From: Agreia sp. COWG
GTDB lineage: Bacteria; Actinomycetota; Actinomycetes; Actinomycetales; Microbacteriaceae
NCBI RefSeq assembly: GCF_904528075.1
Contig: NZ_LR882035.1
Location: forward strand, 2,852,001-2,916,000
Length of the DNA stretch: 64,000 nucleotides
Direction of reading: 5' to 3'
A program made the position numbers and the translations under genes. Shown here in pieces: positions 1-64,000 of this stretch; the stretch's first letter is position 1; each line of letters starts with the position of its first letter. The notes below the pieces were generated by a model. The model saw only the letters and a list, made by a program, of their open reading frames with translations, did not search any database and was not told the DNA's origin.

Positions 1-170
1 GAGGGGCGGGCCCGTGCAGTGTCGTCACTCGTCATGGCGAAAGCCTACGGCGGCCTCGACTCGCTCGGGCGGTGTCGGCGCCACATCCGGGCGCTCCTTT
101 GTTGCCGAACCGTGCGAAAATGGGGAATCGACCCACATACCGGGTCGAGAACCAGGAGACCCCGATACTC

Positions 171-545
171 ATGGCAAACGCCGGATCCAAATGCCCTGTC
201 TGCTTACGCACCGTGGCGGTGGGCATCGTCTCGCAGACGCTGGTGCAGCACGAAGACAAGACCGGCTTCCGCTGCGCCGGATCGGGCACCAGCCCGGGCG
301 CCGGTCGGCCGGCGGCCGCGCCGCGCAAGACCGCAGCGACCAGCACCCCTCGCACCAGCACCAGTTCCGCCGCCAAGCGGACGAGCCCGGCCACCAAGGG
401 TGGCGTCACCGTGCGCCGCATCGAGGTCGACCCCGAGATCCTCGCACGCCGGCAAGAGAAGCAGGAGCGCATCCGCGAGGAGCGTGCGGCCGCTGCGCGC
501 GATCGTAACGACGCCAACATCTCGTACTTCGACGAGCTGCGCTAG
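171..545 (+). CDS. small zinc-ribbon-like hypothetical protein
   Basis: A 124-residue protein of unknown function. The ATG at 171 is chosen because an AGGAG sits at 154-158; an in-frame ATG at 72 would add 33 residues with no clear ribosome site. The N-terminus carries a CPVC motif at about residues 8-11 and a further Cys near residue 41, so one incomplete metal knuckle is possible. The middle is a Ser/Thr/Ala/Lys-rich low-complexity linker. The C-terminal third is strongly charged, rich in Arg, Glu and Gln and probably helical, and ends SYFDELR. It stands alone, followed by a lipoprotein gene on the same strand. Composition matches the neighbours. I do not recognise a family and assign no function. 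Confidence 0.65.
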   Translation: MANAGSKCPVCLRTVAVGIVSQTLVQHEDKTGFRCAGSGTSPGAGRPAAAPRKTAATSTPRTSTSSAAKRTSPATKGGVTVRRIEVDPEILARRQEKQERIREERAAAARDRNDANISYFDELR

Positions 546-610
546 GCGATTCCGGCCAGGGAACGACTCGCACCCCTCCCCCGTTCGGGGGTATGCGAGA
601 TACTGGGGAC

Positions 611-2035
611 ATGACGACGACCTCGAAAATCGGCCGCCCGCCCACCGCCACGACCCGGCGCATCCGACGCCTTTCGCGTCTCGCCTCTCTTGCCACGGCC
701 GTCGCGTTCGTGACGGCGGCCTGCACGGGGGCGACCCCCGAGTCGCCCGCCTCCGGGGAGCCCGCCGCTGTGGCGCTGCCGGCGACGCCGGTCGGTGAGA
801 GGGCGCAGTGGGTGGTCGACGTTCTCAACGGCGACGACGAGCTGGCGACGACCGACATCGAGGCAGCCATCTCGCCGGTGATGCTCGAGCAGGTGCCGGC
901 CGAGCAGATGCTCGCGGTCTTCAACCAGATGCGCGATGCCCGGCCATGGACGCCGACGGAGCTCACCGAGTCACCCTCCGGCCTCGTCGTGCAGCTGCAC
1001 AGCACCGACGCACCGCTGCAGATGCAGATCTCGGTGGATGAGCAGACGCTGATCAACGGTCTGCTGTTCGAGCAGCCGCCCGCAGATAGAACGCCGGCCG
1101 CCTCGTGGAACGAGCTCGAGAAGAACGTCGGCGCGCTCGACGCCGAGACGAGCATGACGGTGACGCCCCTCGACGCGGATGCGCCCGGCCAGCGGATCAT
1201 CGACGTCGCGGGCGAGCAGACGAAGCCGCTCGGTTCCGTCTTCAAGCTCTATGTTCTGGGGGCGGTCGCCGACGCCGTCGCGGCCGGCACACTGTCGTGG
1301 GACGACTCCGTGATCATCACTGACGACACCCGCAGCCTGCCCTCGGGCGAGTTGCAGGATCTGCCATCGGGCACCCTCGTGTCGGTGCGAGACGCGGCGC
1401 AGAAGATGATCGAGATCAGCGATAACACGGCCACCGACCTGCTCATCGGCCGGGTGGGGCGCGACGCCGTCGAGGCACAGCTCTCGACGATGGGCCACCA
1501 CGATGCCGCCGCGAACACCCCGCTGCTCACGACGCGGGAGTTTTTCCAGCTCGGCTGGGCGCCGGAGTTCGCCGAGGCCCGAACGACCTGGGCCTCGCGC
1601 TCGATCGACGAGCGACGAGAGGTGCTGCGGTCGATGCCGGCCGGCCGACTGAACCTGGCGTCGTTCGACCTGTCGAGCACGGCGTGGCAGAACAGGGTGG
1701 ACTGGTTCGCCGACGCGAGCGACCTCGTCGACGCGCATGTCGCGCTGCAACAGAAGGCCCAACGGGCGGGTGGCGAGCCCGTGCGCGAGATCCTCTCGGC
1801 AAACCCGGGGCTGCGCTTCGACACCGACGTCTGGAACTCCGTGTCGTTCAAGGGCGGCAGCGCTCCCGGCGTTCTCGCCGGAAGCTGGCTGCTCGAGCGC
1901 ACAGACGGGGCGCGCTTCGTGATCACCCTGCAGGCCACGTCCGAGGATCCGGCCGCGCTGGCAGACCCGGCGCTCATCTTCGGCAACGTCGAAGACGCGA
2001 CCGCGCTGCTCGTCGCCGTCGCGCCTACTCCGTGA
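611..2035 (+). CDS. serine hydrolase lipoprotein, class A beta-lactamase fold (LpqF-like)
   Basis: Exported lipoprotein with a penicillin-recognising serine hydrolase domain. A basic N-terminus and hydrophobic stretch end in a lipobox (VTAAC, Cys near residue 38), predicting membrane anchoring outside the cell. After a roughly 140-residue N-terminal domain come the catalytic signatures: SVFK (SxxK) near residue 208, SDN near 270, and a KGG-type box near 414 in place of KTG/KSG. The two-domain architecture resembles mycobacterial LpqF and related proteins rather than secreted resistance beta-lactamases. I see no ExxLN element, so true beta-lactam hydrolysis is doubtful; a cell-wall-related esterase or peptidase role is an inference. 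The start is uncertain: an in-frame ATG at 593 also exists and neither has a well-spaced ribosome site. The 3' end overlaps the convergent PhzF-like gene by 11 bp. Confidence 0.8.
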   Translation: MTTTSKIGRPPTATTRRIRRLSRLASLATAVAFVTAACTGATPESPASGEPAAVALPATPVGERAQWVVDVLNGDDELATTDIEAAISPVMLEQVPAEQMLAVFNQMRDARPWTPTELTESPSGLVVQLHSTDAPLQMQISVDEQTLINGLLFEQPPADRTPAASWNELEKNVGALDAETSMTVTPLDADAPGQRIIDVAGEQTKPLGSVFKLYVLGAVADAVAAGTLSWDDSVIITDDTRSLPSGELQDLPSGTLVSVRDAAQKMIEISDNTATDLLIGRVGRDAVEAQLSTMGHHDAAANTPLLTTREFFQLGWAPEFAEARTTWASRSIDERREVLRSMPAGRLNLASFDLSSTAWQNRVDWFADASDLVDAHVALQQKAQRAGGEPVREILSANPGLRFDTDVWNSVSFKGGSAPGVLAGSWLLERTDGARFVITLQATSEDPAALADPALIFGNVEDATALLVAVAPTP

Positions 2036-2975
2036 TCGCCACGGCGCCACCCGTGACCACGATGCCGCCCGCCTCGGGCACGTCTACACGCAGGATGCTC
2101 GGCCGACCCACGTGCGAGCCCTGCGTCACGGTGACGCGCGCCGGTGGCTCGATGAGGCCGAGCGCCCTGAGGTAGCCGCCGACCGACGCAGCCGCGGATC
2201 CGGTGGCCGGGTCTTCGGTGATGGCGCCGACGGGAAACAGATTGCGCGCATCGAAGCGCAGCGGGGCGACGCTGAACAGCGTGGTGACGGTGCCGGCCCA
2301 GCCCTGCTGGTTCATCAGGGCGCGCATCGCGCGCGGGTCGAAGGTGAAGCCGTCGAATTCGGCGCGGCCGGCAAAGACCACCACCGGATGCCAGTTGCCG
2401 GCGAACGAGAGACGCGGCGGATACGCCGGGTCGAGACTGGCGCGGGTGGCCCCCAGCAAGCCGAGAAGCTCGTCGAGCACGCCGTCTGGAATGTCGTCGA
2501 TGCGGGGCTCGACGCTGGTGAACGACGCGGTGATCGAGGCGGCCCCTGCGTCGACCGTGTCAGTGTCTGTCGATGTCGACGTCGCGATCACCACATCGCC
2601 GACGGCGGTCTCGAAGACGAACTCGCCCGTTCCGTGCCGCTCAGCGAGAACGACGGCGGTGGCGATCGTGGCGTGGCCGCAGAACGGCACCTCGGCGATG
2701 GGTGAGAAGTAGCGCAGCCGCAGGCGTCGGCCATCGAAGCCCGTGGCGGAGGCCGCCGTGACGGAGGCCGCCGTGACGGAGGCCGCCGTGACGGAGGCCG
2801 CCGTGGCGGAGACCGCCGCGACGAACGCCGTCTCGGCGAAGCCCACCTCTGCGGCGATCGCCTGCATCTCGGCGTCGCTCATGCTCGAGGCGTCGAGCAC
2901 GATGCCGGCCGGATTGCCCCCGTCCGGCTCGGAGGCGAACGCCGAGTAGCGAAGGGCAACAGTGTCGTCGGTCAT
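2025..2975 (-). CDS. PhzF family isomerase-like protein
   Basis: Predicted cytoplasmic protein of the PhzF/diaminopimelate-epimerase fold. Family marks seen: an early GNPAGIV segment, the AEVGFAETAFV block carrying the conserved catalytic-type Glu, FCGHATIA in the middle, and EDPATGSAAASVGGYL near the C-terminus. PhzF itself isomerises a phenazine precursor, but most bacterial paralogues have unknown substrates and no phenazine genes are nearby, so only the family is assigned. An Ala/Ser/Thr/Val-rich insertion (repeats of SVTAA) follows the AETAFV block and comes from a 15-bp in-frame tandem repeat; it should be a surface loop. The gene is convergent with the upstream lipoprotein and is 19 bp from the sbcC stop codon. 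Confidence 0.85.
   Translation of the reverse strand: MTDDTVALRYSAFASEPDGGNPAGIVLDASSMSDAEMQAIAAEVGFAETAFVAAVSATAASVTAASVTAASVTAASATGFDGRRLRLRYFSPIAEVPFCGHATIATAVVLAERHGTGEFVFETAVGDVVIATSTSTDTDTVDAGAASITASFTSVEPRIDDIPDGVLDELLGLLGATRASLDPAYPPRLSFAGNWHPVVVFAGRAEFDGFTFDPRAMRALMNQQGWAGTVTTLFSVAPLRFDARNLFPVGAITEDPATGSAAASVGGYLRALGLIEPPARVTVTQGSHVGRPSILRVDVPEAGGIVVTGGAVAITE
2744..2819. repeat. 15-bp in-frame minisatellite inside the PhzF-like gene
   Basis: About five copies of a 15-bp unit (plus-strand form ACGGAGGCCGCCGTG), the outer copies degenerate and the inner ones identical. The unit is a multiple of three, so copy-number change would lengthen or shorten an Ala/Ser/Thr/Val loop without shifting the frame. 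Confidence 0.9.
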
Positions 2976-2994
2976 GATCTCATCGTGCCAGCGG

Positions 2995-5900
2995 CTACGA
3001 GCGCTGGTCGATCTCAGACCAGCCCTGCGGCGTGACGTGGATGCGCAGCCGCGACGGGATCTGCTCTTTCATCGCTTCGACGTGGCTGATGAGGCCGATC
3101 GTTCGACCACCCGCGCGCAGCGAATCGAGGGTCGACATGGCGATGGCGAGCGTGTCTGCGTCGAGCGAGCCGAAGCCCTCGTCGATGAACAGCGTGTCGA
3201 GGGTGATGCCCCCGGCCTGGTTCGAGACCACCTCGGCGAGGCCGAGCGCCAGGGCGAGCGACGCCAGAAAGGTCTCACCACCCGACAGCGAGTGCGTGGC
3301 CCGTGCGCGCCCGGTGTGCTCGTCGAGAATGGCGATGCCGAGCCCAGACTGCGCCTTGCGGTACTGGATGGAATCGTCGTGCTCGAGGGTGTAGCGGCCG
3401 TTGGTCATGGTGGCCAGTCGCGCGTTCGCCGCCAGAATGATCTGCTCGAGCTGGGCCGCGAGCACGTACGACTCCAGTCGCATGCGCATGGTGTTCGGCT
3501 CGTTGCCCTCCACCGAGTTGGCGAGCGATCGCAGGGTCTCGAACTCGAGCCGCAGGGCCTCGGATGCCTGCAGCCGGGCCAGCGCATCCGTCACCAGGGT
3601 GCGCACCCGCATCACCCGCTCGTCGAGAGCGCTCGCCGCTATCCTCGCCGCGTCGCGCGCCTCGCGCGCGGCCGTTCGCGATGCGATTGCGTCGTCGAGA
3701 TCGACGAGCATCGCCGGGAGCGACTGCAGCTCGCTCTCGGCCAGGGTGGCTCGAGCGGTTCCCGCGGCCAGATCGTGGGCGCTGATGGCCGAGACGAGGG
3801 CGGCTCGCTGCGCCGGGGTCATGCGTGCGGCGATGGCCTGGTCGGCGTCGGCGAAGCCCTGCTCTGCCAGGTGTTCTCGAAGGGTGGCATCGGCCTGGGC
3901 GAGCGCCCTCTTCTTCTCAGCCACGACGGTGAGGGCCTCGGCATAGGCGCGCGTCGTCTCGAGAACGAGCTGGAGCCGCTCGACGCGGGCCGCCACGGTG
4001 GAGAAGCCGCCGCGATGTTCGGCCAGCCGCTCGGTGATCGCGGCGCTCTCGGCACGCGCCGCAGCGAGCGCTGTTCGGATTGTTTCGCCCGCGGTGCCGA
4101 GGCTCGCCAGCTCGGCCGAGGTCGCATCGATGGCCGCCCGCAGCCCGCTCGAGCGCGTCGCGAGACTCTGCGCGTCGGCCTCGGCCCGTGCGGCGTCGGC
4201 TTCGACCGCCCGCGCGGCGTCGAGTTCGGCATCGATGTCGGTCACGGTGAGACCGCCGGCAGACGCCTCGGCCGCGGCACGAGCGGCGGATGCGCGCTGC
4301 ACCACGAGCCCGGCCTCCGCCAGCGCGTCTGCAGCGCGCCTCTGCTCGAGACGAGCCTCCTCGAGGTCGGCATCGGAGACCGGCTCGCCGAGCTCGGCCG
4401 ACCACGACGTGGGGGCGGGATGCGACGTCGACCCGCAGACCATGCACGGAGTGCCGTCGACCAGCGTGGAGGCCAGCTCGGAGGCGTGGCCGTCGAGCCG
4501 ACGGGTGAGAATGGCGTCGTAGCGCTCGAGGGCCTCCATACCGGCGGCGACGCGGGTCTTCTCTGCGGCATGGGCGACATCGAGCTGTTCGCTGAGGGTG
4601 TCGACGAGAAGCGCCGCTCTGCGCTGCTCTCCCAGGCGCGCGAGCCGCTCGGCGGCCGCAGGCCGAGCGGCGGCCGCCACGAGTGCCGCGTCTCGCAGTT
4701 CGGCGACCTCGTCGAGTTCTGCCGGCAACGACTGTGCGCGGGCGAGCGCGGCGGCGAGTTCTCTCTCGTGCTGCTGTAGCGCCTTGTCATGCGCGCCGAT
4801 CTCTTTCTGCACCGCGGGCAGCCGCGCCTCATCGGCCAGTGCGGACTCCAGGGCGCCGAGCCTGCGGGTGACGTCGTCGGCCTGGGCGGCGAGCCGTGCC
4901 GGCGAGGAGGCAGGTGCGCCCTGTGCGACGTCGGCCTCGGCCTCATCAGCACCAGCACCAGCACCAGCACCAGCACCAGCACCAGCCTCTGCCTCTGCCT
5001 CTGCCTCATCTGCCGGTCGGAGCTCGACGTAGTCTGAGCGCGCATCGTCTTCGTGGCCCGCAGCCGTCTCGAACTGCTGGCGCGCTCCCGCGACCGCCGC
5101 GACGTGCGCCCACACGATCTCGGCGCGGCCCGCCGCCTCGACCCGCGAACGGCTGTCGTCGATGTCATCGTCGCTGCGCTCGAGCTCGACCAGGCGGGCA
5201 GACGCCTCGTCTCGTCTCGTCTGCAGCCGCCGTGTGTTCTCGAGCTCGCGCAGGGCCGCGTCGGCACGATCGAACGCCTCGTCGGCCCCGATCACCCGCC
5301 GCGTGGCCGCCTCGACGTCGCTCTCGACCGCCTCGAGCGCCGCGGCGAACCAGGCCTCGTCGGGAGCCTCCGGCACGACGGAGGTCCGCGGCTCAGATTG
5401 CGCAGCAGTCTGCGCGTCTCTCTCTGAGCCTGCGTCGGACCCCTCGGATCGCGCCAGCGCGGCCGCCGCCACGTGTGCATCGACGATCGATGCGACCTCG
5501 TGCGCCACCCGGCCGAGGGCGTCGCGCGCGCCGGCCTGCCGAGCCTCGAGCGTCTTTCGCCGTTCGACGAGCGCCCTCTCGATATCGGCGAACCGTCGGG
5601 TGCCGAACAGGCTCTGCAGAACGGCCTGACGCTCGTCGTTCTTGGCGTGCAGAAACTTCTGAAAACGGTTCTGCGCAAGCAGGATCACCTGCAGGAACTG
5701 GTCTTTGCTGAGCCCGAGGATGCCGTCGAGCTCTGCCGCGACATCGCGTGGAATGGCGGCGAGGCCGTGCCACTCGCCCTCGTCGTCGCCTCCCGCGCCC
5801 CCCGCGCCCACCCGCACGAAGAGCTCCGCGGTCGTGGGTCTCTTGGTGGTGCCCTCGCCCCGCCTCTTGGGCTGCTCGTATTCGGGCGAGCGCTTCACCC

Positions 5901-6171
5901 GATAGCTCTTGCCGCCCGCCCCGAACCACAGCTCGACATAGGTGGGGTCTGCCGGTTCGCAGTAGTCGCTGCGCAGCTGCTGCTGCGTGCCGTCGTAGCG
6001 TGGCACTCCCGCGTAGAGCGCAAAGCAGATCGCGTCGAGGATGCTGGACTTGCCCGCCCCCGTGTTGCCCGTGATCAAAAAGATGCCGTCATCGTCGAAG
6101 GCGTCGAAGTCGATGGTCTGGGCGGTCTTGTACGGGCCGAAGCCCGCAATGGTGAGTCGGTTGATTCTCAT
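2995..6171 (-). CDS. sbcC: nuclease SbcCD subunit C (SMC-like ATPase)
   Basis: Large ATPase subunit of the SbcCD (Mre11-Rad50-like) nuclease, which opens hairpins and processes DNA ends. The N-terminus has a Walker A motif GNTGAGKS at about residues 35-42. A long coiled-coil region rich in Glu, Ala, Arg and Leu is interrupted near residue 577 by CMVCG, the CxxC zinc-hook. The C-terminal ATPase half has the signature LSGGE near residue 960 and Walker B LFIDEGFGSLD near 990. At 1058 residues the length is usual for the family. A Gly-Ala and Glu-Ala dipeptide-repeat linker near residues 390-415 comes from hexanucleotide repeats. Translation is coupled to sbcD by a 4-bp overlap. Confidence 0.96.
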   Translation of the reverse strand: MRINRLTIAGFGPYKTAQTIDFDAFDDDGIFLITGNTGAGKSSILDAICFALYAGVPRYDGTQQQLRSDYCEPADPTYVELWFGAGGKSYRVKRSPEYEQPKRRGEGTTKRPTTAELFVRVGAGGAGGDDEGEWHGLAAIPRDVAAELDGILGLSKDQFLQVILLAQNRFQKFLHAKNDERQAVLQSLFGTRRFADIERALVERRKTLEARQAGARDALGRVAHEVASIVDAHVAAAALARSEGSDAGSERDAQTAAQSEPRTSVVPEAPDEAWFAAALEAVESDVEAATRRVIGADEAFDRADAALRELENTRRLQTRRDEASARLVELERSDDDIDDSRSRVEAAGRAEIVWAHVAAVAGARQQFETAAGHEDDARSDYVELRPADEAEAEAEAGAGAGAGAGAGADEAEADVAQGAPASSPARLAAQADDVTRRLGALESALADEARLPAVQKEIGAHDKALQQHERELAAALARAQSLPAELDEVAELRDAALVAAAARPAAAERLARLGEQRRAALLVDTLSEQLDVAHAAEKTRVAAGMEALERYDAILTRRLDGHASELASTLVDGTPCMVCGSTSHPAPTSWSAELGEPVSDADLEEARLEQRRAADALAEAGLVVQRASAARAAAEASAGGLTVTDIDAELDAARAVEADAARAEADAQSLATRSSGLRAAIDATSAELASLGTAGETIRTALAAARAESAAITERLAEHRGGFSTVAARVERLQLVLETTRAYAEALTVVAEKKRALAQADATLREHLAEQGFADADQAIAARMTPAQRAALVSAISAHDLAAGTARATLAESELQSLPAMLVDLDDAIASRTAAREARDAARIAASALDERVMRVRTLVTDALARLQASEALRLEFETLRSLANSVEGNEPNTMRMRLESYVLAAQLEQIILAANARLATMTNGRYTLEHDDSIQYRKAQSGLGIAILDEHTGRARATHSLSGGETFLASLALALGLAEVVSNQAGGITLDTLFIDEGFGSLDADTLAIAMSTLDSLRAGGRTIGLISHVEAMKEQIPSRLRIHVTPQGWSEIDQRS
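4947..5008. repeat. hexanucleotide repeats within sbcC
   Basis: A run of about 6.7 perfect CAGCAC units (4947-4986) is followed by about three CTCTGC-type units up to about 5008. On the coding (minus) strand they encode alternating Gly-Ala and Glu-Ala residues in the coiled-coil region. Six-base units keep the frame whatever the copy number. Confidence 0.92.
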
Positions 6172-7352
6172 GCTTGACGCTCCGAGGCGGCCTGCTCTGA
6201 AACGACCTCGGCGATGAGCTCGCTCTCGCGCTCGCTGGGCCCCACCCCGTTGCGAACGAACTCGAGAAAGCTGCCGACGACCTCGCTGTCAGAGCGGGAG
6301 TGCAGTCGCTGCGCATAGCTCGCCTCGCCCCGATCGGCCACGACGCTGGGCTCGTGCGTGAGCGCAACCGCATGCGCAAACCGTGTCTGCAGGCGGCGCA
6401 TGCCGTCGATGGGGCGCACCCTGTCGGTGAGCACCGCCGAGACGAAGTTCTGCTCGACGGCATCGTGGGCGGGGTCGGCGAGCAGCCCGGCCAGCTCACC
6501 CCGCAGAACCGTGAGCGCCCGCGGCACGGGCAGGTCGACCCACTGCACCTCGCCGAGCCCGCCGGCATCGAGCTCGACGAGCCAGGCCCCGCGCGGCTTC
6601 GACGCCTCGCCGAACGAGTAGTGCAGCGGGGCCCCCGAATACCGGATGCCGTCGGCGAGCGTCGATCGGCCGTGGATGTGCCCGAGCGCCACGTAGTCGG
6701 GCCCCTCGAACACGCTCGCCGGCACGAGGTCGAGGCCGCCGGCCGTGATGTCACGCTCGACGTCGGTGGCCTCGGTCTCGTCGAGAGCGGCGGCGCCGGC
6801 ACCCACATTCACCACGAACGCGTGCGACAGCACCACGGTGCGCGCCCCGTCTCGGCGGGCGATGTCGTCGCGGATGCGCTGCATCGCGTAGCCCAGCACC
6901 TGCGCGTGCCGCCGCATCTCGACGCCGTCGAAGAGGTGCCGCACCAGCGCGGGCTCGAGGTAGGGGATGCCGTAGAACAGCACGGGGCCGTACTCGTCGT
7001 CGATGACCACCGGCACATCGAGCTGCTCGGGCCGGGTGATCACGTGGATGCCGGACAACCCGGCCCACTCGCTCTGGAAACCCAGGCGCGTGGCCGAGTC
7101 GTGGTTTCCGCTGGTCATGACCACCTGCGCGCCCGCCTGCCGGATGCCCCGGATCGCCTCGGTCAGTACGTCGTAGGCCTCGCGGGCCGGCGTCGCTGAG
7201 TCGAAGATGTCGCCGGAGACCACCACCACGTCGATCGAGCGCTCTCGAACGACGTCGGCGAGCGCGCCGAGCACGACGCTCACATTGGCCAGCGTCGAGT
7301 GACCGTGGAACGTTCGCCCGATGTGCCAGTCGGAGCTGTGCAGGATGCGCAT
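6168..7352 (-). CDS. sbcD: nuclease SbcCD subunit D (metallophosphoesterase)
   Basis: Mre11-like nuclease subunit. The start at 7352 puts the metallophosphoesterase motif SDWHIGR at residues 6-12, the normal position; a longer reading frame begins at 7400 but adds residues the family does not have. Further metal-binding motifs follow in order: SGDIFDS, TSGNHDSATR, SHAFV and ALGHIHG. The protein is 394 residues, typical for SbcD. Its stop overlaps the sbcC start by 4 bp (ATGA), so the two are co-translated as one nuclease complex. The neighbour upstream is divergent, so a promoter should lie between about 7353 and 7435. Confidence 0.95.
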   Translation of the reverse strand: MRILHSSDWHIGRTFHGHSTLANVSVVLGALADVVRERSIDVVVVSGDIFDSATPAREAYDVLTEAIRGIRQAGAQVVMTSGNHDSATRLGFQSEWAGLSGIHVITRPEQLDVPVVIDDEYGPVLFYGIPYLEPALVRHLFDGVEMRRHAQVLGYAMQRIRDDIARRDGARTVVLSHAFVVNVGAGAAALDETEATDVERDITAGGLDLVPASVFEGPDYVALGHIHGRSTLADGIRYSGAPLHYSFGEASKPRGAWLVELDAGGLGEVQWVDLPVPRALTVLRGELAGLLADPAHDAVEQNFVSAVLTDRVRPIDGMRRLQTRFAHAVALTHEPSVVADRGEASYAQRLHSRSDSEVVGSFLEFVRNGVGPSERESELIAEVVSEQAASERQA

Positions 7353-7435
7353 GCCCCCAACGCTATAGCGAGGCGCCGACATCGCCCGCCGTCCACCCAT
7401 TGCGGAGGCGACGACGGTCGGCTGAGGATGTGACC

Positions 7436-7774
7436 ATGCGCATCACCACCGCCATCGTCGCCCACGTCATCCCCGAGCGCGCGTCACTCAGGCTCACGAT
7501 CGGCGACAGGGTGACCGTGGGCGAGTCTCACCCCGATCGACCGACGTTCACCTTCGTGACCGCCGAGAACGGGAGCGGGTGGGTGCCGGTTCGCTATCTC
7601 TCGTCTACGCGCCCAGTGGCCCAGGTCAACACGCCGTACGACACGGCTGAGCTCTCGACCGTCGTGGGAGACGTGATCGAGATCGTGCGCGAAGACAGGG
7701 CGACCGGATGGCTGTGGTGCCGTTCCCTCGACGGCCGCCAGGGCTGGATCCCCGCCTCGGTCGTCGAGGACTGA
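7436..7774 (+). CDS. tandem SH3-like domain protein
   Basis: A 112-residue cytoplasmic protein with two consecutive SH3-like half-repeats: GSGWVPVRYL in the first and RQGWIPASVVED at the C-terminus, each preceded by a beta-rich segment with a conserved Gly-Asp turn (TIGDRVTVGE and VVGDVIEIVRE). The ATG at 7436 has a GAGG about 8 bases upstream; an in-frame TTG at 7400 is less likely. Bacterial SH3-like domains bind peptides or cell-wall material, but no signal peptide is visible and the ligand is unknown. It is divergent from sbcD and convergent with the FAD monooxygenase. Confidence 0.75.
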   Translation: MRITTAIVAHVIPERASLRLTIGDRVTVGESHPDRPTFTFVTAENGSGWVPVRYLSSTRPVAQVNTPYDTAELSTVVGDVIEIVREDRATGWLWCRSLDGRQGWIPASVVED

Positions 7775-7830
7775 TGCCCATCCGGCGGCGCCGCCCGCTC
7801 GAGGCCGGATCCGAGCACAGGCGGCCGCCT

Positions 7831-9072
7831 CTATCGCGCTGAGAGATTGTCAGCGAGAGCGCCACGGTGCCTGGTGGAGGCGATCGTGAAGTCGTACATC
7901 CACGCCGCCGGGCTCGTTCCCGTTCTGAAAGCTCGGCGATCTGCCACGGGGAGGATGACGTGATCCCGCACGAATGAGCCGAATGGCCCCAGCAGCTTGG
8001 CTCTGTCGAGCGCGACACCCTGATGAGCTATTTTTGTGACGCGCCGAGTGCGGCGCCGGGCAAGCTCAGGAACGACGTCGCGCGGCGAGCCGCCGGTGCG
8101 AATGATGTCGCCGAGGATCACGGCATCTTCGAGCGCGAGAGAGGCTCCCTGCCCCGACGTGGGCGGAGAGGCGTGGGCCGCGTCACCGATCAGAGCCACG
8201 GAGCCCGCGCCCCACCACACGGAGTTGCGTCGACCCGCAGAGGCCCAAACATCGAGCTGTGGGGTTCCTTCAACGAGATGCCGGATCGGCAGAACGTCTC
8301 GCGCGGCAAGAGTCACGAGAGATTTCGACCATTCGGCCGACGACATGCCGGCCGCCGAGGATGCGCCGCCGGGCAACGCGGACAATCGAGGATTGGCGAA
8401 CCACCAGGTTGTGCCGTCGCCCATTCCTACGGAGCCGACGAAACAGTCTCGGCCGAAGCGAAAGTGCAGAGAGCCAGCGGGGGTGTCGAAGTGCGGCGGT
8501 ATCGCCCCCGCGGCGGCGAAGCCGCCGACGCCGACCAAATCCGGTACCGCGCGTGTCGGCTGAGCCTTTTCGTGCTTGAGAGACGCCCGAACCGCGGAGC
8601 CGATCCCGTCTGCGCCGACGACCAGTTCGGCGGTGTAGCTGGCGCCCGAGCGAGTGTCGACCCGCACCAGGGGGCCGATCTGCTCGGTGGACGCAACCTG
8701 TGCCCCGCGGATCACCTCTATGCCGATGCGCTCGACCTCCTCGCGGAGGACTCGGTAGAGGTCGGATCGGCGAACCGATCGCCCCGCAGGTCCGTGACCT
8801 GCACGCTGGCCGAGTGGGGTATCCGCCGTGGTGCTGCCGTCTGGAGCGAACGTCTCGAGACGAGTGGTCGGAATCCCTATGCCGTCCGCGACTGCCCTGA
8901 GCCCTATGGCGTCGAGCGCCATCATGCCGTTGCTGGCGATCTGCAACCACGCGCCCACATCGTCGGCCGTGCGATCGTATCGTTCCAAGACGCACGTCTT
9001 CTGACCCGCTTGGTGCAGGGCAACGGCAGCGGCGAGGCCCGCGATTCCTCCCCCGACGATCAGCGTGCGCAT
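7831..9072 (-). CDS. FAD-dependent monooxygenase (PHBH fold)
   Basis: Flavoprotein monooxygenase, 413 residues. The Rossmann FAD motif GGGIAGLAAAVAL starts at residue 6 when the ATG at 9072 is used. The middle has the DG-type motif VVGADGIGSAVR and the C-terminal half the second FAD motif LIGDAAHASPPTSGQGAS, both typical of p-hydroxybenzoate-hydroxylase-type enzymes such as zeaxanthin epoxidase, salicylate hydroxylase and TetX relatives. These use NAD(P)H and O2 to hydroxylate small molecules; the substrate cannot be read from sequence. It is transcribed alone. A near-perfect 18-bp palindrome lies about 140 bp upstream, suggesting control by a dimeric repressor not encoded next to it. Confidence 0.88.
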   Translation of the reverse strand: MRTLIVGGGIAGLAAAVALHQAGQKTCVLERYDRTADDVGAWLQIASNGMMALDAIGLRAVADGIGIPTTRLETFAPDGSTTADTPLGQRAGHGPAGRSVRRSDLYRVLREEVERIGIEVIRGAQVASTEQIGPLVRVDTRSGASYTAELVVGADGIGSAVRASLKHEKAQPTRAVPDLVGVGGFAAAGAIPPHFDTPAGSLHFRFGRDCFVGSVGMGDGTTWWFANPRLSALPGGASSAAGMSSAEWSKSLVTLAARDVLPIRHLVEGTPQLDVWASAGRRNSVWWGAGSVALIGDAAHASPPTSGQGASLALEDAVILGDIIRTGGSPRDVVPELARRRTRRVTKIAHQGVALDRAKLLGPFGSFVRDHVILPVADRRAFRTGTSPAAWMYDFTIASTRHRGALADNLSAR

Positions 9073-9212
9073 GTGTTCGACCCAGCTGCCTCGACGACCA
9101 GCTGCTCCCGATCGCGAGCGAGGCGCATTCCGCGATCGACGGAGACACCAGCTTCGATCCAAATCCACTTCCGCACGCAGAACCGTCCCCTCGCACGAAT
9201 CCCATCGGGATT

Positions 9213-9230
9213 GTTAGACGATCGTATAAC
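9213..9230. promoter_or_regulatory. 18-bp near-palindrome upstream of FAD monooxygenase
   Basis: GTTAGACGATCGTATAAC is an inverted repeat centred on GATC with only one mismatched base pair of nine. It sits in the 255-bp gap between the monooxygenase and alanine dehydrogenase genes, oriented to control the monooxygenase. It looks like an operator for a dimeric helix-turn-helix repressor. The regulator is unknown. Confidence 0.55.
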
Positions 9231-9257
9231 ACGATGCGTCGCTTCGACGCCTGCCCA

Positions 9258-9310
9258 CCCGACTCGTGGCCGACCCGACTCGTGGCCGACCCGACTCGTG
9301 GCCGACCCGA
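9258..9310. repeat. 16-bp tandem repeat, 3.3 copies
   Basis: Three perfect direct copies of CCCGACTCGTGGCCGA plus a 5-bp partial copy, in the gap downstream of alanine dehydrogenase. No gene spans it. It may be a simple minisatellite; no terminator-like stem is obvious in it. Confidence 0.9.
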
Positions 9311-9327
9311 CGAGCAACGCTGCGCCG

Positions 9328-10443
9328 CTAGACCAGCAGCTCCTGGGCGTCGTGCAGCTGCAGGCCGAGGGCTGCGGCGACACCCGCGTTGTAGACGTTG
9401 CCGTCGTGCGTGTTCAGCCCCTTCGCGAGCGCGGCGTCGTCGGCCAGGGCGCGCGTCCAGCCCTTGTCGGCGAGCGCTACGACGTAGGGCAGTGTCGCGT
9501 TCGTGAGGGCGCGCGTCGAGGTCTCGGGCACGGCCCCCGGCATGTTCGCGACGCAGTAGTACACGCTGTCGTGCACGGCGAAGATGGGGTCGTCGTGCGT
9601 CGTGGCGTGCGATCCCTCGAAGCAGCCGCCCTGGTCGATGGCGATGTCGACCAGAACACTGCCGGGCTTCATGGTGGCGACCATCGCATCCGTCACGAGC
9701 TTGGGCGCCTGCGCGCCCGGAATGAGCACCGAGCCGATCACGAGGTCGGCCTCCCGCACCTGGGCCGCGATCTCGTAGCTCGACGACGTGCGGGTCTGGA
9801 TGGCTCCGCCGAAGCGGTTCTCCAGCTCGCGCAGCCGCGGAATCGAGAGGTCGACGATCGTGACATCGGCACCCATGCCCAGGGCGTTGGCGGCCGCGTG
9901 CTCGCCGGCGACGCCGCCGCCGATCACCACGACCTTGGCCTTGGGCGTTCCGGGGACGCCGCCGAGCAGGATGCCCCGCCCTCCGGCTGCACTCATCAGG
10001 TGATAGGCGCCGACCTGGGCGGAGAGCCGCCCGGCGACCTCGCTCATGGGCTGCAGAAGGGGCAGCGAGCGGTTCGGCAGCTGCACGGTCTCGTAGGCGA
10101 TTCCGGTGGTTCCGGTCGACAGCAGAGCGTCGGTGCAGGCCTGGGATGCGGCCAGGTGCAGATAGGTGAAGAGCGTCTGGCCGCGGCGCATGCGGCCGTA
10201 CTCGGCGGCGATCGGTTCCTTCACCTTGATGACCAGCTCGGCGCTCGCCCACACCTCGTCGGCGGTGTCGACGATCGTGGCCCCGGCCTCGACGAACTGC
10301 TCGTCGCTGATGCGCGAGCCGATGCCCGCACTCTTCTCGACGACCACCGTGTGGCCGCGGCGCACGAGCTCGTGCACCCCGGCGGGCGTGGCGGCGACCC
10401 TGTTCTCGTTGTTCTTGATCTCTTTCGGCACTCCGATGTGCAT
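9328..10443 (-). CDS. ald: alanine dehydrogenase
   Basis: NAD-dependent L-alanine dehydrogenase (alanine + NAD to pyruvate + ammonia + NADH), 371 residues, the usual length. The N-terminus MHIGVPKEIKNNENR is diagnostic; later come VIKVKEP with the conserved Lys, LFTYLHLA, the Rossmann motif VVIGGGVAGEHAA, SVLIPGAQAPKLV, and DIAIDQGGCFEGS near the active site. The ATG at 10443 has GGAG 5 bases upstream. It is divergently transcribed from an Lrp/AsnC-family gene, the usual ald-aldR arrangement in actinobacteria, so alanine-responsive activation by that regulator is very likely. Confidence 0.96.
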   Translation of the reverse strand: MHIGVPKEIKNNENRVAATPAGVHELVRRGHTVVVEKSAGIGSRISDEQFVEAGATIVDTADEVWASAELVIKVKEPIAAEYGRMRRGQTLFTYLHLAASQACTDALLSTGTTGIAYETVQLPNRSLPLLQPMSEVAGRLSAQVGAYHLMSAAGGRGILLGGVPGTPKAKVVVIGGGVAGEHAAANALGMGADVTIVDLSIPRLRELENRFGGAIQTRTSSSYEIAAQVREADLVIGSVLIPGAQAPKLVTDAMVATMKPGSVLVDIAIDQGGCFEGSHATTHDDPIFAVHDSVYYCVANMPGAVPETSTRALTNATLPYVVALADKGWTRALADDAALAKGLNTHDGNVYNAGVAAALGLQLHDAQELLV

Positions 10444-10587
10444 GAGGTCTCCGTTCGTTCGGCCGATGCGGCAAGGCGGGTCACGTAGTGCGTCGACCCG
10501 GGTCAATCCTTCTGATCGTTCGGCTTTACGGATCAATAAACGTAGGATCAGCGATGTATGCGTCTTTTTTCACGATAATCTTCACTC
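10444..10587. promoter_or_regulatory. divergent ald / Lrp-family control region
   Basis: A 144-bp intergenic region, more AT-rich than its flanks around 10525-10585, holding both promoters. A short inverted element TACG-(10 bp)-CGTA lies at about 10528-10545. By analogy with other ald-aldR pairs the Lrp-family octamer should bind here. Exact promoter elements cannot be fixed by eye. Confidence 0.6.
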
Positions 10588-11097
10588 ATGAGCGATGAGA
10601 GGCAAGCGCCGTCGAAGAATCAACGCCCGCCCGTCGTGGTGGCCGAGCTCGACGACATCGACCGCACACTGATCCGTGTGCTTCGACAGAACGCCCGCAC
10701 CCCGAACAGTCGCTTGGCCGAGCTCGCGGGTATCGCCCCCTCGACCTGCGTCGCGCGGGTCAAGTCCCTCGTGTCGCGGGGCGTGATCTCGGGGTTCACC
10801 GCCACGATCGACCCGGCAACCGTCGGGCTGGGCCTCGAAGCGTTGATCAGCGTGGGCATCCGGGCCGGTGCGCGCAACCTCATGATGGAGCTGAGCGACG
10901 AGATCCGCGGACTGCCCGGAGTGGTTCAGCTGTACTTCCTCGGCGGGGCGGAGGACTTCATCATCCACGTGGCCGTGCGCGACAGCGCCGCCGTTCGCGA
11001 CTTCGTGCTCGATCACCTCTCGGCGCATCCGGCCGTGGCGTCGACCCGAACCAGCCTGGTCTTCGACCACCACTACAGCGGGCCGACGCTCGACTGA
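10588..11097 (+). CDS. aldR: Lrp/AsnC family regulator, probable activator of ald
   Basis: A 169-residue feast/famine regulator. An N-terminal helix-turn-helix (LDDIDRTLIRVLRQNARTP, then LAELAGIAPSTC and RVKSLVSRGVI) is followed by the RAM effector-binding domain (GLEALISVGI, ELSDEIRGLPGV, LGGAEDFIIHVAV, VASTRTSLVFD). Its position divergent from alanine dehydrogenase matches AldR of mycobacteria, which senses alanine and other amino acids and controls ald. No strong Shine-Dalgarno precedes the ATG. It is convergent with the alpha/beta hydrolase 32 bp away. Confidence 0.9.
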   Translation: MSDERQAPSKNQRPPVVVAELDDIDRTLIRVLRQNARTPNSRLAELAGIAPSTCVARVKSLVSRGVISGFTATIDPATVGLGLEALISVGIRAGARNLMMELSDEIRGLPGVVQLYFLGGAEDFIIHVAVRDSAAVRDFVLDHLSAHPAVASTRTSLVFDHHYSGPTLD

Positions 11098-11129
11098 GCT
11101 GCCCCAGACCGGCTCCCCGCAGCGCTCTC

Positions 11130-11981
11130 TCAGACCTGCTGGGCCGGCTCGTCTGGGTACTCGGAGAAGGTCGCGAGCTCCTCGTGGCCAGAGAGGAAGC
11201 CGCCGAGAATCGCGGCCATGACCTCGGGCTTGACGCTGTGGTTCGCGGCGTCGATCACCACGTGGCGCGCATCCGGCAGGGCGGCGGCCAGGGCCTTCGC
11301 CGCGGGAGGGAAGATCGGCACGCTCTGCCGGCCCACCATCGCGATCACGGGCTGCGTGACCGATGCCCATTGCTCGGACCACGGGGCCTGCTGCGCACGC
11401 TCGAGCACGGCCTCGTCATACGAGAGAGTGGTCGAGATGTCGAGCATGGCGGGCCACGCCGCAGAGTTCTTCGCGCCCTCGAGCCACGCCGGCGGCATGT
11501 CCTTCATGAAGTACTCGACCACGGCGGCACGATCGCCGGATGCGACGAGCTCGTTCATCGCGCGGAGGTCGTCGCCGCCGTCACCCTCGCCCTCGAGCGC
11601 GAGCGGCACCTCGAACAGCGCGAGCCTCGTGATGCGCTCCCCCACGCCCGGCGTCGCGGCGGCCCACAGCGCGAGCGCCCCGCCCGACGAGTTGCCATAG
11701 AGCGCCGCCGGAGCGTCGAGAACGTCGAGCAGCGCGGCGATATCGTCGACCTCGCGCTCGACGGAGTAGGGCTGCGTGTCGCCGCTCTCTCCCCGCCCGC
11801 GCCGGTCGTAGTTGATCACGCTGAAGCCCTGGTCGGCGAGCATCGTGGCGATCTGCATCGAGGTGTCGTCGAACGCCCTGTAGTTCATGGCACTCGCCAC
11901 CATAATCAGGGCGGTCGCCCCGCTTCCGAGCCTGTCGTAGGCGATGCGGGTGCCGTCGGCGCTTGTCACGAACTCAGTCAT
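11130..11981 (-). CDS. alpha/beta fold hydrolase
   Basis: A 283-residue cytoplasmic alpha/beta hydrolase. The nucleophile elbow is GNSSGGALAL (Ser near residue 97), the oxyanion-side strand is ALIMVASAM, and the sequence YDRRGRGESGD is the usual loop before the helical region. An acid and C-terminal His (DAANHSVKPEVM) complete a plausible triad. It resembles the small EstB/MhpC-like hydrolases annotated broadly in actinobacteria; the substrate is unknown. It is a single gene, convergent with aldR. Confidence 0.85.
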   Translation of the reverse strand: MTEFVTSADGTRIAYDRLGSGATALIMVASAMNYRAFDDTSMQIATMLADQGFSVINYDRRGRGESGDTQPYSVEREVDDIAALLDVLDAPAALYGNSSGGALALWAAATPGVGERITRLALFEVPLALEGEGDGGDDLRAMNELVASGDRAAVVEYFMKDMPPAWLEGAKNSAAWPAMLDISTTLSYDEAVLERAQQAPWSEQWASVTQPVIAMVGRQSVPIFPPAAKALAAALPDARHVVIDAANHSVKPEVMAAILGGFLSGHEELATFSEYPDEPAQQV

Positions 11982-12183
11982 GCTCGCAGCCTACTCAGCG
12001 CCGGCGCGGTCTTCGTGGGGGCTTTCGGTCGCGGCACGACCCGTCTTTCTTCAAACCGCGAACATAGATTCTTGGGGGACAACGACAGGAGCTACGGGAC
12101 TCCGAGTACCAGCACATCTTCGACGAAGGCCGCAGTCACCCCTACAGTTCGATCGAGACGTCAAATTCGAGTGAGGAACACGC

Positions 12184-13515
12184 ATGAGTATCTACGAGGG
12201 CTTCGAAGGATACCGAGATCCAACCGAGGAACAGGTTCTGGAAGAGCTGCTTCGTGTTCCCGTAATCCTTGACACGAACGTTCTACTTGATCTTTATAGC
12301 TACCCGGAGCCTGCCCGTAAAGTCGCAATTGATCTTCTCGACTCACTTCACGAGCAACTATGGATACCTCATCAGGTCATGCGCGAGTTTTGGCGAAATC
12401 GACATTCAGTCATTGCCGACATCAAAGCTCCGACCCGGCCGCTTTTTAATGTCCGTCAAGAGCTTCTCACGATCGTTAATCAGCTTCGTCCAGATGCTGC
12501 CAAGACCGACGAGATCGCGCGAATCAAGGCAATGATTGCGACTCAATTGGGTGAACTCGAGCAGGCAATCGATGACGCTCGTGGAGCCCCGCTAGACGTC
12601 AAGAAGATCCTCGAAGATTCGTCGGCCGATCCAGTCCTCGTAGAACTCGAACGGATACTTGCTGGACGAGTAGGAAGCGCTCCGCTCGAATCCGACGAAG
12701 CCGAGATGATCCAGGAAGGCCTTCGTCGATTCGAGGCCAAAATTCCGCCTGGATATGCGGACGGCAATCCGAAGCGGAAACAACCGTTGGAGCAGGGGAC
12801 CGGCGATTTCTTGGTCTGGGAACAGACGCTCGCTCACATGGAGACTCAGCCTGCTGTCGGATTTATCATCGTCACCGACGACTCTAAAGAAGACTGGCGC
12901 CTGATATCAAAATCAACACCACTTGGAGTTCGACCGGAACTTGTCCGTGAGAGCATCGCTCGAACCGGCAATAAGTTCACTCTCCTCCGTCGGGAGGACT
13001 TCTATCGGCTTATGTCGAAGCTTCGAAATGTGGACGAGGCCCAGTCGGACGCCCTGGTGTCGGCTAGCGTCTCGAAATCGACAGACGCCGCGGGCGATGC
13101 CATCGGAGCCGCATGGTCCTACGACGCTTATCTCAGATTGCTATCGGACCTCCAATCGAATGACAATTCGATTCAGGCCGACATCATCGTCGCCGCAGCC
13201 GTCGCGGATGGCTTTGTTGGCAGGTCGGCAATTTATCTGAGCGCAGGATTCTCGGAGGAGCGATCCCTGCGACGGTTCTCACTTCCAGCACAAAGAGTTG
13301 CTCTGGGCCTTGTCGAGGAAGGCCTCCTGCGGGACGACGCTACAGCTCCCTTGGAGGCACTGTACGAAGGCCCTGGAAAGACGATCGGTTACGAGGTTCC
13401 CTCGGAATTTGTTGAGTTTGAGCTTCGAAGGATTGCGGATTCAAGACCTGTCGATAGTTCCGCGACTTTGGAGACATCGGCCTCAGCGGAGCCCGCGGCG
13501 TTAATCTCCAACTAA
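12184..13515 (+). CDS. PIN-like domain nuclease candidate on a low-GC islet
   Basis: A 443-residue protein. Residues about 25-70 (PVILDTNVLLDLY, then LWIPHQVMREFWRNR) match the PIN-like domain class often called PIN_8/DUF4935, with the metal-binding Asp of DTN. GTGDFLVWEQTL and FIIVTDDSKEDW further on supply the remaining acidic residues, so the nuclease site looks intact. A linker and a roughly 110-residue C-terminal domain of unknown fold follow. Codon use is unlike the neighbours: bases 12241-12300 hold only 27 G/C of 60, with many A/T third positions. An SD GAGGA precedes the ATG. Proteins of this class are frequently strain-specific and linked with defence loci, but no partner is present here. 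Horizontal acquisition is inferred. Confidence 0.8.
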   Translation: MSIYEGFEGYRDPTEEQVLEELLRVPVILDTNVLLDLYSYPEPARKVAIDLLDSLHEQLWIPHQVMREFWRNRHSVIADIKAPTRPLFNVRQELLTIVNQLRPDAAKTDEIARIKAMIATQLGELEQAIDDARGAPLDVKKILEDSSADPVLVELERILAGRVGSAPLESDEAEMIQEGLRRFEAKIPPGYADGNPKRKQPLEQGTGDFLVWEQTLAHMETQPAVGFIIVTDDSKEDWRLISKSTPLGVRPELVRESIARTGNKFTLLRREDFYRLMSKLRNVDEAQSDALVSASVSKSTDAAGDAIGAAWSYDAYLRLLSDLQSNDNSIQADIIVAAAVADGFVGRSAIYLSAGFSEERSLRRFSLPAQRVALGLVEEGLLRDDATAPLEALYEGPGKTIGYEVPSEFVEFELRRIADSRPVDSSATLETSASAEPAALISN

Positions 13516-13702
13516 TTCAATAACTTGAATCCATGGAGAATAAATCTGACCTGCGAGGAGCTTGCTGCTTAGGCACAACTGTCCATGGCCGCATCGTGTC
13601 CACTTTTCGTCGAGTATCGCTCTTCAGTCGGGGCGGAAATGACCTAACCAGAGGCGCCGCGGGGGCTATCGGCCGCCCTCGCGCCGCCGTATCGTCGAGG
13701 CC
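13516..13702. other. intergenic, end of the low-GC islet
   Basis: 187 bp with no convincing gene. The first part is still AT-rich like the PIN-like gene; base composition returns to the local high-GC average by about 13640. No integrase, tRNA or direct-repeat boundary could be recognised. Confidence 0.6.
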
Positions 13703-14050
13703 ATGACACTGACATGGGAAGAGCTCGTCGTCGATTGCCAGGACTTTCTCGCGCAGGGTCACTGGTGGGCCGACGCGCTGGGCTGGCAGATCGTCGACGA
13801 GGACGAAGACTCCATTGAGCTTCGCAACCCGGATGCCCCTGGCCCGACGCTGCTCTTCCTCACCGTTCTCGAGGGCAAGACCACAAAGAACCGCCTGCAC
13901 CTCGACTTCGTGCCCGACGACCAAGACGCAGAGGTCGACCGGCTCGTGGCCATGGGCGCCAGCCGCATCGACATCGGCCAGCAGAAGCAGAGCTGGGTCG
14001 TTCTGGCCGACCCCGAGGGCAACGAATTCTGCGTGCTCGCCGCCCGCTGA
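13703..14050 (+). CDS. VOC (glyoxalase-like) family protein
   Basis: A 115-residue single-module vicinal-oxygen-chelate protein. It has WWADALGWQIV near the N-terminus, a paired beta-alpha-beta module (NPDAPGPTLLFLTV, then NRLHLDFVPDD) and the C-terminal VVLADPEGNEFCVLAAR typical of glyoxalase_6-like proteins. His of HLDF and Glu of GNEF are candidate metal ligands. Function could be isomerase, dioxygenase or resistance-type binding; no substrate can be assigned. It is a single gene followed by a large palindromic element. Confidence 0.85.
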   Translation: MTLTWEELVVDCQDFLAQGHWWADALGWQIVDEDEDSIELRNPDAPGPTLLFLTVLEGKTTKNRLHLDFVPDDQDAEVDRLVAMGASRIDIGQQKQSWVVLADPEGNEFCVLAAR

Positions 14051-14073
14051 GGCGATCTCGAGAGGTCCGTTAC

Positions 14074-14155
14074 CCGTTCAACAGGACGAATTCGTCACAG
14101 GCTGGCGAGTCGTCACGAATCGCACGGCGATTCGCTCGTTCGTCCTGTTGAACGG
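14074..14155. repeat. 82-bp nested palindrome (17-bp outer arms plus inner hairpin)
   Basis: Outer arms 14074-14090 and 14139-14155 are perfect 17-bp inverted copies (CCGTTCAACAGGACGAA and its complement). The 48-bp interior contains a second hairpin with 7-bp arms at 14116-14122 and 14128-14134. It sits between the convergent VOC and TUDOR-like genes and could act as a bidirectional terminator or be a REP/MITE-like mobile palindrome. No U-tract follows. Confidence 0.85.
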
Positions 14156-14173
14156 ATCAGAGGGTCGCGCGGC

Positions 14174-14380
14174 TCAGGACTTCTTGGTGAGGGCCGATTC
14201 CTTGTGCGCGGCCTTCTTGCCCGACTTGTCGCTCTCGACCACGTAGGCGGGCTCGTCGCTCGACGCGGTGAACTTCTGCCCATCGAGCTGGAAGTCCTTG
14301 GTCTTCTTCTCGACCACAGTTCCGTGGGTCGTGCCCTGCGGGGTGTTCCACTCGACCGCGTCGCCCTTGCTGAATGACAT
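14174..14380 (-). CDS. DUF2945-like (TUDOR-type) small protein
   Basis: A 68-residue protein starting MSFSKGDAVEWNTPQG; the ATG at 14380 has GGGAG about 5 bases upstream. The core has the pattern KGDxVxWN, HGTVVEKKTKDF and AYVVESDKSGKKAAHK seen in DUF2945 (hypervirulence-associated TUDOR domain) proteins, which are small, basic and of unknown function, often placed with stress genes. It is divergent from the copper ATPase, whose operator lies between them, so shared control is possible but not shown. Confidence 0.8.
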   Translation of the reverse strand: MSFSKGDAVEWNTPQGTTHGTVVEKKTKDFQLDGQKFTASSDEPAYVVESDKSGKKAAHKESALTKKS

Positions 14381-14426
14381 GACTCTCCCGTGCTCGCCGA
14401 GCTTCAAGTATCCGTGCGCCCGCCGA

Positions 14427-14461
14427 TTGTCGTATACCCCCTAGGGGTATACGATCGAAAG
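14427..14461 (+). promoter_or_regulatory. CsoR-type copper operator overlapping the copB promoter
   Basis: A near-perfect 25-bp inverted repeat at 14430-14454 has the core GTATACCCCCTAGGGGTATAC, with C-rich then G-rich halves around CTAG as in known CsoR/RcnR-family operators. It overlaps a plausible promoter: TTGTCG at 14427-14432, 17-bp spacer, TACGAT at 14450-14455. Transcription would then begin at or next to the ATG at 14462. No csoR gene lies in this window. Metal specificity is inferred from motif and gene type. Confidence 0.8.
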
Positions 14462-16588
14462 ATGAGCTCCCCGCAGCACGATCACGGTACGCACGATCAC
14501 GGTACGCACGAGCAGGCCCACGACCATGCGGGCCACGATCACTCCGCGATGGACCACGGCGGCCACGACCACTCGGCGCACGGCGGCCACGGCGGCCACG
14601 CCGCGCACTTTCGCCGCCTCTTCTGGATCATGCTCGTCATCGCACTGCCCGTGGTCGCCTTCTCACCGATGTTCGCGATGATCCTGGGCTACGAGCTGCC
14701 CGAGAACGTGGCCATCCGGCTGATCTCCCCCCTTCTCGGAACGGTCATGTTCGTCTGGGGCGGCGCCCCCTTCCTCACCGGAGGCCTCGGCGAGATCAAG
14801 GCCCGCCAACCGGGAATGATGCTGCTGATCGCCCTCGCCATCAGCGTGGCCTTCGTCTCGAGCTGGGGAGCCACCCTCGACCTGCTCGACTCTCAGCTCG
14901 ACTTCTGGTGGGAGCTCGCGCTGCTCATCGTGATCATGCTGCTCGGCCACTGGGTCGAGATGAGCTCCCTGGCCCAGGCCTCGAGCGCGCTCGACAGTCT
15001 CGCGGCCCTCATCCCCGACGAGGCGGAGAGGGTCGATGCCGACGCTTCCGTCGTCGTCGTGAGCCCGGCCGATCTGCGGCGCGGCGACACCGTCGTCGTG
15101 CGCCCCGGGGCGCGCCTGCCCGCGGACGGCGTCATCGTCGAGGGCACGGCCGACGTCGACGAGTCGATGGTCACGGGCGAGTCCGTTCCGGTCTCCCGCA
15201 CGTCAGGCGACGCCGTGGTCGCCGGAACGGTCGCAACCGACTCGGCCCTGCGCATCCGGGTCACGGCGACCGGCGACGAGACCGCGCTGGCGGGCATCCG
15301 AAAGCTGGTGACCGAGGCGCAGAACTCCACGTCGAGGGCGCAGCGCATCGCGGACCGCGCCGCGGCCTGGCTCTTCTGGTTCGCGCTGGGCTCGGCCGTG
15401 ATCACCGCTGTCGTCTGGTCGCTGGTCGGCAGCCCGAACGACGCGATCATCCGAACCATCACGGTGCTCGTCATCGCCTGCCCGCACGCCCTCGGCCTCG
15501 CGATTCCGCTCGTGGTGTCGATCGCCACGGAGCGTGCCGCGAAGGGCGGCGTTCTGGTCAAGGACCGCCTCGCGCTCGAGAGCATGCGCACCGTCGATAC
15601 CGTGCTCTTCGACAAGACGGGCACGCTGACGACAGGCAGGCCCACCGTGACCTCGGTCGTCGGAGCGGGTACCGGAACGGGTGTCGGCGCCGGAATGAGC
15701 GCCGACGACGTGCTCGCCCTCGCGGCGTCCGCCGAGGCCGACTCGGAGCATCCGGTCGGCAGGGCCATCGTCGCCGAGGCCGAGGCGCGCGCGCTCACCG
15801 TGACCCGCGCCACGGACTTCGTCGCGTCGACGGCGATCGGGGTCGAGGCTCGCGTCGACGGCCGCCGCATCAGCGTCGGCGGCCCACGCCTGCTCAAGCG
15901 GGCGGGCGCCCGGGCGCTGGAGGCGACGCGCAGCTGGTCGGCCGACGGTGAGATCGTGCTGCACGTGCTCGAGGACACCAGGGTGATCGGCGCGATCGGC
16001 CTCGCCGATGCGGTGCGGCCCGAGTCGCGCGCGGCGGTCGACGAGCTGCGTTCGCGCGGGGTACAGGTCGTCATGATCACGGGCGACGCCGAGGCGGTCG
16101 CGCACTCCGTGGCGAGCGGGCTCGGCATCGAGCGGGTCTTCTCGGGAGTACGGCCAGAGGACAAGTCGACGACGGTGCGCGAGCTGCAACGGGAGGGCCG
16201 GAAGGTCGCCATGGTCGGCGACGGGGTGAACGACGCCCCGGCGCTGGCCCAGGCCGATGTGGGCATCGCGATCGGAGCAGGAACCGACGTGGCCATCGCG
16301 TCTGCCGGAGTGATCCTGGCCAGCGATGACCCGCGCTCGGTCGTATCGGTGATCGACCTCTCGAAGGCGAGTTACCGCAAGATGACGCAGAACCTCTGGT
16401 GGGCCGCGGGGTACAACCTGCTGTCGGTGCCCCTCGCCGCCGGGGTTCTCGCACCCGTCGGCTTCGTGCTGCCGATGGAGATCGGAGCGCTGCTGATGTC
16501 GATCTCGACGGTCGTGGTGGCGCTGAACGCGCAGCTGCTGCGCCGCCTCGACCTGCGCCCGAGCCCGGTCGGACTCAGCGGGGTGTGA
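14462..16588 (+). CDS. copB: CopB-type (P1B-3) copper/heavy-metal P-type ATPase
   Basis: Membrane metal-exporting ATPase of 708 residues. The N-terminal 50 residues are His-rich (HDHGT repeated, HDHAGHDHS), a cytoplasmic metal-binding tail that replaces CxxC domains. Transmembrane helices follow, then TGES near residue 238, the metal-site motif CPH (IACPHALGL) near 340, phosphorylation motif DKTGTLT near 383, and GDGVNDAPALA near 586. CPH rather than CPC, with a His-rich tail, defines the CopB/P1B-3 class, thought to move Cu(II) or Cu(I), sometimes Ag. The ATG at 14462 is chosen because the CsoR-type operator lies immediately upstream; the longer frame from 14390 would run through it. It overlaps the convergent NTF2-like gene by 14 bp. 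Confidence 0.93.
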   Translation: MSSPQHDHGTHDHGTHEQAHDHAGHDHSAMDHGGHDHSAHGGHGGHAAHFRRLFWIMLVIALPVVAFSPMFAMILGYELPENVAIRLISPLLGTVMFVWGGAPFLTGGLGEIKARQPGMMLLIALAISVAFVSSWGATLDLLDSQLDFWWELALLIVIMLLGHWVEMSSLAQASSALDSLAALIPDEAERVDADASVVVVSPADLRRGDTVVVRPGARLPADGVIVEGTADVDESMVTGESVPVSRTSGDAVVAGTVATDSALRIRVTATGDETALAGIRKLVTEAQNSTSRAQRIADRAAAWLFWFALGSAVITAVVWSLVGSPNDAIIRTITVLVIACPHALGLAIPLVVSIATERAAKGGVLVKDRLALESMRTVDTVLFDKTGTLTTGRPTVTSVVGAGTGTGVGAGMSADDVLALAASAEADSEHPVGRAIVAEAEARALTVTRATDFVASTAIGVEARVDGRRISVGGPRLLKRAGARALEATRSWSADGEIVLHVLEDTRVIGAIGLADAVRPESRAAVDELRSRGVQVVMITGDAEAVAHSVASGLGIERVFSGVRPEDKSTTVRELQREGRKVAMVGDGVNDAPALAQADVGIAIGAGTDVAIASAGVILASDDPRSVVSVIDLSKASYRKMTQNLWWAAGYNLLSVPLAAGVLAPVGFVLPMEIGALLMSISTVVVALNAQLLRRLDLRPSPVGLSGV

Positions 16589-17006
16589 GCTCGCTCGCGT
16601 GGGCGGCGAGCACCACCCAACGGCCCGCGAACGGAATCCAGGTGCGCGAGTAGATCATCCTCCCCGCGAACGGTTCACCGCCCGCGATGCCCTCGAGCTC
16701 GACGACCGTGCGCGTGAGCCCCGTGGACTCCTCGATCTGCACCTCGAGCGACACCTCGCCGAGCCTCGACAGACGTAGTGCGCCCGAGCGGTGGGCTTCG
16801 AGGTCACCCTCCTTGTCGAGAACCGCGCCATCCGGTGCGATGAAGCGAACCTCGGGATGCAGCAACCGGTGCAGCGCCTCGACGTCGCCCGCCAGCTGGG
16901 CCGCGTGCAACGCGTGCTCGGCGTCGATGAGAGCCTGCACGGCGGGAGAGACGAGGCTCTCGCGGGCGTTCTCGATCGAGGCGCTGCTTCGAAGATCCAT
17001 GTGCAT
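16575..17006 (-). CDS. NTF2-like (DUF4440-type) protein
   Basis: A 143-residue SnoaL/NTF2-like protein. It begins with a helix ending DAEHALHAAQLAGDVEALHRLLHPEVRFIAPDG, the signature of DUF4440-type proteins, followed by a beta-rich sheet with FAGRMIYSRTWIPFAGRWVVLAAHAS. These domains form cones that bind small ligands or act as enzymes; no active site can be assigned. The start at 17006 is chosen from a GGGTG just upstream; ATG at 17000 and 17042 are alternatives. It is tail-to-tail with the copper ATPase. Confidence 0.8.
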   Translation of the reverse strand: MHMDLRSSASIENARESLVSPAVQALIDAEHALHAAQLAGDVEALHRLLHPEVRFIAPDGAVLDKEGDLEAHRSGALRLSRLGEVSLEVQIEESTGLTRTVVELEGIAGGEPFAGRMIYSRTWIPFAGRWVVLAAHASELTPR

Positions 17007-17070
17007 CACCCTAAACGGCTCGCGCCGCACCCCCATTGGCAACGTGTCACCTGGCGTGCTTGGCTAGAGC

Positions 17071-17778
17071 ATGCCCGAGCTTCCGATGTTCCCCCTCGGC
17101 ACGGTTCTCTTTCCCTACATGCCGCTGTCGCTCCGCCTCTTCGAGCAGCGTTATCTGGTGATGCTCGCTCAGATGATCGAATCCGAGCAGCCGCAGTTCG
17201 GCGTCGTACTGATCGAGCGCGGGCAGGAGGTCGGCGGAGGCGAGCACCGCTTTCAGCTCGGAACGCTCGCCCTCATCAGCGAGATGGCCGGAGGCGAGGG
17301 CTTCGTGGCGGTGAACGCCGAGGGCGGTTCGCGTTTCGAGGTGACCGGCTGGCTCGACGACGATCCGTATCCACGGGCCGACATCCGGTTTCTCGAGCCC
17401 CTCGAGTGGCACGACTCGCTTCAGGGCCTGCGCGACGAGACCGAGCAGGCCGTTCGCCGCGCCCTCGCCGTGGCCAGCGAGTTCACGGAGCAGCGCTGGG
17501 CGTCTGTCGTCGAGCTCTCGAGCGATCCCCTCGAGGCGTGCTGGCAGCTCGCCGGCATCGCGCCCGTCGGCGAGCTCGACCAGCTCTCTTTTCTCGGCGC
17601 CATCTCGATGAGGGAGTTGCTGACCGCCGTGAGAGACAGGGCAACGGATGCGGCGGAGTCGTTCGCCTCAGCCTGGTCGACCGGGCCCGGCCCGACCTCG
17701 CCCGACAGTGGCGCCCCTGACAGCGGCGACCTCGACAGTGGCGACCTCGACGGGCCCGACTCCGGCGCCGACTCGTGA
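17071..17778 (+). CDS. Lon N-terminal-domain (LON substrate-binding) protein
   Basis: A 235-residue stand-alone Lon-protease N-terminal domain without ATPase or protease parts. It starts ELPMFPLGTVLFPYMPLSLRLFEQRY, the family signature, and continues with FGVVLIERGQEVGGG, the TLALI segment and the helical LSDPLEACWQLAGIAPV-like region. Such proteins probably bind unfolded or damaged proteins; the precise role is unknown. The last 30 residues are a Pro/Asp/Ser/Gly-rich tail built of near-repeats of GDLDS. The stop overlaps the next gene's GTG start by 4 bp, so they are co-translated. Confidence 0.88.
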   Translation: MPELPMFPLGTVLFPYMPLSLRLFEQRYLVMLAQMIESEQPQFGVVLIERGQEVGGGEHRFQLGTLALISEMAGGEGFVAVNAEGGSRFEVTGWLDDDPYPRADIRFLEPLEWHDSLQGLRDETEQAVRRALAVASEFTEQRWASVVELSSDPLEACWQLAGIAPVGELDQLSFLGAISMRELLTAVRDRATDAAESFASAWSTGPGPTSPDSGAPDSGDLDSGDLDGPDSGADS

Positions 17779-18605
17779 CGACGCCGCGCACCGGCCGCGC
17801 ACCGCGCGCCGAGGTCGTCGACCCCACCACCACGTTCTGGTTCAACGGGGCGATAGCCTTCGTTCTCGCGGGCATCGTCGCCATCTCGGTGCACGAGCTC
17901 GCCCGGTTCGTGACCACGATCGCGCTGCAGGCGTCGGCCGTGTTCTACCCGAGCTATGTCGAGTACGACATGACGCAGACTCGCGTTCTCATCATCACCT
18001 CGGTCGTCGCCACCACGGTCAGCCTCCTCACCGGCTTGGCTCTCATCTTCGCGGCCCGCATCTGGGGCTTCGGCATCACCCGACTGTTCGTCACCTGGCT
18101 CGGTTTCATCAGCGTGCAGCTCGTCTTCAGCTCGCTCATTTTCGCCCCGCTGACCCAGGCGGGCGACGCGGCGACCCTGTTGTACTGGTTCGCCGCTCCC
18201 CCGGCGCTCTACTGGGCGGGCTTCGCCATCGGCATCGCGGGAACCGTGCTGCTGGCTCGCCTCTTCGCTACCCGGGTCACCGCCTACGCAGACGGCTCCG
18301 TGAGCTCGATGCGCTCGTTCGGATTCGGGTCGTGGGCGGCCGGCACCGCGGCGCTGGTCTTCGTGTACGCGCTCACCTTCACGTTCACGACGAGAAGCCA
18401 CCCCATCGACATGGTGAGCGGCACGCTGATCGGGGTCGCGGCATCCGGCCTCTTCGCGCCCCTGTTCTACCCGTTCAAGGGGCGGGTGCGCATCGTGAAC
18501 GAGTTCTTACGATTCAAGACGCCGACGCCGGCGATTCTCTGCCTGGTGGTCGTGGGCCTCGTGCTGGTGTTCGTGCTCAATAACGGGCTGCACTTCACCG
18601 CGTAG
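17775..18605 (+). CDS. multi-pass membrane protein of unknown function
   Basis: A 276-residue integral membrane protein. After a short basic N-terminus there are about six hydrophobic segments, for example AIAFVLAGIVAISVHELARFV, TVSLLTGLALIFAARI, ALYWAGFAIGIAGTVLLARL and AILCLVVVGLVLVFVL. No transporter or enzyme motif is recognisable. It starts at a GTG overlapping the stop of the Lon-domain gene, so the pair is one operon and may act together at the membrane, which is inference only. It is convergent with the AarF-like gene 11 bp away. Confidence 0.75.
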   Translation: MTTPRTGRAPRAEVVDPTTTFWFNGAIAFVLAGIVAISVHELARFVTTIALQASAVFYPSYVEYDMTQTRVLIITSVVATTVSLLTGLALIFAARIWGFGITRLFVTWLGFISVQLVFSSLIFAPLTQAGDAATLLYWFAAPPALYWAGFAIGIAGTVLLARLFATRVTAYADGSVSSMRSFGFGSWAAGTAALVFVYALTFTFTTRSHPIDMVSGTLIGVAASGLFAPLFYPFKGRVRIVNEFLRFKTPTPAILCLVVVGLVLVFVLNNGLHFTA

Positions 18606-18616
18606 CCGGGGCCAGG

Positions 18617-20281
18617 TCAGCGCTTGTCGCGTTTGCCGCGTGACGTCAGCGCGATGTAGACGCTGAGGGCGCCGCTCGCGCCGAGTCCGATGCCCATGAG
18701 GGGGCCGCTCCACGAGCCGAACTTCTTGCTGTCGGCCGCCGCGAGCTGGCCGATACCCCGGATGAACGCGGCCGCGATCACGCCGGCTACCACGCGGTTG
18801 CCCACCCGCTCGACGCGCGCGACCAGCGGATCGAGCTCGGCCGTGCGCAGGTGCACCTCGACACCATCGCGGTCGATGGCGTCGAACAGCTTGCGCATCT
18901 TGTCGGGCAGCTCGATGCCGAGCTCGGCGGCCTCAATGCCGGCTGCCGCCAGCCGCTTCGCTATCGCGGCGGGAGAGAACCTCGACAGGGCGAGCTTGGT
19001 GGCGAACGGGCGCAACGCATCGCCCAGGTTGAACGTGGGGTCGAGCAGAACGCCCATGCCCTCGATCATCAGCAGCATGCGCAGCAGCATCACGATCTCG
19101 GGTTGCAGCTGCAGCCGGTTGCGGCGCAGCACCGTGAAGAGCTTCGCGATGAGCGCCGCCATGTCGATCTCGCCGAGGCCGCGCCCCTTGTAGAGGTCGA
19201 TGAAGGCGCTGAGATCGACGCGCAGCGACTCCTGGTCGATCGAGCTCTTCTTGCTCGAGAGGGCGGTGAGGGCGGCAGCCATCCGGTCGGGATCGGTGCG
19301 GTTGAGAGCCACGAACAGATCGGCGAGCTGGCCCCGCAGCGCCTCGTCGATGGTGCCCACCATGCCGAAGTCGATGAGGCCGATACGTCCGTTCGGCTCC
19401 ACGAACAGGTTTCCGGGGTGCGGATCTGCGTGAAAGAGGCCGTCGACGAAGACCATCTGGGCCACGGCGTGCACGGCGTGCATGATGAAGGCGGGGCGAT
19501 CGATGCCGGCCGCGTCGAGGGCGGCGAGGTCGTCGACCTTGATTCCCGAGAGGCGCTCCAGAGTGAGCACTCGGGTGGTCGACGTATCCCAGTAGACCTT
19601 CGGAATGTGGATCGTGTCGTCGCCGGCGAAGTTCTTCGCGAACGCCTCGGCGTTGCGGCCCTCGTGGGTGTAGTCGAGCTCTTCGCGGAGAGTGCGCGAG
19701 AACTCGTCCGTGATGCCCACGATGTTGTAGTCGGCGGCGAGCTTCCACTGCCGAGAGGCGCGCACGGCGAGGGTGTGCAGGATCTCGAGGTCGATGGCGA
19801 TGTTGGTGGCGATGTCGGGGCGCTGCACCTTGACCACGACCCGGGTGCCGTCGTGCAGGGTGGCCGCATGGGCCTGCCCGATCGACGCGCTGGCGAGCGG
19901 CTTCATCGTGAAGCTCGCGAAGACCTTGTCTGGGTCGTCGCCGAGCTCGGTCGTCACAAGACGACGGATCACGTCGCCGGGAACGGCGGGTGCCCGATCC
20001 TGCAGTTTGGCGAGTTCGGCGAGGTAGTCGGGGGGCAGGATGTCGGAGCGGGTGGAGAGCAGCTGGCCGAGCTTCACGAATGTCGGACCGAGCTGCTCGA
20101 GGGCGAGACGCAGGTTCTCGGGGTTGCTCGTGCCGGGCATCGACAGCCGACTCGCGGGCTCGAATCGCTCGAGCCCGGTGGCCCCGATGATGAACGACAG
20201 CCCGTGCCTGCTGAGGACCGTCGCAATCTCGCGATAGCGCTCGAGACGCGTTCCCACGGCTGCTGCGATCGGATTCGCCAC
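18617..20281 (-). CDS. AarF/ABC1/UbiB family atypical kinase
   Basis: A 554-residue protein-kinase-like ABC1 family member. The GTG at 20281 is chosen because a run of six G lies just upstream; an ATG at 20311 is also in frame. Family motifs: KLGQLLSTRSDILP (KxGQ), ALA-type nucleotide loop at PLASASIGQAHAATL, VVVKVQRP with the catalytic Lys, FHADPHPGNLF, and LIDFGMVG with the metal-binding Asp. Two hydrophobic stretches near the C-terminus suggest membrane association. Relatives support quinone biosynthesis or lipid handling; in actinobacteria, which use menaquinone, the role is unresolved. It is transcribed alone, with a palindromic repeat upstream. Confidence 0.9.
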   Translation of the reverse strand: MANPIAAAVGTRLERYREIATVLSRHGLSFIIGATGLERFEPASRLSMPGTSNPENLRLALEQLGPTFVKLGQLLSTRSDILPPDYLAELAKLQDRAPAVPGDVIRRLVTTELGDDPDKVFASFTMKPLASASIGQAHAATLHDGTRVVVKVQRPDIATNIAIDLEILHTLAVRASRQWKLAADYNIVGITDEFSRTLREELDYTHEGRNAEAFAKNFAGDDTIHIPKVYWDTSTTRVLTLERLSGIKVDDLAALDAAGIDRPAFIMHAVHAVAQMVFVDGLFHADPHPGNLFVEPNGRIGLIDFGMVGTIDEALRGQLADLFVALNRTDPDRMAAALTALSSKKSSIDQESLRVDLSAFIDLYKGRGLGEIDMAALIAKLFTVLRRNRLQLQPEIVMLLRMLLMIEGMGVLLDPTFNLGDALRPFATKLALSRFSPAAIAKRLAAAGIEAAELGIELPDKMRKLFDAIDRDGVEVHLRTAELDPLVARVERVGNRVVAGVIAAAFIRGIGQLAAADSKKFGSWSGPLMGIGLGASGALSVYIALTSRGKRDKR

Positions 20282-20373
20282 GTTCCCCCCACTGCCTCGT
20301 CGTGCGCCCATCCTGCCACGGGCGACATCGGTCGTCTCTGAGCGAGGCCTTCTTCCGCGCCTGCAGCAGTGGT

Positions 20374-20454
20374 GCCGAGGCCAATTCAGGAGGAGAGCGC
20401 CGCCGACGCCATAGTGGCAGCGGCGAGCGTCTCCTCCTGAGTTAGCCGCGCGCC
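20374..20454. repeat. REP-like palindromic element, copy 1
   Basis: An 81-bp element whose core reads CAGGAGGAG, then GCGCCGCCGACGCC, ATAGTGGC, and CTCCTCCTG as closing arm. It folds into a long interrupted hairpin. It matches copy 2 (21402-21482) at 80 of 81 positions in the same orientation. The stop codon of the AbiEi-like pseudogene lies inside it. Confidence 0.95.
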
Positions 20455-21333
20455 CCGAGGTACTCGCCAGCTGCCGCAGCCTTCGTGCGGGGCCACCGGT
20501 GCTTTCTACCCGCAATTTGAGCGCGGACGACTGACTCGACCCATGGCCAGGCGAACATCACCATCTCGTATGTGACCCTGAACACCACATAGCCCATGCT
20601 CATGAGGATCGCGTCGCGGCGGTGATCCTCGGCATAGCTGTCTTCGAGCCAGTGCCACCTGTGGCTGTCACACTCGATCACGAATCGTTCTCCGACGAGC
20701 AGGTCCACGTGTCCGACCCCGGAGATCTTCGCTTGGACGGTCAGATGGATTCCCAGGCGTCTGAGGCGCACCCGCACAAGGGATTCGATGCCGGATTGGC
20801 TCCGCCGGTCGGCCTTCTCCAACGCTCTGCGGCACCGCCGCGGAAGGGTTGAGAACTCGGTATGCAGCTCGCGCTCCGTCACGAGCGCCTGATTGAGAGC
20901 GGAGTCGATCACAGTGATCGCCGCCTCCTCGGTCTGGCAGAGTGGCGTGGGCGAGCATCTTCGCGACCGACAGCACGGGATCCAAAAGAACGCCGGGCTC
21001 GGCTAGCGCATGGATGCAGACCTTGTCGCGCAGTCGCGACAGGGGTCGGTTGGCACTGTCCGGAGACCGCAAGCGTGAAGCATTTCGAGGCACGGCCACA
21101 TGCAGCCACGCGTCGGGCGGCGTCCAGATGCCGGAGAGTCTTGTCGCCGAGACAGAAGTCAGTGCGCCTCCGACCCTGACTGCCCGGACGACATCGGCCG
21201 GCGCCTCCGGTGCCGCGTACCACCCCCGACGAATGCGCTCGAGCCTGCCTTCATCAACCGCGGACGCGAGTTGTCTCTCTGAGAGGCCGTGGGCGACGAG
21301 CTGGCTCCGGTGAGCGATAGAGAGCTGTGTCAT
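20442..21333 (-). pseudogene. AbiEi-antitoxin-domain / DUF559 endonuclease-like gene, frameshifted
   Basis: Two overlapping frames make one family member. The N-terminal part starts MTQLSIAHRSQLVAHGLSE at 21333 and has the AbiEi-type winged helix (RLERIRRGWYA). The C-terminal part carries VDLLVGERFVIECDSHRWH, DRRDAI-like and YVVFRVTYEMV, a DUF559/Vsr-like PD-(D/E)XK-related fold. The frames join between about 20925 and 20950, where the first frame reads MLAHATLPDRGG and the second continues CQTEEAAITVIDSALNQ, so a single-base indel breaks the gene. Such proteins are common in actinobacteria, of uncertain function, and usually annotated as type IV antitoxin-like. Two nearly identical palindromic repeats bracket the gene. 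A sequencing error cannot be excluded. Confidence 0.75.
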
Positions 21334-21401
21334 GCCCCGAGAGTGCTCGGAGAGGAGACCGTCGTTCGCCTCCGCGGGCAACTCTGGGGAGAACCCCGAG
21401 C

Positions 21402-21482
21402 GCCGAGGCCAATTCAGGAGGAGAGCGCCGCCGACGCCATAGTGGCGGCGGCGAGCGTCTCCTCCTGAGTTAGCCGCGCGCC
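21402..21482. repeat. REP-like palindromic element, copy 2
   Basis: Same 81-bp element as 20374-20454, in the same orientation, differing at one base (G instead of A in the GTGGCxGCGG segment). It lies in the 248-bp gap between the pseudogene start and the permease. Together the copies form direct repeats around the pseudogene. Confidence 0.95.
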
Positions 21483-21581
21483 TGACGCCGAGCTGCCACT
21501 ACCCTCGGAGGTGCCCGACCACGAGGGCATCGAACGACCGGCGGCGAGCGGCACCGGCAGTCAGAGCAAGGGAACCTCACC

Positions 21582-22874
21582 ATGGCACCGATCTGGACAC
21601 TTCACGGCGACGGCAAGAACGTCGAGGCAGACGCGGTGGTCAAGCCCGGCGAGCGGCTCACCTGGCCGCGCATGATCGGCCTCGGCGGCCAGCACGTCGT
21701 CGCCATGTTCGGCGCCACGTTCCTCGTTCCCGTGCTCACCGGCTTCCCGCCCGCCACCACGCTGCTGTTCAGCGGTATCGGCACGCTGCTGTTCCTTCTC
21801 ATCACCCGCAATCGGCTCCCCAGCTACCTCGGCTCGTCGTTCGCCTTCATCGCACCGATCACCGCCGCGGTCGCCAGCTCCGGCATGGGCGGCGCTCTCT
21901 TCGGCATCCTCGCCGTCGGCGTGCTGCTCGCGCTCGTCGGCGTCGTCGTGCTCATCACCGGCATCGGCTGGATCAACGCGCTGATGCCGCCCGTGGTCTC
22001 GGGCGCGATCGTCGCCCTCATCGGCTTCAACCTCGCGCCGGCGGCGAAGAACAACTTTCAGATCGCACCACTGACGGCCCTCATCACCCTCGCCGCGGTC
22101 ATCTTCTCTACCGTGCTGTTCAAGGGCATGCTCGCCCGCCTCTCGATCTTCATGGGCGTGGTCGTGGGTTACGTCGCGGCCGTCCTCGCGGGCCAGGTGG
22201 ACTTCTCGAAGGTGGGCGACGCTGCCTGGATCGGCCTCCCCCAGTTCGCTCTTCCCGGCAATCCGTTCGCCGACTCCGCCCTCTGGGGTGTGCTGCCGGC
22301 GTTCCTGCCTGTCGTGCTCGTGCTCGTGGCCGAGAACGTGGGCCACATTCGCGGCGTCGCGCAGATGACCGACTCGCCCGAGGTGAACAGGCTCACCGGC
22401 CGCGCGCTCCTCGCCGATGGGCTCGCCACCGTGCTCGCCGGGTTCGGCGGCGGCTCCGGCACCACCACCTATGGCGAGAACATCGGCGTCATGGCTGCGA
22501 CGCGCATCTACTCGACCGCCGCGTACTGGATCGCCGGCGCCGTCGCCATCCTGCTCGGCCTGTCGCCCAAGGTGGGCGCCATCATCAACACCATTCCCGC
22601 GGGAGTGCTCGGCGGCGTGACGACCGCGCTCTACGGCCTGATCGGCATCATCGGCGTGAAGATCTGGCTCGACAACAAGGTGGACTTCTCGAAGCCGGTG
22701 AACCAGTTCACCGCGGCCACGGCGCTCATCATCGGCATCGCCGACTTCACGCTGAACGCCGGCTCCGTCACGTTCAACGGCATCGCGCTCGGCACGGTCG
22801 CGGCCATCGTGATCTATCACTCCATGACCGCGGTCGCGCGGCTGCGGGGCACCGACGGCTCGCGTCGAGCCTGA
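21582..22874 (+). CDS. uracil/xanthine permease (NCS2 family)
   Basis: A 430-residue nucleobase:cation symporter of the NCS2/uracil-xanthine family. There are about 12-14 hydrophobic segments. Signature regions: GLGGQHVVAMFGATFLVPVLTG near the start, GSSFAFIAPI in TM3, PVVSGAIVALIGFNLA, and VLVLVAENVGHIRGVA with the conserved Glu and His of TM8, then FGGGSGTTTYGENIGVMAATRI in TM10. These residues bind the nucleobase in UraA. Uracil is the most likely substrate but xanthine cannot be excluded. It is monocistronic and convergent with moeA, with a hairpin terminator between. Confidence 0.92.
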   Translation: MAPIWTLHGDGKNVEADAVVKPGERLTWPRMIGLGGQHVVAMFGATFLVPVLTGFPPATTLLFSGIGTLLFLLITRNRLPSYLGSSFAFIAPITAAVASSGMGGALFGILAVGVLLALVGVVVLITGIGWINALMPPVVSGAIVALIGFNLAPAAKNNFQIAPLTALITLAAVIFSTVLFKGMLARLSIFMGVVVGYVAAVLAGQVDFSKVGDAAWIGLPQFALPGNPFADSALWGVLPAFLPVVLVLVAENVGHIRGVAQMTDSPEVNRLTGRALLADGLATVLAGFGGGSGTTTYGENIGVMAATRIYSTAAYWIAGAVAILLGLSPKVGAIINTIPAGVLGGVTTALYGLIGIIGVKIWLDNKVDFSKPVNQFTAATALIIGIADFTLNAGSVTFNGIALGTVAAIVIYHSMTAVARLRGTDGSRRA

Positions 22875-22900
22875 CGCACACCGACGCCTAGCCGTGCACA

Positions 22901-22929
22901 GCCCGCCGCCTTCAGACCGGTCGGCGGGC
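22901..22929. terminator. bidirectional hairpin between permease and moeA
   Basis: GCCCGCCG at 22901-22908 pairs with CGGCGGGC at 22922-22929 around a 13-base loop, in the 57-bp gap between convergent genes. No U-tract, as is usual for high-GC actinobacterial terminators. Confidence 0.6.
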
Positions 22930-22931
22930 GC

Positions 22932-24110
22932 TCAGCTCCAGGGCAGCGCGAGGTACTGCAGGCGCGAGCCGGCGCCCGCGGCATCGGGCCCGCACACCAG
23001 AACGCCGTCGGCCTCGGCCAGCCCGCGAAGCATGGCCGAACCGGTGAACGCCGTGGCGACGGCGCCGGCCTCCGCCCAGCGGAACGGGATCAGCCTCGTC
23101 GCTCCCTTGCCCCTCGGCACGTCACTCGCGAGGCTCGCCGAACGCAGCTCGGCGGGGCCGGGTCGTCCGGCGAGGCCCTCTACAACCGGATGCGCCAGGC
23201 TGAGCAGCCCCATCATCGCCGCGAGCGGGTTGCCGGGCAGCGCCACGAGCAGCCGCCCATCGGGAAGCCGCGCGAGCAGACTCGGCCCGCCGGGTCGCAT
23301 GTCGACGCCCTCGATCAGGATGTCGGCACCGAGGATCGCCAGCGCCGCGCGCAGGTGATCGGCGGAGGACGATCCCGTGCCACCCGTCGTGATGACCAGC
23401 TCGCTGCGCTCCGCCTCGATCGACAGCGCCCGCACCAGGGCCTCGCGATCGTCGCGCAGCCTCTGCTGCGCCACCACCTCGGCGCCCAGCAGGCGCACGA
23501 AGGCGGGCAGCTGTGGACCGAAGCTGTCGCGCACGGTTCCCGGGGCCGGGATGCCGCGGGTCACCACCTCGTCGCCAGTGAGCACGAGCGACACTCTCGC
23601 TCGCGAGCGCACGAGCACGGTGTCGACCCCGCAGGCGGCGGCGACCGCGATGTGGGCCGGATTCAGCACCACCCCGGCCTCGATCGCCGTCTCGCCCCGC
23701 GCGAACTCCTCCGCCGGGGGCCGGATGTGCAGACCCGCCGAGGGTGCCGACACCCCGGCAAGCAGCGACAGTCGATCCGCGCCACCGCTCCCGACGACAC
23801 CCGCTTCGCTGCGCAGCACCGCGTCGCATCCGGCGGGGATGAGGCCGCCCGTGACGATCTCGCGCGCCTCGTTCGGGGCCAGCCGCGGGGCGGAGGCTGC
23901 GACGAGCCGCCACGGCCCATCGCCGTTCACCGCCCAGCCGTCCATCGCAGACGAGGAGTAGTGCGGAACGTCGCAGAGCGCCAGCACGGGCTGCGCGAGC
24001 TCACGGCCCGCGGCCTCGGCCAGGTCGACCAGCGAGGGGGCGAGGGCCGTCGCCGCGCCGAACGAGATCTGCCGCGCTCGACTCCAGGGCTCGCGTGCGG
24101 GGCCGCTCAC
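22932..24110 (-). CDS. moeA: molybdopterin molybdenumtransferase MoeA
   Basis: Enzyme that inserts molybdate into adenylylated molybdopterin; 392 residues. Motifs: SSAMDGWAVNG in the N-terminal domain, GGLIPAGCDAVLRSEAG, TGDEVVTRG, TTGGTGSSSADHLRAAL at the place of the GGxS motif, and LPGNPLAAMMGL. The active-site loop deviates from the usual GGVSVGDYD, as in a divergent actinobacterial subgroup. The GTG start overlaps the stop of the DUF6457 gene by 4 bp. It forms an operon with DUF6457 and mobA, divergent from fdhD-fdhF, so it supplies cofactor to that molybdoenzyme. Confidence 0.92.
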   Translation of the reverse strand: MSGPAREPWSRARQISFGAATALAPSLVDLAEAAGRELAQPVLALCDVPHYSSSAMDGWAVNGDGPWRLVAASAPRLAPNEAREIVTGGLIPAGCDAVLRSEAGVVGSGGADRLSLLAGVSAPSAGLHIRPPAEEFARGETAIEAGVVLNPAHIAVAAACGVDTVLVRSRARVSLVLTGDEVVTRGIPAPGTVRDSFGPQLPAFVRLLGAEVVAQQRLRDDREALVRALSIEAERSELVITTGGTGSSSADHLRAALAILGADILIEGVDMRPGGPSLLARLPDGRLLVALPGNPLAAMMGLLSLAHPVVEGLAGRPGPAELRSASLASDVPRGKGATRLIPFRWAEAGAVATAFTGSAMLRGLAEADGVLVCGPDAAGAGSRLQYLALPWS

Positions 24111-24406
24111 TGCGCGCGGCGGCGAGCGAGCGCTGCGGCAGCGTTCGATGCTCTCTCGGTCGCCGCAGCTGCGGTCGTCTCGCCGAGGGCTGCCGCGCGC
24201 CCGGCGGCGTAGCCCACCAGGAAGGTCGTCAGCGGTGCCGCGGGTCGCACCACGGCGTGGGCGGCTGTTCCGGCCAACGAGAGAATGGCGTCGACGTCTA
24301 CATCGAGGCCGGCGAGGCCGAGCTCGTTCGCCAGCGCCTCACTCCACTCGGCCAGCGTCACGTCGTGCTCGCTGCGCTCCTCGCCCTGCTTCTCGTCATC
24401 GCTCAT
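24107..24406 (-). CDS. DUF6457-type small protein of the Mo-cofactor operon
   Basis: A 99-residue, mainly helical protein: charged N-terminus, WSEALANELGLAGLDVDVDAILSLAGTAAHAVVRPAAPLTTFLVGYAAGRA, then an Ala-rich helix. The HAVxRPAAPLTTFLVGYAAG segment is the hallmark of DUF6457, which is nearly always found beside moeA/mobA/fdhD in actinobacteria. Function is unknown; a helper in molybdenum cofactor handling is inferred from linkage. It overlaps mobA by 11 bp and moeA by 4 bp. Confidence 0.85.
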   Translation of the reverse strand: MSDDEKQGEERSEHDVTLAEWSEALANELGLAGLDVDVDAILSLAGTAAHAVVRPAAPLTTFLVGYAAGRAAALGETTAAAATERASNAAAALARRRAQ

Positions 24407-25109
24407 CTTCTGCTCCTTCTCGCTCGTTCGATGCGCCTCGCGCGCTTCGACCCTTTTTCGGCTGGATGCCGAACTGCGCCGCGGCCTCCCAGGTGTCGAC
24501 GTCGCGGCTGACCCCCAGAGAATCGACCACCTCGACCAGGTGCAGTCCCCCGACGATCGACCGCATCGACCCGCCGACCAGACGCCCGGATGCGCGCAGG
24601 CGCTGCACGGCCTCGGCCAGCGACGCGCGTCGATAGATCGCCGCGAGGGGCTGCCGGCGACCGCCCGCGTCGACCAACGCGTGACCGTCGCGGCCTGCGC
24701 CCCCGCTCGCTGCCAGCGACTCGGCCGCAGCCACCAGCAGATCGACGACCTCGCTCACCAGCGGCATGTCGCACGCCAGCACGAGCACCGCGTCGTCGCC
24801 ACCCGAATCGCTACCACTGCCCTCGCCCTCGAGCGCGGCCAGCCCGGCCGCAATCGCGGCCGCCGGGCCTGCGAACGGTGGATCTTCGCGAGCCACCAGC
24901 ACGACCCCGCCGCCCTGGCCCGCGGGAGCCGGCCCTGCGCATCCGGTGTCGGGGCCGACCACCACAACGCGCCGGGAGCCCGCGCGGGCGGCAGCCTGGA
25001 TCGAATGCTCGAGCAGCGTGCGCCCCTGCCAGACCAGCTCTGATTTGGGCACGCCAGCCAGGCGGGATGACCTTCCACCCGCGAGGACGATCGCGTCGAG
25101 CAGCATCAT
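24396..25109 (-). CDS. mobA: MobA-like molybdenum cofactor guanylyltransferase
   Basis: Nucleotidyltransferase of 237 residues that would attach GMP to molybdopterin. The N-terminal LAGGRSSRLAGVPKSEL is the GT-A nucleotide-binding loop with the conserved Lys; LVLACDMPLVSEVV gives the metal-binding Asp, and RRQPLAAIYRR the late conserved block. ATG codons at 25109 and 25106 are both possible starts. It is first in the mobA-DUF6457-moeA operon and divergent from fdhD. Formate-dehydrogenase-type enzymes need the bis-MGD form made by MobA, consistent with the neighbour. Confidence 0.88.
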   Translation of the reverse strand: MMLLDAIVLAGGRSSRLAGVPKSELVWQGRTLLEHSIQAAARAGSRRVVVVGPDTGCAGPAPAGQGGGVVLVAREDPPFAGPAAAIAAGLAALEGEGSGSDSGGDDAVLVLACDMPLVSEVVDLLVAAAESLAASGGAGRDGHALVDAGGRRQPLAAIYRRASLAEAVQRLRASGRLVGGSMRSIVGGLHLVEVVDSLGVSRDVDTWEAAAQFGIQPKKGRSARGASNEREGAEDER

Positions 25110-25251
25110 GCCAGCCTACGGCGGGCCGCCGACACCAGCCACCGGGAGCGTCCGCTGCCGCAGGGTCGATACGGCTCGCACACACCGGGCATCCGCCGTG
25201 CCACGCCGCGGGGCCATTGTCACTGTCGGGAGTCGGTGATAAGCCTTGTTC

Positions 25252-26172
25252 ATGGGCAGAATCACCGTTCGTCGTCGCGTCACCCGCCTCACCGTGGGCG
25301 GCACCAAATCCATTCGAGAAGACGTCCTGGCCGCAGAAGAACCGCTCGAGATCAGGGTCGGCGGCACGTCGCTGGCCATCACGATGCGTACGCCGGGCAA
25401 CGACGTCGACCTCGCGGCCGGATTTCTCGTCTCCGAGGGAGTCGTCTCCCGCGGTGACGACTTCACGTCGGCGCGCTACTGCGCCGGCACCGACGACGAC
25501 GGCATGAACACCTACAACGTGCTCGATGTGAGCCTCGCGTTCGGCGTCGCGCCGCCCGAGCCGAGCCTCGCCCGCAACTTCTACACGACCAGCTCGTGCG
25601 GGCTCTGCGGCAAGGCCTCGATCGATGCGGTGCGCACCACCTCGGCCTATTCCTCAGCATCAGACGCCCTGCGCGTCGACGCCGCGCTGCTCACCACGTT
25701 CCCCGACCGACTGCGCGAGCAGCAGGCGGTGTTCGAGAAGACCGGAGGCCTGCATGCCGCCGCTCTGTTCGACGGCACCACCGGCGAACTCCTGGCGTTG
25801 CGCGAAGACGTCGGGCGGCACAATGCCGTCGACAAGGTGGTGGGCTGGGCGGTGCGAGAGAATCTGCTGCCCCTCAGGGGAACGGTGCTCATGGTCTCGG
25901 GGCGGGCCAGCTTCGAGTTGATGCAGAAGGCGTCGATGGCCGGCATTCCCGTGCTCGCCGCCGTCTCGGCCCCGTCGTCGCTGGCCGCCGAACTCGCCAC
26001 CGAGCTGGGCATCACGCTCGTCGGCTTCCTGCGCGGCGACTCGATGGTCATCTACTCCGGTGCCGAGCGCATCGTCGAGAGCGGCGTCGAGAGCGACGCA
26101 GAGAAGGCGCAGCTCGAATCCTCCACCGTCCCCGCTGAATCCACCTCGAGCGAAAGCATCGGTGTCGCATGA
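25252..26172 (+). CDS. fdhD: formate dehydrogenase accessory sulfurtransferase FdhD
   Basis: FdhD takes sulfur from a cysteine desulfurase and passes it to the molybdenum cofactor of formate-dehydrogenase-type enzymes. The protein is 306 residues from the ATG at 25252. It has LAITMRTPGNDVDLAAGFLVSEG, the catalytic SSCGLCGKASID with its CxxC pair, GGLHAAALF, and ALREDVGRHNAVDKVVG, all canonical. The C-terminal 40 residues are an extra Glu/Ser-rich tail. The stop overlaps the next gene (ATGA), tying it to the molybdoenzyme it matures. Confidence 0.95.
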   Translation: MGRITVRRRVTRLTVGGTKSIREDVLAAEEPLEIRVGGTSLAITMRTPGNDVDLAAGFLVSEGVVSRGDDFTSARYCAGTDDDGMNTYNVLDVSLAFGVAPPEPSLARNFYTTSSCGLCGKASIDAVRTTSAYSSASDALRVDAALLTTFPDRLREQQAVFEKTGGLHAAALFDGTTGELLALREDVGRHNAVDKVVGWAVRENLLPLRGTVLMVSGRASFELMQKASMAGIPVLAAVSAPSSLAAELATELGITLVGFLRGDSMVIYSGAERIVESGVESDAEKAQLESSTVPAESTSSESIGVA

Positions 26173-28466
26173 CCACCATCCCTCCCAGAGAAGACGACTC
26201 CGAGCTCGAGGTCGGCCATCGCGAAGAGTGGGCTGTCGGCATGCCCGGCATCGTGCACTCCATGGTGCCGGCGGTCGCGGGCATGGGGGTCACCCGCACG
26301 GCCAAGCTCATGCTCGGTCTCAACCAGAAAGACGGCTATGACTGCCCCAGCTGCGCGTGGCCAGACCCCGATCGGCGCAAGGCGGCGGAGTTCTGCGAGA
26401 ACGGCGCCAAGGCCGTCACCTGGGAGGCGACGCCCATCGCGGTACCCCGCTCCTTCTGGTCGCAGCACTCCATCGACGACCTGCTCACCCGAAGCGAGCA
26501 CTGGCTCGGAATGCAGGGGCGGCTCGTCGAACCGGTCTACAAGCCCGCGGGCGCCCACCACTACGAGCCGGTCAGCTGGGAGAAGGCCTTCGAGATCATC
26601 GCCGAGAGGCTGAACGGTCTCGATTCGCCCGACGAGGCGGCGTTCTACACGAGCGGCCGCACGGCCAACGAGACGGCCTTCGCCTATCAGCTCTTCGTGC
26701 GCGCCTTCGGCACGAACAACCTGCCCGACTGCTCGAACATGTGCCACGAGTCCACCGGAACGGCCATGGGAGAGACCCTTGGCGTCGGCAAGTCCACCAT
26801 CGCCTACGACGACTTCGAAGAGACCGATCTCATCGTCGTGATGGGCCAGAACCCGGGCACGAACCATCCGCGCATGCTCACCGCCCTCGAAGACGCCAAG
26901 CGCAACGGCGCGTCGATCGTCGCCATCAACCCGCTGCCCGAGGCCGGGCTGCTGCGCTACAAGAACCCGCAGCGCCCGCGCGGCATCGTCGGCCACGGAA
27001 CGAAGATCGCAGACCAGTTCGTGCACATCCGGTTGGGCGGCGACATGGCGCTGATGCAGGCGGTGTCGAGGCGGGTTCTGGATGCCGAGAAGAAGGCCCC
27101 GGGAACGGTTCTGGACCACGCGTTCCTGGCCGAGCACTGCACCGGCCTCGAGGAGTTCACCGCGCACCTCGACGACCTCGACGAGGCCGACGTGCTCGAG
27201 GCCACGGGGCTCACGAGCGCCGAGATCGACGAGCTGGCCGAGCGCTACCTGAAGGCCGACAAGGTCATCATCACCTGGGCCATGGGCATCACCCAGCAGA
27301 AGAAGGCGGTGGCCACGATCAAGGAGATCGTGAACCTGCTTCTTCTTCGCGGCAACATCGGCAAGCCCGGTGCGGGGGCATCGCCCATCCGGGGTCACAG
27401 CAACGTGCAGGGCGACCGCACGATGGGCATCTGGGAGCAGATGCCGGACAGCTTCCTCGACAAGCTGCAGAGCGAGTTTCACTTCGACCCCCCGCGCAAG
27501 CACGGCGTCGACGCGGTCAACGCCATGAAGGCCATGGCCCACGGCGAGATCAAGGTCTGGTTCTCGATGGGCGGAAACCTCGTCGCGGCGATCTCCGACA
27601 GCCAGGTGGCCGAGGCCGCGATGCGCGGAACCCAGCTCACGGTGCAGGTGTCGACCAAGCTCAACCGCTCGCACGCCGTCATCGGAGAGGAGGCGCTCAT
27701 CCTGCCCACCAAGGGGCGCACCGAGCTCGACCGACAGGCATCCGGCTACCAGTTCGTGAGCGTCGAAGACACCGTGTGCGCCGTGCACGCGTCGAGCGGC
27801 AAGGTCGAGCCCATCTCGAACCACATGCTGTCGGAGATCGCGATCGTGTCGAGGCTCGCACGCGCGGTGCTCGGCGAGGACTCGCCCATCGACTGGGCGG
27901 GTTTCGAGGCGAACTACGACCTGATCCGCGACCACATCGCCAACGTCGTTCCCGGCTTCGAGAACTTCAACGAGCGCATCCGCAACATCGACGGTTTCGT
28001 GCTGCCGAACGGTCCGCGCGACAGCCGCACGTTCAACACGCTCACGGGCCGGGCGATGATCACGGTCAACCACCTCGAGCCGGTGGTGCGCCCCGAAGGG
28101 ACGCTGCTGCTGCAGACGCTGCGCGCCCACGACCAGTACAACACCACGATCTACAGCCTCAACGACAGGTATCGCGGCATCAAGAAGGGCCGCAGCGTGG
28201 TGTTCGTGAACCCGCTCGATCTCGACGAGCTCGGTCTCGAAGACGGGCAGCTCGTCGACGTGTTCAGCGAGTGGAACGACGGGATCGAGAGGGTGCTGCG
28301 CTCGTATCGGGTGGTGTCGTACCCGAGCGCCCGGGGGTGTGCCGCGGCGTACTACCCCGAGGCGAACGTGCTCGTGCCGCTCGACTCGGTGACCGACGAG
28401 AGCAACACCCCGGTGTCGAAGGCCGTCGTGGTGCGCCTGGTGCCGGCGGCTGCACTCGTTCCCTGA
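26169..28466 (+). CDS. FdhF/YdeP family molybdopterin oxidoreductase
   Basis: A 765-residue molybdoenzyme of the formate-dehydrogenase-like superfamily, YdeP branch. The N-terminus has CPSCAWPDPDRRKAAEFC, the modified cluster-binding Cys set of this branch. Then come YTSGRTANE, NMCHESTGTAMGETLG with the Cys that could ligate Mo, GQNPGTNHPRML, RGHSNVQGDRTMGI, and a C-terminal molydopterin-dinucleotide-binding domain with RAHDQYNTTIYSLNDRYRG. YdeP relatives are linked to acid or formate metabolism but their substrate is not settled. Gene order with fdhD and divergent Mo-cofactor genes supports a formate-type reaction. No small Fe-S or NAD subunit follows, so the electron partner is elsewhere. 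Confidence 0.9.
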   Translation: MTTIPPREDDSELEVGHREEWAVGMPGIVHSMVPAVAGMGVTRTAKLMLGLNQKDGYDCPSCAWPDPDRRKAAEFCENGAKAVTWEATPIAVPRSFWSQHSIDDLLTRSEHWLGMQGRLVEPVYKPAGAHHYEPVSWEKAFEIIAERLNGLDSPDEAAFYTSGRTANETAFAYQLFVRAFGTNNLPDCSNMCHESTGTAMGETLGVGKSTIAYDDFEETDLIVVMGQNPGTNHPRMLTALEDAKRNGASIVAINPLPEAGLLRYKNPQRPRGIVGHGTKIADQFVHIRLGGDMALMQAVSRRVLDAEKKAPGTVLDHAFLAEHCTGLEEFTAHLDDLDEADVLEATGLTSAEIDELAERYLKADKVIITWAMGITQQKKAVATIKEIVNLLLLRGNIGKPGAGASPIRGHSNVQGDRTMGIWEQMPDSFLDKLQSEFHFDPPRKHGVDAVNAMKAMAHGEIKVWFSMGGNLVAAISDSQVAEAAMRGTQLTVQVSTKLNRSHAVIGEEALILPTKGRTELDRQASGYQFVSVEDTVCAVHASSGKVEPISNHMLSEIAIVSRLARAVLGEDSPIDWAGFEANYDLIRDHIANVVPGFENFNERIRNIDGFVLPNGPRDSRTFNTLTGRAMITVNHLEPVVRPEGTLLLQTLRAHDQYNTTIYSLNDRYRGIKKGRSVVFVNPLDLDELGLEDGQLVDVFSEWNDGIERVLRSYRVVSYPSARGCAAAYYPEANVLVPLDSVTDESNTPVSKAVVVRLVPAAALVP

Positions 28467-28511
28467 CCCTGTAGAAGGGGTGACCCGTTCCCTGAGCCTG
28501 TCGAAGGGGTT
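28457..28511. repeat. two direct copies of a 25-26-bp repeat at the molybdoenzyme stop
   Basis: CGTTCCCTGAcCCTGTaGAA with trailing GGGG (28457-28481) and the same with g and c at the lower-case bases (28486-28511). The first copy contains the molybdoenzyme TGA stop. The unit CCCTGAGCCTGTCGAAGGG is a widespread bacterial intergenic repeat with short inverted ends; here it may act as transcript end signal. Confidence 0.85.
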
Positions 28512-28539
28512 GCCCAGAAGAAGATCGCTTCTCTGCCGA

Positions 28540-29520
28540 CTATTCGCTGCCGAACGCGTCTTTCGCGCTCTGCTCTACGACATCGACAATGCGAATGCCG
28601 CCCGCCTGATAGGCGTTCTCGTCCTGACCGAAGACCTTTCCGTCTTTGACGGCCTTCGACCCGGCGAACAGAGAGGTCGCGCCGGCAATCGCCGTCGCCT
28701 CATCGTCGGGTCCGGAGTAGGTCACGAAGATGATGTCGGGGTCGGCTGTGATGACGTCCTCCCTGCTGATCTGGGTGTAGTTCGCCCCGGCGCCGGCGAA
28801 TGCGTTCGAGATGCCGAGTGAGTCGAGCACAGCTTCGTATCCGGCACCGGTGAGGGCATAGACGGTGCCGTCGACGATGCTCACAGACGCCGCGGTGACC
28901 GGTCCATCGTGATTGAGCGCGGCCGCAGCAGCGACCCGGGACCGGAGCTGATCGTTCAGGGTCTTGGCCTTATCCGGCACGTTATAGATGACACCGAGAG
29001 AGTCGACATCGGTGTAGACGGCGTCGATACTGGGCTTCGCTGTGGAGCCTGCGCAGTAGTCGCCCAAGACATACAGGCCGGCGCCTACCGTTTCCAGGTC
29101 GGCTAGCGAGGCAGCACCGTCGCCGGTGAACTGCTGCTCGTCATTGGCGATGAACAGATCTGGGGCGGCCCCCAGAAGGTACTCCTTCGCCGGAGTCCAA
29201 TCGCTCGTGTTATTCGTGAGTGCGGGGTGGGCGGCTGCCTCACCCTCGTCGAGGTCAGAGAGGGCGTAGCCCATTGCGCTGTCGGCCACGCCCAAGGCGT
29301 CGAGGGTGTCAACGATCCCGGGCGCTCCGAGCAGCACTCGCTGCGGCGCCGCGGCATACGTGTGCGAGACGCCACAGCTACTGACGGTGACGGGGTAGCC
29401 GGAGGCTTCGGATGCGATTGGAGCAGTTGCGCTCGTACTGCTCGCACAACCCGAGGCGGCGAAGAGGGTCGCAATGAGCAGAGAGGCACCGAGCAGGGTG
29501 CGTGTTGTTGGGTGAGTCAT
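28540..29520 (-). CDS. siderophore/metal-chelate ABC transporter substrate-binding lipoprotein
   Basis: A 326-residue lipoprotein of the TroA/FecB-like class that captures metal chelates, haem or cobalamin outside the cell. The signal peptide ends in the lipobox AASGC near residue 25. Typical features are the early TVSSCGVSHTYAAAPQRVLL strand, the bi-lobed fold with one long connecting helix, PDLFIANDEQQF, and PDIIFVTYSG near the C-terminus. It is the third gene of a permease-ATPase-binding-protein operon that begins at a Fur-type box facing the RiPP operon. The ligand is unknown; I infer a metal complex, perhaps the product of the divergent genes. Confidence 0.9.
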   Translation of the reverse strand: MTHPTTRTLLGASLLIATLFAASGCASSTSATAPIASEASGYPVTVSSCGVSHTYAAAPQRVLLGAPGIVDTLDALGVADSAMGYALSDLDEGEAAAHPALTNNTSDWTPAKEYLLGAAPDLFIANDEQQFTGDGAASLADLETVGAGLYVLGDYCAGSTAKPSIDAVYTDVDSLGVIYNVPDKAKTLNDQLRSRVAAAAALNHDGPVTAASVSIVDGTVYALTGAGYEAVLDSLGISNAFAGAGANYTQISREDVITADPDIIFVTYSGPDDEATAIAGATSLFAGSKAVKDGKVFGQDENAYQAGGIRIVDVVEQSAKDAFGSE

Positions 29521-29538
29521 GAGATGGGGATGTTCCTT

Positions 29539-30351
29539 TCAGGATGCGGACGTGTTTGCGTGAGGGCTACGGTGAGACCGCGAGAGCGGTGGGCCGAGAT
29601 GCACGGCGATGCGTTCGGTGATCGGATTCACACCGATCTCGGCCTCGACTCCATAGACGTCGGCGATGAGCTCGGCCGTGACGACGACCTCCGGGGGGCC
29701 TGCCGCGACCACGCGTCCATGGTTCAGAACGACGACATGATCGCAATACGCCGCGGCCAGCCCGAGGTCATGCAATGCGACCAGGGTTGTCGAAGGCAGA
29801 ACGGAGACGAGCTCGAGCAGCTCGACCTGGGCCAGAACATCGAGATGATTCGTGGGCTCGTCGAGAATCAGCACCGGAGTGTCCTGTGCTAGTGCCCGCG
29901 CCAGAGCCACACGCTGTCGTTCGCCACCCGACAGGCTGCCGAGCGGGCGATGCGCATAGCGCTCGATGCCTGATTGTGCGATCGCGCGCTCGACTGCATC
30001 CGAGTCGGCGGGCGCGGATCTCCGGCCGACCCCGCGGTGAGGTACACGCCCCAGCTCCACCGTCTCGCGTGCCGTGAACTCGAACTCCCGCTGGTCATCC
30101 TGAAGCACCACCGCCGTGCGATGTGCGGCCGCCCGCGCGCTCATGCCCCAGACATCGTCGCCCCCGACAGTGATGGTGCCCGCGCTCGGGCGGCGGGCGC
30201 GATAGACGGCGCGCAGCAGGGTCGACTTTCCCGAGCCGTTCGGGCCGAGTAGCGCGACTGTCGAACCGGTCGGGGCGACAAGAGAGACGTCACGCAACAG
30301 TGCAGTTCCCTGCACCTCGGCACTGACGTGGGTGACCTCGACTCGCATCAT
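29539..30351 (-). CDS. ABC transporter ATP-binding protein (FecE/FepC type)
   Basis: A 270-residue ATPase. Walker A is LLGPNGSGKSTLLRAVY near residue 38, the Q-loop is VVLQDDQREFEFTARETV, the signature is LSGGERQRVALARALAQ, and Walker B is VLILDEPTNHLDV, followed by the switch His (LVALHDLGLAAAYCD). The arrangement is typical of ATPases that drive iron-siderophore, haem or B12 importers. Its start overlaps the permease stop by 4 bp, and the binding-protein gene follows after 18 bp. Confidence 0.94.
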   Translation of the reverse strand: MMRVEVTHVSAEVQGTALLRDVSLVAPTGSTVALLGPNGSGKSTLLRAVYRARRPSAGTITVGGDDVWGMSARAAAHRTAVVLQDDQREFEFTARETVELGRVPHRGVGRRSAPADSDAVERAIAQSGIERYAHRPLGSLSGGERQRVALARALAQDTPVLILDEPTNHLDVLAQVELLELVSVLPSTTLVALHDLGLAAAYCDHVVVLNHGRVVAAGPPEVVVTAELIADVYGVEAEIGVNPITERIAVHLGPPLSRSHRSPHANTSAS

Positions 30352-31436
30352 GGTGCGGTGACCGCCGCCACTGCCGAGACAGGTTCTCGTCTGCGACGGC
30401 GGAGCGATCGACGACCGGTGAGAAGCCAGAGGAAGAACGGCGCCCCGACGGCAGCCGTGACGACTCCGATCGGCAGTTCTGCCGGGGCGCGGACGGTGCG
30501 CGCCACGAGATCGGCCATCATCATGAATACGGCTCCGAGCAGAAGCGACGCGACCAGCATCCGGCGATGGTCGGCACCCACGAGCAATCGGGCCACGTGC
30601 GGCACAACGAGCCCGACGAAGGCGATGCCACCAGCGACGGCCACGATGGAGCCCGTCATGGCCGCGACGACGAGCAAGAGCATCACCTGAAGCCGCGGTA
30701 CATCGATACCGAGTGATGCGGCGAGGTCGTCACCTCCGACCAGGGCGTTGAGAGCGTGCCCAGAGCCGAGCACAACGACCGCTCCAGCCACGACGACGAG
30801 CGTGGGGATGAGGAGGCTCCCACAGTCTGCGCCCCCCACGCTGCCCAGGCTCCAGAAGAGCACCCGCTGAACCTGGTTAGGCGTGGCAATCGTCTGCAGA
30901 AAGTAGGTCATCGAGGAGACGAGATAGCCGATGGCGACGCCGGCCAGGATCAGACGGGTCGGCGGCCACCGGCCGTCGCTGTGCCCCAGGAGAAAGACCA
31001 CCCCGAACGTGGCCAATGCGCCGACGAACGCCGCCACGGCGAGCGATCCCGTGCCGACAGCGCCTCCACCGAGCACGATCACGGCGACCGCGCCGAGCGA
31101 TGCACCGGGGGTGACCCCGATCAGCGATGGATCTCCAAGTGGGTTGCGCACGACCGCCTGAATGACGGCTCCGGTCAGAGCAAGCCCACCGCCCGCGACG
31201 ATCGCGAGGATTGTGCGCGGCACGCGCACAGACCAGACGATCTGGTCTGCCGCGGTCCCGTCTGCTGTTCCGAAGCCGATGTGCGCGACCACAACCCTGA
31301 TCACATCGGGTATCGGCACCCCGACGGAGCCGATCGCCACCGAGGCGACCGCGCAGACGAGCGTGACAAGAACGAGCGCCAGAAGCAGCCCGCGATAGCG
31401 CTTGACGCTCGTAAACGGAGCGGATCGCTCGTTCAT
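30348..31436 (-). CDS. FecCD/BtuC-type ABC transporter permease
   Basis: A 362-residue integral membrane permease with about ten transmembrane segments. Family features: WSVRVPRTILAIVAGGGLALTGAVIQAVVRNPLGDPSLIGVTPGA-like segment near the start (the BtuC/FecCD hallmark PRTL...NPLADPxLLGVSxGA) and GGIAFVGLVVPHVARLLVGADHRRML near the end. It is first in the importer operon. The ATG at 31436 has an AAAGG upstream; a longer frame to 31496 would include the operator. One permease gene is present, so a homodimer is expected. A 15-bp Fur-family-type box lies 39 bp upstream. Confidence 0.93.
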   Translation of the reverse strand: MNERSAPFTSVKRYRGLLLALVLVTLVCAVASVAIGSVGVPIPDVIRVVVAHIGFGTADGTAADQIVWSVRVPRTILAIVAGGGLALTGAVIQAVVRNPLGDPSLIGVTPGASLGAVAVIVLGGGAVGTGSLAVAAFVGALATFGVVFLLGHSDGRWPPTRLILAGVAIGYLVSSMTYFLQTIATPNQVQRVLFWSLGSVGGADCGSLLIPTLVVVAGAVVVLGSGHALNALVGGDDLAASLGIDVPRLQVMLLLVVAAMTGSIVAVAGGIAFVGLVVPHVARLLVGADHRRMLVASLLLGAVFMMMADLVARTVRAPAELPIGVVTAAVGAPFFLWLLTGRRSLRRRRREPVSAVAAVTAP

Positions 31437-31474
31437 GGGGCCGCCTTTCGAGGGTTGGAGTGTGGTTCGCTTAA

Positions 31475-31489
31475 TGAGAACCATACTCA
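31475..31489. promoter_or_regulatory. Fur-family-type 7-1-7 box of the importer operon
   Basis: TGAGAACCATACTCA, an inverted repeat of two 7-mers around one base, extended by TTAA/TTAA flanks so that 8-bp perfect arms lie at 31471-31478 and 31486-31493. It differs by one base from the reverse complement of the box at 31560-31574. On the minus strand a TTGTTC-18-TATGGT promoter would overlap it. Fur, Zur and Mur proteins recognise 15-bp 7-1-7 repeats such as TGATAATnATTATCA. The exact regulator is inferred. Confidence 0.75.
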
Positions 31490-31521
31490 TTAACAATCAA
31501 CAGGAACAATTCGGCGTCCAC

Positions 31522-31576
31522 TTGCGAGCGACAGCGACATCCCGCTAGCGTGACCCTATTGAGAATGGTTCTCAAT
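31522..31576 (+). promoter_or_regulatory. putative RiPP operon promoter with Fur-family-type box
   Basis: TGAGAATGGTTCTCA at 31560-31574, with perfect 8-bp arms ATTGAGAA (31558-31565) and TTCTCAAT (31569-31576). A weak promoter, TTGCGA (31522-31527), 18-bp spacer, TAGCGT (31546-31551), would start transcription near 31558, inside the box, so binding would repress. The box is the same 15-mer as the importer box with one change. The promoter hexamers are tentative; the box is clear. Confidence 0.75.
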
Positions 31577-31593
31577 ATAGAAAGGACGATGTC

Positions 31594-31785
31594 ATGCAGA
31601 ACATCACCCTCGAACCGATCGCTCCCGCTGGTGTGCTCAGTGCACCCCAGGGGCCCGGAACGAACGCGTTGGTCCACAACCCGTTCGCCTTCGAGTCGAT
31701 CGCTCCGGCTGGTGTGCTGAGCGCACCGCAGGGCCCTGGCACGAACGCACTCGTGCACAACCCCTTCGCCTTCGACGCGAAGTGA
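31594..31785 (+). CDS. tandem-core RiPP precursor peptide candidate
   Basis: A 63-residue peptide read as two identical 25-residue modules. Each begins IAPAGVLSAPQG, continues PGT, and ends NALVHNPFAF; they occupy residues 9-33 and 36-60. Before them is MQNITLEP, between them ES, after them DAK. The copies differ at 11 of 25 codons, all synonymous, so both modules are under selection. Each module has one Ser and one Thr, one His, several Xaa-Pro sites, and no Cys. An AAAGGA ribosome site lies 7 bases before the ATG. Genes for two YcaO proteins and a ThiF-like partner follow, so I interpret it as a modified-peptide precursor; Ser/Thr azolines are possible. There is no obvious separate leader. 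The peptide matches no precursor family I know. Confidence 0.8.
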   Translation: MQNITLEPIAPAGVLSAPQGPGTNALVHNPFAFESIAPAGVLSAPQGPGTNALVHNPFAFDAK

Positions 31786-31790
31786 GAACC

Positions 31791-31824
31791 CGGTGGTCGC
31801 TTCGCCCAGGCGAGGCGGCCACCG
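31791..31824 (+). terminator. strong hairpin after the precursor gene (attenuator or stabiliser)
   Basis: Positions 31791-31805 pair with 31810-31824 in a 15-bp stem with two G-U pairs and a CCAG tetraloop. It begins 6 bases after the precursor stop and has no U-tract. Such hairpins between a precursor gene and its enzymes raise the precursor-to-enzyme mRNA ratio in many peptide operons. Confidence 0.75.
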
Positions 31825-31860
31825 CACCGTCCCCCTCCAAAGAGAGATCATCCGAGTTCT

Positions 31861-32619
31861 ATGCGTGCCTTCGCCCCCGGTTTCCACCTGTATGCCGTCG
31901 CCCCCGGTGAGTGGCGCCTCGCCGAGCCCGGGGAGCGCTTCCAGCGCCTTGCCATGGCCGATGAGCGACTCGCAGACCTCGCCGAGGCGCTCGCATCCGG
32001 CGCCGACATCACGACGCTGGGGCCGGATGCCGCTGCACTCGAACAGATACTCGTCGACCGAGGCGCATTCACCCTCCCGCAGACGACGGTGGCGCCACCG
32101 CGACGGGTGAGGATCGCGGGCGATGGACCCGTCGCCTCGGCGCTGAGGTCAATCCTCTCTGCACAGGTGGGCCTGATCCGCGAGGCATCCTCAGACGAGA
32201 CCGTCGATGCGATCGTCTCAATCGATGCCTGGTACCGCGACGCGCACTGGGTGCAACTGGCCGCACGGGGGGTTCCTCTGCACCGCTGCCACAGCGACGG
32301 GACCGCGCTCTATATCGGACCCTTCTCGGCCGGTCCCGGTGCGGCAGGCTACGGGGACTACCGCGGACGACGGCGAGCTGCATCACCTCTGGTGGTGGAG
32401 CTCGATGCTCTCTGGGCTCACCTCGACACGAAACCGCCCGAGCCTCTGTCAGCCTCGCCAGGCATGGCCGCCATCGCTGCAGCGCTCATCGCGTCAGATC
32501 TCTTTGCCTGGTCGGCAGGAGAACCCGTGCCCCACCGAACCACCGAGGTGGAGCTGCGAGCCGACGGCACGATCCATCGGCACCCGGTCCTTCCCCTGCC
32601 ACATGTGACCGCGCTGTGA
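31861..32619 (+). CDS. ThiF/E1-like RiPP cyclodehydratase partner protein
   Basis: A 252-residue protein. Residues about 1-75 (GFHLYAVAPGEWRLAEPGE, then LADLAEALASGADI) look like a peptide-recognition winged-helix module as found at the start of azoline-forming C proteins. Residues about 82-95 (RVRIAGDGPVASAL) form a Gly-rich Rossmann turn like the E1/ThiF fold, but no catalytic Cys or ATP-binding Arg finger is obvious. Such Ocin-ThiF-like proteins bind the precursor and activate a YcaO enzyme. The assignment rests on these weak motifs plus position directly before a hydrolase and two YcaO genes. The stop overlaps the next GTG start by 4 bp. Only a weak GAGAG ribosome site precedes the ATG. 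Confidence 0.65.
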   Translation: MRAFAPGFHLYAVAPGEWRLAEPGERFQRLAMADERLADLAEALASGADITTLGPDAAALEQILVDRGAFTLPQTTVAPPRRVRIAGDGPVASALRSILSAQVGLIREASSDETVDAIVSIDAWYRDAHWVQLAARGVPLHRCHSDGTALYIGPFSAGPGAAGYGDYRGRRRAASPLVVELDALWAHLDTKPPEPLSASPGMAAIAAALIASDLFAWSAGEPVPHRTTEVELRADGTIHRHPVLPLPHVTAL

Positions 32620-34106
32620 TCCAGGCGAATCAACGGCTGATCGCCCCCGATGGCATCGCGCTCGCCTATGACCTCCATCGTCCCGCATCGACAGGCAAGG
32701 TCCCGACCGTCGTTCTTCGAACCCCCTACGGTCGGTCCAAGCATCTCGAGGAGGGCCGCGGCTGGACCCGGCGGGGCTACGCGTTCGTTGTCGGAGACGT
32801 GCGCGGACGGTACGACTCCGACGGAATCTGGGAGCCGTACCTGAACGAGCGTGCCGACGGCGCACGGTTGCTCGACTGGATCGTGGAGCAACCGTGGAGC
32901 GACGGCCGGATTGTGGTGATCGGCGGCTCCTACTCCGGATACACGGCGTGGGCGATGGCCGTCGAGCGCCCCGCCGCGATCGCCGCGATCGTGAGCCTGG
33001 GGCCATCCATGTCACTCGCGCGAACCAAGTTCTCCCCCTCCGGCATCCTGCGCCTCGGCGAGCACGCGGCCTGGTGGGCCGAGCGGGCAGATTCTCGGAC
33101 CAGCCGCGACGGCTTGGCCGCCCTCATTTTCGGCGAGGACCCCACGCTGCTCAATCACCTGCCTGTGCTCGAAATCGGTGACCGGCTCGGAGTGCGACTG
33201 CCGGGCTGGTCTGCCGTAGTCGAGGCGGGTCCGGATGCCGTCGCGGGCGACGAGATCACGGCCAGCGAGCTTGCAGCGGTTCGGGCACCGAGCCTGCACG
33301 TCGGCGGGTGGCACGACCTGCTCGTCAGCGAGACCTTGGCGCAGTGGAAGCTGACCGGCGACGCAGACACCCCGAGAAGGCTCCTCATCGGTCCATGGAT
33401 GCACGATCTCGTCTTCTCCGAAACGACGCGCGTCGGCGCACTCGACCATGGGGACCATTCCCGCGTGGACTGGGCGAGCGAACTGCTCGACTGGCTGACG
33501 GATGCGCTGGCCGGTCGTCTGCCCCTGCGCCGGAGCGATACCTTCGTCATCGGCACCGAGAGCTGGCGACGAGGCGAGGAATGGCCACCCCCCAGCGCCC
33601 CCGAGCATCACCTGCTCGGCTCGGGCATCCTACGCAGCGCCCCCCGCAATCCCTTCCCGAGTCGTGCGGAGGCAGCCGAGCGACAATCGCTTCTCGAGCG
33701 CTCCGACGCCGTGCGATTCACGGTGCCGACCGCTGCGACCCGATTGGAAGGCTGGGCGCAGCTGCACTTCGCCGGCACTGCAGACTCAGCGGTAGCCGAC
33801 TGGATCGCGCGACTGCTCGTCGTCGGGACAGGCGGATCCGTCGTCGAGATCGCGGTCGCGGAGGCGACCTCGGGTGCGCACCTCGCACAGTTGGAGATCG
33901 CGCTCGGCCCGTTGTCGTTCGGCCTCCGCACCGGCGAACGACTGATTCTGGAGATCACCGCGAACGACCTACCCCGTCTCGCACGCAATACCGGCGGCGA
34001 CCGTTACCGACTCGCAGCCGACGAGCTTCCCCACCTCATCGTGCAGACTCTCCACGATGTGCGGCTGACTCTGCCCGCGATTCCCGACGAAGAACGGCCC
34101 TCGTGA
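32616..34106 (+). CDS. CocE/NonD family X-Pro-type hydrolase
   Basis: A 496-residue serine hydrolase of the CocE/X-Pro dipeptidyl-peptidase class. The nucleophile elbow is GGSYSGYTAW near residue 106; VVGDVRGRYDSDG is the loop with the RGR-S-G hallmark, and GGWHDLL and LIGPWMHD precede the His region. The C-terminal third is the jelly-roll lid domain (VRFTVPTAATRLEGWAQLHF). Relatives cleave acylated esters or Xaa-Pro dipeptides. Inside this operon it could trim the modified peptide, whose modules hold AP, GP and NP bonds; that is inference. GTG start overlaps the previous stop; its own stop overlaps the next GTG. Confidence 0.85.
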   Translation: MIQANQRLIAPDGIALAYDLHRPASTGKVPTVVLRTPYGRSKHLEEGRGWTRRGYAFVVGDVRGRYDSDGIWEPYLNERADGARLLDWIVEQPWSDGRIVVIGGSYSGYTAWAMAVERPAAIAAIVSLGPSMSLARTKFSPSGILRLGEHAAWWAERADSRTSRDGLAALIFGEDPTLLNHLPVLEIGDRLGVRLPGWSAVVEAGPDAVAGDEITASELAAVRAPSLHVGGWHDLLVSETLAQWKLTGDADTPRRLLIGPWMHDLVFSETTRVGALDHGDHSRVDWASELLDWLTDALAGRLPLRRSDTFVIGTESWRRGEEWPPPSAPEHHLLGSGILRSAPRNPFPSRAEAAERQSLLERSDAVRFTVPTAATRLEGWAQLHFAGTADSAVADWIARLLVVGTGGSVVEIAVAEATSGAHLAQLEIALGPLSFGLRTGERLILEITANDLPRLARNTGGDRYRLAADELPHLIVQTLHDVRLTLPAIPDEERPS

Positions 34107-35449
34107 TCAACCTCGACCGCCTCATCGACCCTCGCACCGGCATCATCACGGCATCCGAGGCACAACCATCCAGCGCCGGCGACCCTCGGTTCTGGCGATC
34201 ACACGGCGCCACCGTGGCGCACACGGAACGCTTCGCCCCTTGGCGCGCCGACGGGTTCGGATTCGGCGCCTCTTTCGGAAATCTCGAGGCGGCTCGTGGC
34301 GCGGCACTCGGAGAGGCAGCGGAACGTTACTGCGGCAATGCGGTACCGGCCGGGCTCCCGTTCCTCAGCTGGAACGATCTGGCCGAGCGCGGTGACGACG
34401 CCCTGGACCCCGATGCTCTCGCGCTTTACGCGACGTGGCAATATGAGCTCTCCGGGTTTCCGTTCGCCCATTTCGACCGCGATCTGCCCGTCAGCTGGGC
34501 GCGCGGCCGCGACCTGTGCACGAAGGAACCGGTCTGGGTGCCGGCTTCACTCGTCTATCTCGACGGAGCAGCCGCGCGTCGCCCAGACGAACGCCCCACG
34601 CACTCCCTGATGTACTCCGGCATCGCTGCCGGAACCGATCGGGAGCATGCTGAGACCGGCGCGCTTGACGAGCTGATGGAACGCGACGCGACCACGATCT
34701 GGTGGGCATCCGGCTCCTCGACGGTCGAGCTGGACGATAGCGGCGTGGTCGCCGGAATGATGGGCGCCAACGACCTCGACATCCGGTTGCTGCAGATTCC
34801 AACGGACCTGCCGGGCCACGTCATCGCTGCCGTCATCGAAGACGGTGATCCGACACGCGACGGACTCCTCGCTTTCGGATCGGCGTGCCGAACCGATCCG
34901 GTTGCTGCGGCACGGAAAGCCGTTATGGAAGCCCTCGGTCTACGTCGGGTGACCCTGCAACTACTCGACCCGAATTCCGACGTCTGGCGGGCGGTCAAGA
35001 CCGACGCCATCGACGCGCACGTGTTCTTGCCCTACCGAGCAGACCGCCGCTATGGCGACGACATCCCAGATGATTTCCGCACCCTCGCCGATCTGCCGTC
35101 GATCGCGCAGCTGTACCTCGATCAGCGCATGGCGACCGCCATTCTGCCGCGCCTAAGACCCACCGAGCGACAGCCGCTCACCGCGCTTAATCCCATTGCC
35201 GGCGACCGGATCGCCGAACTGGCGGCCCGTGGCATCCGAGTCGTCTCGATCGACGTGACCACCGACGATATTCGGGCCTGCGGACTGACCGTCGTTCGCG
35301 TCATCGCGGCCGGCCTGATCGGCAACGGCCCGCCGGCCTTTCCCCTACGCGGCTCTGATCGCTACGTCGATGTTCCGCGGACGCTCGGCTGGAACCGCCA
35401 ACCGGCGTCGACTCGAGACCTGTACCCCTTTCCGCTTCCCCTCGCCTGA
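34103..35449 (+). CDS. YcaO cyclodehydratase-type protein 1
   Basis: A 448-residue YcaO protein. ATP-site motifs: EAARGAALGEAAERYCGNA near residue 65, the ETGALDELMERDATTIWW block near 190, and AVMEALGLRR near 275. It ends YPFPLPLA, a PxPxP tail that sits in the active site of azoline-forming YcaOs. These enzymes phosphorylate a peptide amide to make azolines or other backbone changes. The GTG at 34103 overlaps the previous stop by 4 bp; YcaO protein 2 follows after 11 bp. It probably modifies the divergent-core precursor at 31594. Which YcaO does which step is unknown. Confidence 0.9.
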   Translation: MINLDRLIDPRTGIITASEAQPSSAGDPRFWRSHGATVAHTERFAPWRADGFGFGASFGNLEAARGAALGEAAERYCGNAVPAGLPFLSWNDLAERGDDALDPDALALYATWQYELSGFPFAHFDRDLPVSWARGRDLCTKEPVWVPASLVYLDGAAARRPDERPTHSLMYSGIAAGTDREHAETGALDELMERDATTIWWASGSSTVELDDSGVVAGMMGANDLDIRLLQIPTDLPGHVIAAVIEDGDPTRDGLLAFGSACRTDPVAAARKAVMEALGLRRVTLQLLDPNSDVWRAVKTDAIDAHVFLPYRADRRYGDDIPDDFRTLADLPSIAQLYLDQRMATAILPRLRPTERQPLTALNPIAGDRIAELAARGIRVVSIDVTTDDIRACGLTVVRVIAAGLIGNGPPAFPLRGSDRYVDVPRTLGWNRQPASTRDLYPFPLPLA

Positions 35450-35460
35450 GAAGACCACCT

Positions 35461-36732
35461 ATGTGCTACACCCAACCTCCCCTGCTCGCGCCGCTCATCG
35501 GAGCACGGAGCGGAGTGATCCGCGCTCTCGAACCTCGACTCATCCCCACCCACTTCCCCGAACCATTCGATCTGCTGCACGCCGTCATCTCTGACAGCTC
35601 CGCCTTCTCGCCATGGAAGTCGGATTCCAGCGGGGCGGGATACTCCTTCGGTGACGCGGCCGCCATGAACGGGGCAGCCATCGGCGAGGCCATCGAACGC
35701 TACTGCGGCAACGTCGTCACGGGGCCGTTGCTGCGGGCATCGTCGCACGGCCTCGGCGCGCGCGATCACATCTCGCCCGAGGATCTGGCTCTGCCTGTCC
35801 TGTCGCCCTTCACCCCGGACACCGTCACCGACTGGGCCGTCGGCACCGACGCGGCAACCGGCGACGACGTCTTCGTTCCCGCCGCCTCGGTCTGGGTCTC
35901 GTACAGCCTGCAGGTGCGGCCGATCCTGCATCCGGTGATTCAAGCGGGCCTCGCGACAGAACGCTCGCTCGACGACGCCCGCTTCGGCGGGCTGCGAGAG
36001 ATCGTCGAGCGTGACGCGATGACTCGGGCATGGACGGGCGGTGGGGGATTCATTGCGCTCACCGTGCCTTCGTGGCTCGACGCCTTCGCCGCGGGTCCCC
36101 GAGCGCTGCTCGACACCCGGTGGCTGCTCTTTCCGACAGACACGGGTATTCCCGTGATCGGAGCGCTTACCCACGATCGCAGCACGGGCTACCTCACGCT
36201 GGGAATCGGGACAGGGGAAGAACCGGAGGCCTGCGCGCTGAAGGCGCTGGGAGAAGCACTGCAACTGCAGCTCTTCGTCAGCGACCTCGACGCTGAAGAG
36301 GGACCGTACGCACGGGTCGCGGCCCACCCGCAGAGCCCGCTCGCCGCTCACCGCGCCGATCGCCGATATTCGGGCTCCTACGCCGCAGACCTCTCCGACG
36401 TTCTCGACTACGGGTGTCATCTGCAGTTGCATCTCGACCCGCTCATACAGTCAACGTTTCTTGAGGAGCTCGATCGCAGCATCATCGGCAGCACGACTCT
36501 CGCCGATGTTGTGCCCGGTCCGAACCTCGAGATCCTCCTCGAGCGGTTCGCCGAGCTCGGTGATCGAGTCGTCACCGTCGACGTCACGACCGACGACATC
36601 CGCCCACACGGACTGCACGTCGTGCGGATGATCGTGCCCGGCCGCCTCTCGAATGCACCGCACTCGCTGCCTTTCCTCGGCGGGCGGCGCCCAATTCAGC
36701 CGGTGTTCCGACCGACACCGATGCCGCACTGA
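35461..36732 (+). CDS. YcaO cyclodehydratase-type protein 2
   Basis: A 423-residue second YcaO, clearly a paralogue of the first but divergent. Corresponding motifs: AAIGEAIERYCGNVV near residue 78, GGLREIVERDAMTRAW near 178, ACALKALGEALQLQL near 258, and the shared DVTTDDIRPHGLHVVR. It ends FRPTPMPH, again a PxPxP tail with one extra residue. Two YcaOs in one cluster suggest either a heteromer or two different backbone modifications. The stop TGA overlaps the next ATG by one base, so an exporter is translated with it. Confidence 0.9.
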   Translation: MCYTQPPLLAPLIGARSGVIRALEPRLIPTHFPEPFDLLHAVISDSSAFSPWKSDSSGAGYSFGDAAAMNGAAIGEAIERYCGNVVTGPLLRASSHGLGARDHISPEDLALPVLSPFTPDTVTDWAVGTDAATGDDVFVPAASVWVSYSLQVRPILHPVIQAGLATERSLDDARFGGLREIVERDAMTRAWTGGGGFIALTVPSWLDAFAAGPRALLDTRWLLFPTDTGIPVIGALTHDRSTGYLTLGIGTGEEPEACALKALGEALQLQLFVSDLDAEEGPYARVAAHPQSPLAAHRADRRYSGSYAADLSDVLDYGCHLQLHLDPLIQSTFLEELDRSIIGSTTLADVVPGPNLEILLERFAELGDRVVTVDVTTDDIRPHGLHVVRMIVPGRLSNAPHSLPFLGGRRPIQPVFRPTPMPH

Positions 36733-37937
36733 TGCTCGGCCGATACCTGTGGTCCCGAGGCATCTCCTGGACCGGTAACGCGCTCACTGCGGTAGCGCTG
36801 CCGATCATGCTCTACCAGCTCACGGGCAGCGCGGCACTCACAGGATTGCTTGCCGCCATGGAAGCGGTGCCGTATCTCGTGCTCGGTCTGCCCGTAGGGG
36901 CGCTCGTCGATCGATGGAACACCAGGGCCACCCTCGTTCTCTCGAGCATCGCGAGCGCCATCGCCGCCGCAAGCATTCCGCTGGCTGCAGCCTTCGGCGC
37001 CCTGACGCCATCACACCTCATCATCGTCGCCGCCTCGACATCGGTGGCGTTCGTCTTTTTCGACGCCGCGAGCTTTGGCATGATCCCCGCCATCGTCAGT
37101 CGTGATGCCATCGCAGCGGCGACCGCCCGAATGATGACGATCAGCACCCTCATCGGCATCGCGGGGCCGCCCATCGGCGGCGTGCTCGTGTCGACAGGCG
37201 GAGGTTCGCTCGCACTGCTCGTCGACGCGCTCTCCTACCTGATCGGCGCCCTTCTTCTCGCGGGCATCAGCACACGCACGTCGGAGCGAAGCACGAAGGG
37301 GCCGAGCGCGACCACGATCAGAGAGGACATAGCCGAAGGGCTCCGCTACATCCGTTCCATGCCCGTCATCCGAGATCTCACCTTTCTCGGCATCGGCAAC
37401 AGCCTCGCCGGTGGCGCCGTCTCGGGCCTTGTCGTCGTTGCGGCTGTGCGCTCGCTCGGACTCGATGCCGACTCGTCGGCCATCGGAGTCCTTTTCGGCG
37501 GGGCGGCCATAGGGGCACTTGCCGCATCCTGGCTTATCGGCCCCCTTCAGAAGCGCTCCGGCCTCGGTGCCATCACGGTCGGTGCGCTCCTGCTGTCGGG
37601 CGCCGCCATCTCCGGATGGGCATTCGCCCCCTCGTTCCTAGCCGGGCTGGTAGCTCTCACACTCTGGCAGCTGGGCACGACGATCGTCTCGCTCAACGGC
37701 ATCATCGTGCGCCAGAGCCTCACACCTCCCGGGCTTCAGGGCCGAGTCAACACCACCGCCCGCATGATCGCCTGGGGCGGGCAACCACTGGGCGCCGGGG
37801 CTGCCGGGTTGCTGGCCGACAGCCTCGGAATCCGCGAAGCCCTGCTCGGTGCCGCGTTGGTAGCTCTCGGCACAGCAGTCACTGCTGCTGTGCTGCCCGT
37901 CTCCCGCAGTGGCCGAATCGCGCAGCTCACCGGGTGA
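36732..37937 (+). CDS. MFS transporter, probable RiPP exporter
   Basis: A 401-residue major facilitator with about 12 hydrophobic segments. It starts MLGRYLWSRGISWTGNALTAVALPIMLYQLTGS, typical of the enterobactin-exporter-like/MDR MFS group, and has VLGLPVGALVDRWNTRATL, the A-motif loop between helices 2 and 3. It is the last gene of the RiPP operon, linked by a TGATG overlap to YcaO 2. Relatives often export siderophores or self-made toxins. Export of the modified peptide is inferred from position. Confidence 0.88.
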   Translation: MLGRYLWSRGISWTGNALTAVALPIMLYQLTGSAALTGLLAAMEAVPYLVLGLPVGALVDRWNTRATLVLSSIASAIAAASIPLAAAFGALTPSHLIIVAASTSVAFVFFDAASFGMIPAIVSRDAIAAATARMMTISTLIGIAGPPIGGVLVSTGGGSLALLVDALSYLIGALLLAGISTRTSERSTKGPSATTIREDIAEGLRYIRSMPVIRDLTFLGIGNSLAGGAVSGLVVVAAVRSLGLDADSSAIGVLFGGAAIGALAASWLIGPLQKRSGLGAITVGALLLSGAAISGWAFAPSFLAGLVALTLWQLGTTIVSLNGIIVRQSLTPPGLQGRVNTTARMIAWGGQPLGAGAAGLLADSLGIREALLGAALVALGTAVTAAVLPVSRSGRIAQLTG

Positions 37938-37957
37938 CTAAGGCAGCGACCCGTTCC

Positions 37958-39145
37958 CTACAGGCCGAAGGCCGCGCCCGCCTTGGCGAGCGGCTTCGTG
38001 CCGCCCTCGGCTGTGAGGCCGGTCCAGGAATCCTCGCCGTCGACGTGGGTGGATGCGAGGGCCCCCTTCGCGCGGGCCGCGGCGACGCGCTCGGCGTGGC
38101 TGGGCGGGTTGCTCGGAACACCGGCGGGGCGCTTCGACTCGTTCTCGGCGCGGAGCGCGGGAACGATCTCCTCGGCCAGGATGTCGATCTGCTCGAGTAC
38201 CGTCTTCAGCGGCAGTCCGGCGTGGTCGATGAGGAACAGCTGGCGCTGGTAGTCGCCCACGTGGTCGCGCATGGCCGCGTAACGGTCGATGACCTCCTGC
38301 GGCGATCCCACGGTGAGCGGCGTCTGCTCGGTGAAGTCCTCCATCGTGGGGCCGTGGCCATAGACGGGGGCGTTGTCGAAGAACGGCCGAAACTCGTCCT
38401 TCGCAGCCTGCGAGTTCTTGCGGGCGAAGAACTGCCCACCGAGTCCCACGATCGCCTGATCGGCCCGTCCGTGACCGTAGTTCTCGTAGCGGCTGCGGTA
38501 GAGCGACACCATCTGCTCGGTGTGCCGGATCGGCCAGAAGATGTTGTTGTGAAAGAAGCCGTCGCCGTAGTATGCGGCCTGCTCGGCGATCTGCGGGGTG
38601 CGGATCGAGCCGTGCCAGACGAAGGGGGCCACCCCATCGAGGGGTCGCGGGGTCGAGGTGAAGCCCTGCAGCGGGGTGCGGAAGTTTCCGGCCCAGTCGA
38701 CCACGTCTTCCTCCCACAGGCGACGCAGCAGCGCGTAGTTCTCGGTGGCGAGCTCGAGGCCCTTGCGGATGTCCTTGCCGAACCAGGGATAGACGGGGCC
38801 GGTGTTGCCGCGGCCCATCATCAGGTCCATGCGGCCGTCGCTGATGACCTGCAGCATCGCGTAGTCCTCGGCGATCTTCACCGGGTCGTTCGTGGTGATG
38901 AGGGTCGTCGATGTCGAGAGAACGATGTTCTTCGTGGTGCCCGCGAGATAGCCCAGCATGGTGGTCGGCGACGACGTGACGAACGGCGGGTTGTGGTGCT
39001 CGCCACTGGCAAAGACGTCGAGTCCGGCCTGATCGGCGTGCTCGGCGATCGCGATCATGGCCTTGGTGCGCTCAGTGTCGCTGGGGGTGTGACCCGTCGT
39101 CGGGTCTGTCGTGACGTCTCCGACGCTGAAGATTCCGAACTGCAT
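37958..39145 (-). CDS. LLM class flavin-dependent oxidoreductase
   Basis: A 395-residue luciferase-like flavoprotein monooxygenase. It begins MQFGIFSVGDVTTDP; ERTKAMIAIAEHADQAGLDVFASGEHHNPPF is the classic family block with the active His pair, followed by STSTTLITTNDPVKIAEDYAMLQVISDGRMDLMMGRGNTGPVYPWFG. It uses FMNH2 and O2, or F420 in other branches; the substrate is unknown. ATG 39145 has GGAG 9 bases upstream. The last 100 residues are a family-variable tail. It is transcribed the same way as the formaldehyde dehydrogenase, but a long hairpin separates them. Confidence 0.9.
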   Translation of the reverse strand: MQFGIFSVGDVTTDPTTGHTPSDTERTKAMIAIAEHADQAGLDVFASGEHHNPPFVTSSPTTMLGYLAGTTKNIVLSTSTTLITTNDPVKIAEDYAMLQVISDGRMDLMMGRGNTGPVYPWFGKDIRKGLELATENYALLRRLWEEDVVDWAGNFRTPLQGFTSTPRPLDGVAPFVWHGSIRTPQIAEQAAYYGDGFFHNNIFWPIRHTEQMVSLYRSRYENYGHGRADQAIVGLGGQFFARKNSQAAKDEFRPFFDNAPVYGHGPTMEDFTEQTPLTVGSPQEVIDRYAAMRDHVGDYQRQLFLIDHAGLPLKTVLEQIDILAEEIVPALRAENESKRPAGVPSNPPSHAERVAAARAKGALASTHVDGEDSWTGLTAEGGTKPLAKAGAAFGL

Positions 39146-39257
39146 GCTCAACCACTCCTCGAACTTTTCTATGCGTTTGCATATATGCGAACAAGAACGC
39201 GGCCCGGTGTGAATCTATTCCCGGCAATTCCCCACGCGTCGCGGGCACCGGATGCGC

Positions 39258-39325
39258 CGAGCGCGGGTATTCTCGCGCAGCGCGGGTGGCTAGGCCACCG
39301 CGCTCGGCGAGAACACCCGCGCTCG
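39258..39325. terminator. 68-bp long imperfect hairpin between formaldehyde dehydrogenase and LLM genes
   Basis: Arms 39258-39276 (CGAGCGCGGGTATTCTCGC) and 39307-39325 are complementary at 18 of 19 positions, with an inner stem around GTGGC-tag-GCCAC. It lies just after the formaldehyde dehydrogenase stop (39343, minus strand) and is likely its terminator or a REP-like palindrome. Confidence 0.8.
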
Positions 39326-39342
39326 ACGTTCCTCTGTGGCAG

Positions 39343-40554
39343 CTACGCCGCGTCGAGGTAGCCGTTCGGGTTCAGCACGTACTTCGTGGCCGCACCCGCG
39401 TCGAACTCCGCATAGCCGCGGGGCGCGTCCTCGAGCGTGATCGCCTTCGCGTTCACGTTGGCCGCGATGTGCACCCGGTCGTGCAGGATCGCCTGCATGA
39501 GGCCGTAGTTGTACTTCATCACCGGGCACTGACCGGTGGTGAACGACAGCGACTTGGCCCATCCGGTACCGAGACTCAGGCTCAGCGAGCCCTTCTGCGC
39601 CGCCTCGTCCACTCCGCCCGGGTCACCGGTGACGTAGAGCCCGGGAATGCCGAGGGCGCCGCCCGCCGCCGTCACGTCCATCAGCGAGTTGAGCACCGTC
39701 GCCGGCGCCTCGCCCCCGCCGTGGCCCTTGGCCTCGAAGCCCACGGCATCGACGCCGCAGTCGACCTCGGGAACGCCGAGGATCTGCTCGATCTGGTCGA
39801 CCAGCTCGCCGTCGTTGAGGTTGACCGTCTCGCATCCGAAGCTGCGCGCCTGAGCCAGGCGGTCTTCGTTGAGGTCGCCCACGATCACGGCGGCAGCACC
39901 CAGCAGCAGCGCGCTCGTCGCGGCGGCCAGGCCCACGGGGCCCGCGCCGGCCACGTAGACCGTCGAGCCGACGCCGACGCCCGCCGTGACCGCTCCGTGG
40001 AATCCGGTCGGGAAGATGTCCGACAGCATGGTGAGGTCGAGGATCTTCTCGAGGGCCTGGTCCTTGTCGGGGAACTTCAGGAGGTTCCAGTCCGCATAGG
40101 GAACGAGCACGTACTCGGCCTGGCCGCCGACCCAGCCGCCCATGTCGACGTAGCCGTACGCGCTGCCGGGGCGATCCGGGTTCACGTTGAGGCAGATACC
40201 GGTCTTGCGCTCCTTGCAGTTGCGACAGCGGCCACACGAGATATTGAACGGAACGCTCACCAGGTCGCCGACCTTGATGAACTCGACTCCGGGGCCGACC
40301 TCGACGACCTCGCCCGTGATCTCGTGACCCAGAACGAGGTTCGTGGGGGCCGTGGTGCGGCCGCGCACCATGTGCTGGTCGGAGCCGCAGATGTTCGTCG
40401 CGACGGTCTTCAGGATGGCTCCGTGGGGCACCTTGCGACCGACGTTGGCGGGGTTCACCCCCGGACCGTCTTTCAGCTCGAAGGTGGGATAGTCGACGTC
40501 GATGACCTCGACCTCGCCGGGGCCCTTATAGGCAACTGCCCTGTTTCCAGCCAT
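39343..40554 (-). CDS. fdhA: glutathione-independent formaldehyde dehydrogenase-like Zn-ADH
   Basis: A 403-residue zinc-dependent medium-chain dehydrogenase. The N-terminus MAGNRAVAYKGPGEVEV, ATNICGSDQHMVRGRT with the catalytic-zinc Cys, GHEITGEVVEVG, and the structural-zinc cluster CGRCRNCKERKTGIC are close to FdhA of Pseudomonas, which oxidises formaldehyde with NAD without glutathione. Rossmann motif VYVAGAGPVGLAAATSALLLGA follows. The ATG at 40554 has GGGAG 6 bases upstream. Its substrate could be another aldehyde or alcohol. It is divergent from the phosphatase gene. Confidence 0.92.
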   Translation of the reverse strand: MAGNRAVAYKGPGEVEVIDVDYPTFELKDGPGVNPANVGRKVPHGAILKTVATNICGSDQHMVRGRTTAPTNLVLGHEITGEVVEVGPGVEFIKVGDLVSVPFNISCGRCRNCKERKTGICLNVNPDRPGSAYGYVDMGGWVGGQAEYVLVPYADWNLLKFPDKDQALEKILDLTMLSDIFPTGFHGAVTAGVGVGSTVYVAGAGPVGLAAATSALLLGAAAVIVGDLNEDRLAQARSFGCETVNLNDGELVDQIEQILGVPEVDCGVDAVGFEAKGHGGGEAPATVLNSLMDVTAAGGALGIPGLYVTGDPGGVDEAAQKGSLSLSLGTGWAKSLSFTTGQCPVMKYNYGLMQAILHDRVHIAANVNAKAITLEDAPRGYAEFDAGAATKYVLNPNGYLDAA

Positions 40555-40608
40555 GCTGATCTCCCTTGATCGTGCGACCCCCGAAGAGGGGATCGCTAGT
40601 CTGACTGT

Positions 40609-41334
40609 ATGTCGCACACATGGATTCCAACAGGGCAGTCCCACATTCGAATCCTTCTGATAAGGCATGCCGAGTCCACTGCCAACGAGGCCGGGATCAT
40701 CTCGACGGCGCAGCCCGGTCCGGAGCTCACGGCGCGTGGCCGCCAGCAGGCCGAGGCGCTGCCGGACGCGATGCGCGAGGCACTCGCCGACGACTCGGGC
40801 GACCTCACGATCGACGGCCTGTACGCATCCACCCTTCCCCGAACCCAGCTCACGGCCGAACCCCTCTCGCGGGCTCTCGGCGTGCCCGTGACCGTGGTCG
40901 AGGGCCTGCACGAGATCGAGGCCGGCGACCTCGAGGGCCTCGACGGACACGAGGCCATGTACGCCTACGGAGCGCCCCTGCAGGCCTGGGCGCTGGGCGA
41001 CTTCACAGCCGCCCACCCGGGTGCCTTCGACGGCGACCACTTCTTCGAGCGCTTCGACCGCGGCATCGCCGAGATCTGGCAGCGGCACAGCGCCGGTCAC
41101 AGCTCGGCCGCCGGCGGCGACCAAGCGCAGTCGAAACCGGATGGCGCCACAGTCGCCATCGTCGCCCACGACGCCGCGATCCGCGTGTGGGTGGCCGGCC
41201 GCTCGACGAACCTCGGCCCCGAGTTCACCTCGACGCACTCCCTCGACAACACGGCGATGGTCGTGCTGACCGGCTCGCCCGCCGAAGGCTGGCGCGTCGA
41301 GAGCTGGCAGGGCGAGCCGGTGGCCTCGGCGTAA
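40609..41334 (+). CDS. histidine phosphatase family protein
   Basis: A 241-residue phosphoglycerate-mutase-like phosphatase. The catalytic LLIRHAEST (RHG-type motif) lies near residue 17, LYASTLPRTQLTAEPL gives the second Arg, the GLHEIEAGDLEG loop the catalytic Glu, and VAIVAHDAAIRVW the second His. Substrates of this family range from sugar phosphates to proteins, so none is assigned. Divergent from fdhA with only 54 bp between, and convergent with the beta-lactamase gene. Confidence 0.9.
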   Translation: MSHTWIPTGQSHIRILLIRHAESTANEAGIISTAQPGPELTARGRQQAEALPDAMREALADDSGDLTIDGLYASTLPRTQLTAEPLSRALGVPVTVVEGLHEIEAGDLEGLDGHEAMYAYGAPLQAWALGDFTAAHPGAFDGDHFFERFDRGIAEIWQRHSAGHSSAAGGDQAQSKPDGATVAIVAHDAAIRVWVAGRSTNLGPEFTSTHSLDNTAMVVLTGSPAEGWRVESWQGEPVASA

Positions 41335-41349
41335 CGGGAGCGCGGACGC

Positions 41350-42300
41350 TCAGCGCCCCAGCGCCTGCACGACCACCGTGGCGGCGCGGGCCACGAGCGC
41401 GTTGTCGTAGTCCGCATCCTCCGTGGTGCGCGTCGACATGATCACCAGGATGAGCGGAGATCCGGTCGGTGGCCACAGCACGGCGATATCGTTGCGGCTA
41501 CCATAGCCGCCGGCGCCGGACTTGTCGGCCACAGCCCAATCGGCGGGAACGCCCGCCCTGATCAGCTGCTCTCCGGTGGCGTTGCCGGTCATCCAATCGA
41601 CGAGCTGGGCCTGCTGCGGAGCGCCGAGCGTATCGGTCGTGAGCAGCGCTCCCAGGTCGATGCCGAATGCCCGCGGGGTGGTCGTGTCGCGCACATCGCC
41701 GGGGATCGCGCTGTTCAGCTCGGTCTCGACGCGGTCGGAGCTGGTCGTGGTGTCGCCGAGCTCGCGCAGGGCGGCGGCGAATCCCTCGGGCCCACCCAGG
41801 CGCTCGAACACCAGATTGGCCGCCGTGTTGTCACTGAACCGCACGGCTGCCTCCGCGGCGGCCCGCAGCGTGATGCCGGAGTCGACGCTCAGCTCGGTGA
41901 CCGGTGAGTTCGGCAGCACCTCGTCCGCCCCGTAGAAGACGGTCTTGTCGAGCTCGTCGTCGCTGACGGTACGCAACAGGATGCCCGCCGCGATCGCCTT
42001 GAAGGTCGACGCGTAGGCGAAGCGTTCGTCGGCCCGATAGGCGAGCTCTGATCGCGAGATCACATCGAGCGCGTACACGCCCAGACGGGCATCGAACTCC
42101 TGCTCGAGCTGCGCGAACTGGGGAGCTGCGTCGAGGGGAGGACTGGCGACCGGCGACCCCACGGTCGCGGTCCCAGCCGCTGTCGCGGTGCCGGCGGGGC
42201 CCGGTGAACCAGCGCCGACGCACCCGGCCAGCCCCGCCAGGAGCACGAGCCCGACGACCGCGAATCGGATGCTTCTTCGAGCCGATGAGTTCATTGCCAT
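41350..42300 (-). CDS. class A beta-lactamase, lipoprotein type
   Basis: A 316-residue exported serine beta-lactamase. The signal peptide ends in the lipobox LAGLAGC, so it is probably membrane-anchored. All class A marks are present: STFK (SxxK), SDN in RFSDNTAANL, ExxLN in ETELNSAIPGD, and KSG in VADKSGAGGYGSRND. These predict a working enzyme against penicillin-type beta-lactams, unlike the partly matching lipoprotein at the left of the window. ATG codons at 42300 and 42294 are possible. It is a single gene divergent from the sigma factor gene. Confidence 0.93.
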   Translation of the reverse strand: MAMNSSARRSIRFAVVGLVLLAGLAGCVGAGSPGPAGTATAAGTATVGSPVASPPLDAAPQFAQLEQEFDARLGVYALDVISRSELAYRADERFAYASTFKAIAAGILLRTVSDDELDKTVFYGADEVLPNSPVTELSVDSGITLRAAAEAAVRFSDNTAANLVFERLGGPEGFAAALRELGDTTTSSDRVETELNSAIPGDVRDTTTPRAFGIDLGALLTTDTLGAPQQAQLVDWMTGNATGEQLIRAGVPADWAVADKSGAGGYGSRNDIAVLWPPTGSPLILVIMSTRTTEDADYDNALVARAATVVVQALGR

Positions 42301-42418
42301 AGCCCGAGTGTGCCAGCCCGCCTGCCGCCTGATGGCAGCACCGCCGAAAAATCGACCGTGCTCGCAGCGGACATCGACCTCACATTCGCTCGCTCCATGG
42401 CGTCTACTTGATGTGACC

Positions 42419-42943
42419 ATGAAAATGCCCTTCGAACGCGTCGTCGCCCTGCACGGCCCCTCGGTGCTGCGCGTGTGCCGTGCGGTGGTCGGTGTCGACG
42501 ACGCCGACGACGCCTGGTCGGAGACATTCATCGCCGCGCTCCGCGCCTATCCCGGGCTGCCCGACGACGCGAACGTGGAGGCGTGGCTCGTCACCGTCGC
42601 GCACCGCAAGGCCATCGACCTGCTGCGCGCGCGCAACCGCCGGGCGATCACGGTCGAGACGCTGCCAGAGCCCGCGGCTCGCGACGGCATCGCCAGCCAG
42701 AAGGGCCCGGCCGACGACCTCGAGCTGATGGATGCCGTGGGCCGGCTCCCCGAGCGGCAGCGCCAGTGCGTGGCCTATCACTACCTCGGCGGGCTGCCTT
42801 ACAGAGACGTCGCCGAGCTGGTCGGCGGAACGGCCGAGGCAGCGCGGCGCGCGGCGGCAGACGGCATCCGGTCTCTGCGCCGCAGCTATGGCGACGGCGA
42901 GAACCTGAGCAACAGCAACAACACGGAAGGAGCAGCACGATGA
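42419..42943 (+). CDS. ECF-type sigma factor heading an alkylation-repair operon
   Basis: A 174-residue sigma-70-family factor with region 2 (SVLRVCRAVVGVDDADDAWSETFIAALRAYP, then VEAWLVTVAHRKAIDLLRARNRR) and region 4 (AVGRLPERQRQCVAYHYLGGLPYRDVAELVGGTAEAARRAAADGIRSLR). There is no adjacent anti-sigma factor gene. Its stop overlaps the start of an O6-alkylguanine methyltransferase gene and an alkB gene follows, so it is the likely regulator of a DNA-alkylation response. The ATG at 42419 begins the normal family N-terminus. How it senses damage is not visible. Confidence 0.9.
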   Translation: MKMPFERVVALHGPSVLRVCRAVVGVDDADDAWSETFIAALRAYPGLPDDANVEAWLVTVAHRKAIDLLRARNRRAITVETLPEPAARDGIASQKGPADDLELMDAVGRLPERQRQCVAYHYLGGLPYRDVAELVGGTAEAARRAAADGIRSLRRSYGDGENLSNSNNTEGAAR

Positions 42944-43578
42944 GCGATCTGTTCGGCGCCACGGCGCCCACCGCCGCCGACATGCGACGCCTGCACGAGC
43001 GGCTGGAGAGCGAGGCGCAGAACGCCGGCGTGCTCGACGTGGCCTTCACGACCGTCGACAGCCCGGTCGGGGCGCTTCTTCTCGCCTCGACGGACAGGGG
43101 GCTGGTGCGGGTGGCCTACGCGGTCGAAGATCACGACGCCGTGCTCGACGACCTGGCCACCCGCGTGGGGTCACGCATCCTGCGCGCGCCGAGGCGACTG
43201 GATGCGGCGGCCTCGCAGCTCGACGAGTACTTCGCCGGGTCGCGCCTCCGGTTCGAGCTCGACCTCGACACCGAGCTCTCCTCGGGCTTTCGACGCGTCG
43301 TGCAGCGGCACCTGCCCGACATCGCCTACGGAGCGACCGAGAGCTACAAGCAGGTGGCCGCAATCGTGGGCAACCCGAACGCGATGCGGGCGGTGGGCTC
43401 GGCCTGCGCGACCAACCCGCTGCCGATCGTCGTTCCGTGCCATCGCGTGCTGCGAACCGACGGCAGCCTCGGCGGCTACATCGGAGGTCTGGAGGCCAAG
43501 CGGGCGCTGCTCTCACTCGAGCGGAGCGTGCTCGAGCGGAGCGCGCCGCACACTCGCCCCTCGGGAGATGCGTCATGA
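42940..43578 (+). CDS. ogt: methylated-DNA--protein-cysteine S-methyltransferase
   Basis: A 212-residue suicide repair protein that takes alkyl groups from O6-alkylguanine onto its own Cys. The active site IVVPCHRVLRTDGSLGGYIGGLEAKRALL is complete. The Arg-finger helix AMRAVGSACATNP is also canonical. The N-terminal 35 residues before GVLDVAFTTVDSPVG are an extension, without the Cys-rich zinc domain of Ada. AAGGAG precedes the start, which overlaps the sigma factor stop by 4 bp; the next gene overlaps by 4 bp as well. Confidence 0.95.
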   Translation: MSDLFGATAPTAADMRRLHERLESEAQNAGVLDVAFTTVDSPVGALLLASTDRGLVRVAYAVEDHDAVLDDLATRVGSRILRAPRRLDAAASQLDEYFAGSRLRFELDLDTELSSGFRRVVQRHLPDIAYGATESYKQVAAIVGNPNAMRAVGSACATNPLPIVVPCHRVLRTDGSLGGYIGGLEAKRALLSLERSVLERSAPHTRPSGDAS

Positions 43579-44258
43579 CTCTGTTCGACGACAGCTTCAC
43601 CGAGCGGCCCCGCCGCGAACTCGCTCCGGGAGCGGTACACGTTCCCGGCTTCTTGAACCTCGAACAGCAGGCCTGGATCGCGGACCGTTTTCGGCAGTGG
43701 GCCGCCGGCCCGGTGCCGCCGCACGCACCGACGGTGCGCGGCCACGAGATGTCGGTGCGCACCGTATGCCTCGGCTGGCATTGGCGACCCTATGCGTATA
43801 GCCGCGAGGCGATCGATGTGAACGGCAACAGGGTGCTCGACTTTCCCGACTGGATGGTGCGGCTCGGCCGCCGTGCACTCGTCGAGGCCGGCTGGCCGGA
43901 TGCCTCGGACTCCGACGAGTCCGCCGAGGAGTACTCCCCCGACACCGCACTCGTGAACTACTACGACGAGACCGCCAAGATGGGCATGCACCAAGACAAA
44001 GACGAGCGCACCCTCGAACCCGTCGTCTCCCTGTCGATCGGCGACTCCTGCGTCTTTCGCTTCGGCAACCCCTTCACCCGCACGAAACCCTACGAAGACG
44101 TCACCCTCGCATCCGGCGACCTGTTCGTGTTCGGAGGCCCGTCGCGACTCGCCTTCCACGGCGTGCAGAAGATTCTGCCGGGCACGGCCCCGACCGGATG
44201 CGGCCTCGACCGTGGCCGCATCAACATCACGATGAGAGACACGGGCCTCACCGACTGA
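43575..44258 (+). CDS. alkB: AlkB family Fe(II)/2-oxoglutarate DNA demethylase
   Basis: A 227-residue AlkB-type dioxygenase. The metal ligands are in MGMHQDKDE (HxD) and RLAFHGVQKI (distal His), with 2-oxoglutarate contacts in RGRINITMR near the C-terminus. NYYDETAKMGMHQDKDE is the classic AlkB block. The enzyme reverses N1-methyladenine and N3-methylcytosine damage using O2. ATG overlaps the ogt stop by 4 bp; GGAG lies upstream. Sigma factor, ogt and alkB thus form one repair operon, ended by a very long palindrome. Confidence 0.95.
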   Translation: MTLFDDSFTERPRRELAPGAVHVPGFLNLEQQAWIADRFRQWAAGPVPPHAPTVRGHEMSVRTVCLGWHWRPYAYSREAIDVNGNRVLDFPDWMVRLGRRALVEAGWPDASDSDESAEEYSPDTALVNYYDETAKMGMHQDKDERTLEPVVSLSIGDSCVFRFGNPFTRTKPYEDVTLASGDLFVFGGPSRLAFHGVQKILPGTAPTGCGLDRGRINITMRDTGLTD

Positions 44259-44291
44259 CGCCCGACCGCCCGCGCTGGCCCTCCCCCTCCC

Positions 44292-44381
44292 CCTTTCACG
44301 GATGAGGAAAAACCTCGCGACACCCCGTGTTCTCAACGCTGAGACCCGGCGCGTCGCCGATTTTTCCTCATCCGTGAAAGG
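44292..44381. terminator. 90-bp palindrome with perfect 21-bp arms downstream of alkB
   Basis: Arms 44292-44312 and 44361-44381 are perfect inverted copies; the left arm starts CCTTTCACGGATGAGG and ends in five A, the right arm begins with five T. A small hairpin CTCA-ACGC-TGAG lies within the 48-bp interior. It lies between convergent alkB and the DeoR gene and can terminate both, but its size suggests a REP/MITE-type element. Confidence 0.88.
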
Positions 44382-44444
44382 ACAGCTCGGTGGAAGGCCA
44401 GCTCGGTGGAGGACGACTGCCGGGGAGGCGGCCCCCGACAGGGG

Positions 44445-45299
44445 TCAGCTCACCTGCGTGAGCGCGGAGGTCGGGGGCAGCAGCAGTTCGACCTTGTTGC
44501 GGCGCAGGGCGTCGGCCAACTCTGCCGGCGGGGCCGCATCGGTGACGAGGTAGTCGACGCTGGCGAGGTCGGCGACCTGGGCGAACAGGCGACGATCGAA
44601 CTTGGTCGAGTCGGCGAGGATGGCGACCTTCGTCGCCCGCGAGATCATCTCGCTCATCATGAGCGCCTCAGCCAGGTTGCTGGTGGAGAAGCCGCTCTCG
44701 GCCGAGACGGCGCCGACCGAGATGAGCGCGAGGTCGCAGTGCAGGTCGAGGTCGTTTCCCGAGTCCGAGAACTGAAAGCCGATCGGCCCGATCGTGGCCT
44801 GCCCGCTCAGCCTCACGGCGCCGCCGAAGACGTAGAGGTCGCGGCACACCTTGGGCGAGATCTCGGTCGGGATGCGCAGGTTGTTCGTGGCGATCGTGAG
44901 CTCGCGATGGTCTTCCAGGTGCCTCACCACGGCGAGGGTCGTGGTGCCGGCGTTGACCATCACCACCGAGCCGTTCTCGACGAGACCCGCTGCCAGGGCA
45001 CCGATCTTCTCCTTGGCCGATCGCTGCAGCCGCAGCCTCACGTCGAGCTTCTTCTCGGTCGACGGCATCACCGCGATGCTGACGGCGCCCCCGTGCGTGC
45101 GTACGAGAAAGCCATCGGCGTCGAGCTGGTCGAGGTCTCGCCGGATGGTGTCGGCCGAGACGCCGAAGCGGCTCGCCAGGGTCGACACGGTCACCTCGCC
45201 CGCCTCGGTGACGTACGCGGCGAGGTCGGCTTTGCGCCCGGCCGGCAGACGCAGGGGCTGTTCGTCGCCGTCGGAGAAGGGGAGAGAGGAGTCGGCCAC
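44445..45299 (-). CDS. DeoR/GlpR family transcriptional regulator
   Basis: A 284-residue sugar-metabolism repressor. The N-terminal helix-turn-helix (VTVSTLASRFGVSADTIRRDLDQLDADGFLVRTHGGAV) is the DeoR signature; the C-terminal sugar-phosphate-sensing DeoRC domain has MVNAGTTTLAVVRHL, TNNLRIPTEI, GGAVRLSGQATIGP and AILADSTKFDRRLF. It is divergent from the sugar ABC operon at 45506 and a palindrome directly abuts its start, so it probably represses both itself and that operon until a phosphorylated sugar appears. Confidence 0.92.
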   Translation of the reverse strand: MADSSLPFSDGDEQPLRLPAGRKADLAAYVTEAGEVTVSTLASRFGVSADTIRRDLDQLDADGFLVRTHGGAVSIAVMPSTEKKLDVRLRLQRSAKEKIGALAAGLVENGSVVMVNAGTTTLAVVRHLEDHRELTIATNNLRIPTEISPKVCRDLYVFGGAVRLSGQATIGPIGFQFSDSGNDLDLHCDLALISVGAVSAESGFSTSNLAEALMMSEMISRATKVAILADSTKFDRRLFAQVADLASVDYLVTDAAPPAELADALRRNKVELLLPPTSALTQVS

Positions 45300-45317
45300 G
45301 TCTGATTTGTATCAGAC
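45300..45317. promoter_or_regulatory. palindrome at the DeoR-type gene start
   Basis: GTCTGATTTGTATCAGAC: perfect 7-bp arms around TTGT, immediately upstream of the regulator's start codon at 45299. A likely autoregulatory operator. The motif differs from the second palindrome at 45395-45408, so at least one may belong to another regulator. Confidence 0.6.
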
Positions 45318-45394
45318 CGATTCCGAAAGATGCAACCTGATGCACGAACACGGTGAAACTCGGGGTCCCGTCACGCAGTAAAAGGGCATGTAAC

Positions 45395-45442
45395 CGCATT
45401 GTTATGCGATTGCTTGCCTTAAATGCCGTGGAAGACTAATGT
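45395..45442 (+). promoter_or_regulatory. sugar operon promoter with adjoining inverted repeat
   Basis: Promoter TTGCCT at 45414-45419, 17-bp spacer, TAATGT at 45437-45442. Just upstream is a perfect inverted repeat CGCAT-TGTT-ATGCG at 45395-45408. Downstream, GCGC-ATAAAA-GCGC near 45455-45468 could be a further binding site. DeoR-family binding is inferred. Confidence 0.55.
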
Positions 45443-45505
45443 CTCAACGATAAGGCGCATAAAAGCGCACTCAACAGCACGATCCCGCATCCTCATTGGA
45501 GAGAC

Positions 45506-46795
45506 ATGAGCAAAGAAGCTCGTATTAGAAGAGGCATCACTACGGCCGTGGCTGCCGCGGCGGCTATCACCCTCGTCACCGGCTGCTCGAGCGGCTCGAC
45601 CGGAGACGCATCCGGTTCGGGTGGCGACGTCACCATCGAACTCGCCCAGTGGTGGGAGCCCGAGCTTCCCGACGGCGCACTCCGCACCCTGATGGACACC
45701 TTCGAGAGCGAGAATCCCGGCATCAAGGTCAAGCTGCTCAGCGGGCCCTACGCCTCGACGAAGGAGCAGCTCTTCGCCGGCGCCGCAGCGGGCACCATGT
45801 CCGACGTCGTCGGTCTCGACGGCGCCTGGATCAGCGACTTCGCCAAGCAGGGGGCCCTCGCCGACCTCAGCACCCTCATGAAGGACGCGAACTACGACGA
45901 CAGCGAGCTGGCCAGCACCGTCAAGGTCGACGGCAAGACGCAGATGATCCCCGTCGTGAACTTCGTCTACCCGCTGTTCACGAACGACGACCTGCTGGCC
46001 AAGGCCGGGGTCACCGCTCCCCCGTCGGATCGCTCCGAATTCGAATCGGCGGCCAAGGCCGTGACGGCGCTGGGCGACAACACGAGCGGCTGGGTCCTGC
46101 CGCTGTCTTCCGAGGCACCCAACGGCATCCAGAACGACGTGATGTCGTGGGTCTGGTCTTCGGGCGGAACCATGCTGAAAGACGGTAAGCCCGATGTCAC
46201 GAACGACGACGTCACCAGTGCCGTGGAATACATTAAGGGACTGAACGACGACGGCGTGATCGCTCCTGGCTCGGCCACCATGAAGGAGCAGGACAAGGTC
46301 GAGGAGTTCACCAACGGCCGGGTCGGCATGATGATCGACTCCCTGTCGCACATCGACCTCATCCGAAAGTCGAATCCCGACCTCAAGTTCAGCATCTCCG
46401 CCATCCCGGCGAAGGACGGCTTCACGGGCGAACGCGGTATCCCCTATGCCTCGTGGGGCGTCGGAGTCTCGGCGAGCAGCAAGCACCCGGCCGAGTCGTG
46501 GAAACTCGTGCAGTTCCTGATGAACGAGAAGACCAACTCCCAGCTGTCGACCCTGGCCAACGCCTTTCCTGGCAACACCAAGAGTGTGCCCGACTTCTCG
46601 TCGAGCGACCCGCTGTTCAAGCAGGCCTTCGACATCTATTCGAAGGGCAAGCCCGCCAACGAGTTCGTCGGACTGCCGGTGGCCGAACAGCTGATGCGCC
46701 TCTTCGACGAGCAGCTTCAGTCGATCCTGCAGGGAGACCAGTCGGTCGACGACGGCCTGAAGAAGGCGCAGGACGCGTGGGTCGGGGAGTTCTAA
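45506..46795 (+). CDS. sugar ABC transporter substrate-binding lipoprotein
   Basis: A 429-residue extracytoplasmic binding protein of family 1 (MalE-like). The signal peptide ends in the lipobox LVTGC near residue 29. ELAQWWEPELPDGALRTLMDTFESENPGIKVKLL is the family start, DVVGLDGAWISDFAKQGALADL the second block, and GERGIPYASWGVGVSASSKHPAESWKLVQFLM the late block. The sugar is not predictable from sequence. It is first in the operon, with GGAGAG 5 bases upstream of the ATG. A tandem repeat and a strong hairpin separate it from the permease genes, favouring higher expression of this protein. Confidence 0.93.
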   Translation: MSKEARIRRGITTAVAAAAAITLVTGCSSGSTGDASGSGGDVTIELAQWWEPELPDGALRTLMDTFESENPGIKVKLLSGPYASTKEQLFAGAAAGTMSDVVGLDGAWISDFAKQGALADLSTLMKDANYDDSELASTVKVDGKTQMIPVVNFVYPLFTNDDLLAKAGVTAPPSDRSEFESAAKAVTALGDNTSGWVLPLSSEAPNGIQNDVMSWVWSSGGTMLKDGKPDVTNDDVTSAVEYIKGLNDDGVIAPGSATMKEQDKVEEFTNGRVGMMIDSLSHIDLIRKSNPDLKFSISAIPAKDGFTGERGIPYASWGVGVSASSKHPAESWKLVQFLMNEKTNSQLSTLANAFPGNTKSVPDFSSSDPLFKQAFDIYSKGKPANEFVGLPVAEQLMRLFDEQLQSILQGDQSVDDGLKKAQDAWVGEF

Positions 46796-46817
46796 CCCTC
46801 AACGGTCGCCCCGTCGC

Positions 46818-46889
46818 CTGACCGCCGCGCCACGGTAACAACTGACCGCCGCGTCACGGTAACAACCGACGGCCGCGCCACGGCCCCCA
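46818..46889. repeat. 24-bp tandem repeat, three copies
   Basis: Two copies of CTGACCGCCGCGCCACGGTA followed by ACAA (46818-46841, 46842-46865, one base different) and a degenerate third copy (46866-46889) that runs into the left arm of a hairpin. Located between the binding-protein and first permease genes. Confidence 0.88.
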
Positions 46890-46902
46890 CCGTGGCGCGG
46901 CC
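46871..46902 (+). terminator. intercistronic 13-bp perfect hairpin
   Basis: GGCCGCGCCACGG (46871-46883) pairs perfectly with CCGTGGCGCGGCC (46890-46902) around a 6-base C-rich loop. Placed after the binding-protein gene, it probably protects that mRNA and limits read-through into the permease genes. Confidence 0.75.
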
Positions 46903-46943
46903 CTCCCCCCACGGCTTTCTCGAACAACAGAAAGGCACCTGCA

Positions 46944-47909
46944 GTGGCCTCGACTCACACCGTCGTCAGACCGGGCAGCACGAAGAAGAGCCCCTCCAAG
47001 AACGGCGCCCCGACCGACAGCAGCTCGAGGTGGGCCCCCACCGCGCGCAAGCTGACCCCCTACGCATTCCTCTCACCGACCGTCATCGTGATGCTCGTGC
47101 TCATGCTCATCCCCGTGGTGATGGTCATCGGCTACTCGTTCATGGACAACGTGATCACGAACAAGTTCCCCGTGTTCGTGGGCATCGACAACTACGTCGA
47201 GGTGCTGAGCGACCCCGTCTTCCGCACCGCGACCGGCAACACCCTCTTCTTCACCCTGGTGAGCGTGGCGGCGCATCTGCTGCTCGGCCTCGGCTTCGCG
47301 ATGCTGCTCAACTCACCGTTGGTCGGCAACGTCACCAAGGCGCTGTTCCGGGTCGTCTACATCTTGCCGTGGCTGTTCACGGTCGCCATCATCGCGGTGC
47401 TGTGGCGGCTCATGCTCAACCCCAACGGCGTCATCAACTACGTGCTCATCTCGCTCGGACTGACCGACAAGGGCATCGAGTGGCTGTCGTCGCCCGGCAC
47501 AGCGCTCTTCGCCGTGACCTTCATCAACATCTGGGCCGGCTACTCGTTCTACATGGTCACGCTGCTGGCTGGCCTGCAGGGCGTTCCCGCAGACCTCTAC
47601 GAGGCCGCCAGGGTCGACGGCGCGGGAGCGTGGCAGCGCTTCTGGAACGTGACCCTCCCCCAGCTGAAGCCGATCATCATCAGCATGAGCGTGCTCGACA
47701 TCATCTGGACCTCGCAGCAGTTCGCCCTCATCTGGATGACCACGGGCGGCGGTCCGGTGAACGTGACCGAGATGCTCAGCACCTACACGTACAAGCTCGC
47801 CTTCAGCCGCTACGAGTTCTCGGTCGCCTCCGCGAGCGCCGTGCTCATCCTCCTTCTCACCATGGTGCTCGCGTTCTTCTACGTGCGTCACCAGAAAGCG
47901 CGTGACTGA
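46944..47909 (+). CDS. carbohydrate ABC transporter permease (MalF-like)
   Basis: A 321-residue inner-membrane permease with about six transmembrane helices after a charged N-terminus. The EAA coupling loop reads YEAARVDGAGAWQRFWNVTLPQLKPIIIISMS-like at about residues 213-240. LTPYAFLSPTVIVMLVLMLIPVVMVIGYSF is the family start. No ATPase gene is present in the operon; a shared MsiK-type ATPase encoded elsewhere, as is usual in actinobacteria, is expected. It starts 41 bp after the hairpin, and the next permease gene follows by one base. Confidence 0.92.
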   Translation: MASTHTVVRPGSTKKSPSKNGAPTDSSSRWAPTARKLTPYAFLSPTVIVMLVLMLIPVVMVIGYSFMDNVITNKFPVFVGIDNYVEVLSDPVFRTATGNTLFFTLVSVAAHLLLGLGFAMLLNSPLVGNVTKALFRVVYILPWLFTVAIIAVLWRLMLNPNGVINYVLISLGLTDKGIEWLSSPGTALFAVTFINIWAGYSFYMVTLLAGLQGVPADLYEAARVDGAGAWQRFWNVTLPQLKPIIISMSVLDIIWTSQQFALIWMTTGGGPVNVTEMLSTYTYKLAFSRYEFSVASASAVLILLLTMVLAFFYVRHQKARD

Positions 47910-47910
47910 C

Positions 47911-48831
47911 ATGACGACATTCGCCCAGAAACAGAGTTCGGCCGCCAGCCCGACGAGACCGGATGGCGCCCGGCGCCCCGCCGCGCAGAGTCCGCGGCGC
48001 TGGCCCAACGAGCGACTTGCGAAGGTCGTCGTCATCCTGCTGCTGCTCACGGGGGCGGCCTTCGCCGCCTTCCCGATCATCTGGATGGCCTCGAGCTCGT
48101 TCAAGCCGAACACCGAGATCTTCGCCTTTCCGCCTCGGCTCATCACCGAGAACTTCTCGTTCGACGCGTACGTCACGATCCTCACCGACCCGACGAAGGT
48201 GCGCTTCTTCATCAACAGCTACGTCGTTTCGCTCGCGGTCACCGCCCTGACGCTGGTCGTCGCGATCCTCGCCTCGTACGCGTTCAGCCGCTACGAGTTC
48301 AAGGGCAAGCGACCCATCAACATGATCATCGTGAGCGTGCAGGCCGTTCCGCCGATCACGCTCCTGATTCCGTTCTTCGGGCTCATGGTGGTGCTGGGCC
48401 TCTACAACACCTACCAGGGGCTCATCCTCACCTATCTGGTGTTCACGCTGCCCTACGCGATCATCATGATGACCGGCTACTTCAACACGCTGCCCAAGGA
48501 GCTCGACGAGGCGGCCCGCATGGACGGGGCCGGACCGCTCACCGTGCTCTGGCGCATCCTGGTGCCGATCTCGATTCCCGGAATTGTGTCGGTGGGCGTC
48601 TACACGTTCATGATCGCGTGGAACGAGTACCTCTTCGCCCTCACCCTGACCCGCACGGAGGACATGCGGACGGTGCCCATCGGCATCCAGCTTCTCATGG
48701 GTCAGAACTCGTACGAGTGGAACGAAATGATGGCGATGAGCATCCTCGGCTGCATTCCCGTTCTGATCCTCTTCCTCTTTTTTCAGCGCTACTTCATCGG
48801 CGGCATGACCGCCGGTGCGGTCAAGAGCTGA
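47911..48831 (+). CDS. carbohydrate ABC transporter permease (MalG-like)
   Basis: A 306-residue permease partner. Six transmembrane helices, with the EAA loop LDEAARMDGAGPLTVLWRILVPIS and C-terminal LFLFFQRYFIGGMTAGAVKS, the typical MalG ending. The ATG at 47911 is chosen; an in-frame GTG at 47902 would overlap the first permease by 8 bases. The N-terminal 35 residues are Ala/Pro/Arg-rich and cytoplasmic. It forms a heterodimer with the preceding permease. Gene order binding protein-permease-permease-aldolase-kinase-dehydrogenase points to one catabolic route. Confidence 0.92.
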   Translation: MTTFAQKQSSAASPTRPDGARRPAAQSPRRWPNERLAKVVVILLLLTGAAFAAFPIIWMASSSFKPNTEIFAFPPRLITENFSFDAYVTILTDPTKVRFFINSYVVSLAVTALTLVVAILASYAFSRYEFKGKRPINMIIVSVQAVPPITLLIPFFGLMVVLGLYNTYQGLILTYLVFTLPYAIIMMTGYFNTLPKELDEAARMDGAGPLTVLWRILVPISIPGIVSVGVYTFMIAWNEYLFALTLTRTEDMRTVPIGIQLLMGQNSYEWNEMMAMSILGCIPVLILFLFFQRYFIGGMTAGAVKS

Positions 48832-48880
48832 CCCCTTTCACTTTCACCGTCCTCACCACAAAACAAGGAGAAAACCCACC

Positions 48881-49741
48881 ATGCTCGTTTCTGGAAAAGA
48901 CCTTCTCGACGTCGCGAACGCGAACAACTTCGCGGTGCCGGCCTTCAACGTCAGCGATTACGCCATGATGAACGGTCTCTTCGAGATCAGCGAAGAGAAG
49001 CAGTCGCCGCTGCTCATCGCCATCCACCCCGACGAGCTGAGCCACCTCGGAACCGACGTGCTGCACTCGATCATCGCCAGGGCGAATCGCTCCAGCGTGC
49101 CGGTGACGATCCACCTCGATCACGGCGCGAGCTACGAGCAGGTGCTGCTCGCCATTCAGAGCGGCTTCACCTCTGTGATGATCGACGGCTCGATGCTGCC
49201 GTTCGACGAGAACATCGCGATCACCAAGCGGGTCGTCGACACGGCCCATGCGGTCGGCGTCTCTGTCGAGGGCGAGCTGGGCACCATCGGCAAGACCGAC
49301 AACGAGGCCGAAGACGGCGCCGCATCCATCATCTACACCGAGCCCGACGAGGCCGTGCGCTTCGTCGAGGCCACGGGCGTCGACAGCCTCGCCATCGCCA
49401 TCGGCACCAGCCACGGCATCTACCCGGCGAGCATGAAGCCCGAGCTCAAGCTCGAGTTGCTGAAGCGCATCAAGGCGAAGGTCACCATCCCCCTGGTGCT
49501 GCACGGCGGCTCGAACAACCCCGACGGGGAGATCGGCGAGTCGGTGAAGCTCGGCGTGAACAAGATCAACATCTCCTCCGACATCAAGGCGTCGTACCAC
49601 AACAAGATGCGCGAGGTGCTGGCGGATGCGGGCGTTCGCGAGCCCAACACCATTCAGCCGCCGTCGATCGCCGCCATGAAGGTGACGGCCGCGCAGAAGA
49701 TCGACCTGTTCGACGCGGCGGGCAAGGCCACGCTGTACTGA
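48881..49741 (+). CDS. class II ketose-bisphosphate aldolase
   Basis: A 286-residue zinc aldolase of the FbaA/GatY/KbaY family. Zinc ligands and active-site residues: HLDHGASYEQVL (His pair with Asp), EGELGTIG, TSHGIYP with a ligand His, and LVLHGGSN with the third His; NISSDIKASYHNKMRE is the phosphate-site helix. Family members split fructose-1,6- or tagatose-1,6-bisphosphate, or similar ketose phosphates, to dihydroxyacetone phosphate and an aldehyde. Strong AAGGAG 10 bases before the ATG. Sits between transporter genes and a sugar kinase gene, so it most likely handles the imported sugar. Confidence 0.92.
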   Translation: MLVSGKDLLDVANANNFAVPAFNVSDYAMMNGLFEISEEKQSPLLIAIHPDELSHLGTDVLHSIIARANRSSVPVTIHLDHGASYEQVLLAIQSGFTSVMIDGSMLPFDENIAITKRVVDTAHAVGVSVEGELGTIGKTDNEAEDGAASIIYTEPDEAVRFVEATGVDSLAIAIGTSHGIYPASMKPELKLELLKRIKAKVTIPLVLHGGSNNPDGEIGESVKLGVNKINISSDIKASYHNKMREVLADAGVREPNTIQPPSIAAMKVTAAQKIDLFDAAGKATLY

Positions 49742-49812
49742 GGCGCGACCCGCGGCACCCTCGGCTGTCCCCTCGGCCACACCCTCACGAGCGAAACGGC
49801 ATTCAGGCACAC

Positions 49813-51003
49813 ATGAACGACACACTGGTTCTGGGACTCGGTGGCACGGTCGACTACGAGATCGCCTGGGACTCCCGGGTGATCGACGAGCTCGTGCTCG
49901 AGTACGCGGTGCAGCCGTCGGAATTGTCACGTCTGGTGGCCGTGCGCACGGAGCGGGATCTGTTGATCGCGCTTCTCGCCTTCGTGAAAGACGGGGCGGG
50001 GGGAGAGCGATTCGTCGCCTCCTCCCGCATCGTGGAGCAGTTCGCCGCTCGCTTCACCAGCCGCACCACGCTCGGCGGCACCGGGGTGAGGGCCGCCTAC
50101 GCGATGGAGGCGCTGGGGGTGTCGTGCACCCTGCACCTCGTGAGCATCGACGACACCGTGCGCCGGCTCCTTCCCCGCGGCTCGGCCTACATCTCGAGCG
50201 CCGAGCGCGACACACTCGATCCGCACCTGATCGTGCAGTTCTCCGAGGGCAGCCGGGTGCGCGTCGGCGAGCTCGAGCTGCGCTCGCCGCACGCCAACAG
50301 GGTCATCTTCGCCTTCGACCCGCCCAACGCCGAGCTTGTGCTGAGCACAGAACTGGGCGACGCGCTCGAGAAGGCCGAGCTCTTCATGATCAGTGGCTTC
50401 AACAGCATCCAGAGCGAGGAGGTGCTGTTGACGAGACTCGACGACATCCGGCGGCACATGCAGAAGCTGCCGGATGACGCGCTGGTCTTCTACGAGGACG
50501 CCGGCTTTCACGTGCCCGCGCTCAGCCGCCACGTGCGCGAGGCCCTGCTGGAGCGCATCGACGTGTACAGCATGAACGAGGACGAGATGCAGGCCTACAT
50601 CGGTCGCCCACTCGATCTGCTCGACGTCGACGAGATGGGGGCGGCCCTCGACGAGCTGCGATCCCTGATCCCCGCCGCCGTTCTCGTGGTGCACACCAAG
50701 TTCTGGTCCATCGCGCTGGGCGAGCGCGCGGCAGCATTCGAGGACGCGCTCAGGGGCGCCATCCAGATGGCCAGCACGCGCTACGTGCGCGGCGACGGCT
50801 TCACCCGGCGCAACTACGAGCAGACCGGTTTGCTGCCGACCAATCCCCTGGGCGCCGACTTCGCCGCAGGGATGGCGATGCGTTTCGGCGCTGCAGCGGC
50901 ATGCGTCCCCGCCTTTCTCCTGACCGTGGAGCGGCCGACGACGATCGGGCTCGGCGACACCTTCGTGGGCGGCTTCATCGCGGCGATCGCGCAACGGGCA
51001 TAA
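49813..51003 (+). CDS. ADP-dependent phosphofructokinase/glucokinase family sugar kinase
   Basis: A 396-residue kinase resembling the ADP-dependent PFK/GK family known mainly from archaea. Seen: LGLGGTVDYEIAW near the start, LGGTGVRAAYAMEALG in the sugar-binding region, FAFDPPNAE, MISGFNSIQSEE, FYEDAGFHV, DVYSMNEDEMQAYIG, and the ribokinase-fold catalytic ERPTTIGLGDTFVGGF (GxGD base Asp) near the C-terminus. NMNEDE-like motifs are hallmarks of that family. Its place between aldolase and dehydrogenase suggests phosphorylation of the imported sugar or sugar phosphate before cleavage. Phosphoryl donor (ADP or ATP) and substrate are unknown in bacteria of this type. Confidence 0.82.
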   Translation: MNDTLVLGLGGTVDYEIAWDSRVIDELVLEYAVQPSELSRLVAVRTERDLLIALLAFVKDGAGGERFVASSRIVEQFAARFTSRTTLGGTGVRAAYAMEALGVSCTLHLVSIDDTVRRLLPRGSAYISSAERDTLDPHLIVQFSEGSRVRVGELELRSPHANRVIFAFDPPNAELVLSTELGDALEKAELFMISGFNSIQSEEVLLTRLDDIRRHMQKLPDDALVFYEDAGFHVPALSRHVREALLERIDVYSMNEDEMQAYIGRPLDLLDVDEMGAALDELRSLIPAAVLVVHTKFWSIALGERAAAFEDALRGAIQMASTRYVRGDGFTRRNYEQTGLLPTNPLGADFAAGMAMRFGAAAACVPAFLLTVERPTTIGLGDTFVGGFIAAIAQRA

Positions 51004-51085
51004 AAGTTATCCAACATCTGTTGATTTGAACATGAGGCCGACAGAACCGGTCGACCCCTCAGCCCATCAACGAAAGAAGTTCGTC

Positions 51086-51868
51086 ATGGATCGCTTCACC
51101 GACAAAGTCGTCATCATCACCGGAGCAGGCTCTGGCCTGGGACGCGCCACCGCCCTGCAGCTCGCCGCCGAGGGCGCGAAGCTCACCCTCGTCGACGTAT
51201 CGCAGGCCGGCCTCGATGCCACGCAGGCGGCCATCACCGATATCGCCGCCAGCGCGGAGATCGTCTCGATCATCGCCGACGTCTCGAACGAAGACCAGGT
51301 CAAGGGCTACGTCAAGCAGACCGTCGCGACGTTCGGTCGCATCGACGGCTTCTTCAACAACGCCGGCATCGAGGGCAAGCAGAGCCTGACCGAGAACTAC
51401 GCGGGCGACGAGTTCGCCAAGGTTCTCGGCATCAACCTCAGTGGCGTGTTCTACGGAATCAAGCACGTGGCCGCCGTGATGCGCGAGCAGGGCAGCGGCT
51501 CGATCGTGAACACCGCATCGGTCGGCGGCATCCGCGGGGTCGGCAACCAGTCCGGCTATGCCGCCGCGAAGCACGGCGTCGTGGGCCTGACCCGCAACTC
51601 GGGCATCGAGTACGGCGAGTTCGGAGTGCGCATCAATGCGGTCGCTCCCGGCGCCATCTGGACCCCCATGGTCGAGGCGTCGCTTCGCCAGGTCGACCCC
51701 GTCAACCCCGAGAAGGCGGGCGAGGAGTTCATCCAGATCAACCCCACGAAGCGCTACGGCAAGCCAGAAGAGGTCGCCGACCTGGTCTCGTACCTGCTCT
51801 CCGACAAGAGCACGTACATCAATGCACAGGTGATCGCCATCGACGGCGGCCAGTCGCAGAAGTACTGA
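51086..51868 (+). CDS. SDR family oxidoreductase of the sugar operon
   Basis: A 260-residue classical short-chain dehydrogenase. Cofactor motif ITGAGSGLGRATAL (TGxxxGxG) near residue 11, NNAGIEG, active-site Ser in NTASVGGIRG, and YAAAKHGVVG (YxxxK). LVDVS with Asp after strand 2 favours NAD over NADP. Located last in the operon, it probably oxidises a sugar alcohol or hydroxyl to the keto form used by the kinase and aldolase. ATG 51086 has GAAAGAAG upstream; the frame extends to 51026 without a good start. A REP-like palindrome follows it. Confidence 0.9.
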   Translation: MDRFTDKVVIITGAGSGLGRATALQLAAEGAKLTLVDVSQAGLDATQAAITDIAASAEIVSIIADVSNEDQVKGYVKQTVATFGRIDGFFNNAGIEGKQSLTENYAGDEFAKVLGINLSGVFYGIKHVAAVMREQGSGSIVNTASVGGIRGVGNQSGYAAAKHGVVGLTRNSGIEYGEFGVRINAVAPGAIWTPMVEASLRQVDPVNPEKAGEEFIQINPTKRYGKPEEVADLVSYLLSDKSTYINAQVIAIDGGQSQKY

Positions 51869-51891
51869 TAGCCCGAGGGGCGTCGCTACTT

Positions 51892-51944
51892 CAGGAGGAG
51901 CGCGTCACCGTCGCCACTATGGCGTCGGGGACGCGCTCCTCCTG
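51892..51944. repeat. REP-like palindromic element, copy 3 (inverted)
   Basis: Third member of the family at 20374 and 21402, in opposite orientation: CAGGAGGAG at 51892-51900 and CTCCTCCTG at 51936-51944 with the same CGCCATAGTGGC core on the minus strand. Arms are preserved while inner bases differ by compensating changes, so the structure is conserved. It lies after the SDR gene. Confidence 0.9.
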
Positions 51945-51994
51945 ACTAAGCCACGGCCTCACTCCAAGCGACCGCAGATCAGGTCGTAACTTAG

Positions 51995-52006
51995 CCGTAC
52001 GTACGG
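51995..52006. promoter_or_regulatory. TetR-type palindromic operator
   Basis: CCGTACGTACGG is a perfect 12-bp palindrome immediately upstream of the TetR-family gene and its SMR efflux genes. A typical autoregulatory operator; the TATGGT at 52007-52012 could be the -10 box. Confidence 0.65.
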
Positions 52007-52019
52007 TATGGTTATGCGC

Positions 52020-52556
52020 ATGAGATCGAGCTCCCGTTCCGACATCCTGGATGCCGCCCTGCGCGTGGTCGACGCCGTGGGCGGCGCCGACATCACGTAC
52101 CAATCCGTGGCGACCGAGGCGGGCCTCACCAAGGCCGGCCTGATGTACCACTTCCCCACCCGCGACGCGATGATGATCGCGGTGATCGAGCACGTGATCG
52201 GCCGTTGGCAGCGCGAGCTGCTCGAGACTCTCGACGGGCCCCTCGAGCAGTCCACCCTCGCCGAGCGCGTGCACGCCTTCGTGCTGTTCGCGAGTGCCGG
52301 CGGGGTGACCCAGGGCGAGTTCGTCGTCTTCTCCGAGGCCGTCCGCAGGCCCACGCTGTCCGCCCCGTGGCTCAGCTACCTGCGCACCTGGTTCGGCTTC
52401 GGAGACGAGGCCGATTCCACGACCCTGCTGCTCGTGTGGCTCGCGGCGAACGGCCTCTGGATCGCGGAAGCCACCGAGATCCTCACCCTCGAGCCCGCCC
52501 GACGCGAGGCGCTGGTATCTCGACTCGTCGAACTCGTCGAAAGGAACGCACGATGA
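52020..52556 (+). CDS. TetR family repressor of the SMR efflux genes
   Basis: A 178-residue TetR-type regulator. Helix-turn-helix: RSDILDAALRVVDAVGGADITYQSVATEAGLTKAGLMYHFPTRDAMMIAVIEHVI, then a ligand-binding domain with a Trp-rich C-terminal part. ATG codons at 52008, 52014 and 52020 are in frame; 52020 keeps the operator outside the gene and could be leaderless, so the start is not certain. It is co-transcribed with two SMR transporter genes by an ATGA overlap, so it likely represses them and itself until a toxic cation or drug binds. Confidence 0.88.
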   Translation: MRSSSRSDILDAALRVVDAVGGADITYQSVATEAGLTKAGLMYHFPTRDAMMIAVIEHVIGRWQRELLETLDGPLEQSTLAERVHAFVLFASAGGVTQGEFVVFSEAVRRPTLSAPWLSYLRTWFGFGDEADSTTLLLVWLAANGLWIAEATEILTLEPARREALVSRLVELVERNAR

Positions 52557-53008
52557 AGAAGTGGCTCATCCTGAGCGCGACCATCGCCCTCGAGGTCATG
52601 GCGACGCTCTCGCTTCGAGCAGCGATCGACGCCCCGCTGTGGGCGATCCTCACGGTGCTCGGCTACGTCGGGGCCTTCACGGGGCTCGCGCTGCTGCTTC
52701 GCCTCGGCGCGCCGATCGGCGTCGTCTACGGCATCTGGGCGGCGGCGGGAGTCGCACTCACCGCCGTGTTCGCCTCACTGATCTTCGACGAGCCGTTCAC
52801 CTTCACGATCGGCGCCGGCATCGCCATCGTGATCGTCGGAGTCGTTCTCGTGGAGACGGGACACGGGCCCGAGAAGTCGGCACCTGACGGAGGCCCCGCC
52901 GCCTCAGGGCCCGCCGCCTCAGGGTCCGCGGCCTCAAGCCCCGCCACCTCAGGGTCCGCCGCCTCCAGCGCCGCCACGCCCTCGACCGCAACGGAGGCCT
53001 CATCATGA
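52553..53008 (+). CDS. SMR family efflux subunit 1 with Ala/Ser tail
   Basis: A 151-residue small multidrug resistance transporter. Four transmembrane helices; the conserved Glu14 equivalent is in ATIALEVMATLSLRA, and YGIWAAAGVALTAV is the dimer-signature helix 3. The last about 45 residues are an unusual Ala/Ser/Pro/Gly repeat tail (GPAASGPAASGSAASS-like) coded by an 18-bp in-frame repeat, predicted to hang in the cytoplasm. GAAAGGA precedes the start. It pairs with the next gene as in YkkCD/EbrAB. Confidence 0.9.
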   Translation: MKKWLILSATIALEVMATLSLRAAIDAPLWAILTVLGYVGAFTGLALLLRLGAPIGVVYGIWAAAGVALTAVFASLIFDEPFTFTIGAGIAIVIVGVVLVETGHGPEKSAPDGGPAASGPAASGSAASSPATSGSAASSAATPSTATEASS

Positions 53009-53331
53009 CCTGGCTCCTGCTCGCCGGAGCGATCCTCACCGAGGTCGCCGCCACCCTCTCGCTGCGCGCCTCCGAGGGCCTGCGCAAGAAGATCTGGATC
53101 GCCCCCGTGGCGGTCTTCTATATCGCCGCCTTCTCGCTGCTCACCGTCGCACTGGCGAACGGCATGCCCGTCGGCATCGCCTACGGAATCTGGGCGGCCT
53201 GCGGCGTCGCCCTCACCGCCGTCGGCGCCCGCGTCTTCTTCAAGGAGCGGCTCACGGCACGCATGATCGCGGGCATCGGACTCATCGCGGTGGGCGTTCT
53301 GGTGATCGAGCTGGGGTCGCAGGCCCACTAG
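53005..53331 (+). CDS. SMR family efflux subunit 2
   Basis: A 108-residue SMR protein, the normal length, with four transmembrane helices. LAGAILTEVAATLSLRASEG carries the essential Glu; YGIWAACGVALTAVGARVFF is helix 3 with the signature. Overlaps the first subunit by 4 bp, so the two are made in equal amounts and likely form an antiparallel heterodimer that exports cationic compounds. Convergent with glycerate kinase. Confidence 0.92.
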   Translation: MTWLLLAGAILTEVAATLSLRASEGLRKKIWIAPVAVFYIAAFSLLTVALANGMPVGIAYGIWAACGVALTAVGARVFFKERLTARMIAGIGLIAVGVLVIELGSQAH

Positions 53332-54443
53332 CGCCAGGTGGTGGCGAGCTGCGCGGCCGCAGCCGCAAGCCAGCGCTGCGGCTCCCGCAGCGCCGCATCG
53401 GCGCTGCCGGCCAGCCCGCTCAGCGAAGCGGCTCGAGCAAAAGGCATGGTCGGGCCCTGGATGTCTCCTGCGAGCAACGCCGCCGGCACACCGCTCGAGG
53501 CGGCGAGTTCCAGCACGTAGCCGACGACCTTCCCCTCGAGCGATTGCGCGTCCCAGCGCCCCTCGCCCGTGATCACCAGCTCGGCCGCCCCGATGCGACG
53601 CACGAGCCCGAGCGCGTCGGCGATCACCGCGGAGCCCGGCCGGATCGCGGCTCCCCAGGCCGAGAGCCCGAAGCCCGTTCCCCCGGCCGCGCCCGCGCCC
53701 GGCTGGAGCGGATCCGTCGGCAGCACCTCGCCCAGACGGCGAGCGAAGTGTGCCAGATTCTGCTCGGCTCGCGACCGGAGACCGGCAGTGATGCCCTTCT
53801 GCGGCCCGAAGACGCTCACGGCGCCGTCGTCGCCGAGCAGCGGGCTGCGCACATCAGACAGCACGATGGCCTCGACTCCCTCGGGCAGCCGCACGAGGGC
53901 GGAGATGTCGATCCTTTCGATCGCCCCCAGCGCGGCATTGCCCAGCCCGACGGAACGGCCGTCCGCGCCCAGAAAGCGAGCGCCCAGGGCCGCGAGCGCG
54001 CCCTGGCCTCCGTCGGTGGAGCCGCTGCCGCCGATGCCGAGAAGAAGGGTGCGGCATCCGGCGGTGAGGGCCGCGGCGATCGCCTGGCCGAAGCCCGCGC
54101 TGTGGGCCGTGAGCGGGCGGAGCTCGTCGAGCAGCGTGATTCCGCTGGTCGAGGCGAACTCGATCACGGCGGTCGGGCCGTCGCCACCCGCGGCGGCGGG
54201 CAGCTCGAGCCAGCTCGTGAGAACCGGCCGATCGTCGGGCCCGGTGACCTCGATGGGGTGCCGTACGGCATCCGGATGGGCCAGCTCGAACGCGTCGATC
54301 GTGCCCTCGCCGCCGTCGGCCATCGGCGCCACCGCGACCTCGTCGCCTGGGCGAACGCGACGCCACTCGCGCGCGATGGTGGCCGACGCCTCGATGGCGG
54401 TGAGCGAGCCCTTGAACGAGTCCGGCGCGACGACGACTCTCAT
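53328..54443 (-). CDS. glycerate kinase (GlxK/GarK type)
   Basis: A 371-residue glycerate 2-kinase, class 1. It starts MRVVVAPDSFKGSLTAIEAS, the family signature, with VAVAPMADGGEGTIDAF next, LLGIGGSGSTDGGQGALAALGA, and AELVITGEGRWDAQSLEGKV near the C-terminus. Converts D-glycerate to 2-phosphoglycerate with ATP. The ATG at 54443 is chosen over an upstream frame from 54473. It is a single gene, overlapping the SMR gene stop and divergent from the MFS gene. Confidence 0.95.
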   Translation of the reverse strand: MRVVVAPDSFKGSLTAIEASATIAREWRRVRPGDEVAVAPMADGGEGTIDAFELAHPDAVRHPIEVTGPDDRPVLTSWLELPAAAGGDGPTAVIEFASTSGITLLDELRPLTAHSAGFGQAIAAALTAGCRTLLLGIGGSGSTDGGQGALAALGARFLGADGRSVGLGNAALGAIERIDISALVRLPEGVEAIVLSDVRSPLLGDDGAVSVFGPQKGITAGLRSRAEQNLAHFARRLGEVLPTDPLQPGAGAAGGTGFGLSAWGAAIRPGSAVIADALGLVRRIGAAELVITGEGRWDAQSLEGKVVGYVLELAASSGVPAALLAGDIQGPTMPFARAASLSGLAGSADAALREPQRWLAAAAAQLATTWR

Positions 54444-54528
54444 GCCGGCAACCCTAGCGAGCATATGGCGCACGAGGGGAAGCCGGGTCGCCCCTTTCGA
54501 CCGGCCCGCGGGGCGCTAGCGTTGGCTC

Positions 54529-55728
54529 ATGTCTCGTGCCCTTCCGCTCGTGCGCCACGGTGCCGGCTTCTGGATCGTCGCACTCGTCTTTCTTCTCGTG
54601 ATGGCCTATTCGACGGTTCCGACGCCCCTGTATCCGCTCTACCAACAACGCGACGGCTTCCCGGCCTTCGTGGTCACGGTGATCTTCGCGGCCTACGCGG
54701 TGGGCGTGATCGTGAGCCTCTACCTCGCCGGGCACGTCAGCGACTGGCTCGGACGACGTCGCGTGCTGGTCATCGCCGTCATCGTCTCCGCCCTCTCGGC
54801 TGTGCTGTTCCTGCTGTTCTCGGATGTGCCCGGGCTGATCGTGGCCCGGCTCGTGAACGGCGCCAGCATCGGCATGCTCACGGCAACGGCCACCGCGCAC
54901 CTCGGCGAGCTGCGCGCCCGGTCGAAGCCAGACGAGAACGCGCTCGTCGCGGCATCCGTCTCTGGGGCGGCGAATCTCGGCGGCCTCTCGCTCGGCCCGC
55001 TGATCGGAGGACTCTTCGCCGAGTTTCTGCCCAGCCCGCTCGTTCTGCCGCACCTCGTCTTTCTCGTCGTGCTGCTCGTCGCCGCCCTGGCCCTGCTCCT
55101 CGTTCCCGAGACCGTCGACATTCCCGACGAAGCACCCCGCTACCGACCGCAGAAGCTCTCGGTTCCGGCCGGCGCGGGGCGTCCCTTCGTCGTGGCGGCG
55201 TTCGCCGCGTTCACGGGCTTCGCCGTCTTCGGCCTGTTCACGTCGTTGGCGCCGACCTTTCTCGTCGTGACGTTCCAGGCACCGGATCACCTGCTCGCGG
55301 GGGCCACCTCGTTCGCCGTGTTCGCGGCCGCCGCAATCGGACAGGTCGCCCTGGCCCGCGTGGCCGTGCGCACCCAGCTCGCCGTCGCCATCGTCGCCTG
55401 CGCCATGGGGCTCGTGCTCGTCGCCCTCGGCGCGGTCCTTCCGCTGATCGTGGCGTTCATCGGCGGCGGAATCATTGCGGGCCTCGGCGTGGGCCTGCTG
55501 TTTCGGGGGGCCGTTGCGACGGCGGTCTCTCTCGCCGATCCGGCCAAGAAGGGCGAGACCCTCGCGCTCATCTTCCTCAGTGCCTACACCGGCCTCGCGC
55601 TGCCGGTGCTGCTCGTCGGAGGCGCACTGGCCGTCGCTCCGGCCACGGTCGTGCTGCTCGTCTTCGTCGCCCTGGTGCTGGTCGCCACGGTCAGCGCCGC
55701 GACATTGATGCGCAGGCGTGCAGAATGA
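54529..55728 (+). CDS. MFS transporter
   Basis: A 399-residue major facilitator with 12 predicted helices. Start MSRALPLVRHGAGFWIVALVFLLVMAYSTVPTPLYPLYQQ is common to a sugar/drug MFS branch of actinobacteria. The A-motif loop is GHVSDWLGRRRVLV between helices 2 and 3. No substrate can be assigned; drug or metabolite efflux is the usual guess. Divergent from glycerate kinase with 85 bp between. Confidence 0.88.
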   Translation: MSRALPLVRHGAGFWIVALVFLLVMAYSTVPTPLYPLYQQRDGFPAFVVTVIFAAYAVGVIVSLYLAGHVSDWLGRRRVLVIAVIVSALSAVLFLLFSDVPGLIVARLVNGASIGMLTATATAHLGELRARSKPDENALVAASVSGAANLGGLSLGPLIGGLFAEFLPSPLVLPHLVFLVVLLVAALALLLVPETVDIPDEAPRYRPQKLSVPAGAGRPFVVAAFAAFTGFAVFGLFTSLAPTFLVVTFQAPDHLLAGATSFAVFAAAAIGQVALARVAVRTQLAVAIVACAMGLVLVALGAVLPLIVAFIGGGIIAGLGVGLLFRGAVATAVSLADPAKKGETLALIFLSAYTGLALPVLLVGGALAVAPATVVLLVFVALVLVATVSAATLMRRRAE

Positions 55729-55839
55729 TGACGCCGCCCGTGCCGACGCGCTAGCGTCGAAGGCACACCCTGTTGCCGGGGCCGCACCCCTCCAGCACCC
55801 GATCACCCCCACCCACCCGCACAGCCGAAGGAGCACACC

Positions 55840-56433
55840 ATGGCCGTCTTCTCTCGCGGTTTCGGATCACGCCGACGCGAATCCGACCCTGCGCTCCCGC
55901 CCGGTCAGTACCTCACCGAAGATTTTCCGGTTCTCTCGGCCGGGCCCACGCCCCGAATCGACACCGCCGACTGGAGCTTCAGCATCACCACGGAATCCGG
56001 CGCGGTGACGTCGTGGAGCTGGGACGAGCTCATGGCGCTGCCCGTCGAAGACGTGCACACCGACATCCACTGCGTGACCCGCTGGTCGAAGTTCGGCACC
56101 TCGTGGCGCGGCATCTCTCTCGACACCCTCTTCGCCGACGTCGAGACGTCTGACGAGTACACGATGATCGAGTCGTACGGCGGGTACACCACCAACGTTC
56201 CGCTCGACGATCTGCTCGGCGGCAAGGCCTGGATCGCATTCGAGTTCGACGGCGAGCCCCTCGACCCCGAGCACGGCGGCCCCGCGCGGCTGCTCGTTCC
56301 GCACCTCTACTTCTGGAAGAGCGCCAAGTGGGTGCACGGCATCCGCATGCACGCCGACGACGACCCCGGATTCTGGGAGCAGAACGGCTACAACATGTAC
56401 GGCGATCCCTGGAAAGAACAGCGGTACTGGTAG
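55840..56433 (+). CDS. sulfite-oxidase-like molybdenum enzyme (YedY/MsrP-like)
   Basis: A 197-residue oxidoreductase molybdopterin-binding domain protein. The Mo-ligating Cys is in DIHCVTRWSKFGTSWRGISLDTLF, and the late WVHGIRMHADDDPGFWEQNGYNMYGDPWKEQRYW is the family's usual C-terminus. No Tat signal peptide, so it works in the cytoplasm, unlike secreted MsrP. GAAGGAG precedes the ATG. It is fused by operon to an FAD/NAD reductase gene that would feed it electrons. Sulfite or sulfoxide reactions are possible; substrate unknown. It needs the cofactor from genes like those at 22.9-25.1 kb. Confidence 0.92.
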   Translation: MAVFSRGFGSRRRESDPALPPGQYLTEDFPVLSAGPTPRIDTADWSFSITTESGAVTSWSWDELMALPVEDVHTDIHCVTRWSKFGTSWRGISLDTLFADVETSDEYTMIESYGGYTTNVPLDDLLGGKAWIAFEFDGEPLDPEHGGPARLLVPHLYFWKSAKWVHGIRMHADDDPGFWEQNGYNMYGDPWKEQRYW

Positions 56434-57158
56434 TGGCGATCGTCGGCGGCTGGCTCGTGGGCACCGTGAAGAGGGCGATGCGCGCCACCCCGAACGGCCG
56501 CGTGCTCGAACTCGAGGTGCCCGAGTGGCCCGGCAACCTCGCCGGGCAGCACCTCGATCTGCGCCTCACGGCCGAAGACGGCTACCAGGCGGTGCGCTCG
56601 TACTCCATCGCATCGTTCGGCGAGGGCACGAGCATCGAGCTGGCGGTCGACGCCGTGCCAGACGGCGAGGTCTCGCCGTACCTCGTCGAAGACGTGGAAC
56701 CCGGCGACATGCTCGAGGTGCGCGGCCCCCTGGGCAACTACTTCGTCTGGCGCGACACGCAGACCGAGCCGGTGCAGCTGATCGCGGGCGGCTCCGGCAT
56801 CGTTCCGCTCATGTCGATCGCCCGGGCGCACAGGGCCGCCGCCAGCACGGCGCCGTTCCGAATGCTCTACTCTGTTAGATCGCCGGAGGACGCGTACTTC
56901 GCGAAGGAACTCGCAGAGCTCGTCGACGACAGCTTCACTCTCGACTGGGTCTACACGCGCACCGCGCCCGAGGGCTGGGCGCGCCAGCCGGGCCGCATCG
57001 ACCGCGCGGTCATCGAGGCGTCGATCCTGCCCGTCGCGCTCGACCCGCTGATGTACGTGTGCGGCCCCACCGGATTCGTCGAGGCCGTGGCGCGCGTGCT
57101 GACCGACCTGGGGCATCCGGCTGAGCGAATCAAGACCGAGCGCTTCGGAGGGAGCTGA
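56433..57158 (+). CDS. ferredoxin-NADP reductase-like FAD/NAD-binding oxidoreductase
   Basis: A 241-residue flavin reductase. FAD domain signature RSYSIAS near residue 50 and GPLGNYFVW; NAD domain starts LIAGGSGIVPLMSI and ends with LMYVCGPTGFVEAVARVL. No [2Fe-2S] domain. GTG start overlaps the preceding TAG stop by one base (TAGTG), with GGAAAGAA upstream; ATG further in is possible. Probably transfers electrons from NAD(P)H to the sulfite-oxidase-like protein next to it. Confidence 0.9.
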   Translation: MAIVGGWLVGTVKRAMRATPNGRVLELEVPEWPGNLAGQHLDLRLTAEDGYQAVRSYSIASFGEGTSIELAVDAVPDGEVSPYLVEDVEPGDMLEVRGPLGNYFVWRDTQTEPVQLIAGGSGIVPLMSIARAHRAAASTAPFRMLYSVRSPEDAYFAKELAELVDDSFTLDWVYTRTAPEGWARQPGRIDRAVIEASILPVALDPLMYVCGPTGFVEAVARVLTDLGHPAERIKTERFGGS

Positions 57159-57159
57159 T

Positions 57160-57444
57160 ATGCCCACGCACGGAGAGCAGACGACCATTCCCGTGAAGCG
57201 GGTCGACGGCAATGCGGCGGCCGGCGCCCTGGGCGAGATCCTGCGCCTCGATGTGACGACCGCGGTCGCCGAGTGCCGGCACTGCACGGCATCGGCGGCG
57301 CTGGCCGACGCCATCGTCGAGCAGGATGCCGAGGGCACCATCGTGCTGTGCCGCTCGTGCGGGCACACGCTGCTGACGTACGTGAGTCGCGAGGGCCGAC
57401 GCTACGTGGAGTTCGCGGGGCTCGCGAGCCTGACCTCGGCGTAG
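57160..57444 (+). CDS. DUF6510-type zinc-ribbon protein
   Basis: A 94-residue protein with two Cys pairs: CRHC near residue 39 and CRSC near 69, followed by GHTLLTYVSREGRRYVEFAGLASL. This zinc-ribbon pattern is typical of DUF6510, usually found directly downstream of the sulfite-oxidase-like and FAD-reductase genes in actinobacteria. Function unknown; assistance to the molybdoenzyme is inferred. A GGAGGGAG ribosome site precedes the ATG, one base after the previous stop. Confidence 0.85.
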   Translation: MPTHGEQTTIPVKRVDGNAAAGALGEILRLDVTTAVAECRHCTASAALADAIVEQDAEGTIVLCRSCGHTLLTYVSREGRRYVEFAGLASLTSA

Positions 57445-57506
57445 CGCCCGCATGCTGCGCGGTGGCCGCAGCCTCGGGCGGGCAGCGCTGCTGCTAGCCT
57501 GCCGGG

Positions 57507-58196
57507 ATGGCGAGCGCAGTGACGATCTACGACCTGCGCGGAGCCGTGCTCATGGCCGCGTTCAGCGATGAGCAGCTGGGCGAGCTCGTCGAGCTCTGCC
57601 GGGTCGTCCGCCTCGACCGCGGTGAGGCGCTCTTCGCCGAGGGCGATGCCAGCGAGCACTTCTACATCGTGCGATCGGGGCGGGTGCGCATAGCCCGGCG
57701 AGCCGCCGACGGGGCGGAGCTCGGCCTGAGCGTGGTGGATGCCGGCGGCACGATCGGCGATCTCTCGGTGATGGACGGCCTCGCGCGCTCCGCCACGGCC
57801 GAATCGATCGACGAGGCCGAGGTGATCGCGGTGCCGGCCGATCGCATCCGGAGCATGCTGACGAGCTCGCCCGAGGCGCTGATGAGCGTCGTCGAGGAGC
57901 TCGCCTCGATCGTGCGCCGGCTCACCGGGAGCCAGAGCGACCTGGTGTTCCTCGATCTTCCGCGGAGGCTGGCGAAGCTGCTGCTGACCTATATTCCGGA
58001 GTGGCGCGCCGACGCGAACCAGGTCACCGTGGAGCTGCCGATGAGCCAGGCCGGCATCGCCGCCCAGCTCGGCGTGGCCAGGCAGTCGCTCAACTCCGCA
58101 CTGCGCACACTCACCAGAGACGGCCGAGTGGTGGTCGACGGCCGGCGCGTGCTGCTCAGCGATGTGACAGAGCTGCGAGCCTACGTGCAGTCCTAG
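57507..58196 (+). CDS. Crp/Fnr family transcriptional regulator
   Basis: A 229-residue regulator. An N-terminal cyclic-nucleotide-like beta barrel (LFAEGDASEHFYIVRSGRVRIAR, then GGTIGDLSVMDGLARSATAESIDEAEVIAV) and a long dimerisation helix precede a winged helix MSQAGIAAQLGVARQSLNSALRTLTRDGRVVVDGRRVLL. No Cys cluster like FNR; the cNMP phosphate cassette lacks the Arg-Ser of CRP, so the effector is unknown. It follows the molybdoenzyme operon and may control it. Confidence 0.9.
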   Translation: MASAVTIYDLRGAVLMAAFSDEQLGELVELCRVVRLDRGEALFAEGDASEHFYIVRSGRVRIARRAADGAELGLSVVDAGGTIGDLSVMDGLARSATAESIDEAEVIAVPADRIRSMLTSSPEALMSVVEELASIVRRLTGSQSDLVFLDLPRRLAKLLLTYIPEWRADANQVTVELPMSQAGIAAQLGVARQSLNSALRTLTRDGRVVVDGRRVLLSDVTELRAYVQS

Positions 58197-58327
58197 CGAC
58201 GGACGCGCTCCCTCCGCACTCCGCCCGTTGCCATCACACCCACTCCGCCCCGAGCTCGAGTCCTTTCAGGTGCAGCCCGCATCGGCGGACGGTGGGCGTT
58301 TCTCGGGCGGGCGGTGCCCAGCGCGGC

Positions 58328-60628
58328 TCAGAGGGTGCCGGCGAGGCGGGCCAGGTCGTTGGCCGAGCGGCCGTCGTCGTCGTGGCCGGCCGGATGCGCC
58401 AGCGGCCAGACCTCGATCGCCTGCTCGTAGAGGCGGCGCGCGGCCATGCCGGCCCCGAGTCTCTTCGCCGAATCCGCCGCCGCGAGCAGCCAGTGGATCG
58501 CGCGTCTCGCCGCCGGGGCCGTGGATGCCGACGGCGCGGACTGCAGGTGCAGCGCGTCGACGAGGTGCTGGGCGATGACCGCCGCCACCGGCGAGCCGGA
58601 CCCCGGCAATCCGTAGCCCGCTGAGCCCGCCGCCGCCGAGCCCGCCGCCGCTGAGCCCGCGGCCGCGGTGCCGTCGTGTGCGGCCTGCTCGAGAAACTCC
58701 ACCGTGGCGAGGTGCCGCTCGCTACGGGAGCGCCGCGACTGCATCTCGTAGGCCACCTGCCTGATCAGAGGGTGACTGAACACGTAGTGCCCTCGCTCGA
58801 TCGAGAGCGGGTCGGTGACCGAGATCACGATTCCGCGGGTCTCGAGCGTGGCCACGTCGCGGTCGAGCTCGGCCGCGTGGCGACGCGAGACCGCGGCGAG
58901 TGCCGGCATCGAGAACGAGAAGCCGAGCACGCTGGCGAGCTGCGCCACGAGCCGCGCCTGCGGATCGAGCGCGTCGAGCCTCGAGGCGATGAGTACCCGC
59001 AGGCTGGCCGGCGGCTCGGCGTGCGCCAGAATGCCCGCGTCGATGCCGTCGGCCAGCCGCAGACCGTCGCCGGTGTCGATGAGCCGTCCGGCATCCACGA
59101 GGCTGCGCAGCAGCTCGCGCGCGTACAGCGGCACGCCGCCGACACGCGCCGACAGGGCGTGCAGGATGTCGCGGCGAAGCTCGGGCGCGAGGCCCGAGAT
59201 GAGCGCGGCGATCGCCCCGTCGTCGAGCGGCCCGAGCTGAACGAGCGTCGTGTCGTCGGTCGCCGCGGCGAGCTCGGGTCGGCGGTCGAGGAGCTCGGGC
59301 CTCGTCACGATGACCACCAGCACGGGCGCGCTGTTCTCGCGCCGCAGATGCTGCACGAACTCGAGCAGCCCGTCGTCGGCCCAGTGCGCGTCTTCGATCA
59401 CCCAGACCACGGGGGCGTTCTCGCCCGCAGACATGCGCTCGAACCAGAGCGACCACGCCGCGAAGAACTCCTCGCGCGAGTAGCCGGCGGCATCCGCGGC
59501 GCCGCCGACGCCGACGAGGGGTGCGAGCCGCTCGAGGAGCCAGTCGAGCTCGGGGTCGTCACGCTGCGGCGATGACCAGCTGGTGAGTTTTGTGCGCAGC
59601 CGACCCAGGGCATCCGCTGCGCTCTCGCCCTCGACCGAGCCGATGCGCGCCCGCACCGCCAGCGACAGCGCAGCGTAGGCGACGCCCTCGCCATAAGACA
59701 GGCAGCGCGCGGAGTGCCACATGATGGCCATGGGAACGTGGTCGAGGTAGTCGCGCAGCTCGAGCACGAGGCGGCTCTTGCCGAGCCCTGCGTCGGCCGA
59801 GACGACGGCGACGTGGGGGCGCCCCGTGGCCACGACCCGGTGGAAACAGCCGGCCAAGACGTCGCGCTCCGAGTCGCGTCCCACGAGCGTGGTGAGGATC
59901 TCGCTGGCGGGCGCGGCGCCCGATCCGGTCTCCGAGATCACGCGCAGGGCCGGATACGCGGGCACCTCGTCGGCGAGGCCCTTCACGGCGACGAGCGTCT
60001 CACGGCCGTAGTCGATGCGGTCGACGGTGAGGGTTCGAGTGCGGGCATCGGCGAGCACGGCGCCCGGGGCGGCGGCGGTCTGCAGTCGGGCCGCCAGGTT
60101 CACCGCGGCTCCCGCGACCATCCCCTCGCCGGCGGCGCCGACGACGACCGCGACCTCGCCGGTGACGACGCCGACCCTCACGGCCAGAACACCCAGGCCG
60201 GATGCGCGACCATAGTCGCCGACGGCGCGCGACAGTTCGAGGGCGGCCCGCACCGCCCGCTCGGCGTCGTCTTCGCGGGTGCGGGTCGCGCCCCAGACGG
60301 CCATGACCGCATCGCCGATGAACTTCTCGACCACACCGCCGAGAGCCTCGATGGTGGAGCGGCACAGGGCGAAGTAGCCGCTGAGCAGCTCACGCACGTC
60401 TTCGGCGTCGATGCGCTCGGCCAGCTGGGTGAAGCCCACGAGGTCGGCGAACAGGATGCTGGTGAAGCGCCGCTCGGGCACGGTGACGGCGGCGGCGGCG
60501 GCGGTGTCAGGCAGCGCCGCACCGCACCGAGCACAGAAGTTGGCGCCATGCGTGGCCGTCGTGGCGCAACTCGGGCAGAGGGCCGCGGAGCCACTCGTCG
60601 TGCCCGGTGCGACATACATGCCCCTCAT
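58328..60628 (-). CDS. adenylate/guanylate cyclase with AAA ATPase domain
   Basis: A 766-residue signalling protein. Order: zinc ribbon (CPSCATTATHGANFCARCG) at residues about 18-40, class III cyclase domain at 52-220 (TSILFADLVGFTQLAERIDAEDVRELL, FIGDAVMAVWG, VRVGVVTGEVAVVVG), then an AAA/LuxR-type ATPase with Walker A SADAGLGKSRLVLEL and Walker B VVWVIEDAHWADDG. A C-terminal Ala/Gly/Ser linker (GSAAAGSAAAGSAG) precedes a TPR-like end. ATG 60628 and 60619 are possible. Such proteins respond to unknown signals in actinobacteria. Preceded by a lipoprotein gene 16 bp upstream, likely one operon. Confidence 0.9.
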   Translation of the reverse strand: MRGMYVAPGTTSGSAALCPSCATTATHGANFCARCGAALPDTAAAAAVTVPERRFTSILFADLVGFTQLAERIDAEDVRELLSGYFALCRSTIEALGGVVEKFIGDAVMAVWGATRTREDDAERAVRAALELSRAVGDYGRASGLGVLAVRVGVVTGEVAVVVGAAGEGMVAGAAVNLAARLQTAAAPGAVLADARTRTLTVDRIDYGRETLVAVKGLADEVPAYPALRVISETGSGAAPASEILTTLVGRDSERDVLAGCFHRVVATGRPHVAVVSADAGLGKSRLVLELRDYLDHVPMAIMWHSARCLSYGEGVAYAALSLAVRARIGSVEGESAADALGRLRTKLTSWSSPQRDDPELDWLLERLAPLVGVGGAADAAGYSREEFFAAWSLWFERMSAGENAPVVWVIEDAHWADDGLLEFVQHLRRENSAPVLVVIVTRPELLDRRPELAAATDDTTLVQLGPLDDGAIAALISGLAPELRRDILHALSARVGGVPLYARELLRSLVDAGRLIDTGDGLRLADGIDAGILAHAEPPASLRVLIASRLDALDPQARLVAQLASVLGFSFSMPALAAVSRRHAAELDRDVATLETRGIVISVTDPLSIERGHYVFSHPLIRQVAYEMQSRRSRSERHLATVEFLEQAAHDGTAAAGSAAAGSAAAGSAGYGLPGSGSPVAAVIAQHLVDALHLQSAPSASTAPAARRAIHWLLAAADSAKRLGAGMAARRLYEQAIEVWPLAHPAGHDDDGRSANDLARLAGTL

Positions 60629-60644
60629 TTTAGGCACGCGCAAG

Positions 60645-61691
60645 TCAGCGCGATTCCAGGTGCTCTCGTTCGGGGAGATCATCTGGCTCTGCCGATCCGA
60701 CGGGCAATCCGATGTAGCCGACGATGGCGGAGCTGTCTGCACTATCCCCCACGGGCGAAGTGACCTGGAACGAGGGACGACCGGCGCCCTGCGCCCAGTA
60801 GCGCTGATCATCGAGCCCGACGAGACGGTTGGCCACCTGTTCTGCGTCGGTGCTCGTGTCGACATCCAGTGCCAGCGACGACCGCTGCGCGGCACCGCCG
60901 CCCGTCGAATGGACGTCATCTTCTCCCGAGTCGAATGAAATCGACCGCACCGAGCGCTCCGCGGCAAGCCGGGTGATTTCGTCGATCATCGCGGTCGAGG
61001 GCGACACGGCGCCGAGCTCGACCTGTGGCCCGTCTGATGCGTCGCCCGACCACGGGTCGCCCGAGTCCATCGGAGCTATGAGAGACGGATTCCTCAAGGC
61101 GCCGACGCCGAACGCGGGGATCTCGCGGATCCGGGCCACCACCTCGGGCCACTCATCGAGCCCGCCCGCCTCCACCCTCGGAGGCTTGTCATCTCGGCCG
61201 ACGGTCACCCGGCTCACACCATCGACGGCCGCCAGCTCTCGTGCCGCCTTCACCCGTTCGGCCGCGACCCCGATGGCGCCCACGTTCCCGCCGAAGAAGA
61301 TTTCGGCATCCGCGTCACCCGCAAGATGAGGAGCCACGATCACCGCGTCGAGCTGCGCATCCGGCCCAGCCTCGACGAGCGCCTCGACAACCGTGTCTGC
61401 GGCGCGCTCGAGGTCAGGCCCGCCGGCGGGGGTTTTCACCGTGAGGCGCACCAGCCAGGCCTCGGGTTCGGAGATCGAGCCCTCGCCCCGGTAATCGCGC
61501 AGCGTCACCTCGGTCGAGACCGACTCTATGCCCGGCTCTTTCGAGAGCGACTCCCTGGCGGTGGCTGCGGCGGCCGACACGGACTCGGGCGCACCGGGCA
61601 GCAACACAGAGCATCCGGCGAGACTCGACGAGACCACGACAGCTCCGAGAAAGACAACGACCAGAGAACTTCCTCTGCGTCGCCACGTCAT
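60645..61691 (-). CDS. lipoprotein of unknown function
   Basis: A 348-residue exported lipoprotein. The ATG at 61691 gives a short basic N-terminus, a hydrophobic core and lipobox SSLAGC (Cys near residue 26). The mature part has a repeated alternation of beta strands and helices with VDVDTSTDAEQVANRLVGL near the C-terminus, no recognised catalytic motif. It ends 16 bp before the cyclase gene, same strand. It may be the extracellular sensor part of that pathway, which is inference. Divergent from the P-type ATPase. Confidence 0.8.
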   Translation of the reverse strand: MTWRRRGSSLVVVFLGAVVVSSSLAGCSVLLPGAPESVSAAAATARESLSKEPGIESVSTEVTLRDYRGEGSISEPEAWLVRLTVKTPAGGPDLERAADTVVEALVEAGPDAQLDAVIVAPHLAGDADAEIFFGGNVGAIGVAAERVKAARELAAVDGVSRVTVGRDDKPPRVEAGGLDEWPEVVARIREIPAFGVGALRNPSLIAPMDSGDPWSGDASDGPQVELGAVSPSTAMIDEITRLAAERSVRSISFDSGEDDVHSTGGGAAQRSSLALDVDTSTDAEQVANRLVGLDDQRYWAQGAGRPSFQVTSPVGDSADSSAIVGYIGLPVGSAEPDDLPEREHLESR

Positions 61692-61720
61692 ACCCCGACA
61701 GTATCGAAGAATGCGATGCG

Positions 61721-61762
61721 CACGGCCAGAACGCCGAGGCCGGATGCGCGCCCGTAGTCGCC
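61721..61762. repeat. 42-bp partial copy of the cyclase gene in an intergenic region
   Basis: 61721-61762 matches 60179-60220, inside the cyclase coding region, at 38 of 42 bases in the same orientation, and would encode the same DYGRASGLGVLAVR stretch on the minus strand. It lies between the lipoprotein start and the P-type ATPase, outside any gene, so it is a leftover of duplication or gene conversion. Confidence 0.85.
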
Positions 61763-61813
61763 ATCTCGTGGGCACCCGAGGTTGCTACAGTGAGCCTGAC
61801 CGGAGGGGTGCGC

Positions 61814-64000
61814 GTGACGGGGTCTGACGTGGGTTCCACCGGCATGGGTTCCGCAGCCTCGGCTGCCCGAGGGCTGACGTCGGCCGAGGTCGCCGAGCGC
61901 ACAGAAGCCGGGCAGACGAACGCGTTCGTTCAAGACACGAGTCGCAGCGTGTGGAGCATCGTGCGCGCGAACGTGCTCACCCTCTTCAACGCCATCATCC
62001 TGGTGTGCTTCGTGGTGCTCTTCGCCATCGGCCGCTGGCAGGATGCGCTGTTCGGCTTCTCCGCCGTGGCGAACGCCATCATCGGCAGTGTGCAGGAGTA
62101 CCGAGCCAAGCGCGCGCTCGATCGCCTCGCGGTGATGAACGCTCCGCACGCACGGGTGCTGCGCGATGCAGCCGAGGCCGAGATCGATATCGCTGGCGTC
62201 GTGCTCGGCGACACGATCGTGCTGCGCGCCGGCGACCAGATTGCCGCCGACGCCCTGGTGTCGGGCTCACGCGGGCTGCAGGTCGACGAGTCGATGCTCA
62301 CGGGCGAGTCGGATGCCGTCGAGAAGGCGCCCGGAGACCGCGTGCTGAGTGGGTCGATCGTGGTCGGCGGCGAGGGCTCCGCCGAGGTCGACAGGGTGGG
62401 TGCCGACTCGTTCGCCAACTCGCTGAGCGCCCAGGCGAAGAAGTTCTCGCTCGTGGCGTCGGAGCTTCGATCCTCGATCAACCGAGTGCTGAAGTGGGTG
62501 GCCTGGTTCATCGGACCGGTCTCGCTGCTCGTGCTCAACGCGCAGATGATGACGCAGCGGGGCGGCTGGGCCGGGGCCGTCGAGAGCGGCGCCTGGCGCG
62601 ATGCGGCCGTGGCGACCATCGCATCCGTCGTGGCCATGGTGCCGCTCGGCCTCGTGCTCATGACGAGCATCACCTTCGCCGTCGGAGCGGTGAAACTCGC
62701 CCGCCAGCAGGTTCTCGTGCAGGAACTCGCGGCCGTCGAGGGGCTCGCGCGCGTCGACATGATCTGCCTCGACAAGACGGGCACGCTCACCCACGGCGAC
62801 ATCGTGTTCGACGAGGTGCATCCGCTGGCGGAGGCACCCGGCTGGCACGGCGTGCTCGCCTGGTACGGCGTGCAGAACGACGCAAACGCGACCGCACGCA
62901 GCCTCGCGGGCCGCTTCACGGACATCCCCCGGGGCGAGCCCACCGATCGGGTGCCGTTCTCGTCGGCACGCAAGTGGAGCGCCGTCACGTTCGACGACCG
63001 CATGTGGTTGCTCGGCGGGCCCGAGATGGTGTTCCCCGCCCAGCGCTCCCCCTCGGCCCAGCTGCAGCGGCTGCACTCCGAGGCCGCCCAGCTCGCCGCG
63101 ACCGGGCGGCGCACCCTCGTTCTCGCCGTCGGAACGCCCACCGCCGACGAGACGGTTCCGGCCGACACGGTGCCGGTTGCCCTGCTCACGTTCCGTGAGA
63201 ACATCCGGCCGGATGCCGCCGAGACCCTCACCTACTTCGCCGCGCAGGGCGTGGGCGTTCGCATCATCTCGGGCGACAACCCGCAGACCGTGGCCGCCAT
63301 CGCCCGCGAGGTGGGGCTCGACGCGCCCCACGGTTTCGACGCGCGCAAGCTGCCCGACGACGAGGGCGAGCTGCTCGCGATCCTCGACGAGTACGTGGTG
63401 TTCGGACGCGTGAGTCCCGAGCAGAAGAAGCGCATCGTGGTGGCGCTGAAGGCCTCCGGTTACACCGTGGCGATGACGGGCGACGGCGTGAACGACGCGC
63501 TCGCCATCAAGGAGGCCGACATCGGGGTGGCGATGAACTCCGGCGCCGCCGCCACCAAGGCCGTGGCCAGGCTCGTTCTGCTCGACGGCCGCTTCTCGCA
63601 CCTGCCGAACGTGGTCGCCGAGGGGCGCCAGGTGATCGCCAACATCGAGCGCGTGTCGATGCTGTTCCTCACGAAGACCGCTTACGCCACGTTCCTCGCG
63701 ATCACCTTCGGAATTCTGCTGATGCCCTTTCCCTTTCTGCCCCGCCAGCTGTCGGTCACCGACGGGCTGACCATCGGCATCCCGTCGTTCTTTCTCGCGC
63801 TGATGCCGAACGCGCAACGCTACGTGCCCGGATTCCTCAGGCGCTCGCTCTCGTTCGCCATCCCCGCCGGGCTCACGGTGACGCTCGGCATCGCGGCGTT
63901 CGCGAAGCTCGCGGCCGGCATGGGCATCCCGCAGGCCGAAATCCGCACCGGCTCGACGCTGATCCTCACCATCATCGGGCTCTGGATCCTGGTCGTCCTC
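61814..64000 (+). CDS. ctpE: CtpE-like cation-transporting P-type ATPase (cut by window edge)
   Basis: 729 codons are inside the window and the gene continues beyond base 64000, so the end is missing. GTG 61814 has GGAGG 7 bases upstream; GTG 61808 and ATG 61844 are alternatives. Order of motifs: SVWSIVRANVLTLFNAIILV (first helices), DESMLTGESDAVEK near residue 160, ICLDKTGTLTHGD phosphorylation site near 319, and MTGDGVNDALAIKEADIGVAMNSG near 556, then four further helices. The pattern and RANVLTLFN start resemble mycobacterial CtpE, a calcium transporter. No heavy-metal CPx motif; TM region has VPLGLVLM instead, so Ca2+ or Mg2+ is more likely. Divergent from the lipoprotein gene. Confidence 0.9.
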   Translation, partial: MTGSDVGSTGMGSAASAARGLTSAEVAERTEAGQTNAFVQDTSRSVWSIVRANVLTLFNAIILVCFVVLFAIGRWQDALFGFSAVANAIIGSVQEYRAKRALDRLAVMNAPHARVLRDAAEAEIDIAGVVLGDTIVLRAGDQIAADALVSGSRGLQVDESMLTGESDAVEKAPGDRVLSGSIVVGGEGSAEVDRVGADSFANSLSAQAKKFSLVASELRSSINRVLKWVAWFIGPVSLLVLNAQMMTQRGGWAGAVESGAWRDAAVATIASVVAMVPLGLVLMTSITFAVGAVKLARQQVLVQELAAVEGLARVDMICLDKTGTLTHGDIVFDEVHPLAEAPGWHGVLAWYGVQNDANATARSLAGRFTDIPRGEPTDRVPFSSARKWSAVTFDDRMWLLGGPEMVFPAQRSPSAQLQRLHSEAAQLAATGRRTLVLAVGTPTADETVPADTVPVALLTFRENIRPDAAETLTYFAAQGVGVRIISGDNPQTVAAIAREVGLDAPHGFDARKLPDDEGELLAILDEYVVFGRVSPEQKKRIVVALKASGYTVAMTGDGVNDALAIKEADIGVAMNSGAAATKAVARLVLLDGRFSHLPNVVAEGRQVIANIERVSMLFLTKTAYATFLAITFGILLMPFPFLPRQLSVTDGLTIGIPSFFLALMPNAQRYVPGFLRRSLSFAIPAGLTVTLGIAAFAKLAAGMGIPQAEIRTGSTLILTIIGLWILVVL

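Follow-up and report, generated by a model that had tools for sequence, protein, structure and literature searches.

The window analyzed here, a 64-kb stretch of an Agreia genome, contains an operon that encodes a 63-aa precursor peptide, an AmiB-like protein, a hydrolase, two YcaO proteins and an MFS exporter-type protein. This operon is divergent from that of a FecBCD importer, and two Zur-type boxes and a predicted promoter lie between the two:

28540..29520, minus strand: FecB/BtuF-type substrate-binding protein of the importer (PF01497, E 5.4e-21; the top NCBIfam match, TIGR03868, is below its cut-off)
29539..30351, minus strand: FecE-type ATPase of the importer (PF00005, E 7.5e-33)
30348..31436, minus strand: FecCD-type permease of the importer (PF01032, E 7.2e-90)
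31475..31489, unstranded: Zur-type box 2, TGAGAACCATACTCA, with 1 mismatch to the published TGANAANNNTTNTCA, 38 bases upstream of the permease start
31522..31551, plus strand: predicted promoter (-35 TTGCGA at 31522-31527, 18-base spacer, -10 TAGCGT at 31546-31551)
31560..31574, unstranded: Zur-type box 1, TGAGAATGGTTCTCA, an exact match to the published consensus
31594..31785, plus strand: AmiA-like precursor peptide, motif B, two modules (alignments; NCBIfam NF040715, streptamidine-related RiPP repeat protein, 127.5 bits, cut-off 45)
31861..32619, plus strand: AmiB-like protein, leader-binding and E1-like fold (model and fold searches)
32616..34106, plus strand: AmiC-like S15/CocE hydrolase (PF02129, E 1.4e-42; TIGR00976 above cut-off; alignment with cocaine esterase)
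34103..35449, plus strand: YcaO 1, AmiD-like (PF02624, E 3.8e-49; TIGR03604 above cut-off)
35461..36732, plus strand: YcaO 2 (PF02624, E 6.1e-41; TIGR03604 below cut-off)
36732..37937, plus strand: MFS exporter-type protein (PF07690, E 5.5e-28; NF007792, EntS, 94.6 bits, cut-off 324)

Box 1 begins 14 bases past the start of the -10 hexamer and ends 19 bases short of the precursor ATG. The gene layout is the one described in the original prediction, which had also recognized a YcaO cluster whose tandem-module precursor lacks Cys, and both observations hold. The predicted fold of the AmiB-like protein resembles TruD 4-315, with leader-binding and E1-like parts, and the MFS protein shows a weak, below-cut-off likeness to EntS. 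FecBCDE-type genes adjoin the precursor operon, in which the genes for the two YcaO proteins and the hydrolase adjoin the precursor; judged by these assignments, the cluster appears to hold both importer (FecBCD) and exporter-type (MFS) genes, as zincophore systems do. The ExxQ motif of YcaO proteins serves ATP binding; its Gln is invariant in YcaO 2 (25/25 sequences) and has been lost from YcaO 1 in 26 of the 29 aligned sequences.

Membership in the streptamidine-related family

The precursor contains two NALV modules with the ALV motif of the family, and its only NCBIfam matches are to two streptamidine models. In a sample of 396 genomes of the phylum, NF040715 matched one genome only, that of Agreia itself, and NF040714 matched two. 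Among the matches listed, the named relatives of the precursor and YcaO 2 come from Clavibacter, Frankia, Rhodococcus, Streptomyces, Amycolatopsis, Nocardia and others, the nearest being from Plantibacter and Microbacterium. According to Russell et al. (2021; PMC8442711), more than 230 species have this peptide family, whose role they left open; they describe precursors with 1 to 3 motifs, frequent FecBCDE-type genes, and a branch that combines two YcaO proteins with motif-B precursors. By its sequence, the Agreia operon is a member of this two-YcaO motif-B branch. The original prediction knew of no class that combines exactly these genes and had itself named a match to a characterised RiPP class as telling against novelty. 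Because NF040715 is matched far above its cut-off and the published branch has the same composition, a novel RiPP class is ruled out and that claim falls, although the product characterised in PMC8442711, streptamidine, is of the motif-A type only.

From at least 369 relatives, the best 80 were kept, corresponding to 78 loci, of which 28 (L005-L031 and L068) form the motif-B set. The co-occurrence of importer and precursor, which the original prediction had proposed as a check, is seen in this set drawn from the best 80, where 25 of the 28 loci have a FecCD or FecB match; the three loci without one (L016, L023 and L025) are each broken by a contig end.

Zur-type boxes in Agreia and its relatives

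Two published Zur boxes, both from PMC5472717, are considered here: tGaNNatSatNNtCa, obtained by ChIP in S. coelicolor, and taaTGaNAANNNTTNtCANta, which represents the znuA genes of 17 genomes. A mycobacterial box is similar in form (PMC7174638). Within the 64-kb window, two sites match the published actinobacterial consensus with at most one mismatch, and both are located between the importer and precursor operons. A strict pattern, TGANAAYNRTTNTCA, was drawn up after promoters had been inspected, whereas the published consensus was met later and applied unchanged. The strict pattern occurs at 4 places in the whole Agreia genome (reversed-pattern control, 0), namely, at the precursor operon, ~70 bases before a ZnuA gene that is followed by ZnuC, ZnuB and a Fur-family gene, ~16 bases before the gene of a CobW_C protein, and ~22 bases before a second FecBCD importer. 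There are three Fur-family genes in this genome, one of which ends the znuABC-type operon; for the protein encoded by this gene, all NCBIfam Zur models score below cut-off. A loose genome scan with the box of the window, allowing 3 mismatches, gave 25 and 24 matches per strand (control, 7 and 8) and served only for choosing places to inspect. An IdeR/DtxR iron box was ruled out for the window, where no box of this type was found within 3 mismatches. The view of the original prediction that the promoter fits metal limitation is supported, and the Zur-type boxes point to zinc.

Among the best 80 of at least 369 relatives, the consensus is present within two mismatches upstream of 26 of the 28 motif-B operons (~2 in shuffled DNA), the best match to TGANAANNNTTNTCA having 0, 1 and 2 mismatches in 7, 9 and 10 loci, compared to 0.01, 0.15 and 1.84 with at most 0, 1 and 2 mismatches, respectively, in shuffles; L023, with no upstream DNA, was excluded from this mismatch count. 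The full box is absent from three of the 28 upstream regions (L010, L011 and L016). In 22 of the 28 promoters of this set, the box lies 14-19 bases past the -10 start, where the promoter hexamers were picked after several promoters had been inspected. Of the 33 motif-A (streptamidine-type) operons, 32 have the consensus within two mismatches upstream (~1 in shuffled DNA); the ChIP consensus is matched exactly in 21 and with one mismatch in 11 (single-base shuffles, 0), and the box is missing in one copy (L123). This set represents one genus, that of G107, in which the precursor is found in 38 of 295 genomes, and consists of 30 loci together with three copies in G139.

A broad form of the box, widened after lineage variants were seen, gave 71 matches across the 78 loci from the best 80 relatives, compared to 0.7 in shuffles, although related loci are not independent, so that these counts overstate the signal. 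In the same 78 loci, the broad box accompanies 46 of the 60 with a FecCD/FecB match but only 3 of the 18 without one, and it is absent from 13 of the 35 importer-bearing loci outside motif B. Nine of the ten loci in which only YcaO matches were found among the searched genes lack a box, L064 being the one that has it.

In six further genomes, the strict pattern TGRNAAYNRTTNYCA was found at 22 places (control, 3). Five of these are at ami operons, 8 are by znu, znu plus Fur-family, CobW-type or ribosomal-paralogue genes, 1 is by a FecBCD importer, 1 precedes a secreted protein that fits into no known family (Clavibacter, contig C5), and 7 are in or by unrelated genes; the Clavibacter ami box, TGAGAATGGTTCTCG, differs from the strict pattern by one letter. 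In all seven genomes together, 7 of the 26 places are in or by unrelated genes and 1 is before this protein without a family, which counts against the Zur reading. The neighbors of the pattern in the other genomes include paralogues of ribosomal proteins L28, S14 and S18 and znu genes, a group of genes regulated by Zur in M. smegmatis and other bacteria (PMC7174638, PMC6103462). A query with the CobW-type protein for independent Zur sites gave matches in 14 of 20 genomes but few clean promoters, because the longest-ORF rule often chose wrong frames, and was left uncounted.

The predicted core peptide

Alignment with the core of streptamidine gives APQGPG as the predicted core, which is present at residues 17-22 of the precursor and again at residues 44-49. 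The published motif-A core HLSATH directly precedes SNALVENPF, and an equal register puts APQGPG before TNALVHNPF. Leu or Pro stands where motif-A cores have Leu2, Gln is present at position 3 in 104 of 106 modules, and the complete APQGPG in 56 of 106. The loss of one water from APQGPG would give a computed [M+H]+ of 508.2514, and from APQGPGTNALVHNPFAF, a computed m/z of 1719.8601. Our initial guess, HNPFAF, was dropped when the alignment with motif-A precursors shifted the core to APQGPG. A core in another part of the module, such as HNPFAF after NALV, with a product unlike streptamidine, might still be argued from the conservation of the residues after NALV and from the passages of PMC8442711 considered, which report no isolated motif-B product, but the shared register of HLSATH and APQGPG makes this unlikely.

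Proposed zinc control and possible role of the peptide

The boxes, together with their place just downstream of the predicted promoter, suggest that zinc-bound Zur would repress both operons and that loss of zinc would free them. Published ami gene deletions and homology suggest the subsequent steps: the AmiB-like protein would present the precursor to the YcaO pair, and the S15 hydrolase would release the core, which, from the alignment with AmiA-type precursors, is probably APQGPG, twice per precursor, and a YcaO protein would close a ring on the new N-terminus. The peptide could then be exported by the MFS protein, bind zinc outside the cell, and return through FecBCD. That this is a Zur-controlled motif-B operon, switched on by zinc starvation, with a peptide that likely serves as a zinc carrier, is a reading that we consider evenly poised. 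Counting against a zinc carrier, the predicted motif-B core APQGPG lacks His, Cys, Asp and Glu. Furthermore, according to PMC8442711, binding of Fe, Co, Cu, Mg, Mn, Ni or Zn by purified streptamidine was undetected, and the null mutant behaved as the wild type under metal starvation; masking by znuABC could account for the latter. The output of streptamidine in the authors' cultures, called substantial there, may also weigh against this explanation.

The same observations on metal binding and phenotype would fit a Zur-controlled peptide that acts as a signal or competition factor in zinc scarcity, with the importer taking up something else or recycling the peptide. A role in signalling or development has been suggested by Russell et al. 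(PMC8442711), and Zur regulons include non-uptake genes (PMC6103462). This alternative is possible, if rather doubtful, given the importer in 25 of the 28 motif-B loci and the scarcity of boxes (3/18) in loci without a FecCD/FecB match, both among the best 80 of at least 369 relatives. The core, moreover, is nearly invariant in the relatives found, unlike the usual arms-race peptides, which argues against a fast-changing toxin, and streptamidine showed no antibacterial or antifungal activity (PMC8442711).

Boxes of Fur-family regulators resemble one another. With three Fur-family genes in the Agreia genome and FecBCD importers named for iron, the box might belong to another metal regulator of this family or to an iron system, zinc being the wrong metal. 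We regard this as quite improbable because the other strict-pattern places in this genome are at the znuABC-type operon with its Fur-family gene, the CobW-type gene and the FecBCD importer, because elsewhere the pattern accompanies the ribosomal paralogues and znu genes under Zur control in M. smegmatis and other bacteria (PMC7174638, PMC6103462), and because the window has no DtxR/IdeR-type box within 3 mismatches. An ordinary azol(in)e antibiotic or toxin, that is, a linear azole peptide whose proximity to the importer is coincidental, would agree with the SagD-type score of YcaO 1, above cut-off, and with its proline-rich C-terminus. However, the precursor lacks Cys, the aligned core lacks Ser and Thr, the operon lacks a dehydrogenase gene, and nine of the ten YcaO-only loci have no box (L064 has one), so that this appears very unlikely.

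The novel element is the control signal, namely, the Zur-type boxes; the peptide family itself was already known. Given such boxes at nearly all promoters checked, production of these peptides is predicted under zinc shortage, and they likely contribute to acquiring this metal. The boxes in both branches point to zinc starvation as a likely condition and to a likely sensor, and hence can guide the timing and choice of measurements. A link between the streptamidine family and Zur was not found in the open literature among the matches listed (titles and abstract openings). Tentatively, the entire family, comprising both branches and a further two-YcaO/FecBCD architecture, might constitute the first example of a ribosomal zincophore system under Zur control, with streptamidine as the spent remnant left after re-import and cutting of the loaded carrier, but this wider reading is on balance doubtful. 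It would explain the lack of detected metal binding, the published loss of all ami pathway compounds on importer deletion, and the published need for a dehydrogenase even though the streptamidine pathway product is unoxidised. Should the peptides carry zinc, they would represent a zinc carrier that is encoded by a gene and made by YcaO proteins; no precedent for such a carrier was found in the open literature among the matches listed.

The ami cluster of Streptomyces albidoflavus J1074 (PMC8442711) shares with the Agreia operon an ALV-motif precursor, AmiB, the hydrolase AmiC, the YcaO protein AmiD and FecBCDE-type genes, and the motif-A relatives examined also carry the Zur-type box. In contrast, the Agreia operon has two YcaO proteins, a two-module motif-B precursor in which Gln replaces Ser3 of streptamidine, no AmiE-type dehydrogenase, and an MFS protein where J1074 has the ABC transporters AmiT1/T2. 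In the amidine RiPPs bottromycin and klebsazolicin, the amidine ring is made by YcaO proteins (PMC8442711), as we infer for Agreia, but the partner genes there are unlike those of the Agreia operon. Within the NF040715 motif-B branch (Clavibacter, Amycolatopsis, Nocardia and others), relatives have the identical gene set, and Agreia is one more member.

Coelibactin and EDDS are not known to be made from a ribosomal precursor. The biosynthesis of these zincophores, of S. coelicolor and Amycolatopsis japonicum, respectively, is under Zur (PMC5472717, PMC12161575, PMC6103462), as predicted for the Agreia operon, whose peptide, in contrast, is gene-encoded and whose zinc binding is putative.

The streptamidine-family operon and its relatives

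Gene models and domain searches returned the gene set that the original prediction had read as an operon (31594-37937), and this operon is real.

Genes of the operon, the divergent importer and the 3' neighbour (coordinates, strand, description)
31594-31785, +, precursor, 63 aa
31861-32619, +, E1/ThiF-like protein
32616-34106, +, S15/CocE hydrolase
34103-35449, +, first YcaO protein
35461-36732, +, second YcaO protein (YcaO 2)
36732-37937, +, MFS protein
31436 down to 28540, -, importer: FecCD permease, ATPase, binding protein
37958-39151, -, luciferase-like monooxygenase gene, 3' of the operon and facing it, taken as outside it

Further on, an ORF on the - strand (41350-42531) has, judged by eye, a class A beta-lactamase-type look.

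The claim that the cluster fits no known class was not borne out: the precursor matches NCBIfam NF040715, “streptamidine-related RiPP repeat protein”, at 127.5 bits (cut-off 45), and the cluster belongs to a branch, with two YcaO proteins and motif-B precursors, that Russell et al. 2021 described within the streptamidine family (PMC8442711). Named relatives of the precursor and YcaO 2 come from Clavibacter, Frankia, Rhodococcus, Streptomyces, Amycolatopsis, Nocardia, Microbacterium, Arthrobacter and more. The genome scan provided 28 loci (L005-L031 and L068, among the best 80 of at least 369 relatives) of the two-YcaO branch that holds the window's precursor (motif B, as distinct from streptamidine-type precursors, motif A). 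In 24 of these 28 loci, each of the eight remaining proteins encoded by the window's two operons has a relative, and 25 loci have a FecCD or FecB match; the three loci without an importer (L016, L023, L025) are each interrupted by a contig end.

Several relatives depart from this layout. In L007 (Acrocarpospora), the motif-B precursor upstream of 5893 has four modules (repeats with NALV), compared with one to three per precursor reported in the 2021 paper (PMC8442711). L010 and L011 (Rhodococcoides fascians type) keep all enzymes; upstream of 6243, the search pattern picked up no NALV precursor and no complete box is present, and the precursor may be a variant, ...TNSTVLNPFAF..., guessed by eye in another frame. 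A further architecture in Actinomadura and relatives (L041, L043, L051, L054, L071, L081) combines AmiB, AmiC, two YcaO1-like genes and FecBCD; Zur-type boxes lie upstream here as well, an NALV-type precursor was not found at these loci, and L051 has a candidate precursor with the end VHTSNHATLRNASVAWRKR.

Zur-type boxes in the window and across genomes

Each of the two divergent operons is preceded by one box (31475-31489 before the importer permease, box 2; 31560-31574 before the precursor, box 1), and these are the two matches in 64 kb to the published actinobacterial Zur consensus, TGANAANNNTTNTCA, at no more than one mismatch. Mycobacteria have a Zur box of closely related form (PMC7174638). 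The published consensus was used unchanged; the strict genome pattern was drawn up after seeing the promoters, and the broad box was widened after seeing lineage variants. Genome-wide, TGANAAYNRTTNTCA has four matches (reversed control pattern: none). One is at the window's operon, one ~70 bases before the ZnuA gene that opens a ZnuA-ZnuC-ZnuB-Fur-family operon, and one ~16 bases before a CobW_C protein. The fourth, at L113 (G000:C1:3351500-3360000, local 4252), is a perfect Zur-type box ~22 bases before the permease of a second FecCD/FecB/ATPase importer, whose nearest models, below cut-offs, are those of a putative F420-0 transporter and which has no adjacent YcaO gene. An importer with a comparable box is present in a Nocardia genome (L155).

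For 28 motif-B operons (the window's and those of 27 loci), the 600 bases preceding the AmiB-like gene were scanned with TGANAANNNTTNTCA; the best match had 0, 1, 2, 3 and 4 mismatches in 7, 9, 10, 1 and 1 regions, respectively, whereas 100 dinucleotide shuffles gave means of 0.01, 0.15 and 1.84 sequences at up to 0, 1 and 2 mismatches. Several two-mismatch boxes are perfect palindromes, e.g. TGGAAACCGTTTCCA, and the six core letters are present in 25 of the 28 regions (missing in L010, L011 and L016). The 33 motif-A upstream regions come from 30 genomes of one genus, taken as Streptomyces, plus three copies in a further genome; the S. coelicolor ChIP consensus (PMC5472717) was exact in 21 of them, had one mismatch in 11 and was absent in one, with none at one mismatch or fewer in single-base shuffles; against TGANAANNNTTNTCA, 4, 21, 7 and 1 regions had 0, 1, 2 and 4 mismatches (dinucleotide shuffles: 0.71 at up to two). 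Genome G139 carries three motif-A precursor copies (L121, L122, L123), and the box is missing from the L123 copy. Across all 78 YcaO loci (from the best 80 of at least 369 relatives), the broad box gave 71 matches, compared with 0.7 in ten rounds of two-base-block shuffling, and 46 of the 60 loci that have a FecCD or FecB match carry it vs 3 of the 18 that lack one (excluding motif B, 22 of 35 vs 2 of 15); kinship among loci makes these box counts less independent than they appear. Six broad-box matches in motif-B loci lie outside the ami and importer promoters; one of them, in L024 at a distance of 14 kb, is the promoter of znu genes accompanied by a Fur-family gene.

In six further genomes with motif-B loci, TGRNAAYNRTTNYCA was found at 22 places (reversed control: 3), namely, ami operons (5), zinc genes (8), a FecBCD importer in Nocardia (1), a secreted protein (1), and in or by unrelated genes (7); the Clavibacter ami box TGAGAATGGTTCTCG, one letter off, is outside this count. 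At the zinc-gene places, the adjoining genes are CobW-type in Plantibacter, Clavibacter, Rhodococcus and Nocardia, a CobW gene with L28, S14 and S18 ribosomal paralogues in Rhodococcus, znu in Plantibacter and Arthrobacter (in the latter with a Fur-family gene), and ABC-3/ATPase in Nocardia. Reported Zur regulons include znuABC, CobW-type and ribosomal-paralogue genes (PMC7174638, PMC6103462). The secreted protein in this count, which fits no known family and has no strong NCBIfam match, directly follows its Zur-type box in Clavibacter (L124, G397, local 1501). The window's genome encodes a protein resembling it (L114, local 799-2148), with a weaker box, CGAGAAGAGTTCTCA, ~42 bases upstream; our guess is that this is possibly a secreted zinc-handling protein.

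Predicted control and function

Box 1 starts 14 bases after the start of the predicted -10 hexamer, and this distance is 14-19 in 22 of 28 motif-B promoters, measured with hexamers chosen once several promoters had been seen; many motif-A promoters, by eye, have the box flanked by TTGCGG and TAGTGT. A repressor bound at the box 1 position would block transcription. From this placement just after the predicted -10, we therefore predict that zinc-loaded Zur would keep both operons down and that zinc starvation would free them.

Synthesis of zinc carriers is reported to be under Zur for coelibactin and EDDS (PMC5472717, PMC12161575, PMC6103462). The reading favoured here is that the peptide is probably a zinc carrier, which would be exported by the MFS protein and returned via FecBCD. 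Published negative tests on streptamidine speak against this reading (PMC8442711). However, the same paper reports that the importer genes are required for any pathway compound and that the dehydrogenase is required although the product is unoxidised; because of these two requirements, streptamidine can be read as a putative spent fragment, which would reconcile the negative tests with a zinc-carrier role.

Predicted core and comparison with streptamidine

The published streptamidine core is HLSATH (PMC8442711), and motif-A precursors read ...QLA-HLSATH-SNALVENPF...; in the same register, the window's precursor reads ...VLS-APQGPG-TNALVHNPF..., in two copies. The comparison covered 106 modules from 59 related precursors, a set biased to likeness by being gathered through shared words: the six residues at the core position read APQGPG in 56 modules and ALQGPG in 33, Gln occupies position 3 in 104, and one core is repeated in 45 of 47 two-module precursors. 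A six-membered amidine as in streptamidine would give a predicted [M+H]+ of 508.2514 for the window's core; the same arithmetic reproduces the published 647.3260 for streptamidine (PMC8442711). Core position 2 is Pro or Leu in the relatives, in keeping with Leu2 of streptamidine.

A link between Zur and the streptamidine family was not found in the titles and abstract openings of the papers listed from the open-licence literature, and Russell et al. 2021 do not mention Zur by name anywhere in their main text (PMC8442711). The family of the cluster is known, and the Zur link is the addition.
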